Source of the DNA: Thermoplasmatota archaeon
GTDB lineage: Archaea > Thermoplasmatota > E2 > DHVEG-1
Assembly: GCA_030616985.1 (NCBI GenBank)
Contig: JAUWWG010000003.1
Coordinates: 1 to 43,153, forward strand
Direction of reading: 5' to 3'
DNA length: 43,153 bases
Shown: positions 1-43,153 of the stretch, piece by piece
Position numbering within the stretch: the first letter of the stretch is position 1
Layout of the letters: every line of letters starts with the position of its first letter
Translations under genes and position numbers: made by a program
Notes under the pieces: generated by a model
The model's input: the letters and a program-made list of their open reading frames with translations, nothing else
Database searches by the model: none
What the model was told of the DNA's origin: nothing

Positions 1-302
1 AGTGAACATTGTTGTTTGCGCTAATTTGAATCGTATATCTTCATATGGAAAAAGAGGGAGAGAATTATACTGTATTCAGGATTCTGCTGTTGCGGTAGAG
101 CATATATTGCTTGTAGCGGTAGATTACGGGTTGGATGCTTGTTGGGTTGGTGCATTTGATGAAATTGCAGTTTCAGAAATTCTCAGTTTACCGTCGCATG
201 TTAGACCTGTTGCAATAATTCCTATTGGTTATTATAAGGGGGGAGGTGGTTTCTACGGCACGGATGGATCCTAGATCATTGATTCATTATAATGAAGGGT
301 AG
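1..302 (+). pseudogene. Nitroreductase-family protein, C-terminal part, apparent frameshift
   Basis: The 5' end lies outside the window. The readable frame from base 2 has the C-terminal signature of FMN-dependent nitroreductases: [19 protein letters not shown], then [12 protein letters not shown], then [12 protein letters not shown]. The frame runs into a stop at 272-274, just after an unnatural Gly-rich tail. If one G is removed from the six-G run at 238-243, the frame continues as [20 protein letters not shown] and stops at 300-302. That ending matches the usual family C-terminus (a basic/Pro stretch, then a hydrophobic-His-Tyr motif). The gene is therefore either disrupted by a one-base insertion or carries a sequencing/assembly error. 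The family reduces nitro or related substrates with NAD(P)H and FMN in the cytoplasm; the substrate cannot be told from this fragment. Confidence 0.8.
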
Positions 303-435
303 AAATCGGGAGAGACGAGGTTATCAAACAAAAAGTAAGAAACAGCATCTTGATTTATTTTCTAAGGAGAGACAAACTCTTTTAGATGAGTTCCTTGGTA
401 GAATTTTACATTCGGAAGTACTGAAAATCCACTAA
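292..435 (+). CDS. Possible 47-residue basic small protein
   Basis: An ATG at 292 opens 47 codons ending with TAA at 433-435. The product is strongly charged (many Lys, Arg and Glu in the first half, a short amphipathic helix-like second half) and matches nothing I recognise. It overlaps the end of the restored nitroreductase frame by 11 bases and has no clear ribosome binding site. It may be chance; nothing else occupies 303-550. Confidence 0.15.
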   Translation: MKGRNRERRGYQTKSKKQHLDLFSKERQTLLDEFLGRILHSEVLKIH

Positions 436-550
436 AAAGTAGCAGTTCTTTGGCATTTTTTTGCATTGAAAAATACTGCAATAACCTTTCTAAAATCAGG
501 TTTTTAGACTGTTGGCTGCCGATGTTATTCAAGGTATTTTAGACACAATA

Positions 551-558
551 TTTAAATA
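551..558 (+). promoter_or_regulatory. TATA box for the OB-fold gene
   Basis: The sequence tttaaata lies 31-38 bases before the ATG at 589, placing the expected start of transcription near 580. This predicts a very short leader, consistent with the absence of a Shine-Dalgarno sequence before that ATG. Confidence 0.5.
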
Positions 559-588
559 ACGCATTTTATATTTTAACCGCCGTAAAAA

Positions 589-1227
589 ATGCAACTAAAA
601 CACTATTCTCTGCTGTTTTCCATTGCTGGGATACTCCTTCTTTATTTTTTATCTACTCTCACGCAGCCGATAGTGATAGAATTATCTGAGCTATCAGAAT
701 ATGAGGACAAACAAGTTACTGTTGAAGGGATAGTGGCGGAACACTACATAACAAGTTACGAAAGTCAGATAATCAAAATTGAGGGTGACAACGCTACGGC
801 AATGGTATTTGTTGAGGGAAGATCTGATATTGAATATGGAGATAAAATACAAGTTACGGGAAAGGTACAGAAATACAAAGGAGACTGGGAAATAGTTGTA
901 GGTAATGAACGTTTTGTAACTATTTTACAAAAATGGCAAAATATTTCAATCCCACTTTGGCAAATTGCAGAAAATCCTGTGAAATATGATGGATTAAACA
1001 TCAATGTAACTGGATACATAGATGCGGTTTATGATGCCTATTTTTACCTTGTTGATGAGGAAGTGATTCATTCCATTATCGTTTTTTACAATTCTTTTGA
1101 ACATGGCAGCGTTTATTCAGGTCAAAAAGTGGATATTGCAGCACAATTCAGGTACGACCCAGAAGACTTAAGGTATAAGCTAGATGTAATGGATGAAACA
1201 CACGGCATAACCCTTTCGGGGGAGTGA
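589..1227 (+). CDS. Membrane-anchored tandem OB-fold protein
   Basis: The 212-residue product begins with a basic/hydrophobic N-terminus (about residues 6-25, then TLTQP) typical of a signal anchor. Two copies of an OB-fold (tRNA_anti-like) pattern follow. The first is about residues 30-110, with KQVTVEGIVAEHYI and GDKIQVTGKVQKYKGDWEI. The second is about residues 120-208, with YDGLNINVTGYIDAVYDAYFYLVDEE-like strands. OB folds of this kind in secreted archaeal proteins have no fixed function; binding of a ligand or polymer outside the membrane is inference. The gene ends 9 bases before the TctA-like permease gene, so the two are probably co-transcribed, and the permease could be its partner. 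Confidence 0.75.
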   Translation: MQLKHYSLLFSIAGILLLYFLSTLTQPIVIELSELSEYEDKQVTVEGIVAEHYITSYESQIIKIEGDNATAMVFVEGRSDIEYGDKIQVTGKVQKYKGDWEIVVGNERFVTILQKWQNISIPLWQIAENPVKYDGLNINVTGYIDAVYDAYFYLVDEEVIHSIIVFYNSFEHGSVYSGQKVDIAAQFRYDPEDLRYKLDVMDETHGITLSGE

Positions 1228-1236
1228 GTATAAACC

Positions 1237-2577
1237 ATGTTAGATCTTTTTCTTGTTATATCGTTCTGCGTTCTGGGGGTTATTACTGGAATTGCAACAG
1301 GATTGCTTCCTGGGTTACATGTTAATAATATAGCCCTTATTCTGTTGTCTCTGTCTGGTGCTATTGTGGGGGCTTTCAGCTTCCTTTTTGATTATGGTGT
1401 GTCAGAACAATTTATACTTTTATTGATAAGTATTTATATAATATCCGTGTCAATATCTCACACGTTCCATGATACAATTCCGACTACTTTCCTCGGTGCG
1501 CCAGACGAAGACACTGCACTTTCTGTTTTACCTGCACACAGTCTTTTACTTGAAGGAAAAGGCTATGAAGCTGTTGCTTTATCCGCTATGGGTAGCTATG
1601 GGGCAATCATATTTTGTTTTTTACTTCTTTATCCAATTCGATTTTTGATAGGAGCTCCATTGTTTTTCTATTCAACATTACAGGAAATCATGTTGTTTGT
1701 ATTGATCGCCATCTCAATTCTTATGCTTGGTACCGAAAAGGCCAAGATAGATGATTTTGGGACAAAAGGCAAGACTCCCTCGATTGTAGGAATGTTGTTT
1801 GCAACATTTGTATTTGCTCTTTCAGGTATATTTGGCATTATAATACTTGATTTTTCATTGGACTCTCCCATTGGCCTGTCCTCTCCTGTCCTATTCCCAG
1901 CGCTTGCAGGTCTATTTGGTACCCCTACTCTCTTAACCTCACTTATGACAAAACCGGTTATACCTAAACAAACAATCGAAAAACTCAAGCTTGATAAAAA
2001 AACAAAAAGATCGTCAGTTTTATCGGTGATTACCGGCAGCCTTGGGGGAATTCTTGTTTCAATTATCCCCGGCATAACATCTGCAACGGGTACAATTCTT
2101 GCTATGAATGCTCGGGGGGAATCGGACAAGAGACAGACGATTGTAACGCTTTCGGCAGTAAACACAGCATGTGCATTTTTTGTTGTGGTAGTTCTGTTTA
2201 TCATCCTTAGATCAAGAAGCGGTGCGACTCTAGCGGCAATGGAACTTATGGCTGTAGAAGAATGGATGGGTGTTGTAATGCCAGCAAATCTTGCTTATTT
2301 ATTAATCGCATTAATTCTAGGAGGAACATTATCGTATTTTTTAACATTGAGTGTAGGAAAAATATTTGCAAGACATTTTGCAAATGTCCCGTATCAACTA
2401 ATAATAGGTCTAACAATTGCGATGGTTGTAATACTTGTTTTTCTGTTCACAGGAATACTGGGCATACTCATTCTAGTAGTTGCAACATTTATCGGGCTGC
2501 TACCTGTACACTGGGGTGTGCGAAGAAGTCATTGCATGGGTATATTATTGATACCAATTATTCTGCATTTTCTGTGA
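1237..2577 (+). CDS. TctA-family (COG1784-like) membrane permease
   Basis: This 446-residue protein is almost entirely hydrophobic, with about ten to twelve membrane spans. It shows the internal duplication of the TctA family: a G-x-LPG motif near the N-terminus (TGLLPGLHVNNIALILLSL) and a second one in the middle (GGILVSIIPGITSATGTILAM). Bacterial TctA is the large membrane subunit of tripartite tricarboxylate transporters, which also need TctB and a binding protein TctC. Neither TctB nor TctC is encoded nearby, as is usual for archaeal homologues, so the substrate is unknown. The gene follows the OB-fold gene by 9 bases. Its last 20 bases overlap the convergent DUF2240 gene. Confidence 0.85.
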   Translation: MLDLFLVISFCVLGVITGIATGLLPGLHVNNIALILLSLSGAIVGAFSFLFDYGVSEQFILLLISIYIISVSISHTFHDTIPTTFLGAPDEDTALSVLPAHSLLLEGKGYEAVALSAMGSYGAIIFCFLLLYPIRFLIGAPLFFYSTLQEIMLFVLIAISILMLGTEKAKIDDFGTKGKTPSIVGMLFATFVFALSGIFGIIILDFSLDSPIGLSSPVLFPALAGLFGTPTLLTSLMTKPVIPKQTIEKLKLDKKTKRSSVLSVITGSLGGILVSIIPGITSATGTILAMNARGESDKRQTIVTLSAVNTACAFFVVVVLFIILRSRSGATLAAMELMAVEEWMGVVMPANLAYLLIALILGGTLSYFLTLSVGKIFARHFANVPYQLIIGLTIAMVVILVFLFTGILGILILVVATFIGLLPVHWGVRRSHCMGILLIPIILHFL

Positions 2578-3052
2578 ATATTTTGCCTTCAACTTGATCA
2601 AAAAACGCACTAACAACGATGTCATATTTTTTGCTGACCAACAATGCTGCAACCTCCAAAGAGATGTTTCTCTTGTTAGCCGCCTCTTTAATTTCCTCAA
2701 AAACACTCTGTTCATCTTGCTCAGTTTTTTCGATAATCTTTTCTGTAATTAATTTCATCACATCTTGCCTTTCTTCGTTTACCTTGTCTTTCTCCCCTTC
2801 AAATGTTTGTTTTGACGGATAAAAACCTACGGGTACTGCGATTTTTTTATAGTCAAAATTCGGCTTAATCTGATCTCCCTTCTCGATCAAGAAATTTTGC
2901 AGTAGTGCTGAGTTTACAAAATCTTTCGCCTCTTTTGGAGAGAACCATTTTAAATCCATCGAAAGAGGAAGGTAGAGTTCAGATGCAGTCAACTCTTCTT
3001 TTCCACTGCGTTTAAACAAAAAAGAAATAATGATTTTTATTTCAGAATTCAT
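2558..3052 (-). CDS. DUF2240 family protein
   Basis: The 164-residue product matches the archaeal DUF2240 pattern as I know it: an N-terminal helical, winged-helix-like part (EIKIIISFLFKRSGKEELTAS, then SPKEAKDFVNSALLQNFLIEKGDQIKPNFD), a central charged region, and a C-terminal helical part (NISLEVAALLVSKKYDI). The family is found in Archaea and has no established function. A plausible ribosome binding site AGGAG lies inside the end of the preceding HisA-like gene, which it overlaps by 11 bases, so the two are translationally coupled. Its 3' end overlaps the convergent permease gene by 20 bases. Confidence 0.75.
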   Translation of the reverse strand: MNSEIKIIISFLFKRSGKEELTASELYLPLSMDLKWFSPKEAKDFVNSALLQNFLIEKGDQIKPNFDYKKIAVPVGFYPSKQTFEGEKDKVNEERQDVMKLITEKIIEKTEQDEQSVFEEIKEAANKRNISLEVAALLVSKKYDIVVSAFFDQVEGKIFTENAE

Positions 3053-3644
3053 TTTTCTTAAACTCCTTTATTTTACTAATGTCTACCAATAGTCCTGTGA
3101 CCCCCAGATTTTTCCAATAATTGATGTTTTTCGGGTCACGCTCGTAAGCATATACTTCATGTTTTATACATAAATTTTTTAGAAAACTCCCATATTTGAA
3201 ATCTCTTTCCACTCGATTTTTTCCATCGAAAACAACCAATCCGTCAACATCATAAAATGGAAATATTTCTGTATTACGATCGTCTTGACTTTTAAGGTCA
3301 ACATCGACATATATCTTATTTTCAGTAATCTCTTTTATGCTTGAAACATCTAATTCATGCCATAGATCATTTCTTACCGTTATGTTGGTTGCACCTGCCA
3401 TAATAACATCAACAATATCGCCAAGAACGCGAGGGCCAGTATCAACCCAGAGGGCATGAGATTTCGACAAATTTTGATATAAACAGAGATTAGGCTTATC
3501 TTTTTCTATTCCGTCTGTATCTAAAACATATATATTTGCATCTTTGTCAACTTGTTCTAAAATCTCATTGAAAGGTAGGCGATATTCTTCTTGTTCTACC
3601 ATTATTTTTCCTTTTTTTAGATAAATCAGTGGGATGATGTCCAT
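3042..3644 (-). CDS. HisA-like TIM-barrel protein
   Basis: The N-terminus MDIIPLIYLKKGKIM is the first strand of the HisA/HisF family (compare the consensus IIPAIDLKDGK). Later parts include WVDTGPRVLGDIVDVIMAGA, VDGLVVFDGKNR and the C-terminal GVTGLLVDISKIKEF. At 200 residues it is shorter than HisA (about 240). It resembles the archaeal proteins described as related to ProFAR isomerase (COG1411-like), which are not enzymes of histidine synthesis as far as is known. No histidine genes surround it. It is followed with an 11-base overlap by the DUF2240 gene and lies 100 bases downstream of ppsA. Confidence 0.65.
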   Translation of the reverse strand: MDIIPLIYLKKGKIMVEQEEYRLPFNEILEQVDKDANIYVLDTDGIEKDKPNLCLYQNLSKSHALWVDTGPRVLGDIVDVIMAGATNITVRNDLWHELDVSSIKEITENKIYVDVDLKSQDDRNTEIFPFYDVDGLVVFDGKNRVERDFKYGSFLKNLCIKHEVYAYERDPKNINYWKNLGVTGLLVDISKIKEFKKNEF

Positions 3645-3744
3645 GGGTTCACAAACCAGTCAAACTACTAAAACTTTTCAGATAGCTACCACAAAAGAAA
3701 TAAAGAATATTTGGAAGGAAAAAATATATTTGATTTGATATTAT

Positions 3745-6153
3745 TTATCTTCCAAGTCGCGCTTCTGTTTCAGCTATTTTCAACCTCGTTTTTACAACCG
3801 TGTCTGGATTTAGAGATATACTGTCAATGCCACATTCAACAAGAAATTCTGCAAACTCGGGAAAATCGGAAGGTGCTTGCCCACAAATGCCGACTTTTCT
3901 CCTGGGATTATGGTTGTGCGCAGTATTAATCACTTGAGCAACCAGGCGTTTTACTGCATCGTTTCTCTCATCGAAAATATGTGCAACAAGCTCAGAATCT
4001 CTATCAAGGCCAAGTGTAAGCTGCGTTAAATCATTTGATCCAATGCTAAAACCATCAAATATGTCTGCAAATTGATCTGCAACAACTACATTTGATGGTA
4101 TCTCACACATTACATATACTTCAAGGCCATTTTCTCCTTGTCTTAACCCAAACTCGTTCATCACCTCAATAACTTTACGTCCTTCGTCTGGAGTCCTACA
4201 AAACGGGATCATGGGTTTTATGTTTGTAAGTCCCATTTCATTCCTAGCCTTTTTTAAGGCTCTGCATTCTAGACCAAACGCTGGCTTGAATTTTTCATCA
4301 TAATATCTTGAAGCACCTCTCCACCCTATCATTGGATTATGTTCTAAAGGTTCGTAGAGGTATCCGCCGATAAGATTTGCATATTCATTGGTCTTAAAAT
4401 CAGACATACGTACAATTACATCATTTGGATAAAAACCAGACGCGATCTTTGCTATGCCTCTTGCAAGCGTGTCAACAAAGAATTCTACCTTGTCTTCATA
4501 CCCAACACTTCTCTCATCAATCTTTTGGATTACCTCTGCTATCTTTGGGTCCTCATGCATTCTTTCCCTTAATTGATTGTATTCAAGTAATGCAAGTGGA
4601 TGGATACCAATATGGGAGTTTATGATGAATTCCTCTCTTGCAAGTCCAACGCCGCTACTTGGTATTTGTCCCTGTTGGAATGCTTTCTCAGGCACTCCAA
4701 CATTCATCATAATCTGTGTTTTGGTGTCTGGTAGATTATCCAGTTGGATTTCATCAACTCTGTATTTCAATAAACCGTCATATATTTTACCAACACCTTC
4801 GGAACAATCAATAGTTATGTGTGATCCACTTTGGATTCTTGATGTACCATCTCCTGTGCCGATAACGCAAGGAATGCCAAGCTCTCTGGAAATTATTGCT
4901 GCGTGACATGTGCGACCACCTCTGTTGGTCACTATTGCACCCGCTATTTTCATTATGGGCTCCCAATCGGGATCGGTCATATCTGTGACAAGCACTTGTC
5001 CGCTTTGGAATCTTTCAATATCTCTTGCATCCTCAATTACATTTACTTCTCCTTGACCGATTTTAGTGCCGACCGCTTCTCCTTCTACAAGTAAGTTACC
5101 ATCTTCCTCAAGAACATATGTCTGCAATATCGCTAAGTTCCTCTGGGAATGAACAGTTTCAGGTCGTGCTTGAACAATAAAAAGTTCACCGGTTTGCCCA
5201 TCTTTTGCCCATTCAATATCCATTGGTTTTTGATAATGTTCTTCGATAATGCATGCCCAATTAGCCAGTTTTAGTATTTCATCATCTGAGATTACAAATT
5301 TATTTCTATCTTCCTTGCTAACCTCTTGCTGTTCAGTTTCCCTCTCTCCGTATATCATACGTTTCTCTTTTGAACCTATTTTTTTCTCAACAATTGACCT
5401 AAACCCTTTCTTGAGTGTTGGTTTAAAAACATAAAACTGGTCTGGGTTCACTGCACCTTGTACGACATTTTCTCCTAGGCCATATGCACCGGTGATATAT
5501 ACGGCAGACTCAAATCCACTTTCTGTATCAATGGAAAACATAACGCCAGCCGATGCTAGGTCAGAACGAACCATCTTTTGCACGCCGACTGAAAGATACA
5601 CGTCGAAATGATCAAAGCCTTTGTCCGTTCTGTATGATATCGCTCTATTTGTGAAAAGTGAGGCAAAGCAGTCCCTTGTCTTTTCTAAAAGGTGATCCTC
5701 TCCTCTAATATTTAGATAGGTTTCCTGTTGACCTGCAAAACTTGCATCGGGGAGATCTTCTGCAGTTGCACTACTCCTTACTGCAACATCGACATTTTGG
5801 CCATAACGATTCTCCATCTCCCGGTAATGTCTACGGATGTCTTCTTCTAGTTCATGAGGTATTGGGGTACTTCTGATAAGATCCCTTATCTTTTGCCCAC
5901 GCTCAGCAAGATTGTGAACATCATGGGTATTGAGATCAGAAAGGATTTCTCTGATTTTCACATCAATTCCTGCCTTCTCGATCATATATTTATAGGCATA
6001 AGCCGTGATTGCAAAACCAGATGGAACATTAACGCCTTTCTCACCAAGATTTCTTATCATCTCTCCAAGAGATGCGTTTTTTCCACCAACCGACGGCACG
6101 TCTTCAATTCGCAGATCTTCAAACCATTTCACAAATACTTCTACTTCTTCCAT
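3745..6153 (-). CDS. ppsA: Phosphoenolpyruvate synthase
   Basis: This 802-residue protein makes PEP, AMP and phosphate from pyruvate, ATP and water, the entry to gluconeogenesis. It has the full three-part family layout. The N-terminal ATP-binding domain carries VGGKNASLGEMIRNL and AVRSSATAEDLPDASFAGQQ. The phosphohistidine domain has GGRTCHAAIISRELGIPCV, with the catalytic His near residue 415. The C-terminal PEP-binding barrel has GWRGASRYY, GSNDLTQLTLGLDRDSE and the active-site Cys in GICGQAPSDFPEF near residue 757. Length is normal. The start has a good ribosome binding site (AGGAGAAGG about 10 bases upstream), and a minus-strand TATA box lies near 6215. Confidence 0.97.
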   Translation of the reverse strand: MEEVEVFVKWFEDLRIEDVPSVGGKNASLGEMIRNLGEKGVNVPSGFAITAYAYKYMIEKAGIDVKIREILSDLNTHDVHNLAERGQKIRDLIRSTPIPHELEEDIRRHYREMENRYGQNVDVAVRSSATAEDLPDASFAGQQETYLNIRGEDHLLEKTRDCFASLFTNRAISYRTDKGFDHFDVYLSVGVQKMVRSDLASAGVMFSIDTESGFESAVYITGAYGLGENVVQGAVNPDQFYVFKPTLKKGFRSIVEKKIGSKEKRMIYGERETEQQEVSKEDRNKFVISDDEILKLANWACIIEEHYQKPMDIEWAKDGQTGELFIVQARPETVHSQRNLAILQTYVLEEDGNLLVEGEAVGTKIGQGEVNVIEDARDIERFQSGQVLVTDMTDPDWEPIMKIAGAIVTNRGGRTCHAAIISRELGIPCVIGTGDGTSRIQSGSHITIDCSEGVGKIYDGLLKYRVDEIQLDNLPDTKTQIMMNVGVPEKAFQQGQIPSSGVGLAREEFIINSHIGIHPLALLEYNQLRERMHEDPKIAEVIQKIDERSVGYEDKVEFFVDTLARGIAKIASGFYPNDVIVRMSDFKTNEYANLIGGYLYEPLEHNPMIGWRGASRYYDEKFKPAFGLECRALKKARNEMGLTNIKPMIPFCRTPDEGRKVIEVMNEFGLRQGENGLEVYVMCEIPSNVVVADQFADIFDGFSIGSNDLTQLTLGLDRDSELVAHIFDERNDAVKRLVAQVINTAHNHNPRRKVGICGQAPSDFPEFAEFLVECGIDSISLNPDTVVKTRLKIAETEARLGR

Positions 6154-6210
6154 AGAGCCACCTTCTCCTTAAGACCACGAGGGCATATTAGGTTGACATC
6201 AATTAACATG

Positions 6211-6220
6211 TATTAAAAAC
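6211..6220 (-). promoter_or_regulatory. TATA box for ppsA
   Basis: Read on the minus strand this is gtttttaata, 58-67 bases before the ppsA start. It predicts a leader of about 35 bases that contains the Shine-Dalgarno sequence. Confidence 0.45.
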
Positions 6221-6309
6221 CTTACGTGCTCATACAAAAAACCAAAAAGGTTATATTTTTACACGAATTTTAAGATTACCCGAAAACACACTTTCCATTA
6301 CCCAACTTC

Positions 6310-6855
6310 TTAGCCCTCTAAAAATACTGCTGCAGCGAGAACGGTTGTCCATAGGCCGTTTTTATCTCCTCGCGCTGTTTGCTCTACACCTAGCGTCCGT
6401 ACGAATCTCCCACTCATTTTGTATTCCTGTTTTCTCTCATCCCATGCTTTATCTGGATCAAACTCTAATCCTAATGTAGTTGCAAGCATTGTAGCTGCAA
6501 GATCTTCAGCATGATCTCTTAATTTCTTACCGATTTCTCCAAAACCATGGTGCTCAGATATATATCCATATGTGCTTTTTCCCTTTGGGGTGGCAACACC
6601 TATTGCTGCACCTACTAACCTGTTTGGTTCGCTTGTACTATTTCTGGACATCACACAATATGTTATCTGTCCGGGTTTAAGGAGCGGTATGCCCTTTTCT
6701 CTTGGGATAATTTTACAATTTGGTGGAACAATACTGGATACATTAACAATATTGCATTTCTCGATGCCAGCACTACGCAACGCTAATTCAAATGATTGCA
6801 GCTCATGTCGATGTTTTCCTACGCCTTTTGTAAAAAAGACTTTTTTCGGTACCAT
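6310..6855 (-). CDS. pdaD: Pyruvoyl-dependent arginine decarboxylase proenzyme
   Basis: The 181-residue product matches archaeal PdaD, which converts arginine to agmatine for polyamine and agmatidine synthesis. The self-cleavage site is clear: [17 protein letters not shown], where cleavage between Ser40 and Ser41 would make the small beta chain and an alpha chain starting with a pyruvoyl group. Further family motifs are [25 protein letters not shown] and [15 protein letters not shown]. Length is usual. The start has a GAGGAG ribosome binding site 5 bases upstream and a minus-strand TATA box at 6882-6890. It is probably a separate transcription unit from ppsA. Confidence 0.95.
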
Positions 6856-6881
6856 GATATCTCCTCAAATATAATGCAATC

Positions 6882-6890
6882 TTATAAATA
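6882..6890 (-). promoter_or_regulatory. TATA box for pdaD
   Basis: The minus-strand sequence tatttataa lies about 30 bases before the start codon at 6855, followed by GAGGAG at 6861-6866. It predicts a very short leader. Confidence 0.45.
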
Positions 6891-6924
6891 TAACTATATA
6901 ATCACCCTATTGCGTGATCTAGCA

Positions 6925-7815
6925 TCACTCTTTTGGTGTTTCCCCATCGTCGGATTTTGTCTGCTTTTTAAGGAGATCTCTCATTTGCTTCTGAATATCT
7001 ACCTGTTCCTTTTGGAATGCCACTTGCTCCTGTTGATAAGGCACAATTACGCTGCCCTGTACTAATCTTTCCACTATTTTTTTAACATCTTTATATGGGT
7101 GAACGCCATGAAGTTCATAATAGCTTCTTGCCCGCGGGGTTTGCACTTCTCTACCGCCGCCAAAAATACCCATGAACTTCGCTTTTTTCTCTCCTACTTG
7201 TATGCCTCCTGCAGCAAAAGAGCTATCGCTGCCAAGTCCAAAACCAGATTGACTAATTGGAATAATGGTTCCAAAGCCAAAAATTTGCCCTAAAATACCT
7301 TGTTTTGAGTTAATATCTGAAACCTTGTCATACCTTAGAGTTCTTTCTTGTTTGGTTAAGACGCCGCCCTTGAAGACTATACGTTGATTTGATATTATGT
7401 ACTTATGAGATCGACGATATAATTCAACAATTAGAAATCCTATAATTGACATGGCGACGGAATAGAACGGAATAAAAACTCCCGCATCATTTTGGTCTCC
7501 TATCCAAAACATTATTGCTATGCCGCCGACAAGTACGCCAAGATAAAGGAAGAAAATACTCCATCTTATGGTGATTAAAGATGCTATAACACCAACCAAT
7601 AATAAGCCAAAACCCCAAACTAATATCACCGCCCAAAAGTTTTCGAAAAAAAACTCTTGGTATTCTGAAAAATTTACAAACCATCCGACTAGTACTCCCC
7701 ACACTATCAAAAATATGCAAAGCGATTGAAGCCTCATAAATGACAGTGGGTGTGGAGAAAGTACTTTCTCAACCTGTTCATTCTCTAATAATTCTTCTTG
7801 GTACATCTGTTTCAT
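6925..7815 (-). CDS. Membrane protein with bacterial-type PH (bPH2) domain
   Basis: The 296-residue product has about four membrane spans between residues 27 and 135. A bPH2 domain (YdbT/PF03703 type) follows, roughly residues 135-225: YIISNQRIVFKGGVLTKQER, TLRYDKVSDINSKQGILGQI, FGFGTIIPIS. The C-terminal 60 residues are a Gln/Glu/Lys-rich coiled-coil-like tail with repeated QQEQVAFQKEQVDIQKQM character. bPH2 proteins are membrane-associated and mostly uncharacterised. The start at 7815 lies inside the upstream membrane-protein gene (38 bases of overlap); an ATG three codons in, at 7806, has a better-spaced GAGG and is an alternative. Co-expression with that neighbour is likely. Confidence 0.8.
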   Translation of the reverse strand: MKQMYQEELLENEQVEKVLSPHPLSFMRLQSLCIFLIVWGVLVGWFVNFSEYQEFFFENFWAVILVWGFGLLLVGVIASLITIRWSIFFLYLGVLVGGIAIMFWIGDQNDAGVFIPFYSVAMSIIGFLIVELYRRSHKYIISNQRIVFKGGVLTKQERTLRYDKVSDINSKQGILGQIFGFGTIIPISQSGFGLGSDSSFAAGGIQVGEKKAKFMGIFGGGREVQTPRARSYYELHGVHPYKDVKKIVERLVQGSVIVPYQQEQVAFQKEQVDIQKQMRDLLKKQTKSDDGETPKE

Positions 7816-8872
7816 CCTCAGTTTTAAGTTTCCTCAATGATTTCATAGGCGTTTTGGTTTTAAATTTATTGGTTTTGTATTTTAACAAAAGAATGACAGA
7901 CAAAATTGTGGACAAGATCATTGCTAATAGAGAGGTGCTATTTGTGAAATCTGCTGGAAAAAGGAAGAACACTAAGCGCATTACTACATATGAAACAAGT
8001 ATCACTACGTACGGAATAAATTTCCAGTAACCGGGTATTTCATCAGTCGTTCTTATTAGAAGTAATATTATGTGAGTAACTGCTAGTGAGACTATAGCTA
8101 TGATTGATAACCAACCAACTATCGAGAAAAGAGACACATACCAGTTCTGGTTTAGCAATAGGGACACATAGAAGAAAACATACGACATTAAAAACAAGAT
8201 AAAGAGATAAAGTGGTTTGTGCAGGATATTGTTTTTTATGTTTTTCAGATCATACAACATGTCAACCTTCTCACGTTTTTTTTCACCGATATGACTTGGC
8301 CGTATGCCCATTCCTATAAATATTAGAAGTAGCACGAATCCAAAGTGTGCTGGATGCAATAGATCTATGTTGAACAAGAAACCAAAGAATCCTTCTGAGA
8401 AGGTGTATAGATTAGTACCAAACGTTATCATCTGTCCTGCAAAGGTGTATTCCATTTCTATTACTGTTCCAGGGATTGATGTATCAAAACCACTGCTCAT
8501 TAGAAAGTAAAGACATATAAGAAGTAAAGAGGAAGGTATGAAGAAAGGACCTATGAAAAGGAAACCATTTGATAGCCATTCAAATACCCCTTTCTTTTCT
8601 TTTTTTGGTGCAACTTTTCCGTAGTTTATGCTAATGTAAAAACTAGATATACCACTCTTTGTGACTGTGTATCCCAATGCATGACATATTGTCTGGAACA
8701 ATATGCCAAGGAAATTTGTAAATCTACATAATGGCTCATGTTTAGGTCTTATTTTTGATAGAAGATATTTCTGACTTTCTATAAAAAGAAGTTGAATGAA
8801 CCAGAATAGTATTACACCAAATAGGGGTGCAAGTGGAGCAAATACTATTATATCTATAGGTGAACCAGCCAT
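7778..8872 (-). CDS. Multi-pass membrane protein, possibly M50-like and inactive
   Basis: This is a polytopic membrane protein with about nine or ten hydrophobic segments and a basic C-terminal tail. I do not recognise a named family. The segment FQTICHALGYTVTKSGISSF, followed by VAPKKEKKG and a Pro-containing hydrophobic stretch, loosely resembles the HExxH region of M50 site-2 proteases, but Glu and the second His are missing (CHALGY), so proteolysis is not predicted. The longest frame begins at 8896. The TATA box at 8903-8913 implies transcription starting near 8882, so the ATG at 8872 (MAGSPID) is chosen. The gene overlaps the bPH2 gene and probably forms a membrane complex with it; that is inference. 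Confidence 0.7.
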   Translation of the reverse strand: MAGSPIDIIVFAPLAPLFGVILFWFIQLLFIESQKYLLSKIRPKHEPLCRFTNFLGILFQTICHALGYTVTKSGISSFYISINYGKVAPKKEKKGVFEWLSNGFLFIGPFFIPSSLLLICLYFLMSSGFDTSIPGTVIEMEYTFAGQMITFGTNLYTFSEGFFGFLFNIDLLHPAHFGFVLLLIFIGMGIRPSHIGEKKREKVDMLYDLKNIKNNILHKPLYLFILFLMSYVFFYVSLLLNQNWYVSLFSIVGWLSIIAIVSLAVTHIILLLIRTTDEIPGYWKFIPYVVILVSYVVMRLVFFLFPADFTNSTSLLAMILSTILSVILLLKYKTNKFKTKTPMKSLRKLKTEDETDVPRRIIRE

Positions 8873-8902
8873 ATCTTTCCGCCGAGTGATAAGCAAGTGT
8901 TG

Positions 8903-8913
8903 TTATATAAAAA
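8903..8913 (-). promoter_or_regulatory. TATA box for the membrane-protein/bPH2 pair
   Basis: The minus-strand sequence tttttatataa is a strong archaeal TATA box. Its position puts the transcription start after the longest-frame start codon at 8896, favouring the start at 8872. Confidence 0.5.
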
Positions 8914-8962
8914 CATGTCCTTTGAACATTGTTTTTTCATTTTGACATTCTGACAGATTAGA

Positions 8963-8972
8963 TTTAAATATA
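8963..8972 (+). promoter_or_regulatory. TATA box for the small Cys-rich protein
   Basis: The sequence tttaaatata lies 4 bases before the first possible ATG at 8977. That is too close, so translation should begin at 9016 or 9025. Confidence 0.45.
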
Positions 8973-9015
8973 ATAAATGTTAGAAATTAGCGTGCTAAAT
9001 GATAACATTATAGGG

Positions 9016-9195
9016 ATGAAATATATGAATAAAAAAGAAATGTTAAAGAAATGTAGTATATGTAAAAAACCATTGCCCGGAAATAAACTGGCATTCAGTT
9101 ATTGTTGTGACGATTGGCTTTGTCTCAACTGTTATAAAAATAATTTTTCACCTACTCCCATGTACCCCACTCCTATATTTCCCCAAACCAGCTAA
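9016..9195 (+). CDS. Small zinc-ribbon-like protein
   Basis: The product is 56-59 residues with two Cys pairs that could bind one zinc ion: KKCSICKKPLPG and then YCCDDWLCLNCYKNN, giving C-x2-C, CC and C-x2-C. The C-terminus is short and Pro-rich (PTPMYPTPIFPQTS). The frame is open from an ATG at 8977, but the TATA box position argues for the ATG at 9016 or at 9025 (MNKKEML). No family name can be given. It is divergent from the membrane-protein/bPH2 pair, with the two TATA boxes about 50 bases apart. Confidence 0.6.
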   Translation: MKYMNKKEMLKKCSICKKPLPGNKLAFSYCCDDWLCLNCYKNNFSPTPMYPTPIFPQTS

Positions 9196-9254
9196 TTCTA
9201 AAATCGATAAATTTTTTTGCCATTCCTCGCCTAGATTTACGAATGAATAAGATT

Positions 9255-9512
9255 TCATAACCTTCGACTCATTTTGATTAACTCTCTTTGAACCACGGGA
9301 TACACATCACGTTTTGCATTTTCCCCTAGATTCAAATCAAGGTGTCCATACTCAGGAATAATTTCTCCATCGGCCCATCGGGAGCCAACATGATCTATCA
9401 CTTCAATGACATCATCAGGATGAGCGATTTTATCTTTTTCCCCCAGCAATAACATACAAGGGGGATGACCTGCGTTTATCCTGAGGATTTTGATCCATAT
9501 CCTGGTTGTTTT
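9255..9512 (-). pseudogene. Alpha/beta hydrolase C-terminal remnant
   Basis: The frame encodes the last third of an alpha/beta hydrolase. GHPPCMLLLGEKDKIAHPDD carries the strand and the acid residue of the catalytic triad, and EIIPEYGHLDLNLGENAK carries the catalytic His, followed by a C-terminal helix. The nucleophile-elbow Ser (G-x-S-x-G) and everything before it are missing. The frame is closed by a stop at 9513-9515, and the sequence beyond about 9490 no longer looks like a hydrolase in any minus-strand frame. The first in-frame ATG (9455) is inside the domain, so this is a truncated gene. Confidence 0.65.
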
Positions 9513-9761
9513 TTAAAAAGTGATCTTGAAGAAAAGGTTGAAAAATCTTGTGGGTTGTTATCTGAAGAATATCTGGCTCAGGGTGACGTGCAGGGAAGCA
9601 AGGATGCATTACATAATATTGACATTGCCAAGTCAGATGCGGTGCCAAAATACGATCCCTTTGAGAGATTATGCCTGTTGCAAAAACATTGGGAAAAATT
9701 AATGAAATATACGAATAAGAGCAAAATCCGTTTACATATTCAAGAAATTATTAAAGGATAA
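9465..9761 (+). CDS. Unrecognised ORF, possibly a gene fragment
   Basis: The frame encodes 98 residues with a convincing soluble, helical composition from about residue 18 on: DLEEKVEKSCGLLSEEYLAQ, then KYDPFERLCLLQKHWEKLM. I do not recognise it. Its first 15 codons lie antisense to the hydrolase remnant, so the two cannot both be intact genes. The simplest reading is that the 5' part of this gene and the 5' part of the hydrolase were both lost at a junction near 9480-9510. A stretch of G before the ATG could act as a ribosome binding site, but no promoter is evident. Confidence 0.35.
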   Translation: MTCVYPEDFDPYPGCFLKSDLEEKVEKSCGLLSEEYLAQGDVQGSKDALHNIDIAKSDAVPKYDPFERLCLLQKHWEKLMKYTNKSKIRLHIQEIIKG

Positions 9762-9789
9762 ACCAATCATTTTTGATACTTGAAAATTA

Positions 9790-10209
9790 TTAGATTACAT
9801 CTACGTCTATTCCCCTACCCATATAATCATATGCTTTCCAAGAAAATTCATCGTAAGGTTTTGCTGAGATAATATGTATTTTACCATGTTTTTGAAACAA
9901 GTGAAGATCCGCGCCAGAAGGACGAGCAGAATAAGATGGGTGACTATGAACTGTTCCAACAATTGCAAAATCTATCGGAAGCATATTCATCCTAAATATT
10001 GCATGAGAATCCCCTGAAATTGTTCCAGGTAAAATCACTATCTCAGTTATAGTGTCTTTTTCATCATCATCAACACGCAAAAAACCTCCAAATTCGTTAG
10101 GATATTCTGATTTAGCACATTCCAAAATCAGATCAAGACAGTTACGTGCAATCTTCCATCGTTTCTGAATAGGTTCAACTTTATTTTTCTTCTTTTTAAA
10201 AAGGATCAT
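9790..10209 (-). CDS. JAMM/MPN+ metalloprotease-like protein
   Basis: The 139-residue product is a stand-alone JAB/MPN domain with a complete zinc site. Glu39 sits in NEFGGFL, and the signature HSHPSYSARPSGAD supplies His88, His90, Ser98 and Asp101 in the order H-x-H-P-x6-S-x2-D. Archaeal JAMM proteins of this size include enzymes that cleave ubiquitin-like SAMP modifiers from proteins; other members have different isopeptidase or hydrolase roles. It is the last gene of the DUF99-ferredoxin-reductase-NAD kinase operon, starting 5 bases after nadK, which does not itself explain its substrate. A basic N-terminus (FKKKKNK) precedes the domain. Confidence 0.88.
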   Translation of the reverse strand: MILFKKKKNKVEPIQKRWKIARNCLDLILECAKSEYPNEFGGFLRVDDDEKDTITEIVILPGTISGDSHAIFRMNMLPIDFAIVGTVHSHPSYSARPSGADLHLFQKHGKIHIISAKPYDEFSWKAYDYMGRGIDVDVI

Positions 10210-10214
10210 GGTTT

Positions 10215-11027
10215 TTATCGCACCAGTTTCAATCTAACCATTTGATAAAATGATTCCCCAAATCTGACAAATCTTGATTTTTTCTCGGAACCAGTAACAG
10301 TTATGATGCTTTCCGTGGTCACATTTTCTGCATAGTATCCGTCAATTACAAGTTTAGTTTCTTTACTCTTTGGCAGTAACTTAACATCAATCTTCTTATT
10401 TAGGGGAATAATCCATGGGCGAGCAGACAATCTAAACGGGGCAAGAGGGGCTATTATCATGGCATTAACTGAAGGGTCCATAAGAGGTCCACCAACGCTT
10501 AATGCATAACTTGTAGATCCTGTTGGTGTAGCTATGATTACACCATCTGCTCCTAGTGTTTCGAGTAATTCATTATCCACAAAGAGTTGCAAATACATGA
10601 TCTTTGCAATTTTATCTGTTTGGACTGTAATCTCATTTACCGCATCGGGAAGTCGTTTCCCGTCTAACATTATTTTTAGCTTGGATCTTTCTTCGATGTT
10701 GTATCTCCCTTCTATCACTTGTTTCAAGCCACCTATTGCATACTTGGATTCCACCTCTGCAAGGAAGCCCATGCCGCCTGAATTTATGGCAAAAATTGGT
10801 TTTTCCACTACCTTCAAAGCTCTTATTATTGTCCCGTCTCCCCCAACTGAGACAACTATGTCAGTTTTTTTGTTAATTTCTTCAAGTGAAAATCCTTTTA
10901 TTTCCGCCTCTTTTGCAAAACCTTCTTCTGCAAAAACCTCTCCATTTTCACTTAAAAATTCATAAACTTCTTCTCCCAGTGAAATGGATTTTTTATTATT
11001 GTGTTTGCAGACCAATCCCCACTTCAT
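10215..11027 (-). CDS. nadK: NAD kinase
   Basis: The 270-residue protein phosphorylates NAD to NADP. Diagnostic motifs are VVSVGGDGTIIRAL (GGDGT at residues 62-66), INSGGMGFLAEVE, and ATPTGSTSYALSVGGP, which together form the ATP- and NAD-binding site. Length fits archaeal NadK. It lies 11 bases after the geranylgeranyl reductase gene and 5 bases before the JAMM gene on the same strand, so it is part of one operon. Supplying NADP(H) near a lipid-saturating reductase is a plausible but unproved link. Confidence 0.95.
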   Translation of the reverse strand: MKWGLVCKHNNKKSISLGEEVYEFLSENGEVFAEEGFAKEAEIKGFSLEEINKKTDIVVSVGGDGTIIRALKVVEKPIFAINSGGMGFLAEVESKYAIGGLKQVIEGRYNIEERSKLKIMLDGKRLPDAVNEITVQTDKIAKIMYLQLFVDNELLETLGADGVIIATPTGSTSYALSVGGPLMDPSVNAMIIAPLAPFRLSARPWIIPLNKKIDVKLLPKSKETKLVIDGYYAENVTTESIITVTGSEKKSRFVRFGESFYQMVRLKLVR

Positions 11028-11038
11028 AATTTTTTCTC

Positions 11039-12241
11039 CTAATCTTCTTTACTCTCTTTGGATACCTTTAGAAGGGGCTTTAATTTCATAAGTAATGTAG
11101 GGTGTTTTAACACCAATGCTTTTACGAGACTAAGCGTACTAAACTCCTTAAACTTATAGTCCTTTAAAGAGTCGGCAAGCATATTCAACGTTTTATCATC
11201 AAAATCAAGCAAGATTTCTTTAACCAGATAGTCTCGACGTAGTTTCCTCCCAAAAGCCTCCTTCCAACCTGTTTCATATGCAGATAACGTTTCCTCATCA
11301 AACATTTGTTGCTCTATTGCTCTGCCTATTGTTTCGCCGGCTATTTTTCCACCTTCTAAAGCGGTTGTTAATCCCCCACCGGTTATAGGATCGACGTGTC
11401 TTGCTGCATCACCAACCAGTATTAAATTATCTTTTACTGTTTCAACAGGTTTTGCAACAGGTGCTGCACCAGCAAGAAGGCGGATAGGTTCGCCTTTTTT
11501 CAACTCAGAGTGCCCCGCTATAAAATTATCAAGAAGTTTTAAAGCCATGCCCGATTCGCTGAGGCTGGCAAGGATTCCGATTCCCACGTTAAAAATACCC
11601 TTACCCTTAGGGAATATCCAGACATATCCGCCCGGAGCAATCTTTTTCCCGATGTAGAACTCACAGTAATCCGATTTATAGTCGACATTCGTAAGAGTGT
11701 ACTGGGCACAGGTTTCCAAGTCATTTGGCTTTAAAACAGTGTTAATGCCTGCCCACTGTCCCACTTTTGATTCTACGCCATCGGCACCAACAACAATATC
11801 GGCCTCAATCTCAAATTCCTCATCAAATTGCTTGACTTTCACGCCTTTTATCTGTTCATTGTCCACGAGTAGTTCTGTTGCTTCGGTTTTCATCATTAGT
11901 TTTGCACCTGCCTTTGCAGCCTGACGAGCAAGTTCCTGATCGAAAATATCTCTGTAAACAACGTAGCCTGTTTCGTTTCCTGCCATCTCTTTGGAGAGCG
12001 TTACCATTGTTCCATCAGGGGCATATATCTTAGCTCCATCCATTTTACTTGCAATCCATCTCTTGCCCTCTAGCATTCCCCAGTTATCAATTTTCTGACT
12101 GATCCCCTCACCACATAATACGGGCACTCCAACTTCGACTCGCCTTTCCAATATGAGAACTTTCGCTCCTGTTTCAGCTGCGAATCTGGCTGTGACACTT
12201 CCAGCAGGTCCACTGCCAACTACGACAACATCATACTTCAT
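11039..12241 (-). CDS. Digeranylgeranylglycerophospholipid reductase
   Basis: This 400-residue FAD enzyme of the geranylgeranyl reductase family saturates the isoprenoid chains of archaeal ether lipids. It has the N-terminal dinucleotide fold VVVGSGPAGSVTARFAAETG, the family's PVLCGEGIS motif with Cys43, a FAD-binding GADGVESKVGQWAG segment, and the later LVGDAARHVDPITGGGLTTA. The C-terminal 90 residues are helical. It starts 3 bases after the ferredoxin gene. In methanogens such as Methanosarcina a ferredoxin encoded next to this reductase serves as its electron donor, so the same arrangement here supports the assignment. A second paralogue lies at 15375-16565. Confidence 0.93.
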   Translation of the reverse strand: MKYDVVVVGSGPAGSVTARFAAETGAKVLILERRVEVGVPVLCGEGISQKIDNWGMLEGKRWIASKMDGAKIYAPDGTMVTLSKEMAGNETGYVVYRDIFDQELARQAAKAGAKLMMKTEATELLVDNEQIKGVKVKQFDEEFEIEADIVVGADGVESKVGQWAGINTVLKPNDLETCAQYTLTNVDYKSDYCEFYIGKKIAPGGYVWIFPKGKGIFNVGIGILASLSESGMALKLLDNFIAGHSELKKGEPIRLLAGAAPVAKPVETVKDNLILVGDAARHVDPITGGGLTTALEGGKIAGETIGRAIEQQMFDEETLSAYETGWKEAFGRKLRRDYLVKEILLDFDDKTLNMLADSLKDYKFKEFSTLSLVKALVLKHPTLLMKLKPLLKVSKESKED

Positions 12242-12244
12242 AAT

Positions 12245-12433
12245 CTAATACACCTCACCACTAATTGCTCCAACAGGGCATGTTTGTATACAGATGGCAC
12301 AACTTATACATTTGTCTACCATTACAAAAGCTCTGCCGCCACACATCGATATCGCGTCTTGCGGACAGACGGATATGCATCCACTGCAAGCCAAACATTT
12401 TTCTCCATCCACTTTTGCCTTAGGCTTTCCCAT
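12245..12433 (-). CDS. 2[4Fe-4S] ferredoxin
   Basis: The 62-residue protein has two complete C-x2-C-x2-C-x3-C motifs: CLACSGCISVCP (Cys13, 16, 19, 23) and CISCAICIQTCP (Cys42, 45, 48, 52). The longer frame begins at 12454, but a GAGGTGA ribosome binding site is correctly spaced only before the ATG at 12433 (MGKPKAK), which is chosen. It overlaps the end of the DUF99 gene by 14 bases and ends 3 bases before the reductase gene. Its likely role is to deliver electrons to that reductase. Confidence 0.92.
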   Translation of the reverse strand: MGKPKAKVDGEKCLACSGCISVCPQDAISMCGGRAFVMVDKCISCAICIQTCPVGAISGEVY

Positions 12434-12992
12434 ATGATTCACCTCTCGTAACACCCGATGCTATTAAATGAGCCACACGTATTGGTTCAGGTATGACACC
12501 TCGTATTGTTGAAAGCTTTATTATTTCTTTTGTCTCAGCAAGTGAAATACCAGCACATTTCACATAGATAGGATTATGGCTGGTTTCTATCTTATGAAGT
12601 TCTCCTTTTTTCATTAGATTTAGCCGATCTTTCCAATCTTCAAAATTCTTCCTTAGTGCCTTTTCTATTTTTTCAAAATCAGGATTATCTCTTGTAACCG
12701 TTATAATCGGTAGATTTGTAGCAGAATACAATTCTTGGATATTAACTACATTAAAACCACCAAGCGCAATTCCATCAAGCATCACCACTCTCAACTGTTT
12801 CCTATGGCGCGTGTTTTCTACCATTTCCTTACATATGTTGGTTGCATCAGTTCCATCTACTGATACTTGACTCCTTAAAACACATTCTATGTAACTTCCA
12901 CCACGCATAATGACCCCTATCACTGTTGCATACTTCTCGGTGAATGTAAATGGGGAGTCATCGATGCCTAATAACCGGATTTGCTGTTTCAT
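12420..12992 (-). CDS. DUF99 family protein
   Basis: The product of about 190 residues matches the archaeal DUF99 family: IRLLGIDDSPFTFTEKYATV near the start, then VIGVIMRGGSYIECVLRSQ, VVMLDGIALGGFNVVNI and VTRDNPDFEKIEKALRKNF. Distant relation to endonuclease V folds has been suggested for the family, but no function is established. The longest frame starts at a TTG at 13004; the ATG at 12992 (MKQQIRL) is the more likely start. It is the first gene of the operon that continues with ferredoxin, geranylgeranyl reductase, nadK and the JAMM protein. Confidence 0.85.
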   Translation of the reverse strand: MKQQIRLLGIDDSPFTFTEKYATVIGVIMRGGSYIECVLRSQVSVDGTDATNICKEMVENTRHRKQLRVVMLDGIALGGFNVVNIQELYSATNLPIITVTRDNPDFEKIEKALRKNFEDWKDRLNLMKKGELHKIETSHNPIYVKCAGISLAETKEIIKLSTIRGVIPEPIRVAHLIASGVTRGESYGKA

Positions 12993-13134
12993 CCAAAAGA
13001 ACAAAACTTAAAGATGCACTAATAATGTTTCGATAATGTAAAATCGCCCTATAGGTACTAATAGAAAACAATTTTTCTCGTAAGAACGTGCAAGATATAA
13101 GAAACGTTTGTAAAGATTTTTCGGACTCTATTTT

Positions 13135-13530
13135 TTACTTCTTTTTTACTGTTACCTTTGCCGTAATCTTCCCTTCTCTTGCAAGCCATCCAAGTGCAGA
13201 GTAGCAATCATCCTTATTGATTTTTGATAGGCGTGCAATAGCAGAAACGTCAATTTCGTTTCTACCAATAACGCTCCACACTTTGCCTGCATCTGACCCG
13301 ATTTTATCAGTTAAATTTGTTTCACCAATTCGATATGTTCTCTTATCTCTGTAAATTTTATTTTCTCTTGCAAGCCAGCCGATTGCTCCATAAAATTCGT
13401 CATTTCTCATATTTGTCTTTTTAATTAATTTTGTTTGCACTTGGGGGCCTTCTTCTTTAAGTGTTATCCACACTTTGCCCGCGTTATTTCCAAACGATTT
13501 TATTATTTCATTCATCTCATCCACCCTCAT
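13135..13530 (-). CDS. Tandem winged-helix (DUF2582-like) protein
   Basis: The 131-residue product consists of two copies of one small winged-helix unit. Copy one, about residues 11-67, has GNNAGKVWITLKEEGPQ, FYGAIGWLARENKIY. Copy two, about residues 73-125, has GSDAGKVWSVIGRNEID, CYSALGWLAREGKI. The shared G-x-x-AGKVW and LGWLARE-x-KI motifs are those of the DUF2582 family, which is thought to bind nucleic acid. The basic end (VTVKKK) fits that. It stands alone, with its own minus-strand TATA box about 30 bases upstream. Confidence 0.85.
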   Translation of the reverse strand: MRVDEMNEIIKSFGNNAGKVWITLKEEGPQVQTKLIKKTNMRNDEFYGAIGWLARENKIYRDKRTYRIGETNLTDKIGSDAGKVWSVIGRNEIDVSAIARLSKINKDDCYSALGWLAREGKITAKVTVKKK

Positions 13531-13560
13531 TAGCGAATGAATATGGTAACTAGCTACAGT

Positions 13561-13570
13561 ATTAAAAATA
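13561..13570 (-). promoter_or_regulatory. TATA box for the tandem winged-helix gene
   Basis: The minus-strand sequence tatttttaat lies 31-40 bases before the start codon at 13530 and predicts a leader of only a few bases. Confidence 0.5.
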
Positions 13571-13679
13571 TTTTGGTTTTTAAGTCATAAAAAGATCAAA
13601 ATCAAGATCCTTTTTCCTCATTTTTTGATTTGTTTTGATTCATTCTTTAAAAATGAAAAAAACCCCTTCATTTTCCGAT

Positions 13680-13690
13680 ATATTTAAAAA
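13680..13690 (+). promoter_or_regulatory. TATA box for the PGF-CTERM protein
   Basis: The sequence atatttaaaaa lies 36-46 bases before the ATG at 13726. A GAGGT ribosome binding site at 13713-13717 sits at the predicted 5' end. Confidence 0.5.
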
Positions 13691-13725
13691 TAATAATCAT
13701 TTCCCGTTGCTCGAGGTAATAAATC

Positions 13726-14439
13726 ATGAAACTTTGGAAAAGTAGTATATTATTTGTAAGCGTAGCTGTGATGTTGCTGTCAAGTATGGCCGTTTCAGCT
13801 GATAAAACAGAAAGTGATCCAACTGGAGATGTTGCTCATTGGGAGTACACCACGGGACATTGGGGATGGAACTATAATATTGGAAATAAACCAAACATTG
13901 ATATTACAGAAATGTCTTATTCTGTGAGTGGGGATCAATTGACTCTAACGCTTAAGGTTGTTGGCACTATTCAAAGCTCTGGATTTAATTTGTATTGGGG
14001 TTATTTGAATACTTCAGACGCAACTTATTGGATGTCCTGGATGGAAGGCGAAGGTGGGGGAATGGCTATGAACATCGAAGAAGGATCAATGCAATGGGAT
14101 TTAGAACCTGAAATAGCTACTTCTGGTAACACTCTCTCTTGTACATTTGATGTAGTAGGCAGTGATTATTCAAATGCAGAATTATGGGGTTATGCTACTG
14201 AACATGTCGAAGCCGGTGATATGACTTCGGAATGGTGGGGCGATTGGGCTCCTGAAACTTATTCTCCATATTGGGAAGAAGGCGGAGACGGTGATGATGA
14301 CGATGACGAAGATGGAGACGGAGATGGTGACGACGGAAATGGCGGATCATCCGGATCTTCGGGAACCCCCGGATTCGAGGCAGTAGCTGTGTTGGTAGCA
14401 GTTGGTATAGCATTAATTATTTTGAGAAGAAGAAAATAA
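13726..14439 (+). CDS. Secreted surface protein with PGF-CTERM sorting signal
   Basis: The 237-residue precursor has a signal peptide (residues 1-25, ending SMAVSA before Asp26). A beta-rich ectodomain of about 160 residues follows, with many Trp and Gly (for example HWGWNYNIGNKPNIDITEMS). Next is a low-complexity Asp/Gly/Ser linker (about residues 187-213), then a C-terminal tripartite signal: PGF at about 215-217, a hydrophobic span VAVLVAVGIALIIL, and RRRK. That tail is the PGF-CTERM type recognised by archaeosortase A in other euryarchaea, which links the processed protein to a prenyl lipid. No archaeosortase gene is in this window. The ectodomain family is unknown. The acidic linker resembles the surface-spacing linkers of S-layer proteins. 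Confidence 0.88.
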   Translation: MKLWKSSILFVSVAVMLLSSMAVSADKTESDPTGDVAHWEYTTGHWGWNYNIGNKPNIDITEMSYSVSGDQLTLTLKVVGTIQSSGFNLYWGYLNTSDATYWMSWMEGEGGGMAMNIEEGSMQWDLEPEIATSGNTLSCTFDVVGSDYSNAELWGYATEHVEAGDMTSEWWGDWAPETYSPYWEEGGDGDDDDDEDGDGDGDDGNGGSSGSSGTPGFEAVAVLVAVGIALIILRRRK

Positions 14440-14450
14440 ACAACATCTTC

Positions 14451-14472
14451 TCTTCTTTTTTTTACTTTTTTC
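14451..14472 (+). terminator. T-rich archaeal terminator
   Basis: A run dominated by T (two blocks of six or more) begins about 12 bases after the PGF-CTERM gene stop. Oligo-T tracts on the coding strand are the usual archaeal termination signal. Confidence 0.45.
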
Positions 14473-14581
14473 GTCCCTTATGACAAAGTCATACGATTTT
14501 GAGTATATATAAAACACAGAGAACTGATAAATCTTTGATTTTTAAAGCAAAAACTAAGTTAAAGTCAAGGATGCGAATATT

Positions 14582-14941
14582 TCAAAGCAAAGACAAATCC
14601 CCAGTTACTTGATCTATAATATTACTGGGTGCTGGACCAATGCCAAGTACGGTTTCCGTCCCAGCAGGTATCTCGGTATGTCCTGCATCGGTTACAATAT
14701 GTGATACAATATCAAGACGCTTGGCTTTTCTGTTAAGGGGATGAAAATCGTCAACACTTTCAACCTTTACAACAGCTTTTTTCCCACCATCATCCATCCA
14801 TTTCTTGAACCATTTTGGTTTAGTTTTCTTGGTATCTAATGCACATGCAACAGCCGCGTGGGCAACCTGGGCAGCAAGCTTACCTGGAGAAAGATTTAAA
14901 TCCGTACGAGTAACAATCACCATCTTATATTCAAAATCCAT
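14582..14941 (-). CDS. pth2: Peptidyl-tRNA hydrolase, archaeal type (Pth2)
   Basis: The roughly 119-residue product recycles tRNA by hydrolysing peptidyl-tRNA. Pth2 motifs are visible: YKMVIVTRTDLNLSPGKLAA, QVAHAAVACAL, then IVTDAGHTEIPAGTETVLGI and the C-terminal GPAPSNIIDQVTGDL. The longer frame from 14974 adds eleven unrelated residues. The ATG at 14941 (MDFEYK) starts the conserved domain, lies 1 base after the stop of the upstream gene, and has GGGGA a few bases before it. The two genes are therefore coupled. Confidence 0.93.
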   Translation of the reverse strand: MDFEYKMVIVTRTDLNLSPGKLAAQVAHAAVACALDTKKTKPKWFKKWMDDGGKKAVVKVESVDDFHPLNRKAKRLDIVSHIVTDAGHTEIPAGTETVLGIGPAPSNIIDQVTGDLSLL

Positions 14942-14942
14942 C

Positions 14943-15284
14943 TTATTCCCCTTTACTGAGGTCGACGTCATCAAATGATTTCCGACGCCAATTCTCTCCC
15001 ATCTCTTCAGCCTTGCTTTGATCCACCAGCCCTTTTACCAGCAGTGTTTTCTCTTCTTCCTCGACGTGCTTAAGGGGAACACCAAGATATTTACTTCCTG
15101 CTTTTATGATGATAATATCATCATCTATTGCTACACTTTCTCCAATTTTTTCTCCAAAACCATCCAAGACAAAGCGACATAGTAAATTATTCCCATCGAA
15201 CTCTTCATCCACGGCCTCATCTTTTTTCTTACGTTTTTTTATAGAGAAAAAGAATATCCCTCCCGTACTTTCTGACACAGTCAT
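14943..15284 (-). CDS. Small beta-rich protein, PRC-barrel-like (DUF5749-like)
   Basis: The 113-residue product has a short hydrophobic/basic N-terminus (GIFFFSIKKRKKK). A domain of alternating strands follows, FVLDGFGEKIGESVAIDDD, IIIIKAGSKYLGVPLKHVEE, KTLLVKGLVDQSKAEEMG, ending in an acidic tail. The central pattern resembles PRC-barrel or related small archaeal beta domains of unknown function (the DUF5749 group, from memory). It directly precedes pth2. A link to translation or RNA handling is possible only by neighbourhood. Confidence 0.6.
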   Translation of the reverse strand: MTVSESTGGIFFFSIKKRKKKDEAVDEEFDGNNLLCRFVLDGFGEKIGESVAIDDDIIIIKAGSKYLGVPLKHVEEEEKTLLVKGLVDQSKAEEMGENWRRKSFDDVDLSKGE

Positions 15285-15341
15285 GACGAATAAAACCCCT
15301 CGAAACTTGTTGACTTCACAGCCACAGTATCTGCGATTCTG

Positions 15342-15350
15342 TTATAAATC
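15342..15350 (+). promoter_or_regulatory. TATA box for the second geranylgeranyl reductase-like gene
   Basis: The sequence ttataaatc lies 25-33 bases before the ATG at 15375. Transcripts would have almost no leader. Confidence 0.45.
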
Positions 15351-15374
15351 TTTGGAGATATTCAGGTGAGTAGT

Positions 15375-16565
15375 ATGCAAAGATATTATGATGTAGCCGT
15401 AATTGGTGGAGGGCCCATTGGAGGGTATGTAGCAGGAGAAATAGCATCAAATGGATTTGAGGTAGCAATATTCGAGCAGAATAAGCAGATAGGCGAACCT
15501 CTCAAATGTGCAGGGCTAGTCACCTCAAGAGTTTTTGACTTTCTTGACATCTCAAAAAATCTCGTCGTTCAAAACAAGATTAAAGGAGCACACATCCATT
15601 CTCCCTCGGGGCATAAATTAACCATTGGTGGAGATAGAGTGCATGCTCTTATCATAGATCGTCCGATATTTGACAGGGAAATCATAAAAAGTTCAATTGG
15701 GAAAGGTGCCGAAATTTTTTTAGAAAATAAGGTAGTATCAGCCCAAATACATGAAGGACAAATTGAACTAAAAACATCACAAAATAACGATGTCAAATGT
15801 AAGCTTTTAATTGGTGCAGATGGACCATATTCAAAAACCAGGGATCGGTTTGCCATGTCTCAACCAACAGAAATTCTGAGGGGGATAGGGGCAGAAATAG
15901 CAGATACTGAACTGGATCCCGATTTTGTGGAAATCTTCGTTGGAGAAAACATAGCACCAGGTTTTTTTGCCTGGATTATACCAACTAATGAACATGGGAC
16001 AGAAGCAAGAACCGGATTGTGTATAGGCCCAGAGTCCACAAAGTCACCTTCTCATTACTTTTCAAATCTTTTTAAAAATAAGTATTCTTCCGCCTATCTA
16101 GAAAATGTAAGGATAACCAAGAAAATAGGGGGTAGTATTCCACTTGGCGTCCTGAAAAAGACACACACTTCGAATGTGATGCTTGTTGGTGATGCTGCTG
16201 CACAGGTGAAACCAACCTCTGGAGGCGGCATATATGCAGGATTGCTTTGTGGCAGTTACTGTTCATCTGTGGCCATAGAAGCATTACAAAAAAATAATTT
16301 TGCCCCGCAATTTCTAAAAAAATATCATAAGTTATGGTCAACGGATATTGGAAGAGAGCTGTATCTTGGAATGAAATTCAGGAAGCTTTTTAAGAGTTTA
16401 ACCGACCGACAAATGGATAAATATATAGAAAAATTTCAAAAACAAAAAATTACCGAAATCATATCAAAGCATGGAGATATAGATTACCCTTCAAAACTGG
16501 TAAAACCTCTGCTGAAACAAACTCCCTCTCTCATAAGATTACTGCCAAGTATAATCAAGAAATAA
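15375..16565 (+). CDS. Geranylgeranyl reductase-family flavoprotein (second paralogue)
   Basis: The 396-residue protein has the same layout as the reductase at 11039-12241: VAVIGGGPIGGYVAGEIASN, the GEPLKCAGLVTS motif with Cys45, GADGPYSKTRDRF, and MLVGDAAAQVKPTSGGGIYA. Members of this family reduce polyprenyl chains of ether lipids, quinones or dolichol-like carriers. Which substrate this copy uses cannot be told from sequence. A GTG at 15366 is in frame, but AGGTGA at 15364-15369 is better placed as the ribosome binding site for the ATG at 15375. No ferredoxin gene adjoins it. It is divergent from the DUF5749-like/pth2 pair. Confidence 0.85.
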   Translation: MQRYYDVAVIGGGPIGGYVAGEIASNGFEVAIFEQNKQIGEPLKCAGLVTSRVFDFLDISKNLVVQNKIKGAHIHSPSGHKLTIGGDRVHALIIDRPIFDREIIKSSIGKGAEIFLENKVVSAQIHEGQIELKTSQNNDVKCKLLIGADGPYSKTRDRFAMSQPTEILRGIGAEIADTELDPDFVEIFVGENIAPGFFAWIIPTNEHGTEARTGLCIGPESTKSPSHYFSNLFKNKYSSAYLENVRITKKIGGSIPLGVLKKTHTSNVMLVGDAAAQVKPTSGGGIYAGLLCGSYCSSVAIEALQKNNFAPQFLKKYHKLWSTDIGRELYLGMKFRKLFKSLTDRQMDKYIEKFQKQKITEIISKHGDIDYPSKLVKPLLKQTPSLIRLLPSIIKK

Positions 16566-16580
16566 ACGGCATGTGTGTTA

Positions 16581-18749
16581 CTATCTTTTGGATGATGGAG
16601 GTGGGGGTACATAGTAATCTTGGCCGTTGTAGCCGTCAAAACCCTTGCCTTCTTCATCAGTGATCATACCCCTCTTTCTCTTCCTTTTCTTCCTAATAAT
16701 ATAGATGACCACGACCAAGATAATTGTTATTATCAAACTTATTATGCATGGCATAAAAAGCCCCACAATAAAAAGAGCAGATGGGATAATCTTGCACGAA
16801 ACAGTGTCCATGAGGCCAAACTCTGAAGTGCCGAATGTAATCTCAATATATTCTCTTCCATCATCGGTTTTTTTTACCACTGCTTTTTCTAGGGTGTCGT
16901 TCACCACCACAGTTGTACCATGTGGAAAAATCATTTTATATGTAACATTTTGACTTTGAATTCCAGTAAAGTTAAAACTTTGATAGGATATCTCAAATTT
17001 TGGAGGCAAAAAAGAAATGTCAAATGAGATGGGATAGGAATTGTGGGCATATGAGACAACTTCAACAGGCATAAGCGCATCCATATTTGCAATATCCTCA
17101 TCCCAATCTAAAGATTCGTCAAAAGCATCTATGTCAACAGATCCGTCAATTTCTGGCAACTTCAATATATTCATTAACCTACTTTCAAAAAGTTGTTTTT
17201 CGCCATTTAAAAAAATAGCTGTATCGTCTTCACCAAACACTTTTTCTTCCACGCATAATCTAAAAGCATCCGCGTTCAAATAATCTAGAGATATTTTTTC
17301 TGGCAGACTAAATTCATCCGGTACGACTGTCACACCATACTTTCGAGTTTCCTGCAAGAACAAGCCGAGATTCATCTCAGTTCCGCCGGTAAAAAAACTA
17401 AGTAAGTTCAGATCTGCGCTGCTTACTTCAATTTCCACAAGAGTATCTATCTTCTCATTGGAATAACTAGTAGCAATATCTGATTCAAACTTACCGGAAA
17501 TGGGATTACCCTGATTCCAGTTATATACGTTTTCCCCATCTAGATATAGGTTATCTGGTAAATACAGTGTACCATTAAACTGGTAGCCAATGTTGTCAAG
17601 ATTGCCACCAAAATTAACATCATTGGCAGAGATGTTTGCCTGTGCACCAGCATTCACAAGCCCAAACAGTGATCTACTGGTAATATTACATATCTGCAAA
17701 TTTACATTACTATCTGTACTTATTGCTCTTATGGGCGGGTTACTATCCATATTTGCCGTTTCATATGGTGTCAAGCAATCCGTAGTAGTGTTATTACCCC
17801 ATCTAAATGTTGTGTCAAGCGTTTGATTGAACGAGGAGTTTTCAATTTTTGATATTGCTTTTTCTTCGATGGTTTTTATTGTTTTGTTATAAAGATCTTC
17901 CCAGGAACTAAAACCGTTGTCTATAAATAATCTAAAACCGTCCGAAGGTATGATTTCTAGATCAGTAATGAAATCTGGTACGATGTCATAATCTCCAATA
18001 TCTATGCTCTTGGCTAAAATATTTGTTGTTAAGATTGTTTGTTTTTCGTCTCTACTATCCAAAACAAATTCTAGATGGATGTCTTCCGTGTCTAATCTGG
18101 GTGTTGTCGGATCTTCCAGTTTTATCGATATCTCTGCTAATTTACTGGGGTGTTCTCCATCTCCATTTTTTACTTCCCACTGTATTCTGTTGTTTTCTAC
18201 AGATCCTGTCGTTCGTTTGTATCCTATGGATTCAGATAGTATGATTGTATATGTATTGTTCCATCCTTGTTCTGTTTGAAGATTAAAAGTGTAATTTACT
18301 ATTGCACCTATGTCCAGCACGCCGTTTATGAATTTTTCAGAATTTACTGATTCATTTAAGTTAAAGAAAGAAGAGGTTAGTTCCACATTAAAATCTTCAT
18401 TAAATTTGTCTCCATCAAAGGTAGGCATTGTGAAGTTCAAAATATTGGCATTTGCAAAAATTTCTTCTAATTGCTCTTCCAACATTAGATAAAGTTTAAG
18501 TCTGAAAGCACCTAGCTCTTGCTCAGATGCACTTTTAATTCCTGCGGCGTCATATGTTTTATCCGTAGTCAATTGGTAGACGTCCATAGCAATGTCAACA
18601 TTTAGATTTGTTCCAGTTACAAATTCAATATCGATGCTTGCATTCACCTTGTTTTCTATTTCATCTTCCGCAATTGCTACGTTAACTAATAGAAATGAAG
18701 ATAAGAGCAGTACAACTAATATTATATCTAGTATCTTACATAAACGCAT
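16581..18749 (-). CDS. Large membrane-anchored surface protein
   Basis: The 722-residue product has a signal peptide (CKILDIILVVLLLSSFLLVN, then VAIA before EDEIE), an ectodomain of about 630 residues, one membrane span near the C-terminus (LFMPCIISLIITIILVVVIY) and a short cytoplasmic tail that is strongly basic and then ends with PPPPSSKR. The ectodomain is rich in Asn, Asp and beta-type segments and holds many N-x-S/T sites, so it is a likely substrate of the AglB encoded nearby. I recognise no domain in it. A GTG at 18758 is also in frame; the ATG at 18749 starts directly at the signal peptide. It converges with the reductase gene, leaving 15 bases between them. Confidence 0.75.
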   Translation of the reverse strand: MRLCKILDIILVVLLLSSFLLVNVAIAEDEIENKVNASIDIEFVTGTNLNVDIAMDVYQLTTDKTYDAAGIKSASEQELGAFRLKLYLMLEEQLEEIFANANILNFTMPTFDGDKFNEDFNVELTSSFFNLNESVNSEKFINGVLDIGAIVNYTFNLQTEQGWNNTYTIILSESIGYKRTTGSVENNRIQWEVKNGDGEHPSKLAEISIKLEDPTTPRLDTEDIHLEFVLDSRDEKQTILTTNILAKSIDIGDYDIVPDFITDLEIIPSDGFRLFIDNGFSSWEDLYNKTIKTIEEKAISKIENSSFNQTLDTTFRWGNNTTTDCLTPYETANMDSNPPIRAISTDSNVNLQICNITSRSLFGLVNAGAQANISANDVNFGGNLDNIGYQFNGTLYLPDNLYLDGENVYNWNQGNPISGKFESDIATSYSNEKIDTLVEIEVSSADLNLLSFFTGGTEMNLGLFLQETRKYGVTVVPDEFSLPEKISLDYLNADAFRLCVEEKVFGEDDTAIFLNGEKQLFESRLMNILKLPEIDGSVDIDAFDESLDWDEDIANMDALMPVEVVSYAHNSYPISFDISFLPPKFEISYQSFNFTGIQSQNVTYKMIFPHGTTVVVNDTLEKAVVKKTDDGREYIEITFGTSEFGLMDTVSCKIIPSALFIVGLFMPCIISLIITIILVVVIYIIRKKRKRKRGMITDEEGKGFDGYNGQDYYVPPPPSSKR

Positions 18750-18786
18750 TGCATCCACATCCGACCTGACAAACTAAACATATGAC

Positions 18787-18796
18787 ATTATAAAAA
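18787..18796. promoter_or_regulatory. TATA element between divergent genes, usable on both strands
   Basis: The sequence attataaaaa lies between the large surface-protein gene (minus strand) and prs (plus strand). It is about 30 bases upstream of the first and 40-60 bases upstream of the second. No second TATA-like element is obvious in the 78-base gap, so it may serve both. Confidence 0.35.
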
Positions 18797-18836
18797 CTTT
18801 CTTACGAAATCACTAAAAACACATTTACAATTTCAG

Positions 18837-19712
18837 ATGTGTTATACTATGTATGTTATTGGTGGAACGGCATCTAAAACAACTGCAGAAGATTTATCCA
18901 AAAAGCAACAAATCCCTCTAGCTAGATTAATTTCTAAGCGTTTCCCAGATGGTGAGTTATATATACGTATTTTAGATGATATTTCTGGGGAAGATGTAAT
19001 AATCATACAAACTACATATCCTGATCCAAATATTGTGGAACTATTTCTATTGCAGGATGCGGTAAAAGAAGCAGGTGCCAAAAAGATTACAGTTATTATC
19101 CCCTATTTGGGATACAGTAGGCAGGATAAAAAATTTGAGAAAGGAGAACCTATAAGTGCAAAAGTAATTGCAGCTCTTATCAGTTTAAACGCTGATGAAG
19201 TGATTACGATTGATCCACATAAGGAACACATACTTGATTTTTTTTCTATCCCTGCATTTAGCTGCTCTGCCGTTCCAGAATTGGCAGAGTTCCTTAAGAA
19301 AAAGGATGTTGATCTGGTACTCGCTCCAGACAAGGGGGCATTAGATAGGGCTAAGCAAGCATCGACTATCATAGGGTGTGATTTTGACTACATGGAGAAG
19401 ATTCGTATTGATGGTACAACAGTGGAGATAAAACCAAAGAACCTTAATGCTCAGGATAAAAACGTTGCAATAATCGACGATATCATTTCCACTGGTGGGA
19501 CAATGGCTAAATCTATAGCGGAACTTAAAAAGCATGGGGCAAAAAAAATCTTTGTGGCATGCACCCATGGCTTGTTTGCCGGGGGAGCTGTAAAAAAACT
19601 TGTTTCGGCCGGATGCAATGAAATTATATCTACGGATACTATAGTAAGTGAGTTTAGCAAAGTCAAAATTTCGCCATGTATTTTGCAGTTATTATTATCT
19701 AAACGTGTTTAG
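18837..19712 (+). CDS. prs: Ribose-phosphate pyrophosphokinase
   Basis: The 291-residue enzyme makes PRPP from ribose 5-phosphate and ATP for nucleotide, histidine and tryptophan synthesis. Motifs: ARLISKRFPDGELYIRI, PYLGYSRQDKKFEKGEPIS, the metal/ATP site ITIDPHKEHILDFF, and the PRPP loop VAIIDDIISTGGTMAKSI. It is of the shorter archaeal class. An internal ATG at 18849 (MYVIGGTASK) matches the usual family start better than 18837, so the first four residues are uncertain. It is followed by aglB after 67 bases with its own TATA box. Confidence 0.96.
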   Translation: MCYTMYVIGGTASKTTAEDLSKKQQIPLARLISKRFPDGELYIRILDDISGEDVIIIQTTYPDPNIVELFLLQDAVKEAGAKKITVIIPYLGYSRQDKKFEKGEPISAKVIAALISLNADEVITIDPHKEHILDFFSIPAFSCSAVPELAEFLKKKDVDLVLAPDKGALDRAKQASTIIGCDFDYMEKIRIDGTTVEIKPKNLNAQDKNVAIIDDIISTGGTMAKSIAELKKHGAKKIFVACTHGLFAGGAVKKLVSAGCNEIISTDTIVSEFSKVKISPCILQLLLSKRV

Positions 19713-19728
19713 ATTGAAGGTAGATAAG

Positions 19729-19740
19729 TTATTTATAATA
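19729..19740 (+). promoter_or_regulatory. TATA box for aglB
   Basis: The sequence ttatttataata is about 40-50 bases upstream of the ATG at 19780, with a good TAGGTGA ribosome binding site at 19769-19775. Confidence 0.5.
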
Positions 19741-19779
19741 CTATAGATTTACGAGAGTGATTTATACCTAGGTGAAACA

Positions 19780-22700
19780 ATGCGAAAAAGAGTACAGAGA
19801 AAGAGTAGATCTGCGATAGATGAACCGAAACACATGGTGCAAAGAACAAAGATAGAAAAAAAGCCGCTGGGCGTTAAAAAAAATTGGGCGGTCGCAATAT
19901 CTCTAGTTGGTATATTTCTTCTGGTATTGCTTCTTAACTCATATTTTAATGCCGCCAGTGGAATTTCAATTAACGATGATGGGGACGGCCTTGATAAGTT
20001 CTATTTATCTGGCCCTGATCCTTACTATAACATGAGGCTTGTAGACGAAACGCTTTATGGAGAAAATGCAGGACACTATCCATTTTATTCTGGAGATGAC
20101 CCGCTTCTTAATTATCCTCTCGAAAAATCTGGTGGAAGACCTCCGTTGTTTAATATGATGGCTATAGGTTTCAGCAGGGTTCTAGTGCCATTCATGGATG
20201 AGGTTGATGCAGTCGGTTATTCTATGCAGTTTATACCAGCCCTTTTTGGCGCTCTACTTATATTTCCTGTTTATTTCATTGGTAAAACACTTTTTAATAA
20301 GAAAGCAGGACTTATAGGGGCATTGTTTATAGCGCTCATTCCTCTTCATCTTGGCTCAGGGCACGGTTCTGCATATTCTCTATTCGATCACGACTCTTTC
20401 AACCTTTTGCTGTATTTCTTGACATTTATGTTTCTCGTTAAAAGCATCAAAGAGAAAGATACAACTAGATCTGTATTATATGCTCTTCTTGGGGGCATTC
20501 CTCTCGCTGCTTTATCTATGGTGTGGGTAGAAGCTCGATATCTCTATGTCATAATCGCAGTTTATGCAATCTTACAAATGATTGTAGACATTTTCACTAG
20601 CAAAATAGAAATAAAAGTATTTAGAACCACTTCGATTTGTATGCTTTTTGGGTATGCCCTTTCCTTACCGGTTCTTATGGCAAAATGGGGTGGTTTTAAA
20701 CCAGATCTTATTTTATTTTTGTGTTTGGGAGTAGTAGTTTTTGGTATGGTGTATTATGCATTTGATAGGATTAAACTTCCATGGACTATTTCAATACCTA
20801 CTGTATTCTGCGTTGGCGGTATTGGACTCATTTTCCTATATTTCATTAAAGATATTTCGTCAAGCATCCCACTTTTTTCCTCGCTTTCCCAGATCTCTGA
20901 AATATTGTATGGTGCAGGAATTTACGGTAGTAAAGTATCGATGACCATTGCTGAGGCAAGCACCTATGAGATTAGTCGTACTGTGATGTCGTTTGGCCCT
21001 GCTCTTTATTGGCTTGGTTGGATAGGATTTGTGTTCCTTGCCTATCATTATTATAAGGGCAGTCAACGTAGAGATTATCTTTTCATACTTGTGTTGTTTC
21101 TTTTACAAATGTGGCTTACCGGTGTTGCCGGTCGTTTTCTAAATGATCTTGTTCCAGTGATTGCTGTACTTGGTGGTTGGATAGTTGTGGTTGTTGTAGA
21201 TAAAATCGACTACAAGCAAATGTTAAGGAATATTCGAAGTGCAGGTGGGGGAATTCACGGTCTTAGAAAAGGAGTAAAATTCCTTCATATTTTTGGGATT
21301 TTTTTTATTGCATTTTTAGTCATATTTCCAAATGCATATCTTGCTTTTGATGCAGCGACTCCAATTACAGAAAAAGAAGATGTGTTTGGGGACCTTCCTA
21401 GTGGGGCATTTGGGTTAGGACACGGCAAGGAAGGCTACTGGATAGATGCATATGGTTGGTTAAAAGAGCAAGATACTGACATCGATGACTTCGCGGAAAG
21501 ACCTGCTTTCATTTCATGGTGGGATTACGGTTTCTATGAATCTGCTATTGGAGATCACCCTACTGTGGCTGACAACTTCCAGGATGGAATTCCTCCTGCG
21601 GCTAATTTCCATACTTCAACTAGTGAAGAAGCAGCAGTTGCAGTTTGGATAGTAAGGCTGATGGAGGGAAATGTTAAAGATAATGGCGGTGTACTTTCAG
21701 TTGATGTTGTACTTGCGTTAGAAAAACATTTGGGTGAGAATGATACATCTAATATAACAGGATGGGTAGAAGATCCTGAGAGTTCTCCTTCTTATGGTAT
21801 GCCTATAGGGGGAGAGTACAATGAGGAACTCGGTAAACAATATCCTGTTGGACAGCAGTGGCCAATGAATGCAGTTTATCATGACGTAACAGAAGTTCTT
21901 GTAAACGAATTAGATGATGAAGGAATTACTTGGCTTTACCGCGATATTCAAGAGATTACTGGTTATAGCATTCGCTATTATGGTGTTGAAGGTTACGATA
22001 AACAAATTTTCAACATATTTGGCTTTTTGGCTGATAAAAGTCTGCTTCTAGTGGCAGGTGGTGGCGTTTACAATCCAGAGGATGACTATGTATTGGTAAA
22101 ATTTGTTACACGGGGTGGAACCGAATTAACATTTGAAGACCTAAGCAATTTAACTGACCAGCAATTAATGGCAGATCCTCCGGTTAGTACAAAACAATAC
22201 TTCAAGGATGCATACTTTGACACAATGTTTTATAAGACATATGTCGGATTTTCAGAGGGGGAATCCGGTAGTAAAAGCGAGCCAAACTATCAATTGCCTT
22301 GTATGGATATGAAACACTTTTATGCCGAATTTATCTCGAATATATCAAAATACGCGTATTATAGCGGTAAAAGTGCCGTAGTAATTGCTAAATATTATGC
22401 TGGTGCCTTTGTAAACGGATCGATTTCATTTATGGGTGAACCTTTGGATGCGCAAGTAGTTGTCCAAAAAAACATAACCCATTATGGAACCGAAATACCT
22501 ATGGATCATGATAAAAATGATACAACTAATGGAAATTTCAGTGTTATAGTACCGGCAGGTGATATTCAAATTCAAATTAGAAGATATTCTGAGATTCAAT
22601 CATTATCATTTTCTATGAAAAACATAACATTTGACAGTACAACAGATCCAGAACTAGCTCCGATAACCGATGAGGAAGCCATGAGGATGGGGGGAGACTA

Positions 22701-23895
22701 TTACAGGACGTTGAATATATCCATAGAGCCAGCCGACGTAGAAGGATATATCTATGTAAATAATGATAATAATGATGTATATAACGTCTCTGTTGATGAA
22801 CCATTAAATGGCGTTTCGGTAGCCATACTCGGAATTCAGAATTTCGATCCCAATACGGGTCAACCGGCAAGTTATGATTATTCCAACATAAGGGAGCTCA
22901 CCACTAATGCTGATGGCTACTATAATGCTTCAGGGTTATTGCCTGGTTACTATGAAATAAGAGTTATTGAGGGTGATTACCTTCTCAAAGCCGAGATAAC
23001 ATCACTCTACTCGGGTAATACTTATTACAATGTATCAAAACCAGAATTCGCATCTGTTGAAGGAGCGATATATTTCGACGATAATCATAATGATGAATAT
23101 GATGCTGGAGAAGAGTTGGGCAATGTTGATGCGAAACTATTATATCAAAAGCTGGATGGAACGGACAAATTAGTATATTCAATTACGACTGATAGCAGCG
23201 GAAGCTACTCATTTACTTCATTGATACCAGGACAATACTATATCAATGCAACAAAAGGGACGGAATATGCGATAGAGGAACCGGTGAGATTAGCAGAAAA
23301 CCAGACATTAAAACTCAATGTATCAATAGATTATGCCACAATTTCAATTAGCGGATATACAAAATACAATGGCGCGGCTATAGAAAATATAACCATTGAA
23401 TTTAGGCCAGATGAAACTGTCGAGAATGGTACTGCTCAACGCGGAGAAGCATTATCTAATGGGGATGGTTGGTACACTGTCAAATTAATGCCAGGAAGCT
23501 ATAATGTGATAGTGGATTACAGTGGAGAACAGGGCATATATTCTGCTGAGGCGAGCTTGTATATCGGAATAGGTGAAGGGGCAAAGACATTTGATATTTC
23601 AATGGAAAAACAATCATTTACAGTTACGGGAGCCACAAAATATGCAGGTTCGAATGTAGGAAATCTTCCAATTACATTTTTACCAGAAACAAGCGTAGAA
23701 AACAATACCGCAGCATGGGCATCAACCGAGTCAAAAACTGACGGATCATATATAGTCGAACTAATGCCTGGAGAGTATACTGTGAGAGTCAGCTATACCG
23801 TAAATGAAAGCGGAGTAAAGGCGACATATAAATACGAGGGAGAACTAACTGTATCTGCCAATAGAGAGTATGAAATAGCTCTTACAAAAGAATAA
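19780..23895 (+). CDS. aglB: Oligosaccharyltransferase AglB with long Ig-like C-terminal array
   Basis: This 1371-residue STT3-family protein transfers lipid-linked glycan to Asn of N-x-S/T sites on exported proteins. A cytoplasmic basic N-terminus and about 13 membrane spans (residues 37-520) carry the first acidic motif SGPDPYYNMR (Asp80), DHD at 203-205 and the TIAE motif at 389-392. The sequon-reading WWDYG motif is at 580-584. Archaeal AglB is commonly about 800-1000 residues. Here the sequence continues through a beta domain from about 877 and then at least four carboxypeptidase-regulatory/SdrD-B-like modules starting near 986, 1091, 1188 and 1280. The last two are recognisably duplicates (GYTKYNGAAIENITIEF and GATKYAGSNVGNLPITF). 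They carry many sequons of their own. An AGGTGA ribosome binding site precedes the ATG. Confidence 0.96.
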   Translation: MRKRVQRKSRSAIDEPKHMVQRTKIEKKPLGVKKNWAVAISLVGIFLLVLLLNSYFNAASGISINDDGDGLDKFYLSGPDPYYNMRLVDETLYGENAGHYPFYSGDDPLLNYPLEKSGGRPPLFNMMAIGFSRVLVPFMDEVDAVGYSMQFIPALFGALLIFPVYFIGKTLFNKKAGLIGALFIALIPLHLGSGHGSAYSLFDHDSFNLLLYFLTFMFLVKSIKEKDTTRSVLYALLGGIPLAALSMVWVEARYLYVIIAVYAILQMIVDIFTSKIEIKVFRTTSICMLFGYALSLPVLMAKWGGFKPDLILFLCLGVVVFGMVYYAFDRIKLPWTISIPTVFCVGGIGLIFLYFIKDISSSIPLFSSLSQISEILYGAGIYGSKVSMTIAEASTYEISRTVMSFGPALYWLGWIGFVFLAYHYYKGSQRRDYLFILVLFLLQMWLTGVAGRFLNDLVPVIAVLGGWIVVVVVDKIDYKQMLRNIRSAGGGIHGLRKGVKFLHIFGIFFIAFLVIFPNAYLAFDAATPITEKEDVFGDLPSGAFGLGHGKEGYWIDAYGWLKEQDTDIDDFAERPAFISWWDYGFYESAIGDHPTVADNFQDGIPPAANFHTSTSEEAAVAVWIVRLMEGNVKDNGGVLSVDVVLALEKHLGENDTSNITGWVEDPESSPSYGMPIGGEYNEELGKQYPVGQQWPMNAVYHDVTEVLVNELDDEGITWLYRDIQEITGYSIRYYGVEGYDKQIFNIFGFLADKSLLLVAGGGVYNPEDDYVLVKFVTRGGTELTFEDLSNLTDQQLMADPPVSTKQYFKDAYFDTMFYKTYVGFSEGESGSKSEPNYQLPCMDMKHFYAEFISNISKYAYYSGKSAVVIAKYYAGAFVNGSISFMGEPLDAQVVVQKNITHYGTEIPMDHDKNDTTNGNFSVIVPAGDIQIQIRRYSEIQSLSFSMKNITFDSTTDPELAPITDEEAMRMGGDYYRTLNISIEPADVEGYIYVNNDNNDVYNVSVDEPLNGVSVAILGIQNFDPNTGQPASYDYSNIRELTTNADGYYNASGLLPGYYEIRVIEGDYLLKAEITSLYSGNTYYNVSKPEFASVEGAIYFDDNHNDEYDAGEELGNVDAKLLYQKLDGTDKLVYSITTDSSGSYSFTSLIPGQYYINATKGTEYAIEEPVRLAENQTLKLNVSIDYATISISGYTKYNGAAIENITIEFRPDETVENGTAQRGEALSNGDGWYTVKLMPGSYNVIVDYSGEQGIYSAEASLYIGIGEGAKTFDISMEKQSFTVTGATKYAGSNVGNLPITFLPETSVENNTAAWASTESKTDGSYIVELMPGEYTVRVSYTVNESGVKATYKYEGELTVSANREYEIALTKE

Positions 23896-23907
23896 TCTCT
23901 ATAATCT

Positions 23908-23927
23908 GGTTAGGTCAATTCCTAACC
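23908..23927 (+). terminator. Hairpin after aglB
   Basis: A perfect 7-base inverted repeat (ggttagg ... cctaacc) with a 6-base loop begins 13 bases after the aglB stop and is followed within 4 bases by a T-rich stretch. This looks like a terminator or an operator for the next gene, since the TATA-like ttttattta directly follows it. Confidence 0.45.
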
Positions 23928-23963
23928 ACATTTTATTTAATCCTTTTTTGAATACTTTTTATT

Positions 23964-24572
23964 ATGCTTACATTGGATGAAGGTATAAAAGCGGTAGAGT
24001 TTGCAAGAAACATGGCAGAAGGGCATGTCAAAAATAAAAAAATACCGGCAATTGAATTAGATGAATTATTCGATCGGGAGAGAGGCGTGTTTGTAACCAT
24101 TCATACGCACCCAGCTCATGGACTTAGGGGGTGTATTGGCATACCTCAGCCAGTGATGTCTCTAAAAAAAGCTATAATTGAATCGGCAGTATCTGCCACA
24201 AGAGATCCTCGATTTTCCCCTATGCAGGAAAATGAGTTTGATAATGTAATAATAGAAGTAACAATTTTGACAAAACCAGAACTAATTGAGGTAAATCATC
24301 CAAAGGAATACCTTGATGACATTGAAATTGGAAGGGATGGATTAATTGTCGAGCAGGGGTTCTATAAGGGATTACTACTACCGCAAGTGCCAGTTGAACA
24401 AGAATGGGACAAAGAGGAATTCCTATCGCAAACATGTATGAAGGCAGGACTTTTACCTGATGCATGGTTTGAGAAAAACACAAAAATATATAGATTCAGT
24501 GGGCAGATTTTTACAGAAATTGAGCCAAGGGGAGAAATAAAGGAGAAGAACGTTGATGGATCTAACAGTTGA
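23964..24572 (+). CDS. AMMECR1 domain protein
   Basis: The 202-residue product carries the invariant AMMECR1 signature LRGCIGIP at residues 54-61. Other family features are GVFVTIHTHPAHG just before it, SATRDPRFSPMQENEFDNV, the ITILTKPE strand, and a C-terminal LLLPQVPVEQEWDKEEFLSQ. The family is near-universal in Archaea and in eukaryotes. Its biochemical role is not established; recent work elsewhere ties it to Memo-type partners, none of which is encoded here. The ATG at 23964 has little leader after a possible TATA element at 23931-23940. Its 3' end overlaps pyrC by 17 bases, so the two are translated together. Confidence 0.95.
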   Translation: MLTLDEGIKAVEFARNMAEGHVKNKKIPAIELDELFDRERGVFVTIHTHPAHGLRGCIGIPQPVMSLKKAIIESAVSATRDPRFSPMQENEFDNVIIEVTILTKPELIEVNHPKEYLDDIEIGRDGLIVEQGFYKGLLLPQVPVEQEWDKEEFLSQTCMKAGLLPDAWFEKNTKIYRFSGQIFTEIEPRGEIKEKNVDGSNS

Positions 24573-25842
24573 GGGAAAAGCATATATCGATGGAAGTTTT
24601 CAAGATTGTTGCTTAGGAATAACAGATGGAAAAATTACTGCAATTAAAAAAATTCTGAAAGGGGATAAACATATAACTTTCAGTCATAAATTGATTCTTC
24701 CCGCAGGTATAGATATACATGTTCATTTTCGAGATCCTGGAATGACTCATAAAGAAGATTTTTCTACAGGATCACTGGCAGCAGCCTTTGGGGGAGTATC
24801 CTGTTACTATGATATGCCTAATACAATTCCACAGACAACCGATATGTTGTCTCTATTGGATAAAATCAATTCCTCGGAAAAAAAATCGTTTGTAGATTTT
24901 GGTATCTATTCAGGGATATCGAACAGAAATATTCAAAATATAGCTAAAATTGGGGAGAAATGCAGTGGATTCAAGATTTATTTAGGCAGCACCACAAACT
25001 CACTAATGCTCAATTCAAAAAATTTAAGAGATGTATTCAAAGCAGCAAATTCGACAAATAAGCCAATTCTAATTCACGCCGAGGATGATCAATGTCTAAT
25101 TAATTATAAATCAGATGAGCGCAATCTTACTGATCATCTTAAATGTCGCCCATCGGAATGTGAAGAAACGGCTATAAAGAAAATATTGACCTCGTCAAAA
25201 ACAAGCAAAAACAAGATACATATATGTCATCTCTCCTCGTTTGAAGGATTGGAGTTGTTGAAAGATAAACAAAAAAACATTAGCTGCGGAGTCACACCTC
25301 ATCATCTGTTACTCAATATCGAAAAAAATCTTTCACCGAAAACATGGCATAAGGTAAACCCGCCTATAAGAACAGATATTGATAGAGCTGCTCTATTTGA
25401 TGGTATTCAAAATGGGAGTATTGACGTACTTGAATCAGATCATGCACCACATACCTTAGATGAAAAAAACATAGAATTCAACGATGCACCATCTGGCATC
25501 CCAGGTGTTGAAACATTATTTCCCATGTTCTTATATTTGGCAAAGAAAGAAAAGATATCTTTTGGTCGATTGATTTCGTTATTTTGTGAAAATCCTGCAG
25601 AAATTGTAAACGTTCCAAAAGGTAAACTTGAAATTGGAAAAGATGCTGATTTTATCGTAATTGATTATAAAGATGAAAGCAAGGTTAAATCAGAACATTT
25701 GCATTCTAAATGTGGTTGGTCTCCATTTGAGGGTTGGCCAGCGATTTTTCCAACACATGTTTTTGTCAGGGGAGAAAAGCTTATAGAAGAACATGAGATG
25801 CTGGAAAACCAGGGTTTCGGCAGATTTGTTGATAAATGGTGA
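24556..25842 (+). CDS. pyrC: Dihydroorotase
   Basis: The 428-residue amidohydrolase closes carbamoyl aspartate to dihydroorotate in pyrimidine synthesis. Visible metal and substrate motifs are IDIHVHFRDPGMTHKEDFST (His55 and His57), YYDMPNTIPQT, GFKIYLGSTTN, IHAEDD, HICHLSS and the catalytic Asp in LESDHAPHTLDEK. This is the class I, long-form enzyme. A TTG at 24553 precedes the ATG; AGGAG at 24541 favours the ATG at 24556. It overlaps AMMECR1 at its 5' end and is followed after 6 bases by a small membrane protein. Confidence 0.95.
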   Translation: MDLTVEGKAYIDGSFQDCCLGITDGKITAIKKILKGDKHITFSHKLILPAGIDIHVHFRDPGMTHKEDFSTGSLAAAFGGVSCYYDMPNTIPQTTDMLSLLDKINSSEKKSFVDFGIYSGISNRNIQNIAKIGEKCSGFKIYLGSTTNSLMLNSKNLRDVFKAANSTNKPILIHAEDDQCLINYKSDERNLTDHLKCRPSECEETAIKKILTSSKTSKNKIHICHLSSFEGLELLKDKQKNISCGVTPHHLLLNIEKNLSPKTWHKVNPPIRTDIDRAALFDGIQNGSIDVLESDHAPHTLDEKNIEFNDAPSGIPGVETLFPMFLYLAKKEKISFGRLISLFCENPAEIVNVPKGKLEIGKDADFIVIDYKDESKVKSEHLHSKCGWSPFEGWPAIFPTHVFVRGEKLIEEHEMLENQGFGRFVDKW

Positions 25843-25848
25843 ATAAAC

Positions 25849-26331
25849 ATGTTTGATATGTTTCCAGAGTGGTTCCAGATATTTTTCGGATCCATGATTC
25901 CTTGGATAGAATCAAGGTACATTATCCCATATGCATTATGGGAATTCAACTGGGAATTGTGGCAAGTTTTTCCCTTGGCGATATTGGGCAACATGTTGCC
26001 AATTCCGTTTGTTCTCTTGTTTTTTAAATTCGTTGAGAAGTTTTTGAGAAGGTTTCAGTTTTGGACAAAAGTTATGGATTGGCTTTTTAAAAGGACCAGA
26101 GAACGAGCAGATGGCAAGATAATCAAATACGAATATCTTGGATTAATCATGTTTGTTGCTGTTCCATTACCATTTACGGGTGCCTGGACGGGTTCATTGA
26201 TTGCTTATCTTTTCGATTTGAAATTCTCCAAATCATTATTTACGATACTTTTGGGGGTTATCATTTCTGCAACAATAACTGTTATTCTTTATTCAACAGG
26301 ACTGATTCTTTGGTCTTCCCTTAATGGTTAA
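25849..26331 (+). CDS. Putative small multidrug export-type membrane protein (COG2426)
   Basis: The 160-residue protein has about four membrane spans and matches the Sm_multidrug_ex (PF06695) family: MIPWIESRYIIPYALWEFNW, LPIPFVLLFFKFVEKFLRR, VAVPLPFTGAWTGSLIAYLF. The family name is historical and transport of drugs is not shown; conserved Pro and charged residues inside spans suggest a transporter or scramblase-like role. The ribosome binding site GGTGA overlaps the pyrC stop codon, so it is translationally coupled to pyrC. Confidence 0.85.
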   Translation: MFDMFPEWFQIFFGSMIPWIESRYIIPYALWEFNWELWQVFPLAILGNMLPIPFVLLFFKFVEKFLRRFQFWTKVMDWLFKRTRERADGKIIKYEYLGLIMFVAVPLPFTGAWTGSLIAYLFDLKFSKSLFTILLGVIISATITVILYSTGLILWSSLNG

Positions 26332-26346
26332 TTTTTAGGTGTGTTT

Positions 26347-27126
26347 ATGGATGAGGAAATAAAACTGTTAGCCGACAAAACCGTCGATAAAATTTATAGA
26401 AAAGTTAGAAGAGCGCATTCAACCGAGTTCCATATGTTTGGTACCAACATTGGTATAGGTGCTGACGGCACTCCCACAAAGTATGTTGATAAACTTGCTG
26501 AGGATGTAGCAATTAAATTCATCAAAAAAGCTGATATGGATGTAAATATTCTTAGTGAGGAAGCTGGTTTTTTGGATTTTGGTGGTAAGTATACATTTGT
26601 TTTAGATCCTGTTGACGGTACTCGCAATGCATGCAGAGGCATTCCATTTTATTCTGTTTCTCTGGGTGTTGGTAAATCTAGGCTTAGCGATGTTGAATAC
26701 GGGATAGTAAAGAATATTCCAACGGGGGAGGTTTTTTTCGCAGAGAAAGAGTATGGCACCTTTCTTAATAAAAAACGGATCGGTGTTCCAGATGTGCCTG
26801 CAAAAGAAATCCTCTCTTCTATAACTCTTGGTAAAAACTTTGATGCATTAACACTTTCTTTAGCTAAGAAGGGCGTTGTTCGTTCTCTTGGTTCTGCATC
26901 CCTTGAGATGTGTATGGTCGCTATGGGAGCATTGGATTTTTATGTTATTGGTAAAGAATATCTTCGTGTGACAGATATTGCTGCTTCTACTCTTATAATG
27001 CGAGAGGCAGGTGGAGTTGTAACAGATATTCACGGTGAAGAACTTGATATGTCTCTTAGTTTGGATGAAAGAACTAGCGTTATAGCTGCATGTAGTGATG
27101 AATTAGTTCACAAGATCATTTCTTAA
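26347..27126 (+). CDS. Inositol monophosphatase/fructose-1,6-bisphosphatase-family phosphatase
   Basis: The 259-residue product has the three metal-site elements of the family: SEEAG (residues 70-74), DPVDGTRNACRGIPFYSVSL (DPVDGT at 87-92) and the C-terminal VTDIAASTLIMREAGGVVTD. Archaeal members often act on both inositol monophosphate and fructose 1,6-bisphosphate, so it could serve gluconeogenesis (together with ppsA) or inositol-lipid synthesis. A GTG at 26341 is also in frame; TAGGTG just before makes the ATG at 26347 more likely. It begins 15 bases after the membrane-protein gene. Confidence 0.92.
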   Translation: MDEEIKLLADKTVDKIYRKVRRAHSTEFHMFGTNIGIGADGTPTKYVDKLAEDVAIKFIKKADMDVNILSEEAGFLDFGGKYTFVLDPVDGTRNACRGIPFYSVSLGVGKSRLSDVEYGIVKNIPTGEVFFAEKEYGTFLNKKRIGVPDVPAKEILSSITLGKNFDALTLSLAKKGVVRSLGSASLEMCMVAMGALDFYVIGKEYLRVTDIAASTLIMREAGGVVTDIHGEELDMSLSLDERTSVIAACSDELVHKIIS

Positions 27127-27144
27127 TGTAAACATTTAATATGG

Positions 27145-27903
27145 TTGAATTTATTTTCAGCCTTAATGACTATAGCGGGGGACATTATTGAAAAGACTAA
27201 GGAAAAAACGTTGCATTTTTCCTTGTTGGACCCAGATAAGCAGGAACCTAATGTTGCCGGCTCGATAGCGAAAGTATCTGAGGAATCCGGTAGTAGTGCT
27301 ATTATGGTTGGAGGCTCTACGCTCATTTCGCAGAAGCAGGTAAATGAGACAGTTAAAGCAATTAAAGACAATACTAGTCTTCCAGTTATTTTATTTCCAT
27401 CCGGTGCCAAGTTCTTGAGTAAATATGCTGATGCAATGTTCTTTATGAGTTTACTTAACTCCCGTAATTTGGATTATGTGATTCGAGAACATATTAAAGG
27501 AGCTCCTTTTGTAAAACGTTCGGGATTAGAACCCATCTCTATGGGATATGTTATTGTTGAGCCCGGCATGACTGCTGGTAGAGTTGGCGAGGTTGATTTG
27601 ATCAAAAAGGACGATATTGAAACTGCTGTAGGTTATGCGCTTGCAGCTCGATATCTCGGTATGAATTTTTTCTATCTGGAGGCAGGTTCAGGTGCACCCA
27701 CCCCTGTTTCTAATGATATGATATCGTCTGTTAAAAAGAATCTTAATATTCCACTTATTGTAGGCGGGGGTATACGGGATGTAGAAACTGCTCGGGAGAA
27801 AGCACATGCCGGAGCAGATATTATCATAACTGGAACAACGCTTGAAAAAGAAAAGAATCTAAAGCAGGCCTTAACAGATATAATAAATGCTATAGAGGAA
27901 TAG
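27145..27903 (+). CDS. (S)-3-O-geranylgeranylglyceryl phosphate synthase
   Basis: The protein of about 245-252 residues joins geranylgeranyl diphosphate to glycerol 1-phosphate, the first committed step of archaeal lipids. Family motifs include LHFSLLDPDKQEPNVAGS, AIMVGGSTLIS, VILFPSGAKFLSKYADAMFF, GYVIVEPGMTAGRVGEV, YLEAGSGAPTPV and the phosphate-binding LIVGGGIRDVETAREK plus GADIIITGTTLE. The start is uncertain: a TTG at 27145 or the ATG at 27166 (MTIAGDIIEK). Neither has a clear ribosome binding site. It is followed after 6 bases by the UbiX gene. Confidence 0.95.
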   Translation: MNLFSALMTIAGDIIEKTKEKTLHFSLLDPDKQEPNVAGSIAKVSEESGSSAIMVGGSTLISQKQVNETVKAIKDNTSLPVILFPSGAKFLSKYADAMFFMSLLNSRNLDYVIREHIKGAPFVKRSGLEPISMGYVIVEPGMTAGRVGEVDLIKKDDIETAVGYALAARYLGMNFFYLEAGSGAPTPVSNDMISSVKKNLNIPLIVGGGIRDVETAREKAHAGADIIITGTTLEKEKNLKQALTDIINAIEE

Positions 27904-27909
27904 AATTTT

Positions 27910-28461
27910 ATGAAGATTTTGTTGAGTATCGGTGGAGCATCTGGAAGTATTTATGGCATAAGATTACTTGAGGAATTGATTAAGTCCGATGTTGAAGTGC
28001 ATTTAGTTGTTTCTGATGGCGCAAAGAATATTTTGGAGCATGAAACAGTTTACACCTATGATGATTTAAAGAAAAAAGCAAATATTTGTTATGAAAATGG
28101 TGATTTATTGACAGCTCCAGCTAGCGGTTCTTTTCATTTGGATGGAATGATAGTTGCCCCTTGCAGTATGAAAACGTTATCTGCCATTGCTAATGGATAT
28201 GGTGATACGCTTACCTCTCGGGCTGCTAGTTGCTGTCTTAAAGAGGGGAGAAAACTGGTTCTTGTTATACGTGAAACGCCATTGGATTTACCAAGCATCA
28301 AAAACATGTTGACGGCGAAACAGAGTGGAGCAGTTGTTTTACCAGCTATGCCAGGATTTTATCACAAACCAAAAACGATAGAAGATTTGGTGGATTTTGT
28401 TGTTGGCAAGATCTTCGATCAGTTTAACATAGAGCATTCTCTTTTTAAAAGATGGGATTGA
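27910..28461 (+). CDS. ubiX: Flavin prenyltransferase, UbiX family
   Basis: The 183-residue flavoprotein matches UbiX/Pad1: N-terminal LLSIGGASGSIYGIRLLEEL, VSDGAKNILEHET, the MIVAPCSMKTLSAIANGYGD segment, and VLVIRETPLDLPSIKNML with PAMPGFYHKP. UbiX makes prenylated FMN, the cofactor of UbiD-type decarboxylases; no ubiD lies in this window. It follows GGGP synthase by 6 bases and is the last gene of the plus-strand series. UbiX uses dimethylallyl phosphate, which fits an isoprenoid neighbourhood. Confidence 0.95.
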   Translation: MKILLSIGGASGSIYGIRLLEELIKSDVEVHLVVSDGAKNILEHETVYTYDDLKKKANICYENGDLLTAPASGSFHLDGMIVAPCSMKTLSAIANGYGDTLTSRAASCCLKEGRKLVLVIRETPLDLPSIKNMLTAKQSGAVVLPAMPGFYHKPKTIEDLVDFVVGKIFDQFNIEHSLFKRWD

Positions 28462-28931
28462 ATTACCTGTAGTTTTTCAACGTTCAAGTTTCTATCCGAT
28501 ATATAGTCTTTAGAACAGTGTCTTTTCAGTAAATTATCTACAAAAAATAAATTTCCAGCATTTATACAAAAATCTTTTAGTGAAATCTATCTCTTTATTT
28601 AACCCTGTCATTTTGATTATCCCTAATCGGATTTGTTTTTTCTAATTATTAAGGATTTGTTGTGCAACTCTTGCCTGTATTCTTTAAGATCCTCGCAAGA
28701 TCAGATTACTTTGTTTTAATATCGAATAAATCTGCTCAGTGATCCTTCTACTATCTAAACAACTGTAGGCATGACGTGCAGCATAAAAAAATCTAAAACC
28801 AGTAGAGTATGATCATTCATCGTATTTACTTCCACTGACGTTTCCCGCTTTTATAATCAATTGATATTGAACAACTAAGGTTGAGAAAGGTATTATGAAA
28901 CTAGCAATAAAAAAGAAAAGGTGGTTTTCTC
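28462..28931. other. Gene-free gap
   Basis: About 470 AT-rich bases lie between the convergent UbiX and Trp-rich genes. No frame on either strand gives a convincing protein. On the minus strand, about 28684-28846, a short stretch in one frame has a protein-like composition interrupted by a stop, which could be the decayed end of an old gene; I do not recognise it. No hairpin, tRNA or repeat stood out. Confidence 0.4.
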
Positions 28932-29456
28932 TTACCACCACCATTTATCCTTCCAACTCTGGTTCCACCATGATTTAATTGGCACATGAGTCAACGTTTG
29001 CCAGTTTTCCGTTTTTACTTCTAGCAAATGATTCCAGACATCATCCCAGTTTTCCCCTTCTACCCAGGCCATATAATCCCAGTCTCCAGGTATGCTTGCT
29101 CCACTTGTCATCCAGTTCCATTTTCTTATTTTATCCGGGGCTTCATCTAATTTATTTTCTTTGATCAACAGCCACGTTCCTGCAGGTTTTTCCCACCACC
29201 AATTGTCGTTTTTATGTCCATTATACACCATGTGCGAACTGGTGTTTTCTACTTCGTCCCAGTTTTTTATTTCAGCTACACATCGGTGGACTGTATCCCA
29301 ATCTTGCGCATCGAACCATGCGATGACGTCATATTCTCCAGTTACAATCCAAGTGCCAATCATACTTTCCCAATTTTGGAATCGTTGCCAGACATCATGG
29401 GCTTCCCCTTCTCTTGTCTTGATAAAAACATATGCTGATCGATTTTTCCAATCCAT
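28932..29456 (-). CDS. Tryptophan-rich tandem RAM-like (Lrp/AsnC ligand-domain fold) protein
   Basis: The 174-residue product has two tandem copies of a ferredoxin-like unit resembling the Lrp/AsnC effector (RAM) domain without a DNA-binding domain. Copy one (about residues 8-78) has AYVFIKTREGEAHDVWQRF and VTGEYDVIAWFDAQDWDTV; copy two (94-164) has TWLLIKENKLDEAPDKIRKW and IPGDWDYMAWVEGENWDDVW. Tryptophan is extreme: 24 of 174 residues, including three WWW/WW runs and a WWW C-terminus. RAM domains bind small molecules, often amino acids, at dimer interfaces; any ligand here is unknown. The frame is open from 29480, but the TATA box at 29493-29501 and the AGGTGA at 29465-29470 support the ATG at 29456. 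Confidence 0.8.
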   Translation of the reverse strand: MDWKNRSAYVFIKTREGEAHDVWQRFQNWESMIGTWIVTGEYDVIAWFDAQDWDTVHRCVAEIKNWDEVENTSSHMVYNGHKNDNWWWEKPAGTWLLIKENKLDEAPDKIRKWNWMTSGASIPGDWDYMAWVEGENWDDVWNHLLEVKTENWQTLTHVPIKSWWNQSWKDKWWW

Positions 29457-29492
29457 TTTTCCCATCACCTGTAATTCCAAAACATCTAATGC

Positions 29493-29501
29493 TATAAAAA
29501 A
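29493..29501 (-). promoter_or_regulatory. TATA box for the Trp-rich gene
   Basis: The minus-strand sequence ttttttata predicts transcription from about 29470, so the start codon at 29480 would be outside the transcript. Confidence 0.5.
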
Positions 29502-29648
29502 CTTGCTCAGCCTCTTAGTGTTTTATTTCAAGTGGTTTTTCGGTTAAAAGATGGTGTATTGATCTTGTTAATCTTCTTTAAGGAAGATGAATTAGATAGA
29601 AAAGTTGAGCGAACTCTTTAAAATACCCGCCCCAACCATCAAGAGATA

Positions 29649-29795
29649 TCACCAGAATTTCTTTTGACAATATGGACAATATCTCGCATCCTCTGGAATT
29701 ATGCGCCTGCAATTAGGACATCTTCTATCTTCATGTCTATCCATGGGCTCTTCTCCAAAAAAACGATCAAGGGAATCGAATATTTCTTTGCCCAT
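29649..29795 (-). CDS. 48-residue zinc-ribbon protein
   Basis: A short frame encodes an acidic helix-like N-terminus (MGKEIFDSLDRFFGEEPM) and a C-terminal zinc ribbon, RRCPNCRRIIPEDARYCPYC followed by QKKFW. The two C-x2-C pairs (Cys26/29 and Cys40/43) are 10 residues apart, the classic zinc-ribbon spacing. It ends with Trp like its Trp-rich neighbour. The ATG at 29795 is about 35 bases after a good minus-strand TATA box at 29830-29838. Proteins of this shape are common in Archaea and mostly uncharacterised. Confidence 0.75.
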   Translation of the reverse strand: MGKEIFDSLDRFFGEEPMDRHEDRRCPNCRRIIPEDARYCPYCQKKFW

Positions 29796-29829
29796 ACGTA
29801 TCGTCTTTTGGTTTCATAACAACTTTTTC

Positions 29830-29838
29830 TATAAAAAC
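29830..29838 (-). promoter_or_regulatory. TATA box for the 48-residue zinc-ribbon gene
   Basis: The minus-strand sequence gtttttata lies 35-43 bases before the start at 29795. Confidence 0.45.
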
Positions 29839-29885
29839 CTTACAACTATGTTTTTCTCCTTGCAAATATGTATCAACTACACAAT

Positions 29886-29894
29886 CTTTTTATC
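29886..29894 (+). promoter_or_regulatory. TATA box for the single RAM-like gene
   Basis: The sequence ctttttatc lies 31-39 bases before the ATG at 29925. It overlaps the region upstream of the divergent zinc-ribbon gene and rules out the in-frame GTG at 29898 as the start. Confidence 0.45.
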
Positions 29895-29924
29895 TAGGTG
29901 TCCTATTGTCTTCTCGGTGAATCT

Positions 29925-30146
29925 ATGAAAACCTATGTAGAAGTATTTGTAAATGCAGACGGGGAGAAAGCATCTGTGATCACTGAAAGGCTACTTGAAA
30001 TGGGGCTTACATCAGCCATAGGTGAACATGATTTCGTATACAGATGGAAAGACGATGTCGTTCTCGCCGAGGTTCTCAGGTTTGTGGATCAAGTCCAGTC
30101 AAAACTTAAGGGCACTGGCGCAATCTTGAAATTCAGAACTATTTGA
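29925..30146 (+). CDS. Small single-unit RAM/ACT-like protein
   Basis: The 73-residue product has a beta-alpha-beta-beta-alpha-beta pattern of one ferredoxin-like unit: TYVEVFVNADGEKASVITER, GLTSAIGEHDFVYRWKDDVV, then a helix and ILKFRTI. The GEHDFVYRW segment lines up with GEYDVIAWF and GDWDYMAWV of the tandem Trp-rich protein at 28932-29456. I take it as a stand-alone RAM-like domain, perhaps a ligand-binding or hetero-oligomer partner of that protein. A GGTGA ribosome binding site precedes the ATG. No specific family is recognised. Confidence 0.65.
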   Translation: MKTYVEVFVNADGEKASVITERLLEMGLTSAIGEHDFVYRWKDDVVLAEVLRFVDQVQSKLKGTGAILKFRTI

Positions 30147-30279
30147 TAGATATCTCTTTTGTAACTATGCTGATTTCACATGTTTTCTCTTAGTGACATA
30201 ACTTATTCTGATCCATTGTCCTAAAGAAATATTTTTCATAATTGTGGTAAGATCCTGTGAAAAAACATTAAAGTTAGGA

Positions 30280-30855
30280 TTATTTTTCGCATATTTCAAT
30301 AAAGTTTTTAAAAATTAATTCACCATATTCTGTATGTTCAACTTCCGGATGAAACTGAAGCCCATAGACCGGTTTTTCCTTATGGTGCATGGCCTGTATC
30401 TCGCAGTTTTCACTTTTACCCAGCACTTCAAAATCTTTAGGTAATACAGTCACCTCGTCATTGTGGGATTCCCACACAATTGATTTCTTTGCGACTCCCT
30501 TAAAAAGCGCGTTATCTTCCTTTACAAGTGTCAATTCAATTTTACCAAATTCGGGTATTTTCGAAGGCTTTGTTTCCCCTCCAAAAAATTGTGCAATGAA
30601 TTGATGCCCTGCACAGATCCCAAGAATTGGAAAATCGGCTTTTTCCAAATACTCTCTGCAGTTGCCAAGTTCCTTTTGCAATCCCACTCGTGGTGCACCG
30701 CCTGAGAGAACCAATCCATCTACTCTTTCAGCAGATATCTCTTTGAAAGGAGTCGTATTTGGAACTATTTTAGTGTCAATATCAAGGTCCCTGAGCGTTC
30801 GCCATTCTCTATGGGTCCATTGACCGCCATTATCAACCACGTAAATTCTTACCAT
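30280..30855 (-). CDS. guaAa: GMP synthase subunit A (glutamine amidotransferase)
   Basis: The 191-residue class I amidotransferase supplies ammonia to the XMP amination reaction. It has VLSGGAPRVGL, the nucleophile in LGICAGHQFIAQFFGG (Cys81) and the His/Glu pair in GLQFHPEVEHTEYGELIF. Separate A and B subunits are an archaeal arrangement. The frame is open from 30867, but the ATG at 30855 (MVRIYVVDNGG) is the family start and lies 2 bases after the stop codon of guaAb, so the two are coupled. Confidence 0.96.
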   Translation of the reverse strand: MVRIYVVDNGGQWTHREWRTLRDLDIDTKIVPNTTPFKEISAERVDGLVLSGGAPRVGLQKELGNCREYLEKADFPILGICAGHQFIAQFFGGETKPSKIPEFGKIELTLVKEDNALFKGVAKKSIVWESHNDEVTVLPKDFEVLGKSENCEIQAMHHKEKPVYGLQFHPEVEHTEYGELIFKNFIEICEK

Positions 30856-30857
30856 GA

Positions 30858-31805
30858 TCATTCCCACTCTACGGTTCCTGGAGGTTTGTTTGTAACATCA
30901 TAGACAATCCGATTTATTTTATCCCCCAATGTGTTGGTAAGTTTAGTAGAAATATTATCAAGAACGCTGTGAGAGATATCGCTATATGAACATGTCATGG
31001 CGTCGATGCTTTGCACAGCACGAATTGCAATTGTGTATCCATATGCTCTCTTGTCTCCATGCACCCCAACGGTTTTCACAGGAATAAGAACTGCAAAATA
31101 CTGCCATGGTTTTTCCATCTTGCCTTTTTTCACAGCATCTTCTATTTCTTTTTCCACAATGTCGCATGCTTCTCTGACAATTTCTGTACGTTCTTTTGTT
31201 GCTGCACCGATAATTCTGATGGCAAGTCCCGGTCCCGGGAATGGTTGCCGTTCTGAGATATGCAAACCCAAAAGTCTTGCAACTTTTCTCACTTCGTCTT
31301 TATAAAGATCTCGCAATGGTTCCACAAGTTTTAACTTCATATTTTCAGGAAGTCCACCGACATTATGGTGGGATTTTATTGTATCTCTAAGGCCATCTCC
31401 TGATTCTATCCAATCAGGGGCGATAGTTCCCTGTACAAGACATTCCACATTTTCTTCCCCTGCGACTTTTTCGAATATTTGAATAAATTTCTTTCCAATT
31501 ATCTTGCGTTTTTTCTCAGGGTCTTCAATATTTTTCAAGGAGTCGTAGTAATCGCTACCCGCATCGATAAATCTGAAATTAAGTCCCAGTTTTTCCATCA
31601 TTTTTTTGACGTTTTCTGAGTCTCCTTTTCTCATATATCCTGTGTCTACATGAACTGCTACAAGCTGATCTCCAATTGCTTTCTCGGCTAAAGCTGCAGC
31701 AACGGCACTATCTACACCCCCAGAAAATGCAATGAGCGCCTTTCCCTTTATTTCCTTTTTTAGGTTAGAAACTGTTTTTTCAATGAATTTTTCAGCGTTA
31801 AACAT
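30858..31805 (-). CDS. guaAb: GMP synthase subunit B (ATP pyrophosphatase)
   Basis: The 315-residue subunit activates XMP with ATP and aminates it to GMP. It carries the P-loop ALIAFSGGVDSAVAAALAEK (SGGVDS at 28-33), VAVHVDTGYMRKGDSE, LVQGTIAPDWIESG, KSHHNVGGLPENMKLKLVEP, and QPFPGPGLAIRIIG. Length matches the archaeal subunit. It follows purE by 13 bases and is followed by guaAa, so purE-guaAb-guaAa form one purine operon. Confidence 0.97.
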   Translation of the reverse strand: MFNAEKFIEKTVSNLKKEIKGKALIAFSGGVDSAVAAALAEKAIGDQLVAVHVDTGYMRKGDSENVKKMMEKLGLNFRFIDAGSDYYDSLKNIEDPEKKRKIIGKKFIQIFEKVAGEENVECLVQGTIAPDWIESGDGLRDTIKSHHNVGGLPENMKLKLVEPLRDLYKDEVRKVARLLGLHISERQPFPGPGLAIRIIGAATKERTEIVREACDIVEKEIEDAVKKGKMEKPWQYFAVLIPVKTVGVHGDKRAYGYTIAIRAVQSIDAMTCSYSDISHSVLDNISTKLTNTLGDKINRIVYDVTNKPPGTVEWE

Positions 31806-31818
31806 TATTTTTTAACTC

Positions 31819-32265
31819 CTATTTTGAAAGAGATTTTTTTCTCATTCTCTCTCTGTAATCTTCAAGTTTTTTCATAAGTTTTCCATCTTTTATGGATATT
31901 ATTGCAACTGCAAGAAGGGCTGCGTTATCTCCTCTGTCAAGTCCAACCGCAGCTACAGGTATTCCTGGCGGCATCTGAATAATTGAAAGTATTGAATCTA
32001 GATTTATTTTTCCACTTACTGGAACTCCTATCACTGGTTTCGTAGTATGTGCGGCAATACTACCGGGTAATGCTGCAGCAAGTCCTGCAATTCCTATAAA
32101 TACATCCGCATCGCTTGTTTGAACAAGTTCTTTTAACACGTCAGGGGTTCTATGGGCTGATGCGACGTTTATTTCGTAATCAACGTCAAACTCGTCTAGT
32201 ATTTTTTTTGCTTTTTCAGCTATAGGCATGTCCGATTTCGATCCCATTATTATCTGAATTTTCAT
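31819..32265 (-). CDS. purE: PurE, phosphoribosylaminoimidazole carboxylase/mutase
   Basis: The 148-residue enzyme acts in the carboxylation step of purine synthesis (AIR/CAIR). Motifs: [15 protein letters not shown] (GSKSD at 8-12), VASAHRTPD (36-41 region), [48 protein letters not shown]. No purK lies in the window. Whether it uses carbon dioxide directly (class II) or N5-CAIR (class I) is not decided here. First gene of the purE-guaAb-guaAa operon. Confidence 0.96.
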
Positions 32266-32383
32266 AGCTATCAGACCTAGAAATAGATGCCAATTAGTTA
32301 ATAGTTTCGACCCGAAGCATTGTCAGCGTAAATTAATTATATGGAGTTCTTATGTTCACATCGAAATTAAGATTGGAATAAAA

Positions 32384-34657
32384 ATGAAACTTATAATATG
32401 TGAGAAAAACATTGCTGCAAAAAGAATTGCTTATATTTTATCTGGGGGAAAATCAAAAAGTGTAAGACTTGGAAAAACTCCAGTTTATGAGTTTACAGAG
32501 GATGGAGAGACTTGTAAAGTCGTAGGTCTGCGAGGTCATATTATAAATCTTGATTACCCTGCCGAGTTCAACCAGTGGAATAGAGTGTTACCAAGGAAGC
32601 TTATTGATATAGAACCTTGTAAAAAGGTAAGTGAAAGAAGCATTGCTGCGTCACTCAAATCCCTTGTTGATGGGAATCCGTTCATAATTATTGCAACTGA
32701 TTTTGATCGTGAAGGGGAACTGATTGGCGTTGAAGTAATAAATCTTATCAAGGGATACAACAAAAACATAAGTCAAATAAAGAGAGCTAAGTTTAGCGCG
32801 ATAACAAACAGCGAAATTAAAAATGCATTTGACAATCTAACTGAAGTCGATTACAATCTTTCAGATGCAGGGGAATCTCGTCAAGCTATAGATCTTGCTT
32901 GGGGTGCGGTTCTTACGCGATTTATTTCAATTACTGCACAGCATTATGGAAAAGATTTTCTTTCTATTGGGAGAGTTCAGTCTCCAACACTTGCGTTACT
33001 TGTAGAAAAAGAAAAAGAAATTCAAAAATTTGAACCAAAAACCTATTGGAAAATTATTGCTACACTCAAAAAAGACAAATCCTTTGATGCAACACATATT
33101 GAAAGGCAATTCTGGGATGAAAAACAGGCAAAGGGAATTTTTGAAAAAGTAAAAGATGCTGAAACGGCATCAGTAAAAAAAGCCGATAAAAAAACAGAAA
33201 AAGAACTTCCACCAGCGCCTTTTAGCACAACGACATTTTTACAATCAGCATCTTACCTTGGAATCTCAACATCAAATGCCATGAGTATTGCAGAAGAACT
33301 GTACATGATGGGTCTTACTTCTTACCCAAGAACAGACAATACTGTTTATCCTCCTTCATTAAACCTTAAGGGAATTTTACAAAAACTCGCAAATTCGCCC
33401 TTTTCAAAAGAGGCAAACGAGGTAATCAGCAATGGGCGAAAATATCCAATGCGTGGTAAAAAACAGACTACCGATCACCCGCCAATTCACCCCGTAGGAG
33501 TTCCATCTGGCAAAAATCTAACATCGGATCAACAAAAAATCTATGAACTTATATGCAGACGAGTTTTAGCGACACTTGCAAAAGATGCGCTATCAGAAAC
33601 CATGGACGTTTTAATTGATATTTCAGGAGAGGATTTTAAGGCAAGCGGATACCGATTGATTGAGCCCAATTGGAAAAACATCTACACGTATTTTAGGGAG
33701 AAAAGAAAACCACTTCCTGAACTTTCTGAAGGAGAGAAAGTCAAAATCTCGGAAATCAAGTTAAAAGAAGATCAGACGAAACCACCAAAGAGATACACAC
33801 AAGGATCACTTATTGCTAAAATGGAGCAGCTTTCTCTTGGAACAAAATCAACACGCCATGAAATCATTAACAAATTGAATTGGAGGAAATACATCACGCT
33901 CAAACCATTTGCACCGACACCTATTGCAATTGCAGTGATTGATGCTTTGACAGATTGCGATGTCACCAAACCAAAAATGACTGCGGTGCTTGAAAAGGAT
34001 ATGAGTGCAATAGCAGAAGGAAAGAAAACTCTTAATGATACGGTAAAAGAATCAAGACAAATGCTTACAGAAGTGATGAATGAATTAGAAAAAGACAAGG
34101 AGAAAATTAAGACCAGCATTAAAAATGCCCATAACGAGCAAAACTACGTAGGAAAATGCCCAAAATGTGGAAATGACATGGTTATACGATTTTCTAGGAA
34201 GGGGGAGAGATTTGCAGGTTGCACAAATTTTCCAAAATGTAGAAATGCATATCCTCTGACTCAAAAAGGAAAGATCACTAATACTGACAAGATATGTGAT
34301 GCTTGTAAAGCACCTATCATTCAAGTGAAAGCCAAAGGTAGAAAATCTTTGGATATGTGTTTAAATCCAAGATGCCCAAAGATTACGGGACAGCCTTCAA
34401 GTGTAATAGGAAAATGCCCAAAATGTGGAAATGACATGATTGTACGAACATCACGAAGCGGAGAGAGATTTGTTGGCTGTATCAATTTCCCTAAGTGTAA
34501 AAATACTTATTCTTTGCCGCAGGAGGGCGATATTGTTGCGAATGGTGTTTGCGAGGTATGCACAGCACCTACCGTTCAAATTAAACATGAGGAAAAAGAG
34601 ACAAAAAATATATGTTTAAATCATGAATGTGCCTCTAGAAAATCTAAAAAGAAATAA
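32384..34657 (+). CDS. topA: DNA topoisomerase I (type IA, archaeal)
   Basis: The 757-residue enzyme relaxes negatively supercoiled DNA. The N-terminal TOPRIM domain is seen in KLIICEKNIAAKRIAYIL and the acidic motif ATDFDREGELIGVEV. SIGRVQSPTLALLVEKEKEI follows, and the catalytic Tyr314 lies in GLTSYPRTDNTVY. After the core (about residue 580) come two tandem zinc units, each with CPKCGNDM, RFxGCxNFPKCxN and a further Cys4 segment (CDACKAP ... CLNPRCP, CEVCTAP ... CLNHECA). The repeat is visible as an exact 32-base duplication. A TATA-like aaattaattata lies about 45 bases upstream. It stands alone between the purine operon and the mtnA cluster. Confidence 0.97.
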   Translation: MKLIICEKNIAAKRIAYILSGGKSKSVRLGKTPVYEFTEDGETCKVVGLRGHIINLDYPAEFNQWNRVLPRKLIDIEPCKKVSERSIAASLKSLVDGNPFIIIATDFDREGELIGVEVINLIKGYNKNISQIKRAKFSAITNSEIKNAFDNLTEVDYNLSDAGESRQAIDLAWGAVLTRFISITAQHYGKDFLSIGRVQSPTLALLVEKEKEIQKFEPKTYWKIIATLKKDKSFDATHIERQFWDEKQAKGIFEKVKDAETASVKKADKKTEKELPPAPFSTTTFLQSASYLGISTSNAMSIAEELYMMGLTSYPRTDNTVYPPSLNLKGILQKLANSPFSKEANEVISNGRKYPMRGKKQTTDHPPIHPVGVPSGKNLTSDQQKIYELICRRVLATLAKDALSETMDVLIDISGEDFKASGYRLIEPNWKNIYTYFREKRKPLPELSEGEKVKISEIKLKEDQTKPPKRYTQGSLIAKMEQLSLGTKSTRHEIINKLNWRKYITLKPFAPTPIAIAVIDALTDCDVTKPKMTAVLEKDMSAIAEGKKTLNDTVKESRQMLTEVMNELEKDKEKIKTSIKNAHNEQNYVGKCPKCGNDMVIRFSRKGERFAGCTNFPKCRNAYPLTQKGKITNTDKICDACKAPIIQVKAKGRKSLDMCLNPRCPKITGQPSSVIGKCPKCGNDMIVRTSRSGERFVGCINFPKCKNTYSLPQEGDIVANGVCEVCTAPTVQIKHEEKETKNICLNHECASRKSKKK
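34149..34438 (+). repeat. Exact 32-base direct repeat inside topA zinc-finger region
   Basis: Bases 34149-34180 and 34407-34438 are identical. Each encodes the start of one zinc unit (GKCPKCGNDM). The rest of the two units has diverged, so the identical block suggests recent gene conversion or strong constraint. Confidence 0.8.
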
Positions 34658-34746
34658 AAATTATTTCAAATGAATTTTATGGTCATTTACCATTGGTATT
34701 TCTTTGCTTATATGGCCAAAACATTACCATTGAAAATATGATTAAA

Positions 34747-35010
34747 TCAACCTAAATTATAATGTTTTCTCATGTTTTCTAAAATCTTCCATTTGCATCT
34801 GAGTCCTGGTGGAAAAACAACAAGATCTCCTTTTCCAAATTCTACCAGAATTGCTCCATTTTCATCGAAAACTTGAGCTTTTCCTTGCAATATGTAGCAA
34901 GTTTCCTTATCTGAATATTCCCAATCGAATTCAGATTCTTCCTTTTCCCAGACGGGCCATGTTTCAAACTCCCTTATTTCATTTTCATTTGGTTTTCTTA
35001 CAGTTATCAT
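34747..35010 (-). CDS. Small cupin-domain protein
   Basis: The 87-residue product is a single cupin (Cupin_3/DUF861 type): EFDWEYSDKETCYILQGKAQ, VFDENGAILVEFGKGDLVVF, PPGLRCKWKILENMRKHY. It lacks the full His-rich metal set of acireductone dioxygenase, so it is not a normal MtnD. Its ATG overlaps the end of mtnA by 4 bases (ATGA), so it is translated with mtnA. A role in handling a sugar-phosphate or sulfur intermediate of that pathway is inference. Confidence 0.85.
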   Translation of the reverse strand: MITVRKPNENEIREFETWPVWEKEESEFDWEYSDKETCYILQGKAQVFDENGAILVEFGKGDLVVFPPGLRCKWKILENMRKHYNLG

Positions 35011-35957
35011 TTCACAATCTCCTTTTCTGTTATGTATCCTGTTACATATTTACTTGGTGTAACATCAAATGCAGGATTTTTTACAACTATCCATTCCGGC
35101 ATAATTGTTTTCCCATTGATTTTTGCAAGTTCATCCCTTTCCCGCTCTTCAATTTTTATTCGGCTTCCATCCTCTATGTTCTTGTCAAAGGTACTTACGG
35201 GTGCAGCAACATAAAATGGAATATCGTTTTCTTTTGCAAGTACTGCTTTTTCATAGGTGCCTATCTTATTTGCAAAATCGCCATTTTTTGCAATTCTATC
35301 TGCTCCCACTATGACCATATCTATTTCGCCATTTTTCATAAAATATCCTGCTGCGTTATCGGCAATAACCGAATGTTTAATACCTTCCTGCATGAGTTCC
35401 CATGATGTGAGCAGACCTTGACATCTGGGACGTGTTTCGTCGGCATATACAAAAAGTTTTTTACCAGTCCTATGAGCCAATCTGATTGGTGCCAATGCAG
35501 TTCCGTAGTCTACAGTTGCAAGTGCACCAGCATTACAGTGCGTTAGAATTCTCATACCATCTTCTATTAGCTTTTCTCCATTTTTACCTCTATTTTTACA
35601 TCGATCGATGACATCCTCGACATAATTGTTTGCTGCGTCTATTGGATTTTTGCCTTTGTTTATTTCACCTTCCATGTAATCGATTGCATAGAATAGATCG
35701 TAAGCCGTAGGACGTGTTTTACTCAGTTTATTTGCCGTTTCATGTGTTTTTCCTTTTCCTAAAACCATTCCATATGCAGCTGCTGCTCCTATTGCAGGTG
35801 CTCCACGAACTATCATGTCTTTTATTGCAAATGCTATGTCATCAACTGTTTTTGCAGTGTAAATTTCAAAATTGTATGGCAGTTTTCTCTGATCAATAAA
35901 CTTTACTGTGTTGTTTTCAAACCAGAACGCTCTATATTCTTTTCCTTCAATTTTCAT
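35007..35957 (-). CDS. mtnA: Methylthioribose-1-phosphate isomerase-like protein
   Basis: The 316-residue protein belongs to the eIF2B-like sugar-phosphate isomerases. MtnA motifs are present: IDQRKLPYNFEIY, MIVRGAPAIGAAAAYGM, LTHCNAGALATVDYGTALAP with catalytic Cys141, FVYADETRPRCQG, and IVGADRIAKNGDFANKIGTY with Asp220. In methionine salvage it turns 5-methylthioribose 1-phosphate into the ribulose form; the same enzyme can act on 5-deoxyribose 1-phosphate. It is slightly shorter than the common length of about 340-370. It overlaps by 4 bases both the upstream aldolase-like gene and the downstream cupin gene. Confidence 0.93.
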   Translation of the reverse strand: MKIEGKEYRAFWFENNTVKFIDQRKLPYNFEIYTAKTVDDIAFAIKDMIVRGAPAIGAAAAYGMVLGKGKTHETANKLSKTRPTAYDLFYAIDYMEGEINKGKNPIDAANNYVEDVIDRCKNRGKNGEKLIEDGMRILTHCNAGALATVDYGTALAPIRLAHRTGKKLFVYADETRPRCQGLLTSWELMQEGIKHSVIADNAAGYFMKNGEIDMVIVGADRIAKNGDFANKIGTYEKAVLAKENDIPFYVAAPVSTFDKNIEDGSRIKIEERERDELAKINGKTIMPEWIVVKNPAFDVTPSKYVTGYITEKEIVK

Positions 35958-36523
35958 AATGATTCCCTTAGAGTAATTAAGGCTGAATCCTCAGCTTCTT
36001 TTAAACTATTTCCAACAAATAAAACTCCACTATTTTTTATCACTAGGTTTTTACTTGTTCGCAGTATTTTTAAAACTTCTTTAGCTAGTTCAAAGGTTCC
36101 AGGTGGTTCTTCCTTTTCAGTTGTAGGTAATTTTTTTGCAAGTCTTTCAGCTAGTTTTTTACTGTTGAGGTGGATAACTGCGTTTACATCATCTCGTGCA
36201 TGGTGTATAAGCCAGTGAACTGGTGTTTCAATATAGGGGTTTTTAGAACCTATTGCCAAAATAATTTTTTTTGTTGGGTTATAATCAACAATTTCAAGGA
36301 TATCATCTATTTGTATATCTCCTATATTGCTGCTACTTCCATTTATTAATAAACGCTTTCCATATTTTAGACTTACAACTGCTGCGGTAGTGTCTTCTAG
36401 TACGCCCAAGTCCTTAAATTTTTTGCCAAATCTGACAATATCTGGTATGAGTGGGCAATTACTCTGTTCTTTTGAGACAAAAATCGTTTGAACGCCCGGG
36501 TTTGTGAGATTTCTATTCATCAT
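35954..36523 (-). CDS. Class II aldolase/adducin-family protein, metal site degenerate
   Basis: The 189-residue product shows the class II aldolase fold pattern: LGVLEDTTAAVVSLKYGKRL, YIETPVHWLIHHARDDVNAV, VIHLNSKKL, VIKNSGVLFVGNSLKEAEDS. Compared with L-fuculose-1-phosphate aldolase, the catalytic Glu (Glu99) and the first metal His (His118) are kept. The second metal His is Asn120, and the His of the usual H-H-G or N-H-G motif is Ser165. The zinc site of an ordinary aldolase is thus incomplete, so another reaction or a structural role is possible. It is the first gene of the aldolase-mtnA-cupin unit, with a TATA box at 36551-36560. Confidence 0.75.
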   Translation of the reverse strand: MMNRNLTNPGVQTIFVSKEQSNCPLIPDIVRFGKKFKDLGVLEDTTAAVVSLKYGKRLLINGSSSNIGDIQIDDILEIVDYNPTKKIILAIGSKNPYIETPVHWLIHHARDDVNAVIHLNSKKLAERLAKKLPTTEKEEPPGTFELAKEVLKILRTSKNLVIKNSGVLFVGNSLKEAEDSALITLRESL

Positions 36524-36550
36524 TAAGATACCAATAAAGTGAAATCATTC

Positions 36551-36560
36551 TTAAATATTT
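36551..36560 (-). promoter_or_regulatory. TATA box for the aldolase-mtnA-cupin operon
   Basis: The minus-strand sequence aaatatttaa lies 28-37 bases before the start at 36523, predicting a nearly leaderless transcript. Confidence 0.5.
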
Positions 36561-36747
36561 CAGCTAAAATTATGCAGGGACATTAAAACCTTTTTATCTA
36601 TCGTTGTTATATGTGAGGTAATCTGGCAGTGAGATGAGCGCTATGTGTTGTTTATTTGCGTTGCAAAACCAAAGATTTTTAAAAAGCAAATGTTCTGGAG
36701 ATGCACGTCGAAGAAAAATAGCTTTTGATCACTAGGGAGATTTAAAA

Positions 36748-37095
36748 ATGATCGGAGAAAAATTAAGAGAATTGGGAGAATATATTGAGAAGATAGATGA
36801 AATCAAACCAATTGAATTATTGGAGACTAATATGAAAAAAATTGAAAAAGAATTGGAGGAGCTTCCTGCGGAACAATTAGAACTTGGAAGTGAATTCAAT
36901 AAAAATATTTTTAGAGTGCTGACTGAGTATAGCAAAAAAGACATCTCTAATTCTGTAATCATATGTGAATTGTATAATCTTCTTATTGGTTTTTCAAGAA
37001 AATCGATGATTGAAACTCGGGCGGAATCGTTGGGCATTGATAGAAAAATGTATAAAGATGAGATGGGGCTTCTCTTTAAAGGTAAAAGCATCTAA
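36748..37095 (+). CDS. Unrecognised helical protein
   Basis: The 115-residue product is largely alpha-helical, with a charged heptad-like region (IEKELEELPAEQLELGSEFN) and a more hydrophobic second half (IICELYNLLIGFSRKSMIE). No family is recognised. The ATG has an AGGGAG ribosome binding site about 9 bases upstream. It precedes the HAD phosphatase gene by 45 bases on the same strand, so the two may be co-expressed. Confidence 0.6.
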   Translation: MIGEKLRELGEYIEKIDEIKPIELLETNMKKIEKELEELPAEQLELGSEFNKNIFRVLTEYSKKDISNSVIICELYNLLIGFSRKSMIETRAESLGIDRKMYKDEMGLLFKGKSI

Positions 37096-37140
37096 CCTGA
37101 ATTTACCAATAATTGTCTGTCCTTAAACTAATGATGACCT

Positions 37141-37791
37141 ATGATAAAACTCATTTCTTTTGATATGGATAAAACACTGATGAAAAGTACCTATGCAGAT
37201 TTAGTATGGTTAGAAGGGTTGCCAAAAATATATGCCCTGGAGAAGAAAATTGATCTTGAAAAAGCAAAACAATTTCTTTTAGAAAAATACGACGAAATTG
37301 GAGAGGACAGAGTGGAGTGGTACGATATTGAATACTGGTTTAGTCGCTTTAATCTTAAATATAATTGGAGAGAACTATTAGAAAAATATAGATATGCCAT
37401 TGAAACATATTCTGAGGTCACAAATGTTTTGAGAAGGTTGTATAAGAAATTTGATTTGATAATTACTTCAAATGCTAGAAGAGAATTCATCGAAGTAGAA
37501 TTGGAAGAAACAAAACTCAGAAAATATTTCACTCATGTTTTTTCTTCAACGTCTGATTTTCATAAGGTCAAAAAAGTAACTGAGTTCTACTCGATGATCT
37601 GCGATAAAATGAATATCCATCCAGATGAAATGATTCACATTGGAGATCATGAAGAATTTGATTACAACATCCCAAGAAAATTAGGGATCACCTCATTTCA
37701 CCTCGACAGAAAAAAAACAAATGAGGGGGATTTCATTGTATATGATCTCAAAGAATTCGAAAAAAGAATTAATGAATTGACTATCTCTTAG
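37141..37791 (+). CDS. HAD-superfamily phosphatase
   Basis: The 216-residue product has the HAD catalytic set: nucleophile motif SFDMDKTLM (Asp8, Asp10), motif II LIITSNARREF, a Lys in KVKKVTEFY, and motif IV HIGDHEEFDYNIPRKLGITS. The helical cap sits between motif I and II (about residues 15-85). HAD enzymes of this size dephosphorylate small metabolites; the substrate cannot be predicted. It converges with the radical SAM gene. Confidence 0.88.
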   Translation: MIKLISFDMDKTLMKSTYADLVWLEGLPKIYALEKKIDLEKAKQFLLEKYDEIGEDRVEWYDIEYWFSRFNLKYNWRELLEKYRYAIETYSEVTNVLRRLYKKFDLIITSNARREFIEVELEETKLRKYFTHVFSSTSDFHKVKKVTEFYSMICDKMNIHPDEMIHIGDHEEFDYNIPRKLGITSFHLDRKKTNEGDFIVYDLKEFEKRINELTIS

Positions 37792-37847
37792 AAGATATAA
37801 TTGGTTTTCCCTGTAGTATCTAAACTACCTAACACCAGATAGGCCGA

Positions 37848-38549
37848 TCATACTTCAAAGTAATGTAGAATCCCTTCTTTCTCAAGTCTTTTTCTTACAA
37901 GTGGATAAAGTTTGATTTCCTCATTCTCTATCATTATTCTGCCTAAATCCATTTCTGTTAGTCTATTAAATAATTCCTGCTTATTCTTACTTATCGATAC
38001 AAGTGCGACATTAAATCTCAGATTTTCATCTCTTAAATATTCAAGTGACTTCAACTGATATTCAAACCCCTCATCCGCACCCGTGAGCCAACTAAACTCT
38101 TCTTGAGTGCATCCCTTGAGACAAACACGGACGTGGAGATTTTGGAATTTAGACAACTCTTTTACATATGTCTTATCGGTACCCAAAAGTATGCCATTTG
38201 TTTCAAGAATAAACAAAAGATCTTCACTAATATTTTCCAAAAGTTCGATTAGATGTTTTCTACCAATGGTGGGTTCTCCACCTGACACCCGCACCTGATT
38301 GTATCCTTTTATCCTTGCTAGCTCATGAAGTTTATCGGCCACTTGTTGTGGTGAATAAATTTTCCCTGCATTTTTCACATTCCATACGCTATTGCCTGAC
38401 CAGCAAAATTTACATCGGAGATTACAGCCTACTGTATCAGCAGTTGCTATTCCACCATAGAATCTTGTTGGGCGAAAACGATAATACTTCTTCATATTTC
38501 CATTGATAACGATATCCTCAGTCTTTTTGGATAATTCAAGTGGATTGTA
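37848..38549 (-). CDS. Radical SAM protein, pyruvate-formate-lyase-activase-like
   Basis: The product of about 233 residues has the iron-sulfur/SAM motif TVGCNLRCKFCWSGN (Cys43, Cys47, Cys50), then VRVSGGEPTIGRKHLIELLE and LFILETNGILLG, typical of the short activase-like radical SAM branch. No second cluster motif is evident. The frame is open from 38582; the ATG at 38549 (MYNPLEL) has a weak GGGT upstream and starts closer to the conserved part. The substrate is unknown, and no glycyl-radical enzyme is encoded in this window. Confidence 0.85.
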   Translation of the reverse strand, partial: YNPLELSKKTEDIVINGNMKKYYRFRPTRFYGGIATADTVGCNLRCKFCWSGNSVWNVKNAGKIYSPQQVADKLHELARIKGYNQVRVSGGEPTIGRKHLIELLENISEDLLFILETNGILLGTDKTYVKELSKFQNLHVRVCLKGCTQEEFSWLTGADEGFEYQLKSLEYLRDENLRFNVALVSISKNKQELFNRLTEMDLGRIMIENEEIKLYPLVRKRLEKEGILHYFEV

Positions 38550-38723
38550 CATATTACCCAGATATCTTATGGCAAAAATCATAATATGCTTTCCGGAATG
38601 AGTTAAAATTTAATATGAATCACCTCATATGCTCATTTTTGAGAAACATACCCAGTATACTGTCTTTTTAAGTGGAAATAAAGCCAATATCGTATTTCAA
38701 CGAAAGTTGCATTTTTTTACAAA

Positions 38724-38733
38724 ATATTTAAAT
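38724..38733 (+). promoter_or_regulatory. TATA box for trpB2
   Basis: The sequence atatttaaat lies about 50 bases before the ATG at 38781, with a strong AGAGGAGAG ribosome binding site at 38768-38776. Confidence 0.5.
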
Positions 38734-38780
38734 CAACATGTGTGATTTGCATCTCTGCGGAGCCATAAGAGGAGAGTCAA

Positions 38781-40133
38781 ATGAAAAAAATAATATTGGA
38801 TGAAAATGAAATTCCGAAAGAATGGTATAACATACAGGCAGACCTAAAAACCCCTTTGGATCCACCCTTGAATCCAAAAACAAAAGAACCAATAGGACCA
38901 GAGGATCTAAAAGCGATATTTCCAATGGGACTTATTAAACAAGAAGTTAGCCAGGAGCGATACATACCAATACCTGAAGAAGTCAGAGAGATTTATCGCA
39001 TATGGAGACCCTCCCCTCTATATAGAGCAGAACGTCTAGAAAAAGCTTTGAAAACACCTGCAAAGATTTATTTTAAATGGGAAGGTGTAAGTCCCCCCGG
39101 AAGTCATAAACCCAATTCTGCAGTAGCACAGGCATACTACAACATGAAAGAGGGTGTTGAGAGAATTGCAACTGAAACAGGAGCTGGTCAATGGGGGTCT
39201 TCGCTTGCATTTGCCACTCAAATTTTCGGTATCAAATGTAGAGTTTATATGGTAAAATGTAGTTATGAACAAAAACCTTACAGGCGAGTACTTATGGAGA
39301 ATTGGGGTGCTGAAGTTTTCTCCAGTCCAACAAATCTTACAAATGTGGGAAAGGAAATCTTAAGAAGGGATCCTAATACGTCGGGAAGTCTTGGAATGGC
39401 CATTAGTGAAGCTGTTGAAGATGCGGCAACCCATGAAGATACAAACTATGCCCTTGGCTCGGTGTTAAACCATGTGGTGTTACACCAAACGATTATCGGT
39501 TTGGAAATGAAAAAACAGTTTGAAGCAATTGATGAATATCCAGACATTGTTGTTGGGTGTGTCGGAGGAGGGAGCAATTTTTCCGGAGCATGTTTCCCAT
39601 TTGTCAGAGATAAAATAGTGGGAGATAAACCGGATTTGAAGATAGTTTCTGTTGAACCACTTGCTTGTCCAACACTTACAAAAGGAGAATATCGCTACGA
39701 CTTTGGAGATAGTGTCGGTCTGACACCATTTCTCAAAATGTACACACTAGGTCATACCTTTGTTCCAGCTGCGATTCATGCAGGTGGTCTAAGATATCAT
39801 GGAGATTCGCCACTTCTTTGCAAACTGACAAAAGATGGATACATGGAAGCTGTTGCTTATTATCAAAATGAAGTCTTTGAAGCTGCAGAATTATTTGTTA
39901 GAACCGAGGGATTTGTGGTAGCACCAGAAGCGGCTCATGCAGTAAAAGCAGCGATAGATTTCGCTAAGATGTGTAAACAGAAGAACGAGGAAAAGATAAT
40001 TGTATTTGCAAACAGCGGACATGGACATTTCGATCTCTCAGCATACGATGCATATCATAACCACCAAATTCAGGATTATACGCATTCTGAGGAATCAATC
40101 AAGAAAGCAATATCGCAACTTCCGGATATCTGA
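38781..40133 (+). CDS. trpB2: Tryptophan synthase beta chain, TrpB2 type
   Basis: The 450-residue PLP enzyme has the TrpB2 N-terminal extension ([34 protein letters not shown]), the PLP-lysine site [16 protein letters not shown] (Lys110), [14 protein letters not shown], and the phosphate-binding [16 protein letters not shown]. TrpB2 joins indole and serine (or phosphoserine) to give tryptophan and commonly works without TrpA; no trpA is adjacent. The length is right for TrpB2, longer than TrpB1 at about 400. It forms its own transcription unit with a good promoter and ribosome binding site. Tryptophan supply may matter for the Trp-rich protein encoded at 28932-29456, but the genes are 9 kb apart. 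Confidence 0.95.
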
Positions 40134-40428
40134 GATGTAGTGTCTTCTGATAATGGGTTTGCAATAATCCTTCCCATGCCGATGGATGTCAATTTTCTTA
40201 GTTTGATTGGTGTGGGGAAGTTGTTGTTTACTCACTCTGCCAACTGAAATGCGATAGGAGGCTCATGCCATTTTAAAAATGGTTTTCCCATAAAAATGAA
40301 GTTGATTAGATGTTGCTCTTTAGAAAGACTTGAATATGTGTTGCAGAATATAATAGAAAAAACAATCAAGGAAATCAACCATTCAAAATAAAATCTGAGG
40401 CCATTTTATGCTTTCAAGAGGGAAGTAG
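40134..40428. other. Intergenic stretch with a short inverted repeat
   Basis: This 295-base gap between trpB2 and uvrA holds a 7-base inverted repeat with a 1-base centre (ccatttt and aaaatgg, 40268-40282). It also holds a 31-codon frame at 40296-40391 with a weakly amphipathic product, which I regard as unproved. No promoter stands out clearly; the inverted repeat could be an operator or a chance AT-rich symmetry. Confidence 0.35.
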
Positions 40429-43153
40429 TTGAAAAATATCAAAATTAAAGGAGCACGGGAACACAATCTAAAAAACATAAGCGTTGAACTCCCACGTGAT
40501 AAGCTAACGGTGATAACCGGCATCTCCGGCTCCGGAAAATCAACACTTGCATTTGACACTATTTATGCGGAAGGACAACGACGATATGTTGAATCATTAT
40601 CTTCTTATGCGCGGCAATTTCTGGGACTCATGAGCAAACCTGATGTGGATAGTATCGAAGGATTGTCTCCAGCTATATCGATTGAACAAAAAACGACAAG
40701 CAAAAACCCAAGAAGTACCGTTGGAACAATTACTGAAATTTATGACTATTTAAGATTGCTGTTTGCAAGAGTAGGCGTACCATATTGTCCAGAGCATAAC
40801 ATAAAAATAGAATCACAGTCTCCAGAAAAAATTGCGAAAAGAATCTCAAAAGAACTTGAGGGGCTGGTAGCTATCCTTTCGCCAATTGTTCGTCAGAAAA
40901 AAGGAACCTATGGGCAACTTTTTAAGGATTTAAACAAAGAGGGTTACTCAAGAGTAAGAGTAAACAAAACCATCTACCGGACAGATGAAGAAATTAAATT
41001 GGAGCGGTACAAAAAACATGACATAGAAATTGTAGTCGATAGATTGGATGTGGAGGATAAATCAAGACTTGCTGAGGCATGCGAAAATGCGCTTAATAGA
41101 TCTGATGGTTTGATCCTTGTTCTTGATGATAATGAGGCTGAGCACATATATTCTTCTAAGATGACCTGCCCGAATTGTGGAATGTTTTTTGAGGAACTAC
41201 AGCCAAGAATGTTTTCGTTTAATAGTCCATTTGGTGCCTGCGAGGTATGTCATGGTCTTGGAATTAAAATGGAATTTGACGAACATCTCATCATACCAGA
41301 TGAAGAGAAATGTATTGCAGATGGTGCTATTGCACTTTATAAAAATATGAGGGACGGATGGCGTGTGCATTATCTTGGGGGAGTAGCAAAACATTTTGGT
41401 TTTGACATATTTACTCCTATAAAAGATCTGGCTGAAGAACAATATGATGTATTGATGTACGGTTCTCCTGAAAAAGTCAGTTTTAACATGATTACAAGAA
41501 ACGGAGAGGCACAATGGTCGGGGAGAGGGGTATGGGAGGGACTTATCCCTCAATCTGAAAGACTATACAAACAAACTGAGTCAGATTACAGAAGAAGAGA
41601 CCTGGAAAAATTCATGATCATTTCTCCGTGTCCTGCTTGCGGTGGAAAGAGGCTAAAACCAAAGGTTCTTTTTGTGAAAATTGCAGATAGATCAATCATT
41701 GACGTTACTGACATGTCAATAAAGCAATGTATTATTTTTTTCAAAACTCTGGTACTTTCCAAAAAACAGGAAGAGATTGCATGGCAGATTTTAAAAGAAA
41801 TCAAAGCACGGTTGGATTTTCTTGATAGAGTTGGACTTAACTATTTGACACTTTCAAGAAGCGCAGGGACCCTTTCTGGTGGGGAAGCACAAAGAATTAG
41901 ACTTGCAACACAAATCGGATCCAATCTCATGGGTGTTGTGTACATCCTTGACGAACCATCCATTGGGCTTCATCAACGTGACAACAAAAAATTAATTGAT
42001 ACGCTATATAGATTGAGAGATCTTGGAAATACACTAATTGTTGTCGAGCATGATGAAGAAACTATAAGGCACGCAGATTATGTTGTTGATATGGGTCCAG
42101 GAGCAGGACTTCATGGGGGAAAGATAGTAGCAGAAGGAACACCCGAAGAGATCGAAAACCATCCGGCATCACTTACCGGAAAATACCTCTCAAAAAAATT
42201 ACAAATAGATTTGCCAGAGAAAAGAAGAAAATCTGACAGCTATATTCATATCAACGGATGTCGCGAACACAATCTAAAAGATGTGGATGTAAAAATTCCA
42301 ATTGGCGTTCTGACACTTATTACTGGTGTTTCTGGCAGTGGAAAATCAACTCTTATTTATGAAATTTTATACAAAGCTTTAATGAAAACACTCCATCAAT
42401 CAAGGATGAATCCTGGAAAACACGATTCAATCGAGTTTGACGATAAAATCGATAAAGTGATTGTAATCGATCAAAGTCCGATAGGAAGGACTCCTCGAAG
42501 CAACCCGGCAACCTATACAAAGGTATTTGATGAAATCAGAAAAATATTTGCAAGAACATCTGAAGCAAAAAGAAGAGGTTACAAGCCAGGGAGATTCTCA
42601 TTTAATGTAAAAGGTGGAAGATGTGAGGCATGCCGTGGAGACGGACTAATAAAAATTGAAATGAATTTTTTACCCGACATTTACATCGAGTGTGAAGAAT
42701 GCAAAGGAAAACGATACAATAAGGAAACACTTGAGGTTACCTACAAAGGAAAGACAATTGCAGATGTTCTTGATATGAGTGTTGAAGAAGCACTAGATCT
42801 TTTTCAGAACATTCCATTTATTAGAAAGAAACTTGAAACACTTTCACAGGTTGGACTTGAGTATATCAAACTTGGCCAAGGCTCTACAACCCTTTCTGGG
42901 GGAGAGGCCCAAAGAATTAAGCTAACTCGAGAACTTTCAAAGAAAAGCACTGGAAGAACCATTTATCTACTTGATGAACCGACAACAGGGCTTCATTTTC
43001 ATGATGTAAAAAAACTAATCGACGTGCTTAATAGCCTGGTTGATAAAGGAAACACGGTCGTTGTGATAGAACATAATTTGGAAGTCATAAAATCAGCTGA
43101 CCATCTAATTGATTTAGGCCCTGAAGGTGGAGATTTGGGTGGGGAGATTGTTG
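40429..43153 (+). CDS. uvrA: UvrA, excinuclease ABC subunit A (3' end outside window)
   Basis: The frame runs off the right edge after 908 complete codons; UvrA is usually about 940. It is the damage-sensing ATPase of nucleotide excision repair, handing lesions to UvrB. Visible are [20 protein letters not shown] (first Walker A), the [11 protein letters not shown] zinc motif, [16 protein letters not shown] with [14 protein letters not shown], the second [15 protein letters not shown], the CEACRGDG ... CEECKGKRY zinc motif, and [15 protein letters not shown] with [13 protein letters not shown]. The start is a TTG at 40429 with AGAGGGA a few bases before it; the ATG at 40408 is closed by a stop after six codons. 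Archaeal uvr genes are held to have come from Bacteria. Confidence 0.96.

Follow-up and report, generated by a model that had tools for sequence, protein, structure and literature searches.

A sequon-rich modular arm on the oligosaccharyltransferase AglB, shared across a lineage of Thermoplasmatota

The window, by which we mean the whole stretch of 43,153 nucleotides that was analysed, encodes an AglB of 1371 residues in a single unbroken frame (Table 1), and a genome search found no second AglB in the source genome. STT3 (PF02516) matched residues 75-370 with an E-value of 6e-19, over the cut-off, which identifies the GT-C membrane domain, and a PDB sequence search aligned the protein with solved AglB structures from residue 76 to about 613 (1e-10). 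The WWDYG motif of the extracytoplasmic domain was invariant among relatives, and acidic DXD-type and TIXE motifs were present (D80 in GPDPYYN, DHD at 203-205, TIAE at 389-392), all strongly conserved. The strict DK motif for the +2 Ser/Thr pocket, DXXKXXX(M/I), was not found in the window AglB; the conserved M816 and Y818, where a DK/MI variant could sit, may represent a variant motif. The score against archaeo_STT3 (TIGR04154), the NCBIfam model of an archaeosortase-associated subfamily, was 198.5 bits, below the cut-off of 450. As read from its sequence, the protein is a genuine AglB, an STT3-type oligosaccharyltransferase (OST) predicted to transfer glycans to N-X-S/T, and the AglB core recognised in an earlier note on this DNA is borne out by the STT3 match and the conserved catalytic motifs.

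Table 1. Features of the aglB locus in window coordinates. The names PRPP synthetase-like and AMMECR1-like are presumed from sequence.
Feature	Position	Strand	Residues	Remarks
PRPP synthetase-like gene	18837..19712	+		Conserved upstream neighbour, synteny anchor
aglB	19780..23895	+	1-1371	Oligosaccharyltransferase, 1371 aa; ORF, domain matches, genome search
N-terminal membrane region	19780..21339	+	1-520	Multi-pass; motifs DPYYNMR, DHD, TIAE; without sequons
Catalytic core	21340..22431	+	521-884	Extracytoplasmic; WWDYG at 580-584
M0	22432..22734	+	885-985	Beta domain conserved lineage-wide; five sequons
M1	22735..23049	+	986-1090	CarboxypepD_reg/SdrD_B-like; acidic loop NNDNNDVYN at 994
M2	23050..23337	+	1091-1186	Acidic loop DDNHNDEYDAGEE at 1100; conserved sequons N1174/N1180 near end
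M3	23338..23613	+	1187-1278	Beta module, old paralog of M4
M4	23614..23892	+	1279-1371	Beta module and C-terminal end
AMMECR1-like gene	23964..24572	+		Downstream neighbour, also conserved; its synteny speaks against a join made in assembly

In the window's family, the gene order FAD enzyme, 725-aa protein, PRPP synthetase, aglB, AMMECR1 and amidohydrolase is conserved. The 725-aa exported protein (16581-18758, minus strand), which keeps its place two genes upstream of aglB across the whole family and is a possible AglB partner, has an N-terminal signal or helix, a helix near its C-terminus, a Pro-rich end and 16 sequons versus 7.9 expected; it had no Pfam or NCBIfam match. A 237-aa surface protein, also in the window (13726-14439, plus strand), carries a PGF-CTERM/Heimdall-CTERM sorting end, and an archaeosortase-type system is therefore expected.

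Downstream of the catalytic core, the earlier note had placed at least four beta modules starting at residues 986, 1091, 1188 and 1280; we located them at 986, about 1091, 1187 and 1279, and found one further beta domain, M0, ahead of M1. M0 is probably a peripheral (P-type) AglB domain. CarboxypepD_reg matched the window AglB in four stretches (2.4e-20) and SdrD_B in two (1.5e-12), with M2 giving the best match to these models. PF13620 and PF17210 scored above their curated Pfam cut-offs in the window protein, and each matched all of 32 tails at E ≤ 0.01. In AlphaFold models, the tail alone was all-beta with a pLDDT of 95.1, each of the four modules folding beta-rich, and the ectodomain (residues 521-1371) reached 91.6. 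Foldseek matched the tail to CnaB/SdrD-B and pilin repeats (Bacillus anthracis TIE, BcpA, PitA and the SdrD B repeats), with GBS52 a further fold match of the models, so that the modules are beta-sandwiches by fold match rather than by a strand-by-strand count. No membrane helix was found downstream of M4.

The lineage comparison found the AglB core in 57 of 60 relatives and at least two in-frame modules after M0 in 46 of 47 complete frames (our own count, window included); L069 carries none. The source genome is a fragmented draft of 142 contigs, and an assembly error near 22700 could in principle have fused aglB to a second gene, the objection that the earlier note had raised against its own reading. 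An identical junction in tens of independent genomes, some of them single-contig, and flanking genes that are unchanged among relatives rule this out, leaving it practically no probability; the tail recurs in frame beside conserved neighbours, and the join is therefore real and not an artefact. The arm is thus shared lineage-wide. The same note had also regarded its reading as refuted if all AglBs of known length had the modules: the characterised AglBs are too short for the tail, and nearly all of this lineage carry it. Two irregular loci were seen among the relatives. In L086, aglB is split into two parts with about 190 kb of a single contig (G002:C1) between them, probably an assembly fault, and L065 is an archaeal aglB locus inside a genome that bears the label Candidatus Omnitrophota bacterium, which probably reflects contamination.

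Module number changes in steps of about 95 residues. In the window's family, four modules is the number in most genomes, against three in seven complete ones and five in L043; three is the number in the window's order and two in most of its class. The nearest complete relatives of the window AglB have only three, as does its whole subclade except the window AglB itself, which implies either that the four-module state was kept here while several losses occurred or that it was regained; the sole AglB from the same genus is truncated, its sequence stopping at residue 738. M3 and M4 had been called clear duplicates, and their identity (34/89, Z = 21.5 against 300 shuffles) agrees, as does that of a second duplicate pair, M1 and M2 (28/89, Z = 9.7 against 300 shuffles). 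The M3/M4 duplication is nevertheless old and not local to this genome, since in the module tree each groups with its own orthologs (52% and 54% identity) rather than with its partner (38%), and a recent duplication is rejected. There was no signal that the last module of the three-module relatives is an M3/M4 hybrid.

Across eight close pairs, dN/dS ranged over 0.08-0.30 for the tail, compared with 0.06-0.18 for the core. The tail is therefore under purifying selection throughout, at values higher than in the core, and this, together with a freely changing module number, means that no single fixed arm length is needed. A near-neutral accretion of domains, in which recombination adds and drops repeats with no specific function, would account for copy numbers of 2-5, for a tail that diverges faster than the core and for the several gains or losses within one family. 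It is nonetheless very unlikely, given purifying selection along the whole tail, its near-invariant residues and sequons, and the retention of the arm in nearly all relatives. An acidic SdrD_B-type loop was present in 52 of 53 tails. The window AglB has it in M1 and M2 only, and M2 aligned with the SdrD B repeats across the loop; by this resemblance, both loops are predicted to bind calcium and the arm is possibly calcium-stiffened.

The earlier note's remark that the modules carry sequons holds: residues 986-1371 contain 10, versus 4.8 expected (P = 0.011), and the five in M0 compare with 0.9 expected. Over the relatives, N-X-S/T was counted 706 times in the tails versus 272 expected from shuffled sequence (2.6-fold), 254 versus 65 in M0 and 296 versus 142 in the ectodomain core, with no enrichment in the membrane region (90 versus 97, ratio 0.93). 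Counts over relatives are not independent, and the reversed motif, which controls for kinship, occurred 293 times in the tails, close to the expected number. In the source genome, the sequon ratio was 0.95 for cytosolic proteins and 1.4-2.0 for exported ones, an indirect sign of glycan transfer to N-X-S/T. Near-fixed sites included N1174 (41/43), N1180 (40/43) and N1084 (49/57). The arm is thus probably glycosylated, as judged from its sequons. The AglB of Haloferax volcanii carries N-glycans of its own, at two sites, and eukaryotic STT3 is N-glycosylated too (PMC8241124); the strong sequon enrichment together with the H. volcanii precedent makes it plausible, as had been suggested, that AglB glycosylates its own arm. 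The source genome also encodes a 2508-aa exported protein with 133 sequons (L152:4100-11623, minus strand), an S-layer candidate.

Whether the AglB is enlarged depends on the comparison. Characterised AglBs have 591-1054 residues (PMC3703281, PMC5131992), and against these the description in the earlier note stands; within the phylum, where frames of 2,000-3,300 residues are common, 1371 residues is small. A survey covering 245 genomes of the phylum showed such frames in at least 19 families, several of them in single-contig genomes; they exceed the window AglB by about 700 to 1,850 residues. The long forms scanned contained two to six CarboxypepD_reg stretches, with CARDB- and FixG_C-like domains in places, and their tails held 617 sequons versus 229 expected (reversed motif 237). 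All fifteen long AglBs readable to the end finish with a membrane helix and a basic tail, and no complete AglB of the window's class has a C-terminal membrane helix. In the AglB core tree, a single change separates short from long forms (support 97/95); the tree has no outgroup and so does not give the direction, gain or loss of the giant form. The idea that the distal half of the long AglBs is encoded elsewhere in the window's genome was rejected, since its best matches there were short generic domains and the tail of the AglB.

Three long AglBs of about 3,230 residues (L180, L181 and L182) have some 400 extra N-terminal residues, with added predicted membrane helices, before the STT3 core. 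Another, a 2377-aa AglB (L190:1736-2152, minus strand), ends in MPGFEALGLVSSLAAAALLLGRRRR, which by eye resembles a PGF-CTERM signal. It alone among the long AglBs was suggestive in this respect, with a score below the cut-off (the query had wrong residues at its start, outside the matched part); if the signal is real, the AglB enzyme itself would be archaeosortase-sorted. The phylum as a whole has arm-bearing and giant AglBs, a trait of which no description was found in the literature searched, most subscription journals lying outside its scope.

The modules could alternatively be extra P-type units packed on the central core, stabilising it and not reaching outward. This main rival is in our judgement unlikely, although several observations agree with it. 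Known AglBs have beta-rich P1/P2 units after the core, for which a role in thermal stability was suggested (PMC3703281), and in the AglB-L of Pyrococcus and Archaeoglobus such units have been proposed to act in this way; M0 occupies the place of P1. A pTM of 0.73 for the ectodomain is rather more than one would expect of a flexible chain, and does not discriminate a rod from modules folded back on the core. The range of two to five modules among relatives is easier to reconcile with independent units on a string than with a shell that is packed and fixed, the top structural matches are the strung repeats of pilins and MSCRAMMs, and the long forms extend the chain much further still.

An extracellular modular arm with sequons is well supported, and we favour its interpretation as a lineage-wide, sequon-rich AglB arm acting in cis as a built-in accessory subunit (probability roughly 0.55). 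The outward location of the tail follows from AglB topology. Beyond the catalytic core, the extracytoplasmic part of the enzyme extends as an arm built of prealbumin/CnaB-type modules. This arm would be exported together with the catalytic domain and glycosylated by AglB, either in cis or by a neighbouring enzyme. Glycans, along with calcium bound in the M1 and M2 loops, would make it a stiff, protease-resistant rod that could space the enzyme and contact a cell-envelope partner, the S-layer or the secretion machinery. Holding the enzyme near the S-layer and presenting substrate, the other roles that the earlier note put forward, are conjectural. Related lineages have much longer arms, led back to the membrane by the C-terminal helix, and the window's clade the membrane-proximal modules only.

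In eukaryotes, NOMO contributes its set of prealbumin-like domains to the BOS complex, which belongs to the translocon (PMC11186639), and the arm might likewise, in cis, attach AglB to the channel for protein export. In a PDB sequence search, the tail profile matched human NOMO2 best (3.4e-20, over several domains), as did the single window tail (1.2e-5) and the distal modules of long forms (3.7e-6); Pfam NOMO domain models matched 8 to 28 of the 32 tails. However, domains of the CarboxypepD_reg/prealbumin kind are promiscuous and the PDB holds few arrays of them, so that NOMO may lead by default, and bacterial pilins rank above it in the structure search. Given the promiscuity of the superfamily, we treat the match as a lead without claiming descent, and we consider docking of this kind improbable. 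A broader proposal, which we hold only tentatively and at somewhat less than even odds, is that Thermoplasmatota use giant single-chain OSTs, in which NOMO-like prealbumin arrays, lengthening AglB to 2,000-3,300 residues with a second membrane anchor in many families, would serve as in-cis accessory subunits of N-glycosylation, with the window's clade shortened and free-ended.

Among known systems, NOMO2 of the eukaryotic ER has a prealbumin-like domain array, as in the window tail, but is a separate protein of about twelve domains not fused to STT3; the tail is fused to AglB, has four modules and resembles NOMO2 in its domains, at the level of the shared superfamily. The SdrD B repeats and CnaB pilins share the module fold and, for SdrD B, the acidic loop, yet belong to bacterial adhesins and pilins with no attached enzyme, whereas the window AglB has no sortase anchoring. 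The long Thermoplasmatota AglBs (2088 aa in L172, 2187 in L174 and 3226 in L180) share the core and have similarly sequon-rich beta arrays, and for most of them the alignment to the model of the window's class extends through the first modules of the tail; they differ in their far larger number of modules and in a membrane helix with a basic end at the C-terminus, neither of which is seen in the window's clade. Archaeoglobus fulgidus and Pyrococcus AglB-L (PDB 3waj, 5gmy, 7e9s) share with the window AglB the membrane GT-C core, WWDYG, the TIXE-type motif and an extracytoplasmic central core with beta-rich peripheral units behind it, but the 868-aa A. fulgidus enzyme has one such unit where the window AglB has five beta domains. 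Haloferax volcanii AglB (1054 aa) is likewise a single-subunit OST and, compared by length, is about 320 residues shorter than the window AglB (PMC5131992). The archaeal OST is described as a compact single subunit of 590-1050 residues; a phylum with arm-bearing and giant forms would raise the question of what the eukaryotic accessory subunits replaced, and the natural length variants, from two to five modules up to the giants, are material for testing the role of an OST arm.

Follow-up and report, generated by a model that had tools for sequence, protein, structure and literature searches.

Within the window, the 43,153-nucleotide stretch of Thermoplasmatota DNA that we analysed as a whole, the minus strand carries a short gene for a tryptophan-rich protein with two RAM repeats, here called W-RAM (Table 1). 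The first-pass annotation had counted 24 Trp in its 174 residues, a figure that translation of the minus strand confirmed. Trp thus makes up 13.8% of the protein, as compared to 1.1% across the window's other ORFs (minimum length 120 aa); the runner-up ORF has 5.6%, and the chance of finding at least 24 Trp in 174 residues is 6e-19 (binomial, window background of 1.1%). The ORF runs from an ATG at 29456 to a stop codon at 28932-28934, with an alternative start possible at 29465 (MGK-). An Rfam scan of the whole window gave no match.

Table 1. Features of the W-RAM locus in the window
Feature	Coordinates	Strand	Remarks
Trp-rich tandem RAM protein (W-RAM)	28932..29456	-	174 aa, 24 W
RAM repeat 1, residues 1-82, PF01037	29211..29456	-	with G-E-Y-D loop and T-S-S
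Diverged RAM repeat 2, residues 85-174	28935..29204	-	starts WWW (86-88), Trp-rich tail SWWNQSWKDKWWW
Shine-Dalgarno-like GGTGATGGG	29461..29469	-	4 nt 5' of ATG
TrpB2 (TrpB-like PLP enzyme)	38781..40133	+	9 kb from W-RAM; adjoins W-RAM in two other genera

A frame or antisense artefact, the former named by the first-pass annotation as something that would refute its reading, is ruled out by the dN/dS of about 0.05 (0.03-0.09 across the pairs tested, NG86), by a reading frame that is open in every copy but two, one of them damaged and the other a partial match, and by the ribosome-binding motif, a Shine-Dalgarno-like sequence of the GGAGA- or GGTGNG-type found upstream of the start in 23/23 loci checked. 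The plus-strand ORF at 29092-29547 (151 aa) is an antisense shadow of W-RAM. In the three copies from genus g9 (L016, L017, L018), ATA replaces the ATG at the start, after GGTGGTGGGAAA, and no in-frame NTG lies close by, pointing to a possible conserved ATA start codon.

The RAM domain usually senses amino acids. Residues 10-78 of W-RAM matched the Pfam model of this domain (AsnC_trans_reg, PF01037) with 41.3 bits (E 1.4e-10), well into the family by its gathering cut-off of 25 bits, a score that is carried by repeat 1; repeat 2 by itself reached 13 bits. When the profiles of the two repeats were compared they aligned with a probability of 91.6% (E 8e-7), so that the tandem arrangement proposed from the sequence at first reading is right, and the structural model described below agrees. 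Four or five Trp positions correspond between the repeats (W29/W113, W47/W131, W53/W137, W66/W152, and W126 opposite a Tyr or Trp at 42), so that the recurrence of Trp noted earlier holds for these pairs. No helix-turn-helix domain was matched by the Pfam or NCBIfam profiles; the open frame begins just 22 codons upstream of the ATG, with the RAM domain beginning near residue 7. As judged from sequence and model, W-RAM is a tandem RAM protein that lacks a DNA-binding domain.

The AlphaFold2 model of the full protein is confident (pLDDT 88, pTM 0.85) and consists of two beta-alpha-beta-beta-alpha-beta units. Foldseek matched one half of the model to the stand-alone RAM modules 2zbc, 2e1a and 2cvi (TMt 0.77-0.85). 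Over both halves, the best match was the siroheme decarboxylase NirDL (E 1.3e-5), with coproheme decarboxylases/chlorite dismutases also found, in two-domain alignments of high rmsd (about 7 A). Repeat 2 folded alone gave a poor model (pLDDT 68) and was left out of the fold search. When W-RAM is aligned with DM1, STS042 and the RAM proteins encoded in its own genome, Trp takes the place of the canonical Lys/Arg on strand 3 of each repeat (W47 and W131), and of aliphatic residues elsewhere (W29/W113, W53/W137, W66/W152). Strand alternation would turn W36, W47, W95 and W131 towards the inter-sheet space.

In an alignment of 22 homologues, invariant positions number 20 among the 24 Trp and 35 among the 150 other residues (Fisher p 2e-8). 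W126 is Trp in 21 of the 22, and variation is greater only at W53, W152 and the C-terminal W174. The loop G-x-[YW]-D is kept in 21/22 copies of repeat 1 and 22/22 copies of repeat 2; T72 of repeat 1 is invariant and S73/S74 nearly so, and C59, H75 and H143 are invariant as well. Homologues with most of the Trp replaced by ordinary residues, which would have spoken against a role for them, were not encountered. The near absence of change throughout the family means that these residues matter. In proteins generally, no residue is as well conserved as Trp, and high conservation of it is normal; indeed, 5/5 Trp of TrpB2 are likewise invariant in the same genomes. What is unusual in W-RAM is the number of its Trp, rather than their conservation.

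W-RAM homologues were found in 25/45 genomes of the window's own Candidatus Thermoplasmatota family, spread over about 15 genera, and in 0 of about 345 genomes searched from the rest of the phylum, so that all carriers among the 390 genomes belong to this family. At a looser, class-wide threshold a sister family gave one weak single-RAM match (E 9e-9), which we rejected as an ordinary RAM match without the tandem. When 84,980 species of a collection were scanned by pattern, the records returned were again all from Thermoplasmatota; very distant relatives may exist in other archaeal phyla. Viral, phage and plasmid collections held no relatives, nor was there a convincing fold match, and a virus or plasmid origin was rejected on these grounds. 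Pairwise identity of W-RAM tracks that of TrpB2 from the same genomes (Spearman 0.74), and is consistent with mainly vertical inheritance. On these sequence comparisons, W-RAM is a real, constrained and lineage-restricted RAM variant; as the first-pass annotation had supposed, no described family with its composition was found in Pfam, NCBIfam, the PDB or the literature searched.

The W-RAM gene is apparently monocistronic: TATA-like elements lie upstream of most copies, a T-rich terminator-like sequence follows directly past the stop, and no conserved operon partner was found across the loci examined. Its neighbours (annotated from NCBIfam) vary from genus to genus. The order in g6 and g11 is LeuC-LeuD, TrpY (divergent), TrpB2, W-RAM, PdxS, PdxT; g15 has a single gene intervening between TrpB2 and W-RAM; and in g20, g10, g2 and g7 W-RAM is flanked by a class I fructose-bisphosphate aldolase and a nucleotide-sugar-epimerase-type dehydrogenase. 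In genome G006 a TrpY-family gene broken by TGA adjoins W-RAM (L112, G006:C1:2006007-2006492); TrpB2 is gone from the spot beside W-RAM, and a more divergent TrpB2 lies elsewhere on the chromosome. Sensing of Trp through translation, one of the roles first suggested for the protein, is unsupported, since there is no conserved downstream gene, the sequence past the stop is T-rich and terminator-like, and there is no TRP box; a leader-peptide or attenuation role was rejected because the downstream gene is not conserved.

The family in which W-RAM occurs appears to be unable to make Trp. TrpE-type chorismate-binding enzymes, TrpC and TrpA were detected in 0/45 of its genomes and in 14/14 controls. 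Many of the family genomes are incomplete (56-97%), but this does not account for the uniform absence of three enzymes. The indole-salvage enzyme TrpB2 is retained in 30/45 and a TrpY-family regulator in 25/45. Judging from this gene content, the family probably lacks de novo Trp synthesis and depends on imported Trp or indole. The sequence TGTACA, which we take to be the TRP box, was present in 7/17 trpB2 upstream regions examined, with one or two boxes in each (L064, L065, L069, L074, L077, L082, L084) in front of a trpB2 divergent to trpY. TrpY represses trp genes via TRP boxes (PMC6737238), and the boxes at trpB2/trpY suggest a working TrpY regulon outside methanogens, in which indole salvage by apparent Trp auxotrophs is probably under TrpY control.

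This setting invites a reading in which W-RAM is tied to the supply of Trp or indole, either as a sensor of them or as a reserve or gauge whose level follows Trp. The pattern of lost and kept trp genes fits it, as does the position of W-RAM beside TrpB2 or one gene off in G011, G061 and G015, 9 kb from it in the window, and next to the decayed TrpY in G006. However, the majority of W-RAM genes show no linkage to trp genes, and TGTACA, carried by many trpB2 promoters, occurs in 0/23 regions upstream of W-RAM, so that control by TrpY was rejected. W-RAM also shows no co-occurrence with TrpB2 (present in 16/25 genomes with W-RAM vs 14/20 without; p 0.76) or with TrpY (13/25 vs 12/20; p 0.76). Without either the box or the co-occurrence, the link to Trp supply is suggestive only, and we regard this reading as unlikely; a mere reserve is further opposed by the strong constraint on the fold and on the non-Trp residues. 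A more specific version, in which the fused RAM pair serves Trp-auxotrophic archaea as a sensor of Trp or indole, would have indole rings recognised in a cavity lined by Trp and the protein controlling the salvage of indole or the use of Trp; it is speculative and seems to us very doubtful.

The two-domain matches to NirDL and the coproheme decarboxylases/chlorite dismutases raise the further alternative that W-RAM is a dimeric alpha/beta-barrel enzyme, acting for example on a tetrapyrrole or aromatic compound. AhbA/B provides a precedent of an Lrp-like fold turned enzyme, with its active site between two subunits (PMC4145669), and C59, H75 and H143 would be available as invariant residues. 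We nevertheless consider an enzyme quite improbable, given the rmsd of about 7 A of these matches and the contexts examined, in which no heme-pathway genes were seen beside W-RAM. A siroheme decarboxylase in particular was rejected, since HXYXR, the active-site motif of AhbA/B (PMC4145669), is missing from 12/12 W-RAM sequences tested. For the first-pass suggestions of carbohydrate binding and radical transfer as roles of the Trp, nothing supporting was found.

A purely structural role is somewhat easier to defend. Here the Trp, in a hyper-aromatic core and in patches on the surface, would lend stability to a scaffold or adaptor protein that has no small ligand of its own, for instance one forming hetero-oligomers with the single-domain RAM proteins. 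Several Trp do occupy canonical aliphatic core positions (29, 53, 66), stand-alone RAM proteins form hetero-octamers with full-length regulators (PMC2995911), and in genus g6 W-RAM is separated by about 2 kb from a gene for a single-domain RAM protein. On the other hand, stability alone needs no 14% Trp in organisms that apparently do not make it, and the other RAM proteins encoded in that genome manage without such Trp; we therefore hold this reading to be possible but rather unlikely.

We tentatively favour, at somewhat less than even confidence, a soluble RAM pseudo-dimer made of one chain, in which the side chains of Trp would pack the core and border a putative ligand pocket. The two fused domains would act as an intramolecular RAM dimer that lacks a DNA-binding domain. 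Because Trp replaces both core positions and the Lys/Arg of strand 3, it may at once stabilise the pseudo-dimer and line the inter-sheet space, which is where relatives of the RAM fold hold a ligand or tetrapyrrole. We infer that W-RAM binds a ligand, and a Trp ligand cage is possible; probable candidates for the putative ligand are amino acids and flat aromatic compounds, and the signal may be relayed by contact with partner proteins, such as the single-domain RAM proteins, of which the same genome encodes seven. Classical RAM proteins bind their amino acid at a site between dimers and not inside one (PMC2995911), so that a one-chain pseudo-dimer need not retain it.

No amino acid is costlier than Trp, yet more than half of the family genomes sampled keep a protein with some 24 Trp, nearly all of them fixed, despite apparent auxotrophy, which argues for a specific job for the Trp-filled RAM fold. 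W-RAM is a small protein, probably soluble and with intrinsic fluorescence, so that ligand binding can be tested directly; it also gives access to the physiology of these uncultured sediment archaea.

Among known systems, W-RAM falls below the curated cut-offs of the GYD domain PF08734 (13.8 bits, far under 31.4) and of muconolactone isomerase TIGR03221 (16.4 bits vs 130.6), both of the related dimeric alpha/beta-barrel type fold. It shares with the siroheme decarboxylases AhbA/B and NirDL (4ch7) the two Lrp-like RAM units per functional body, but differs from them by the absence of helix-turn-helix domains and of HXYXR. The RAM domain is also common to the Lrp/AsnC transcription factors (PH1519/FL11, E. 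coli Lrp), which carry an N-terminal helix-turn-helix that W-RAM lacks; going by its domain content, W-RAM is not a transcription factor. A different RAM arrangement was seen at L061 (G000:C77:5384-5581), where an open frame of 434 residues carries the domain C-terminally and has an N-terminal part that is hydrophobic, apparently multi-pass membrane and EamA-like by eye, possibly an amino-acid-gated transporter. Closest to W-RAM are the stand-alone RAM proteins or demodulators (DM1 2e1a, STS042 2zbc, PHS023 2cvi), which bind amino acids (reviewed in PMC2995911) and have in common with it the RAM fold, the lack of a DNA-binding domain, the G-x-Y-D loop and the T-S-S/T motif. Whereas these proteins have a single dimerising domain per chain and ordinary Trp content, W-RAM joins two diverged repeats in one chain with 14% Trp.
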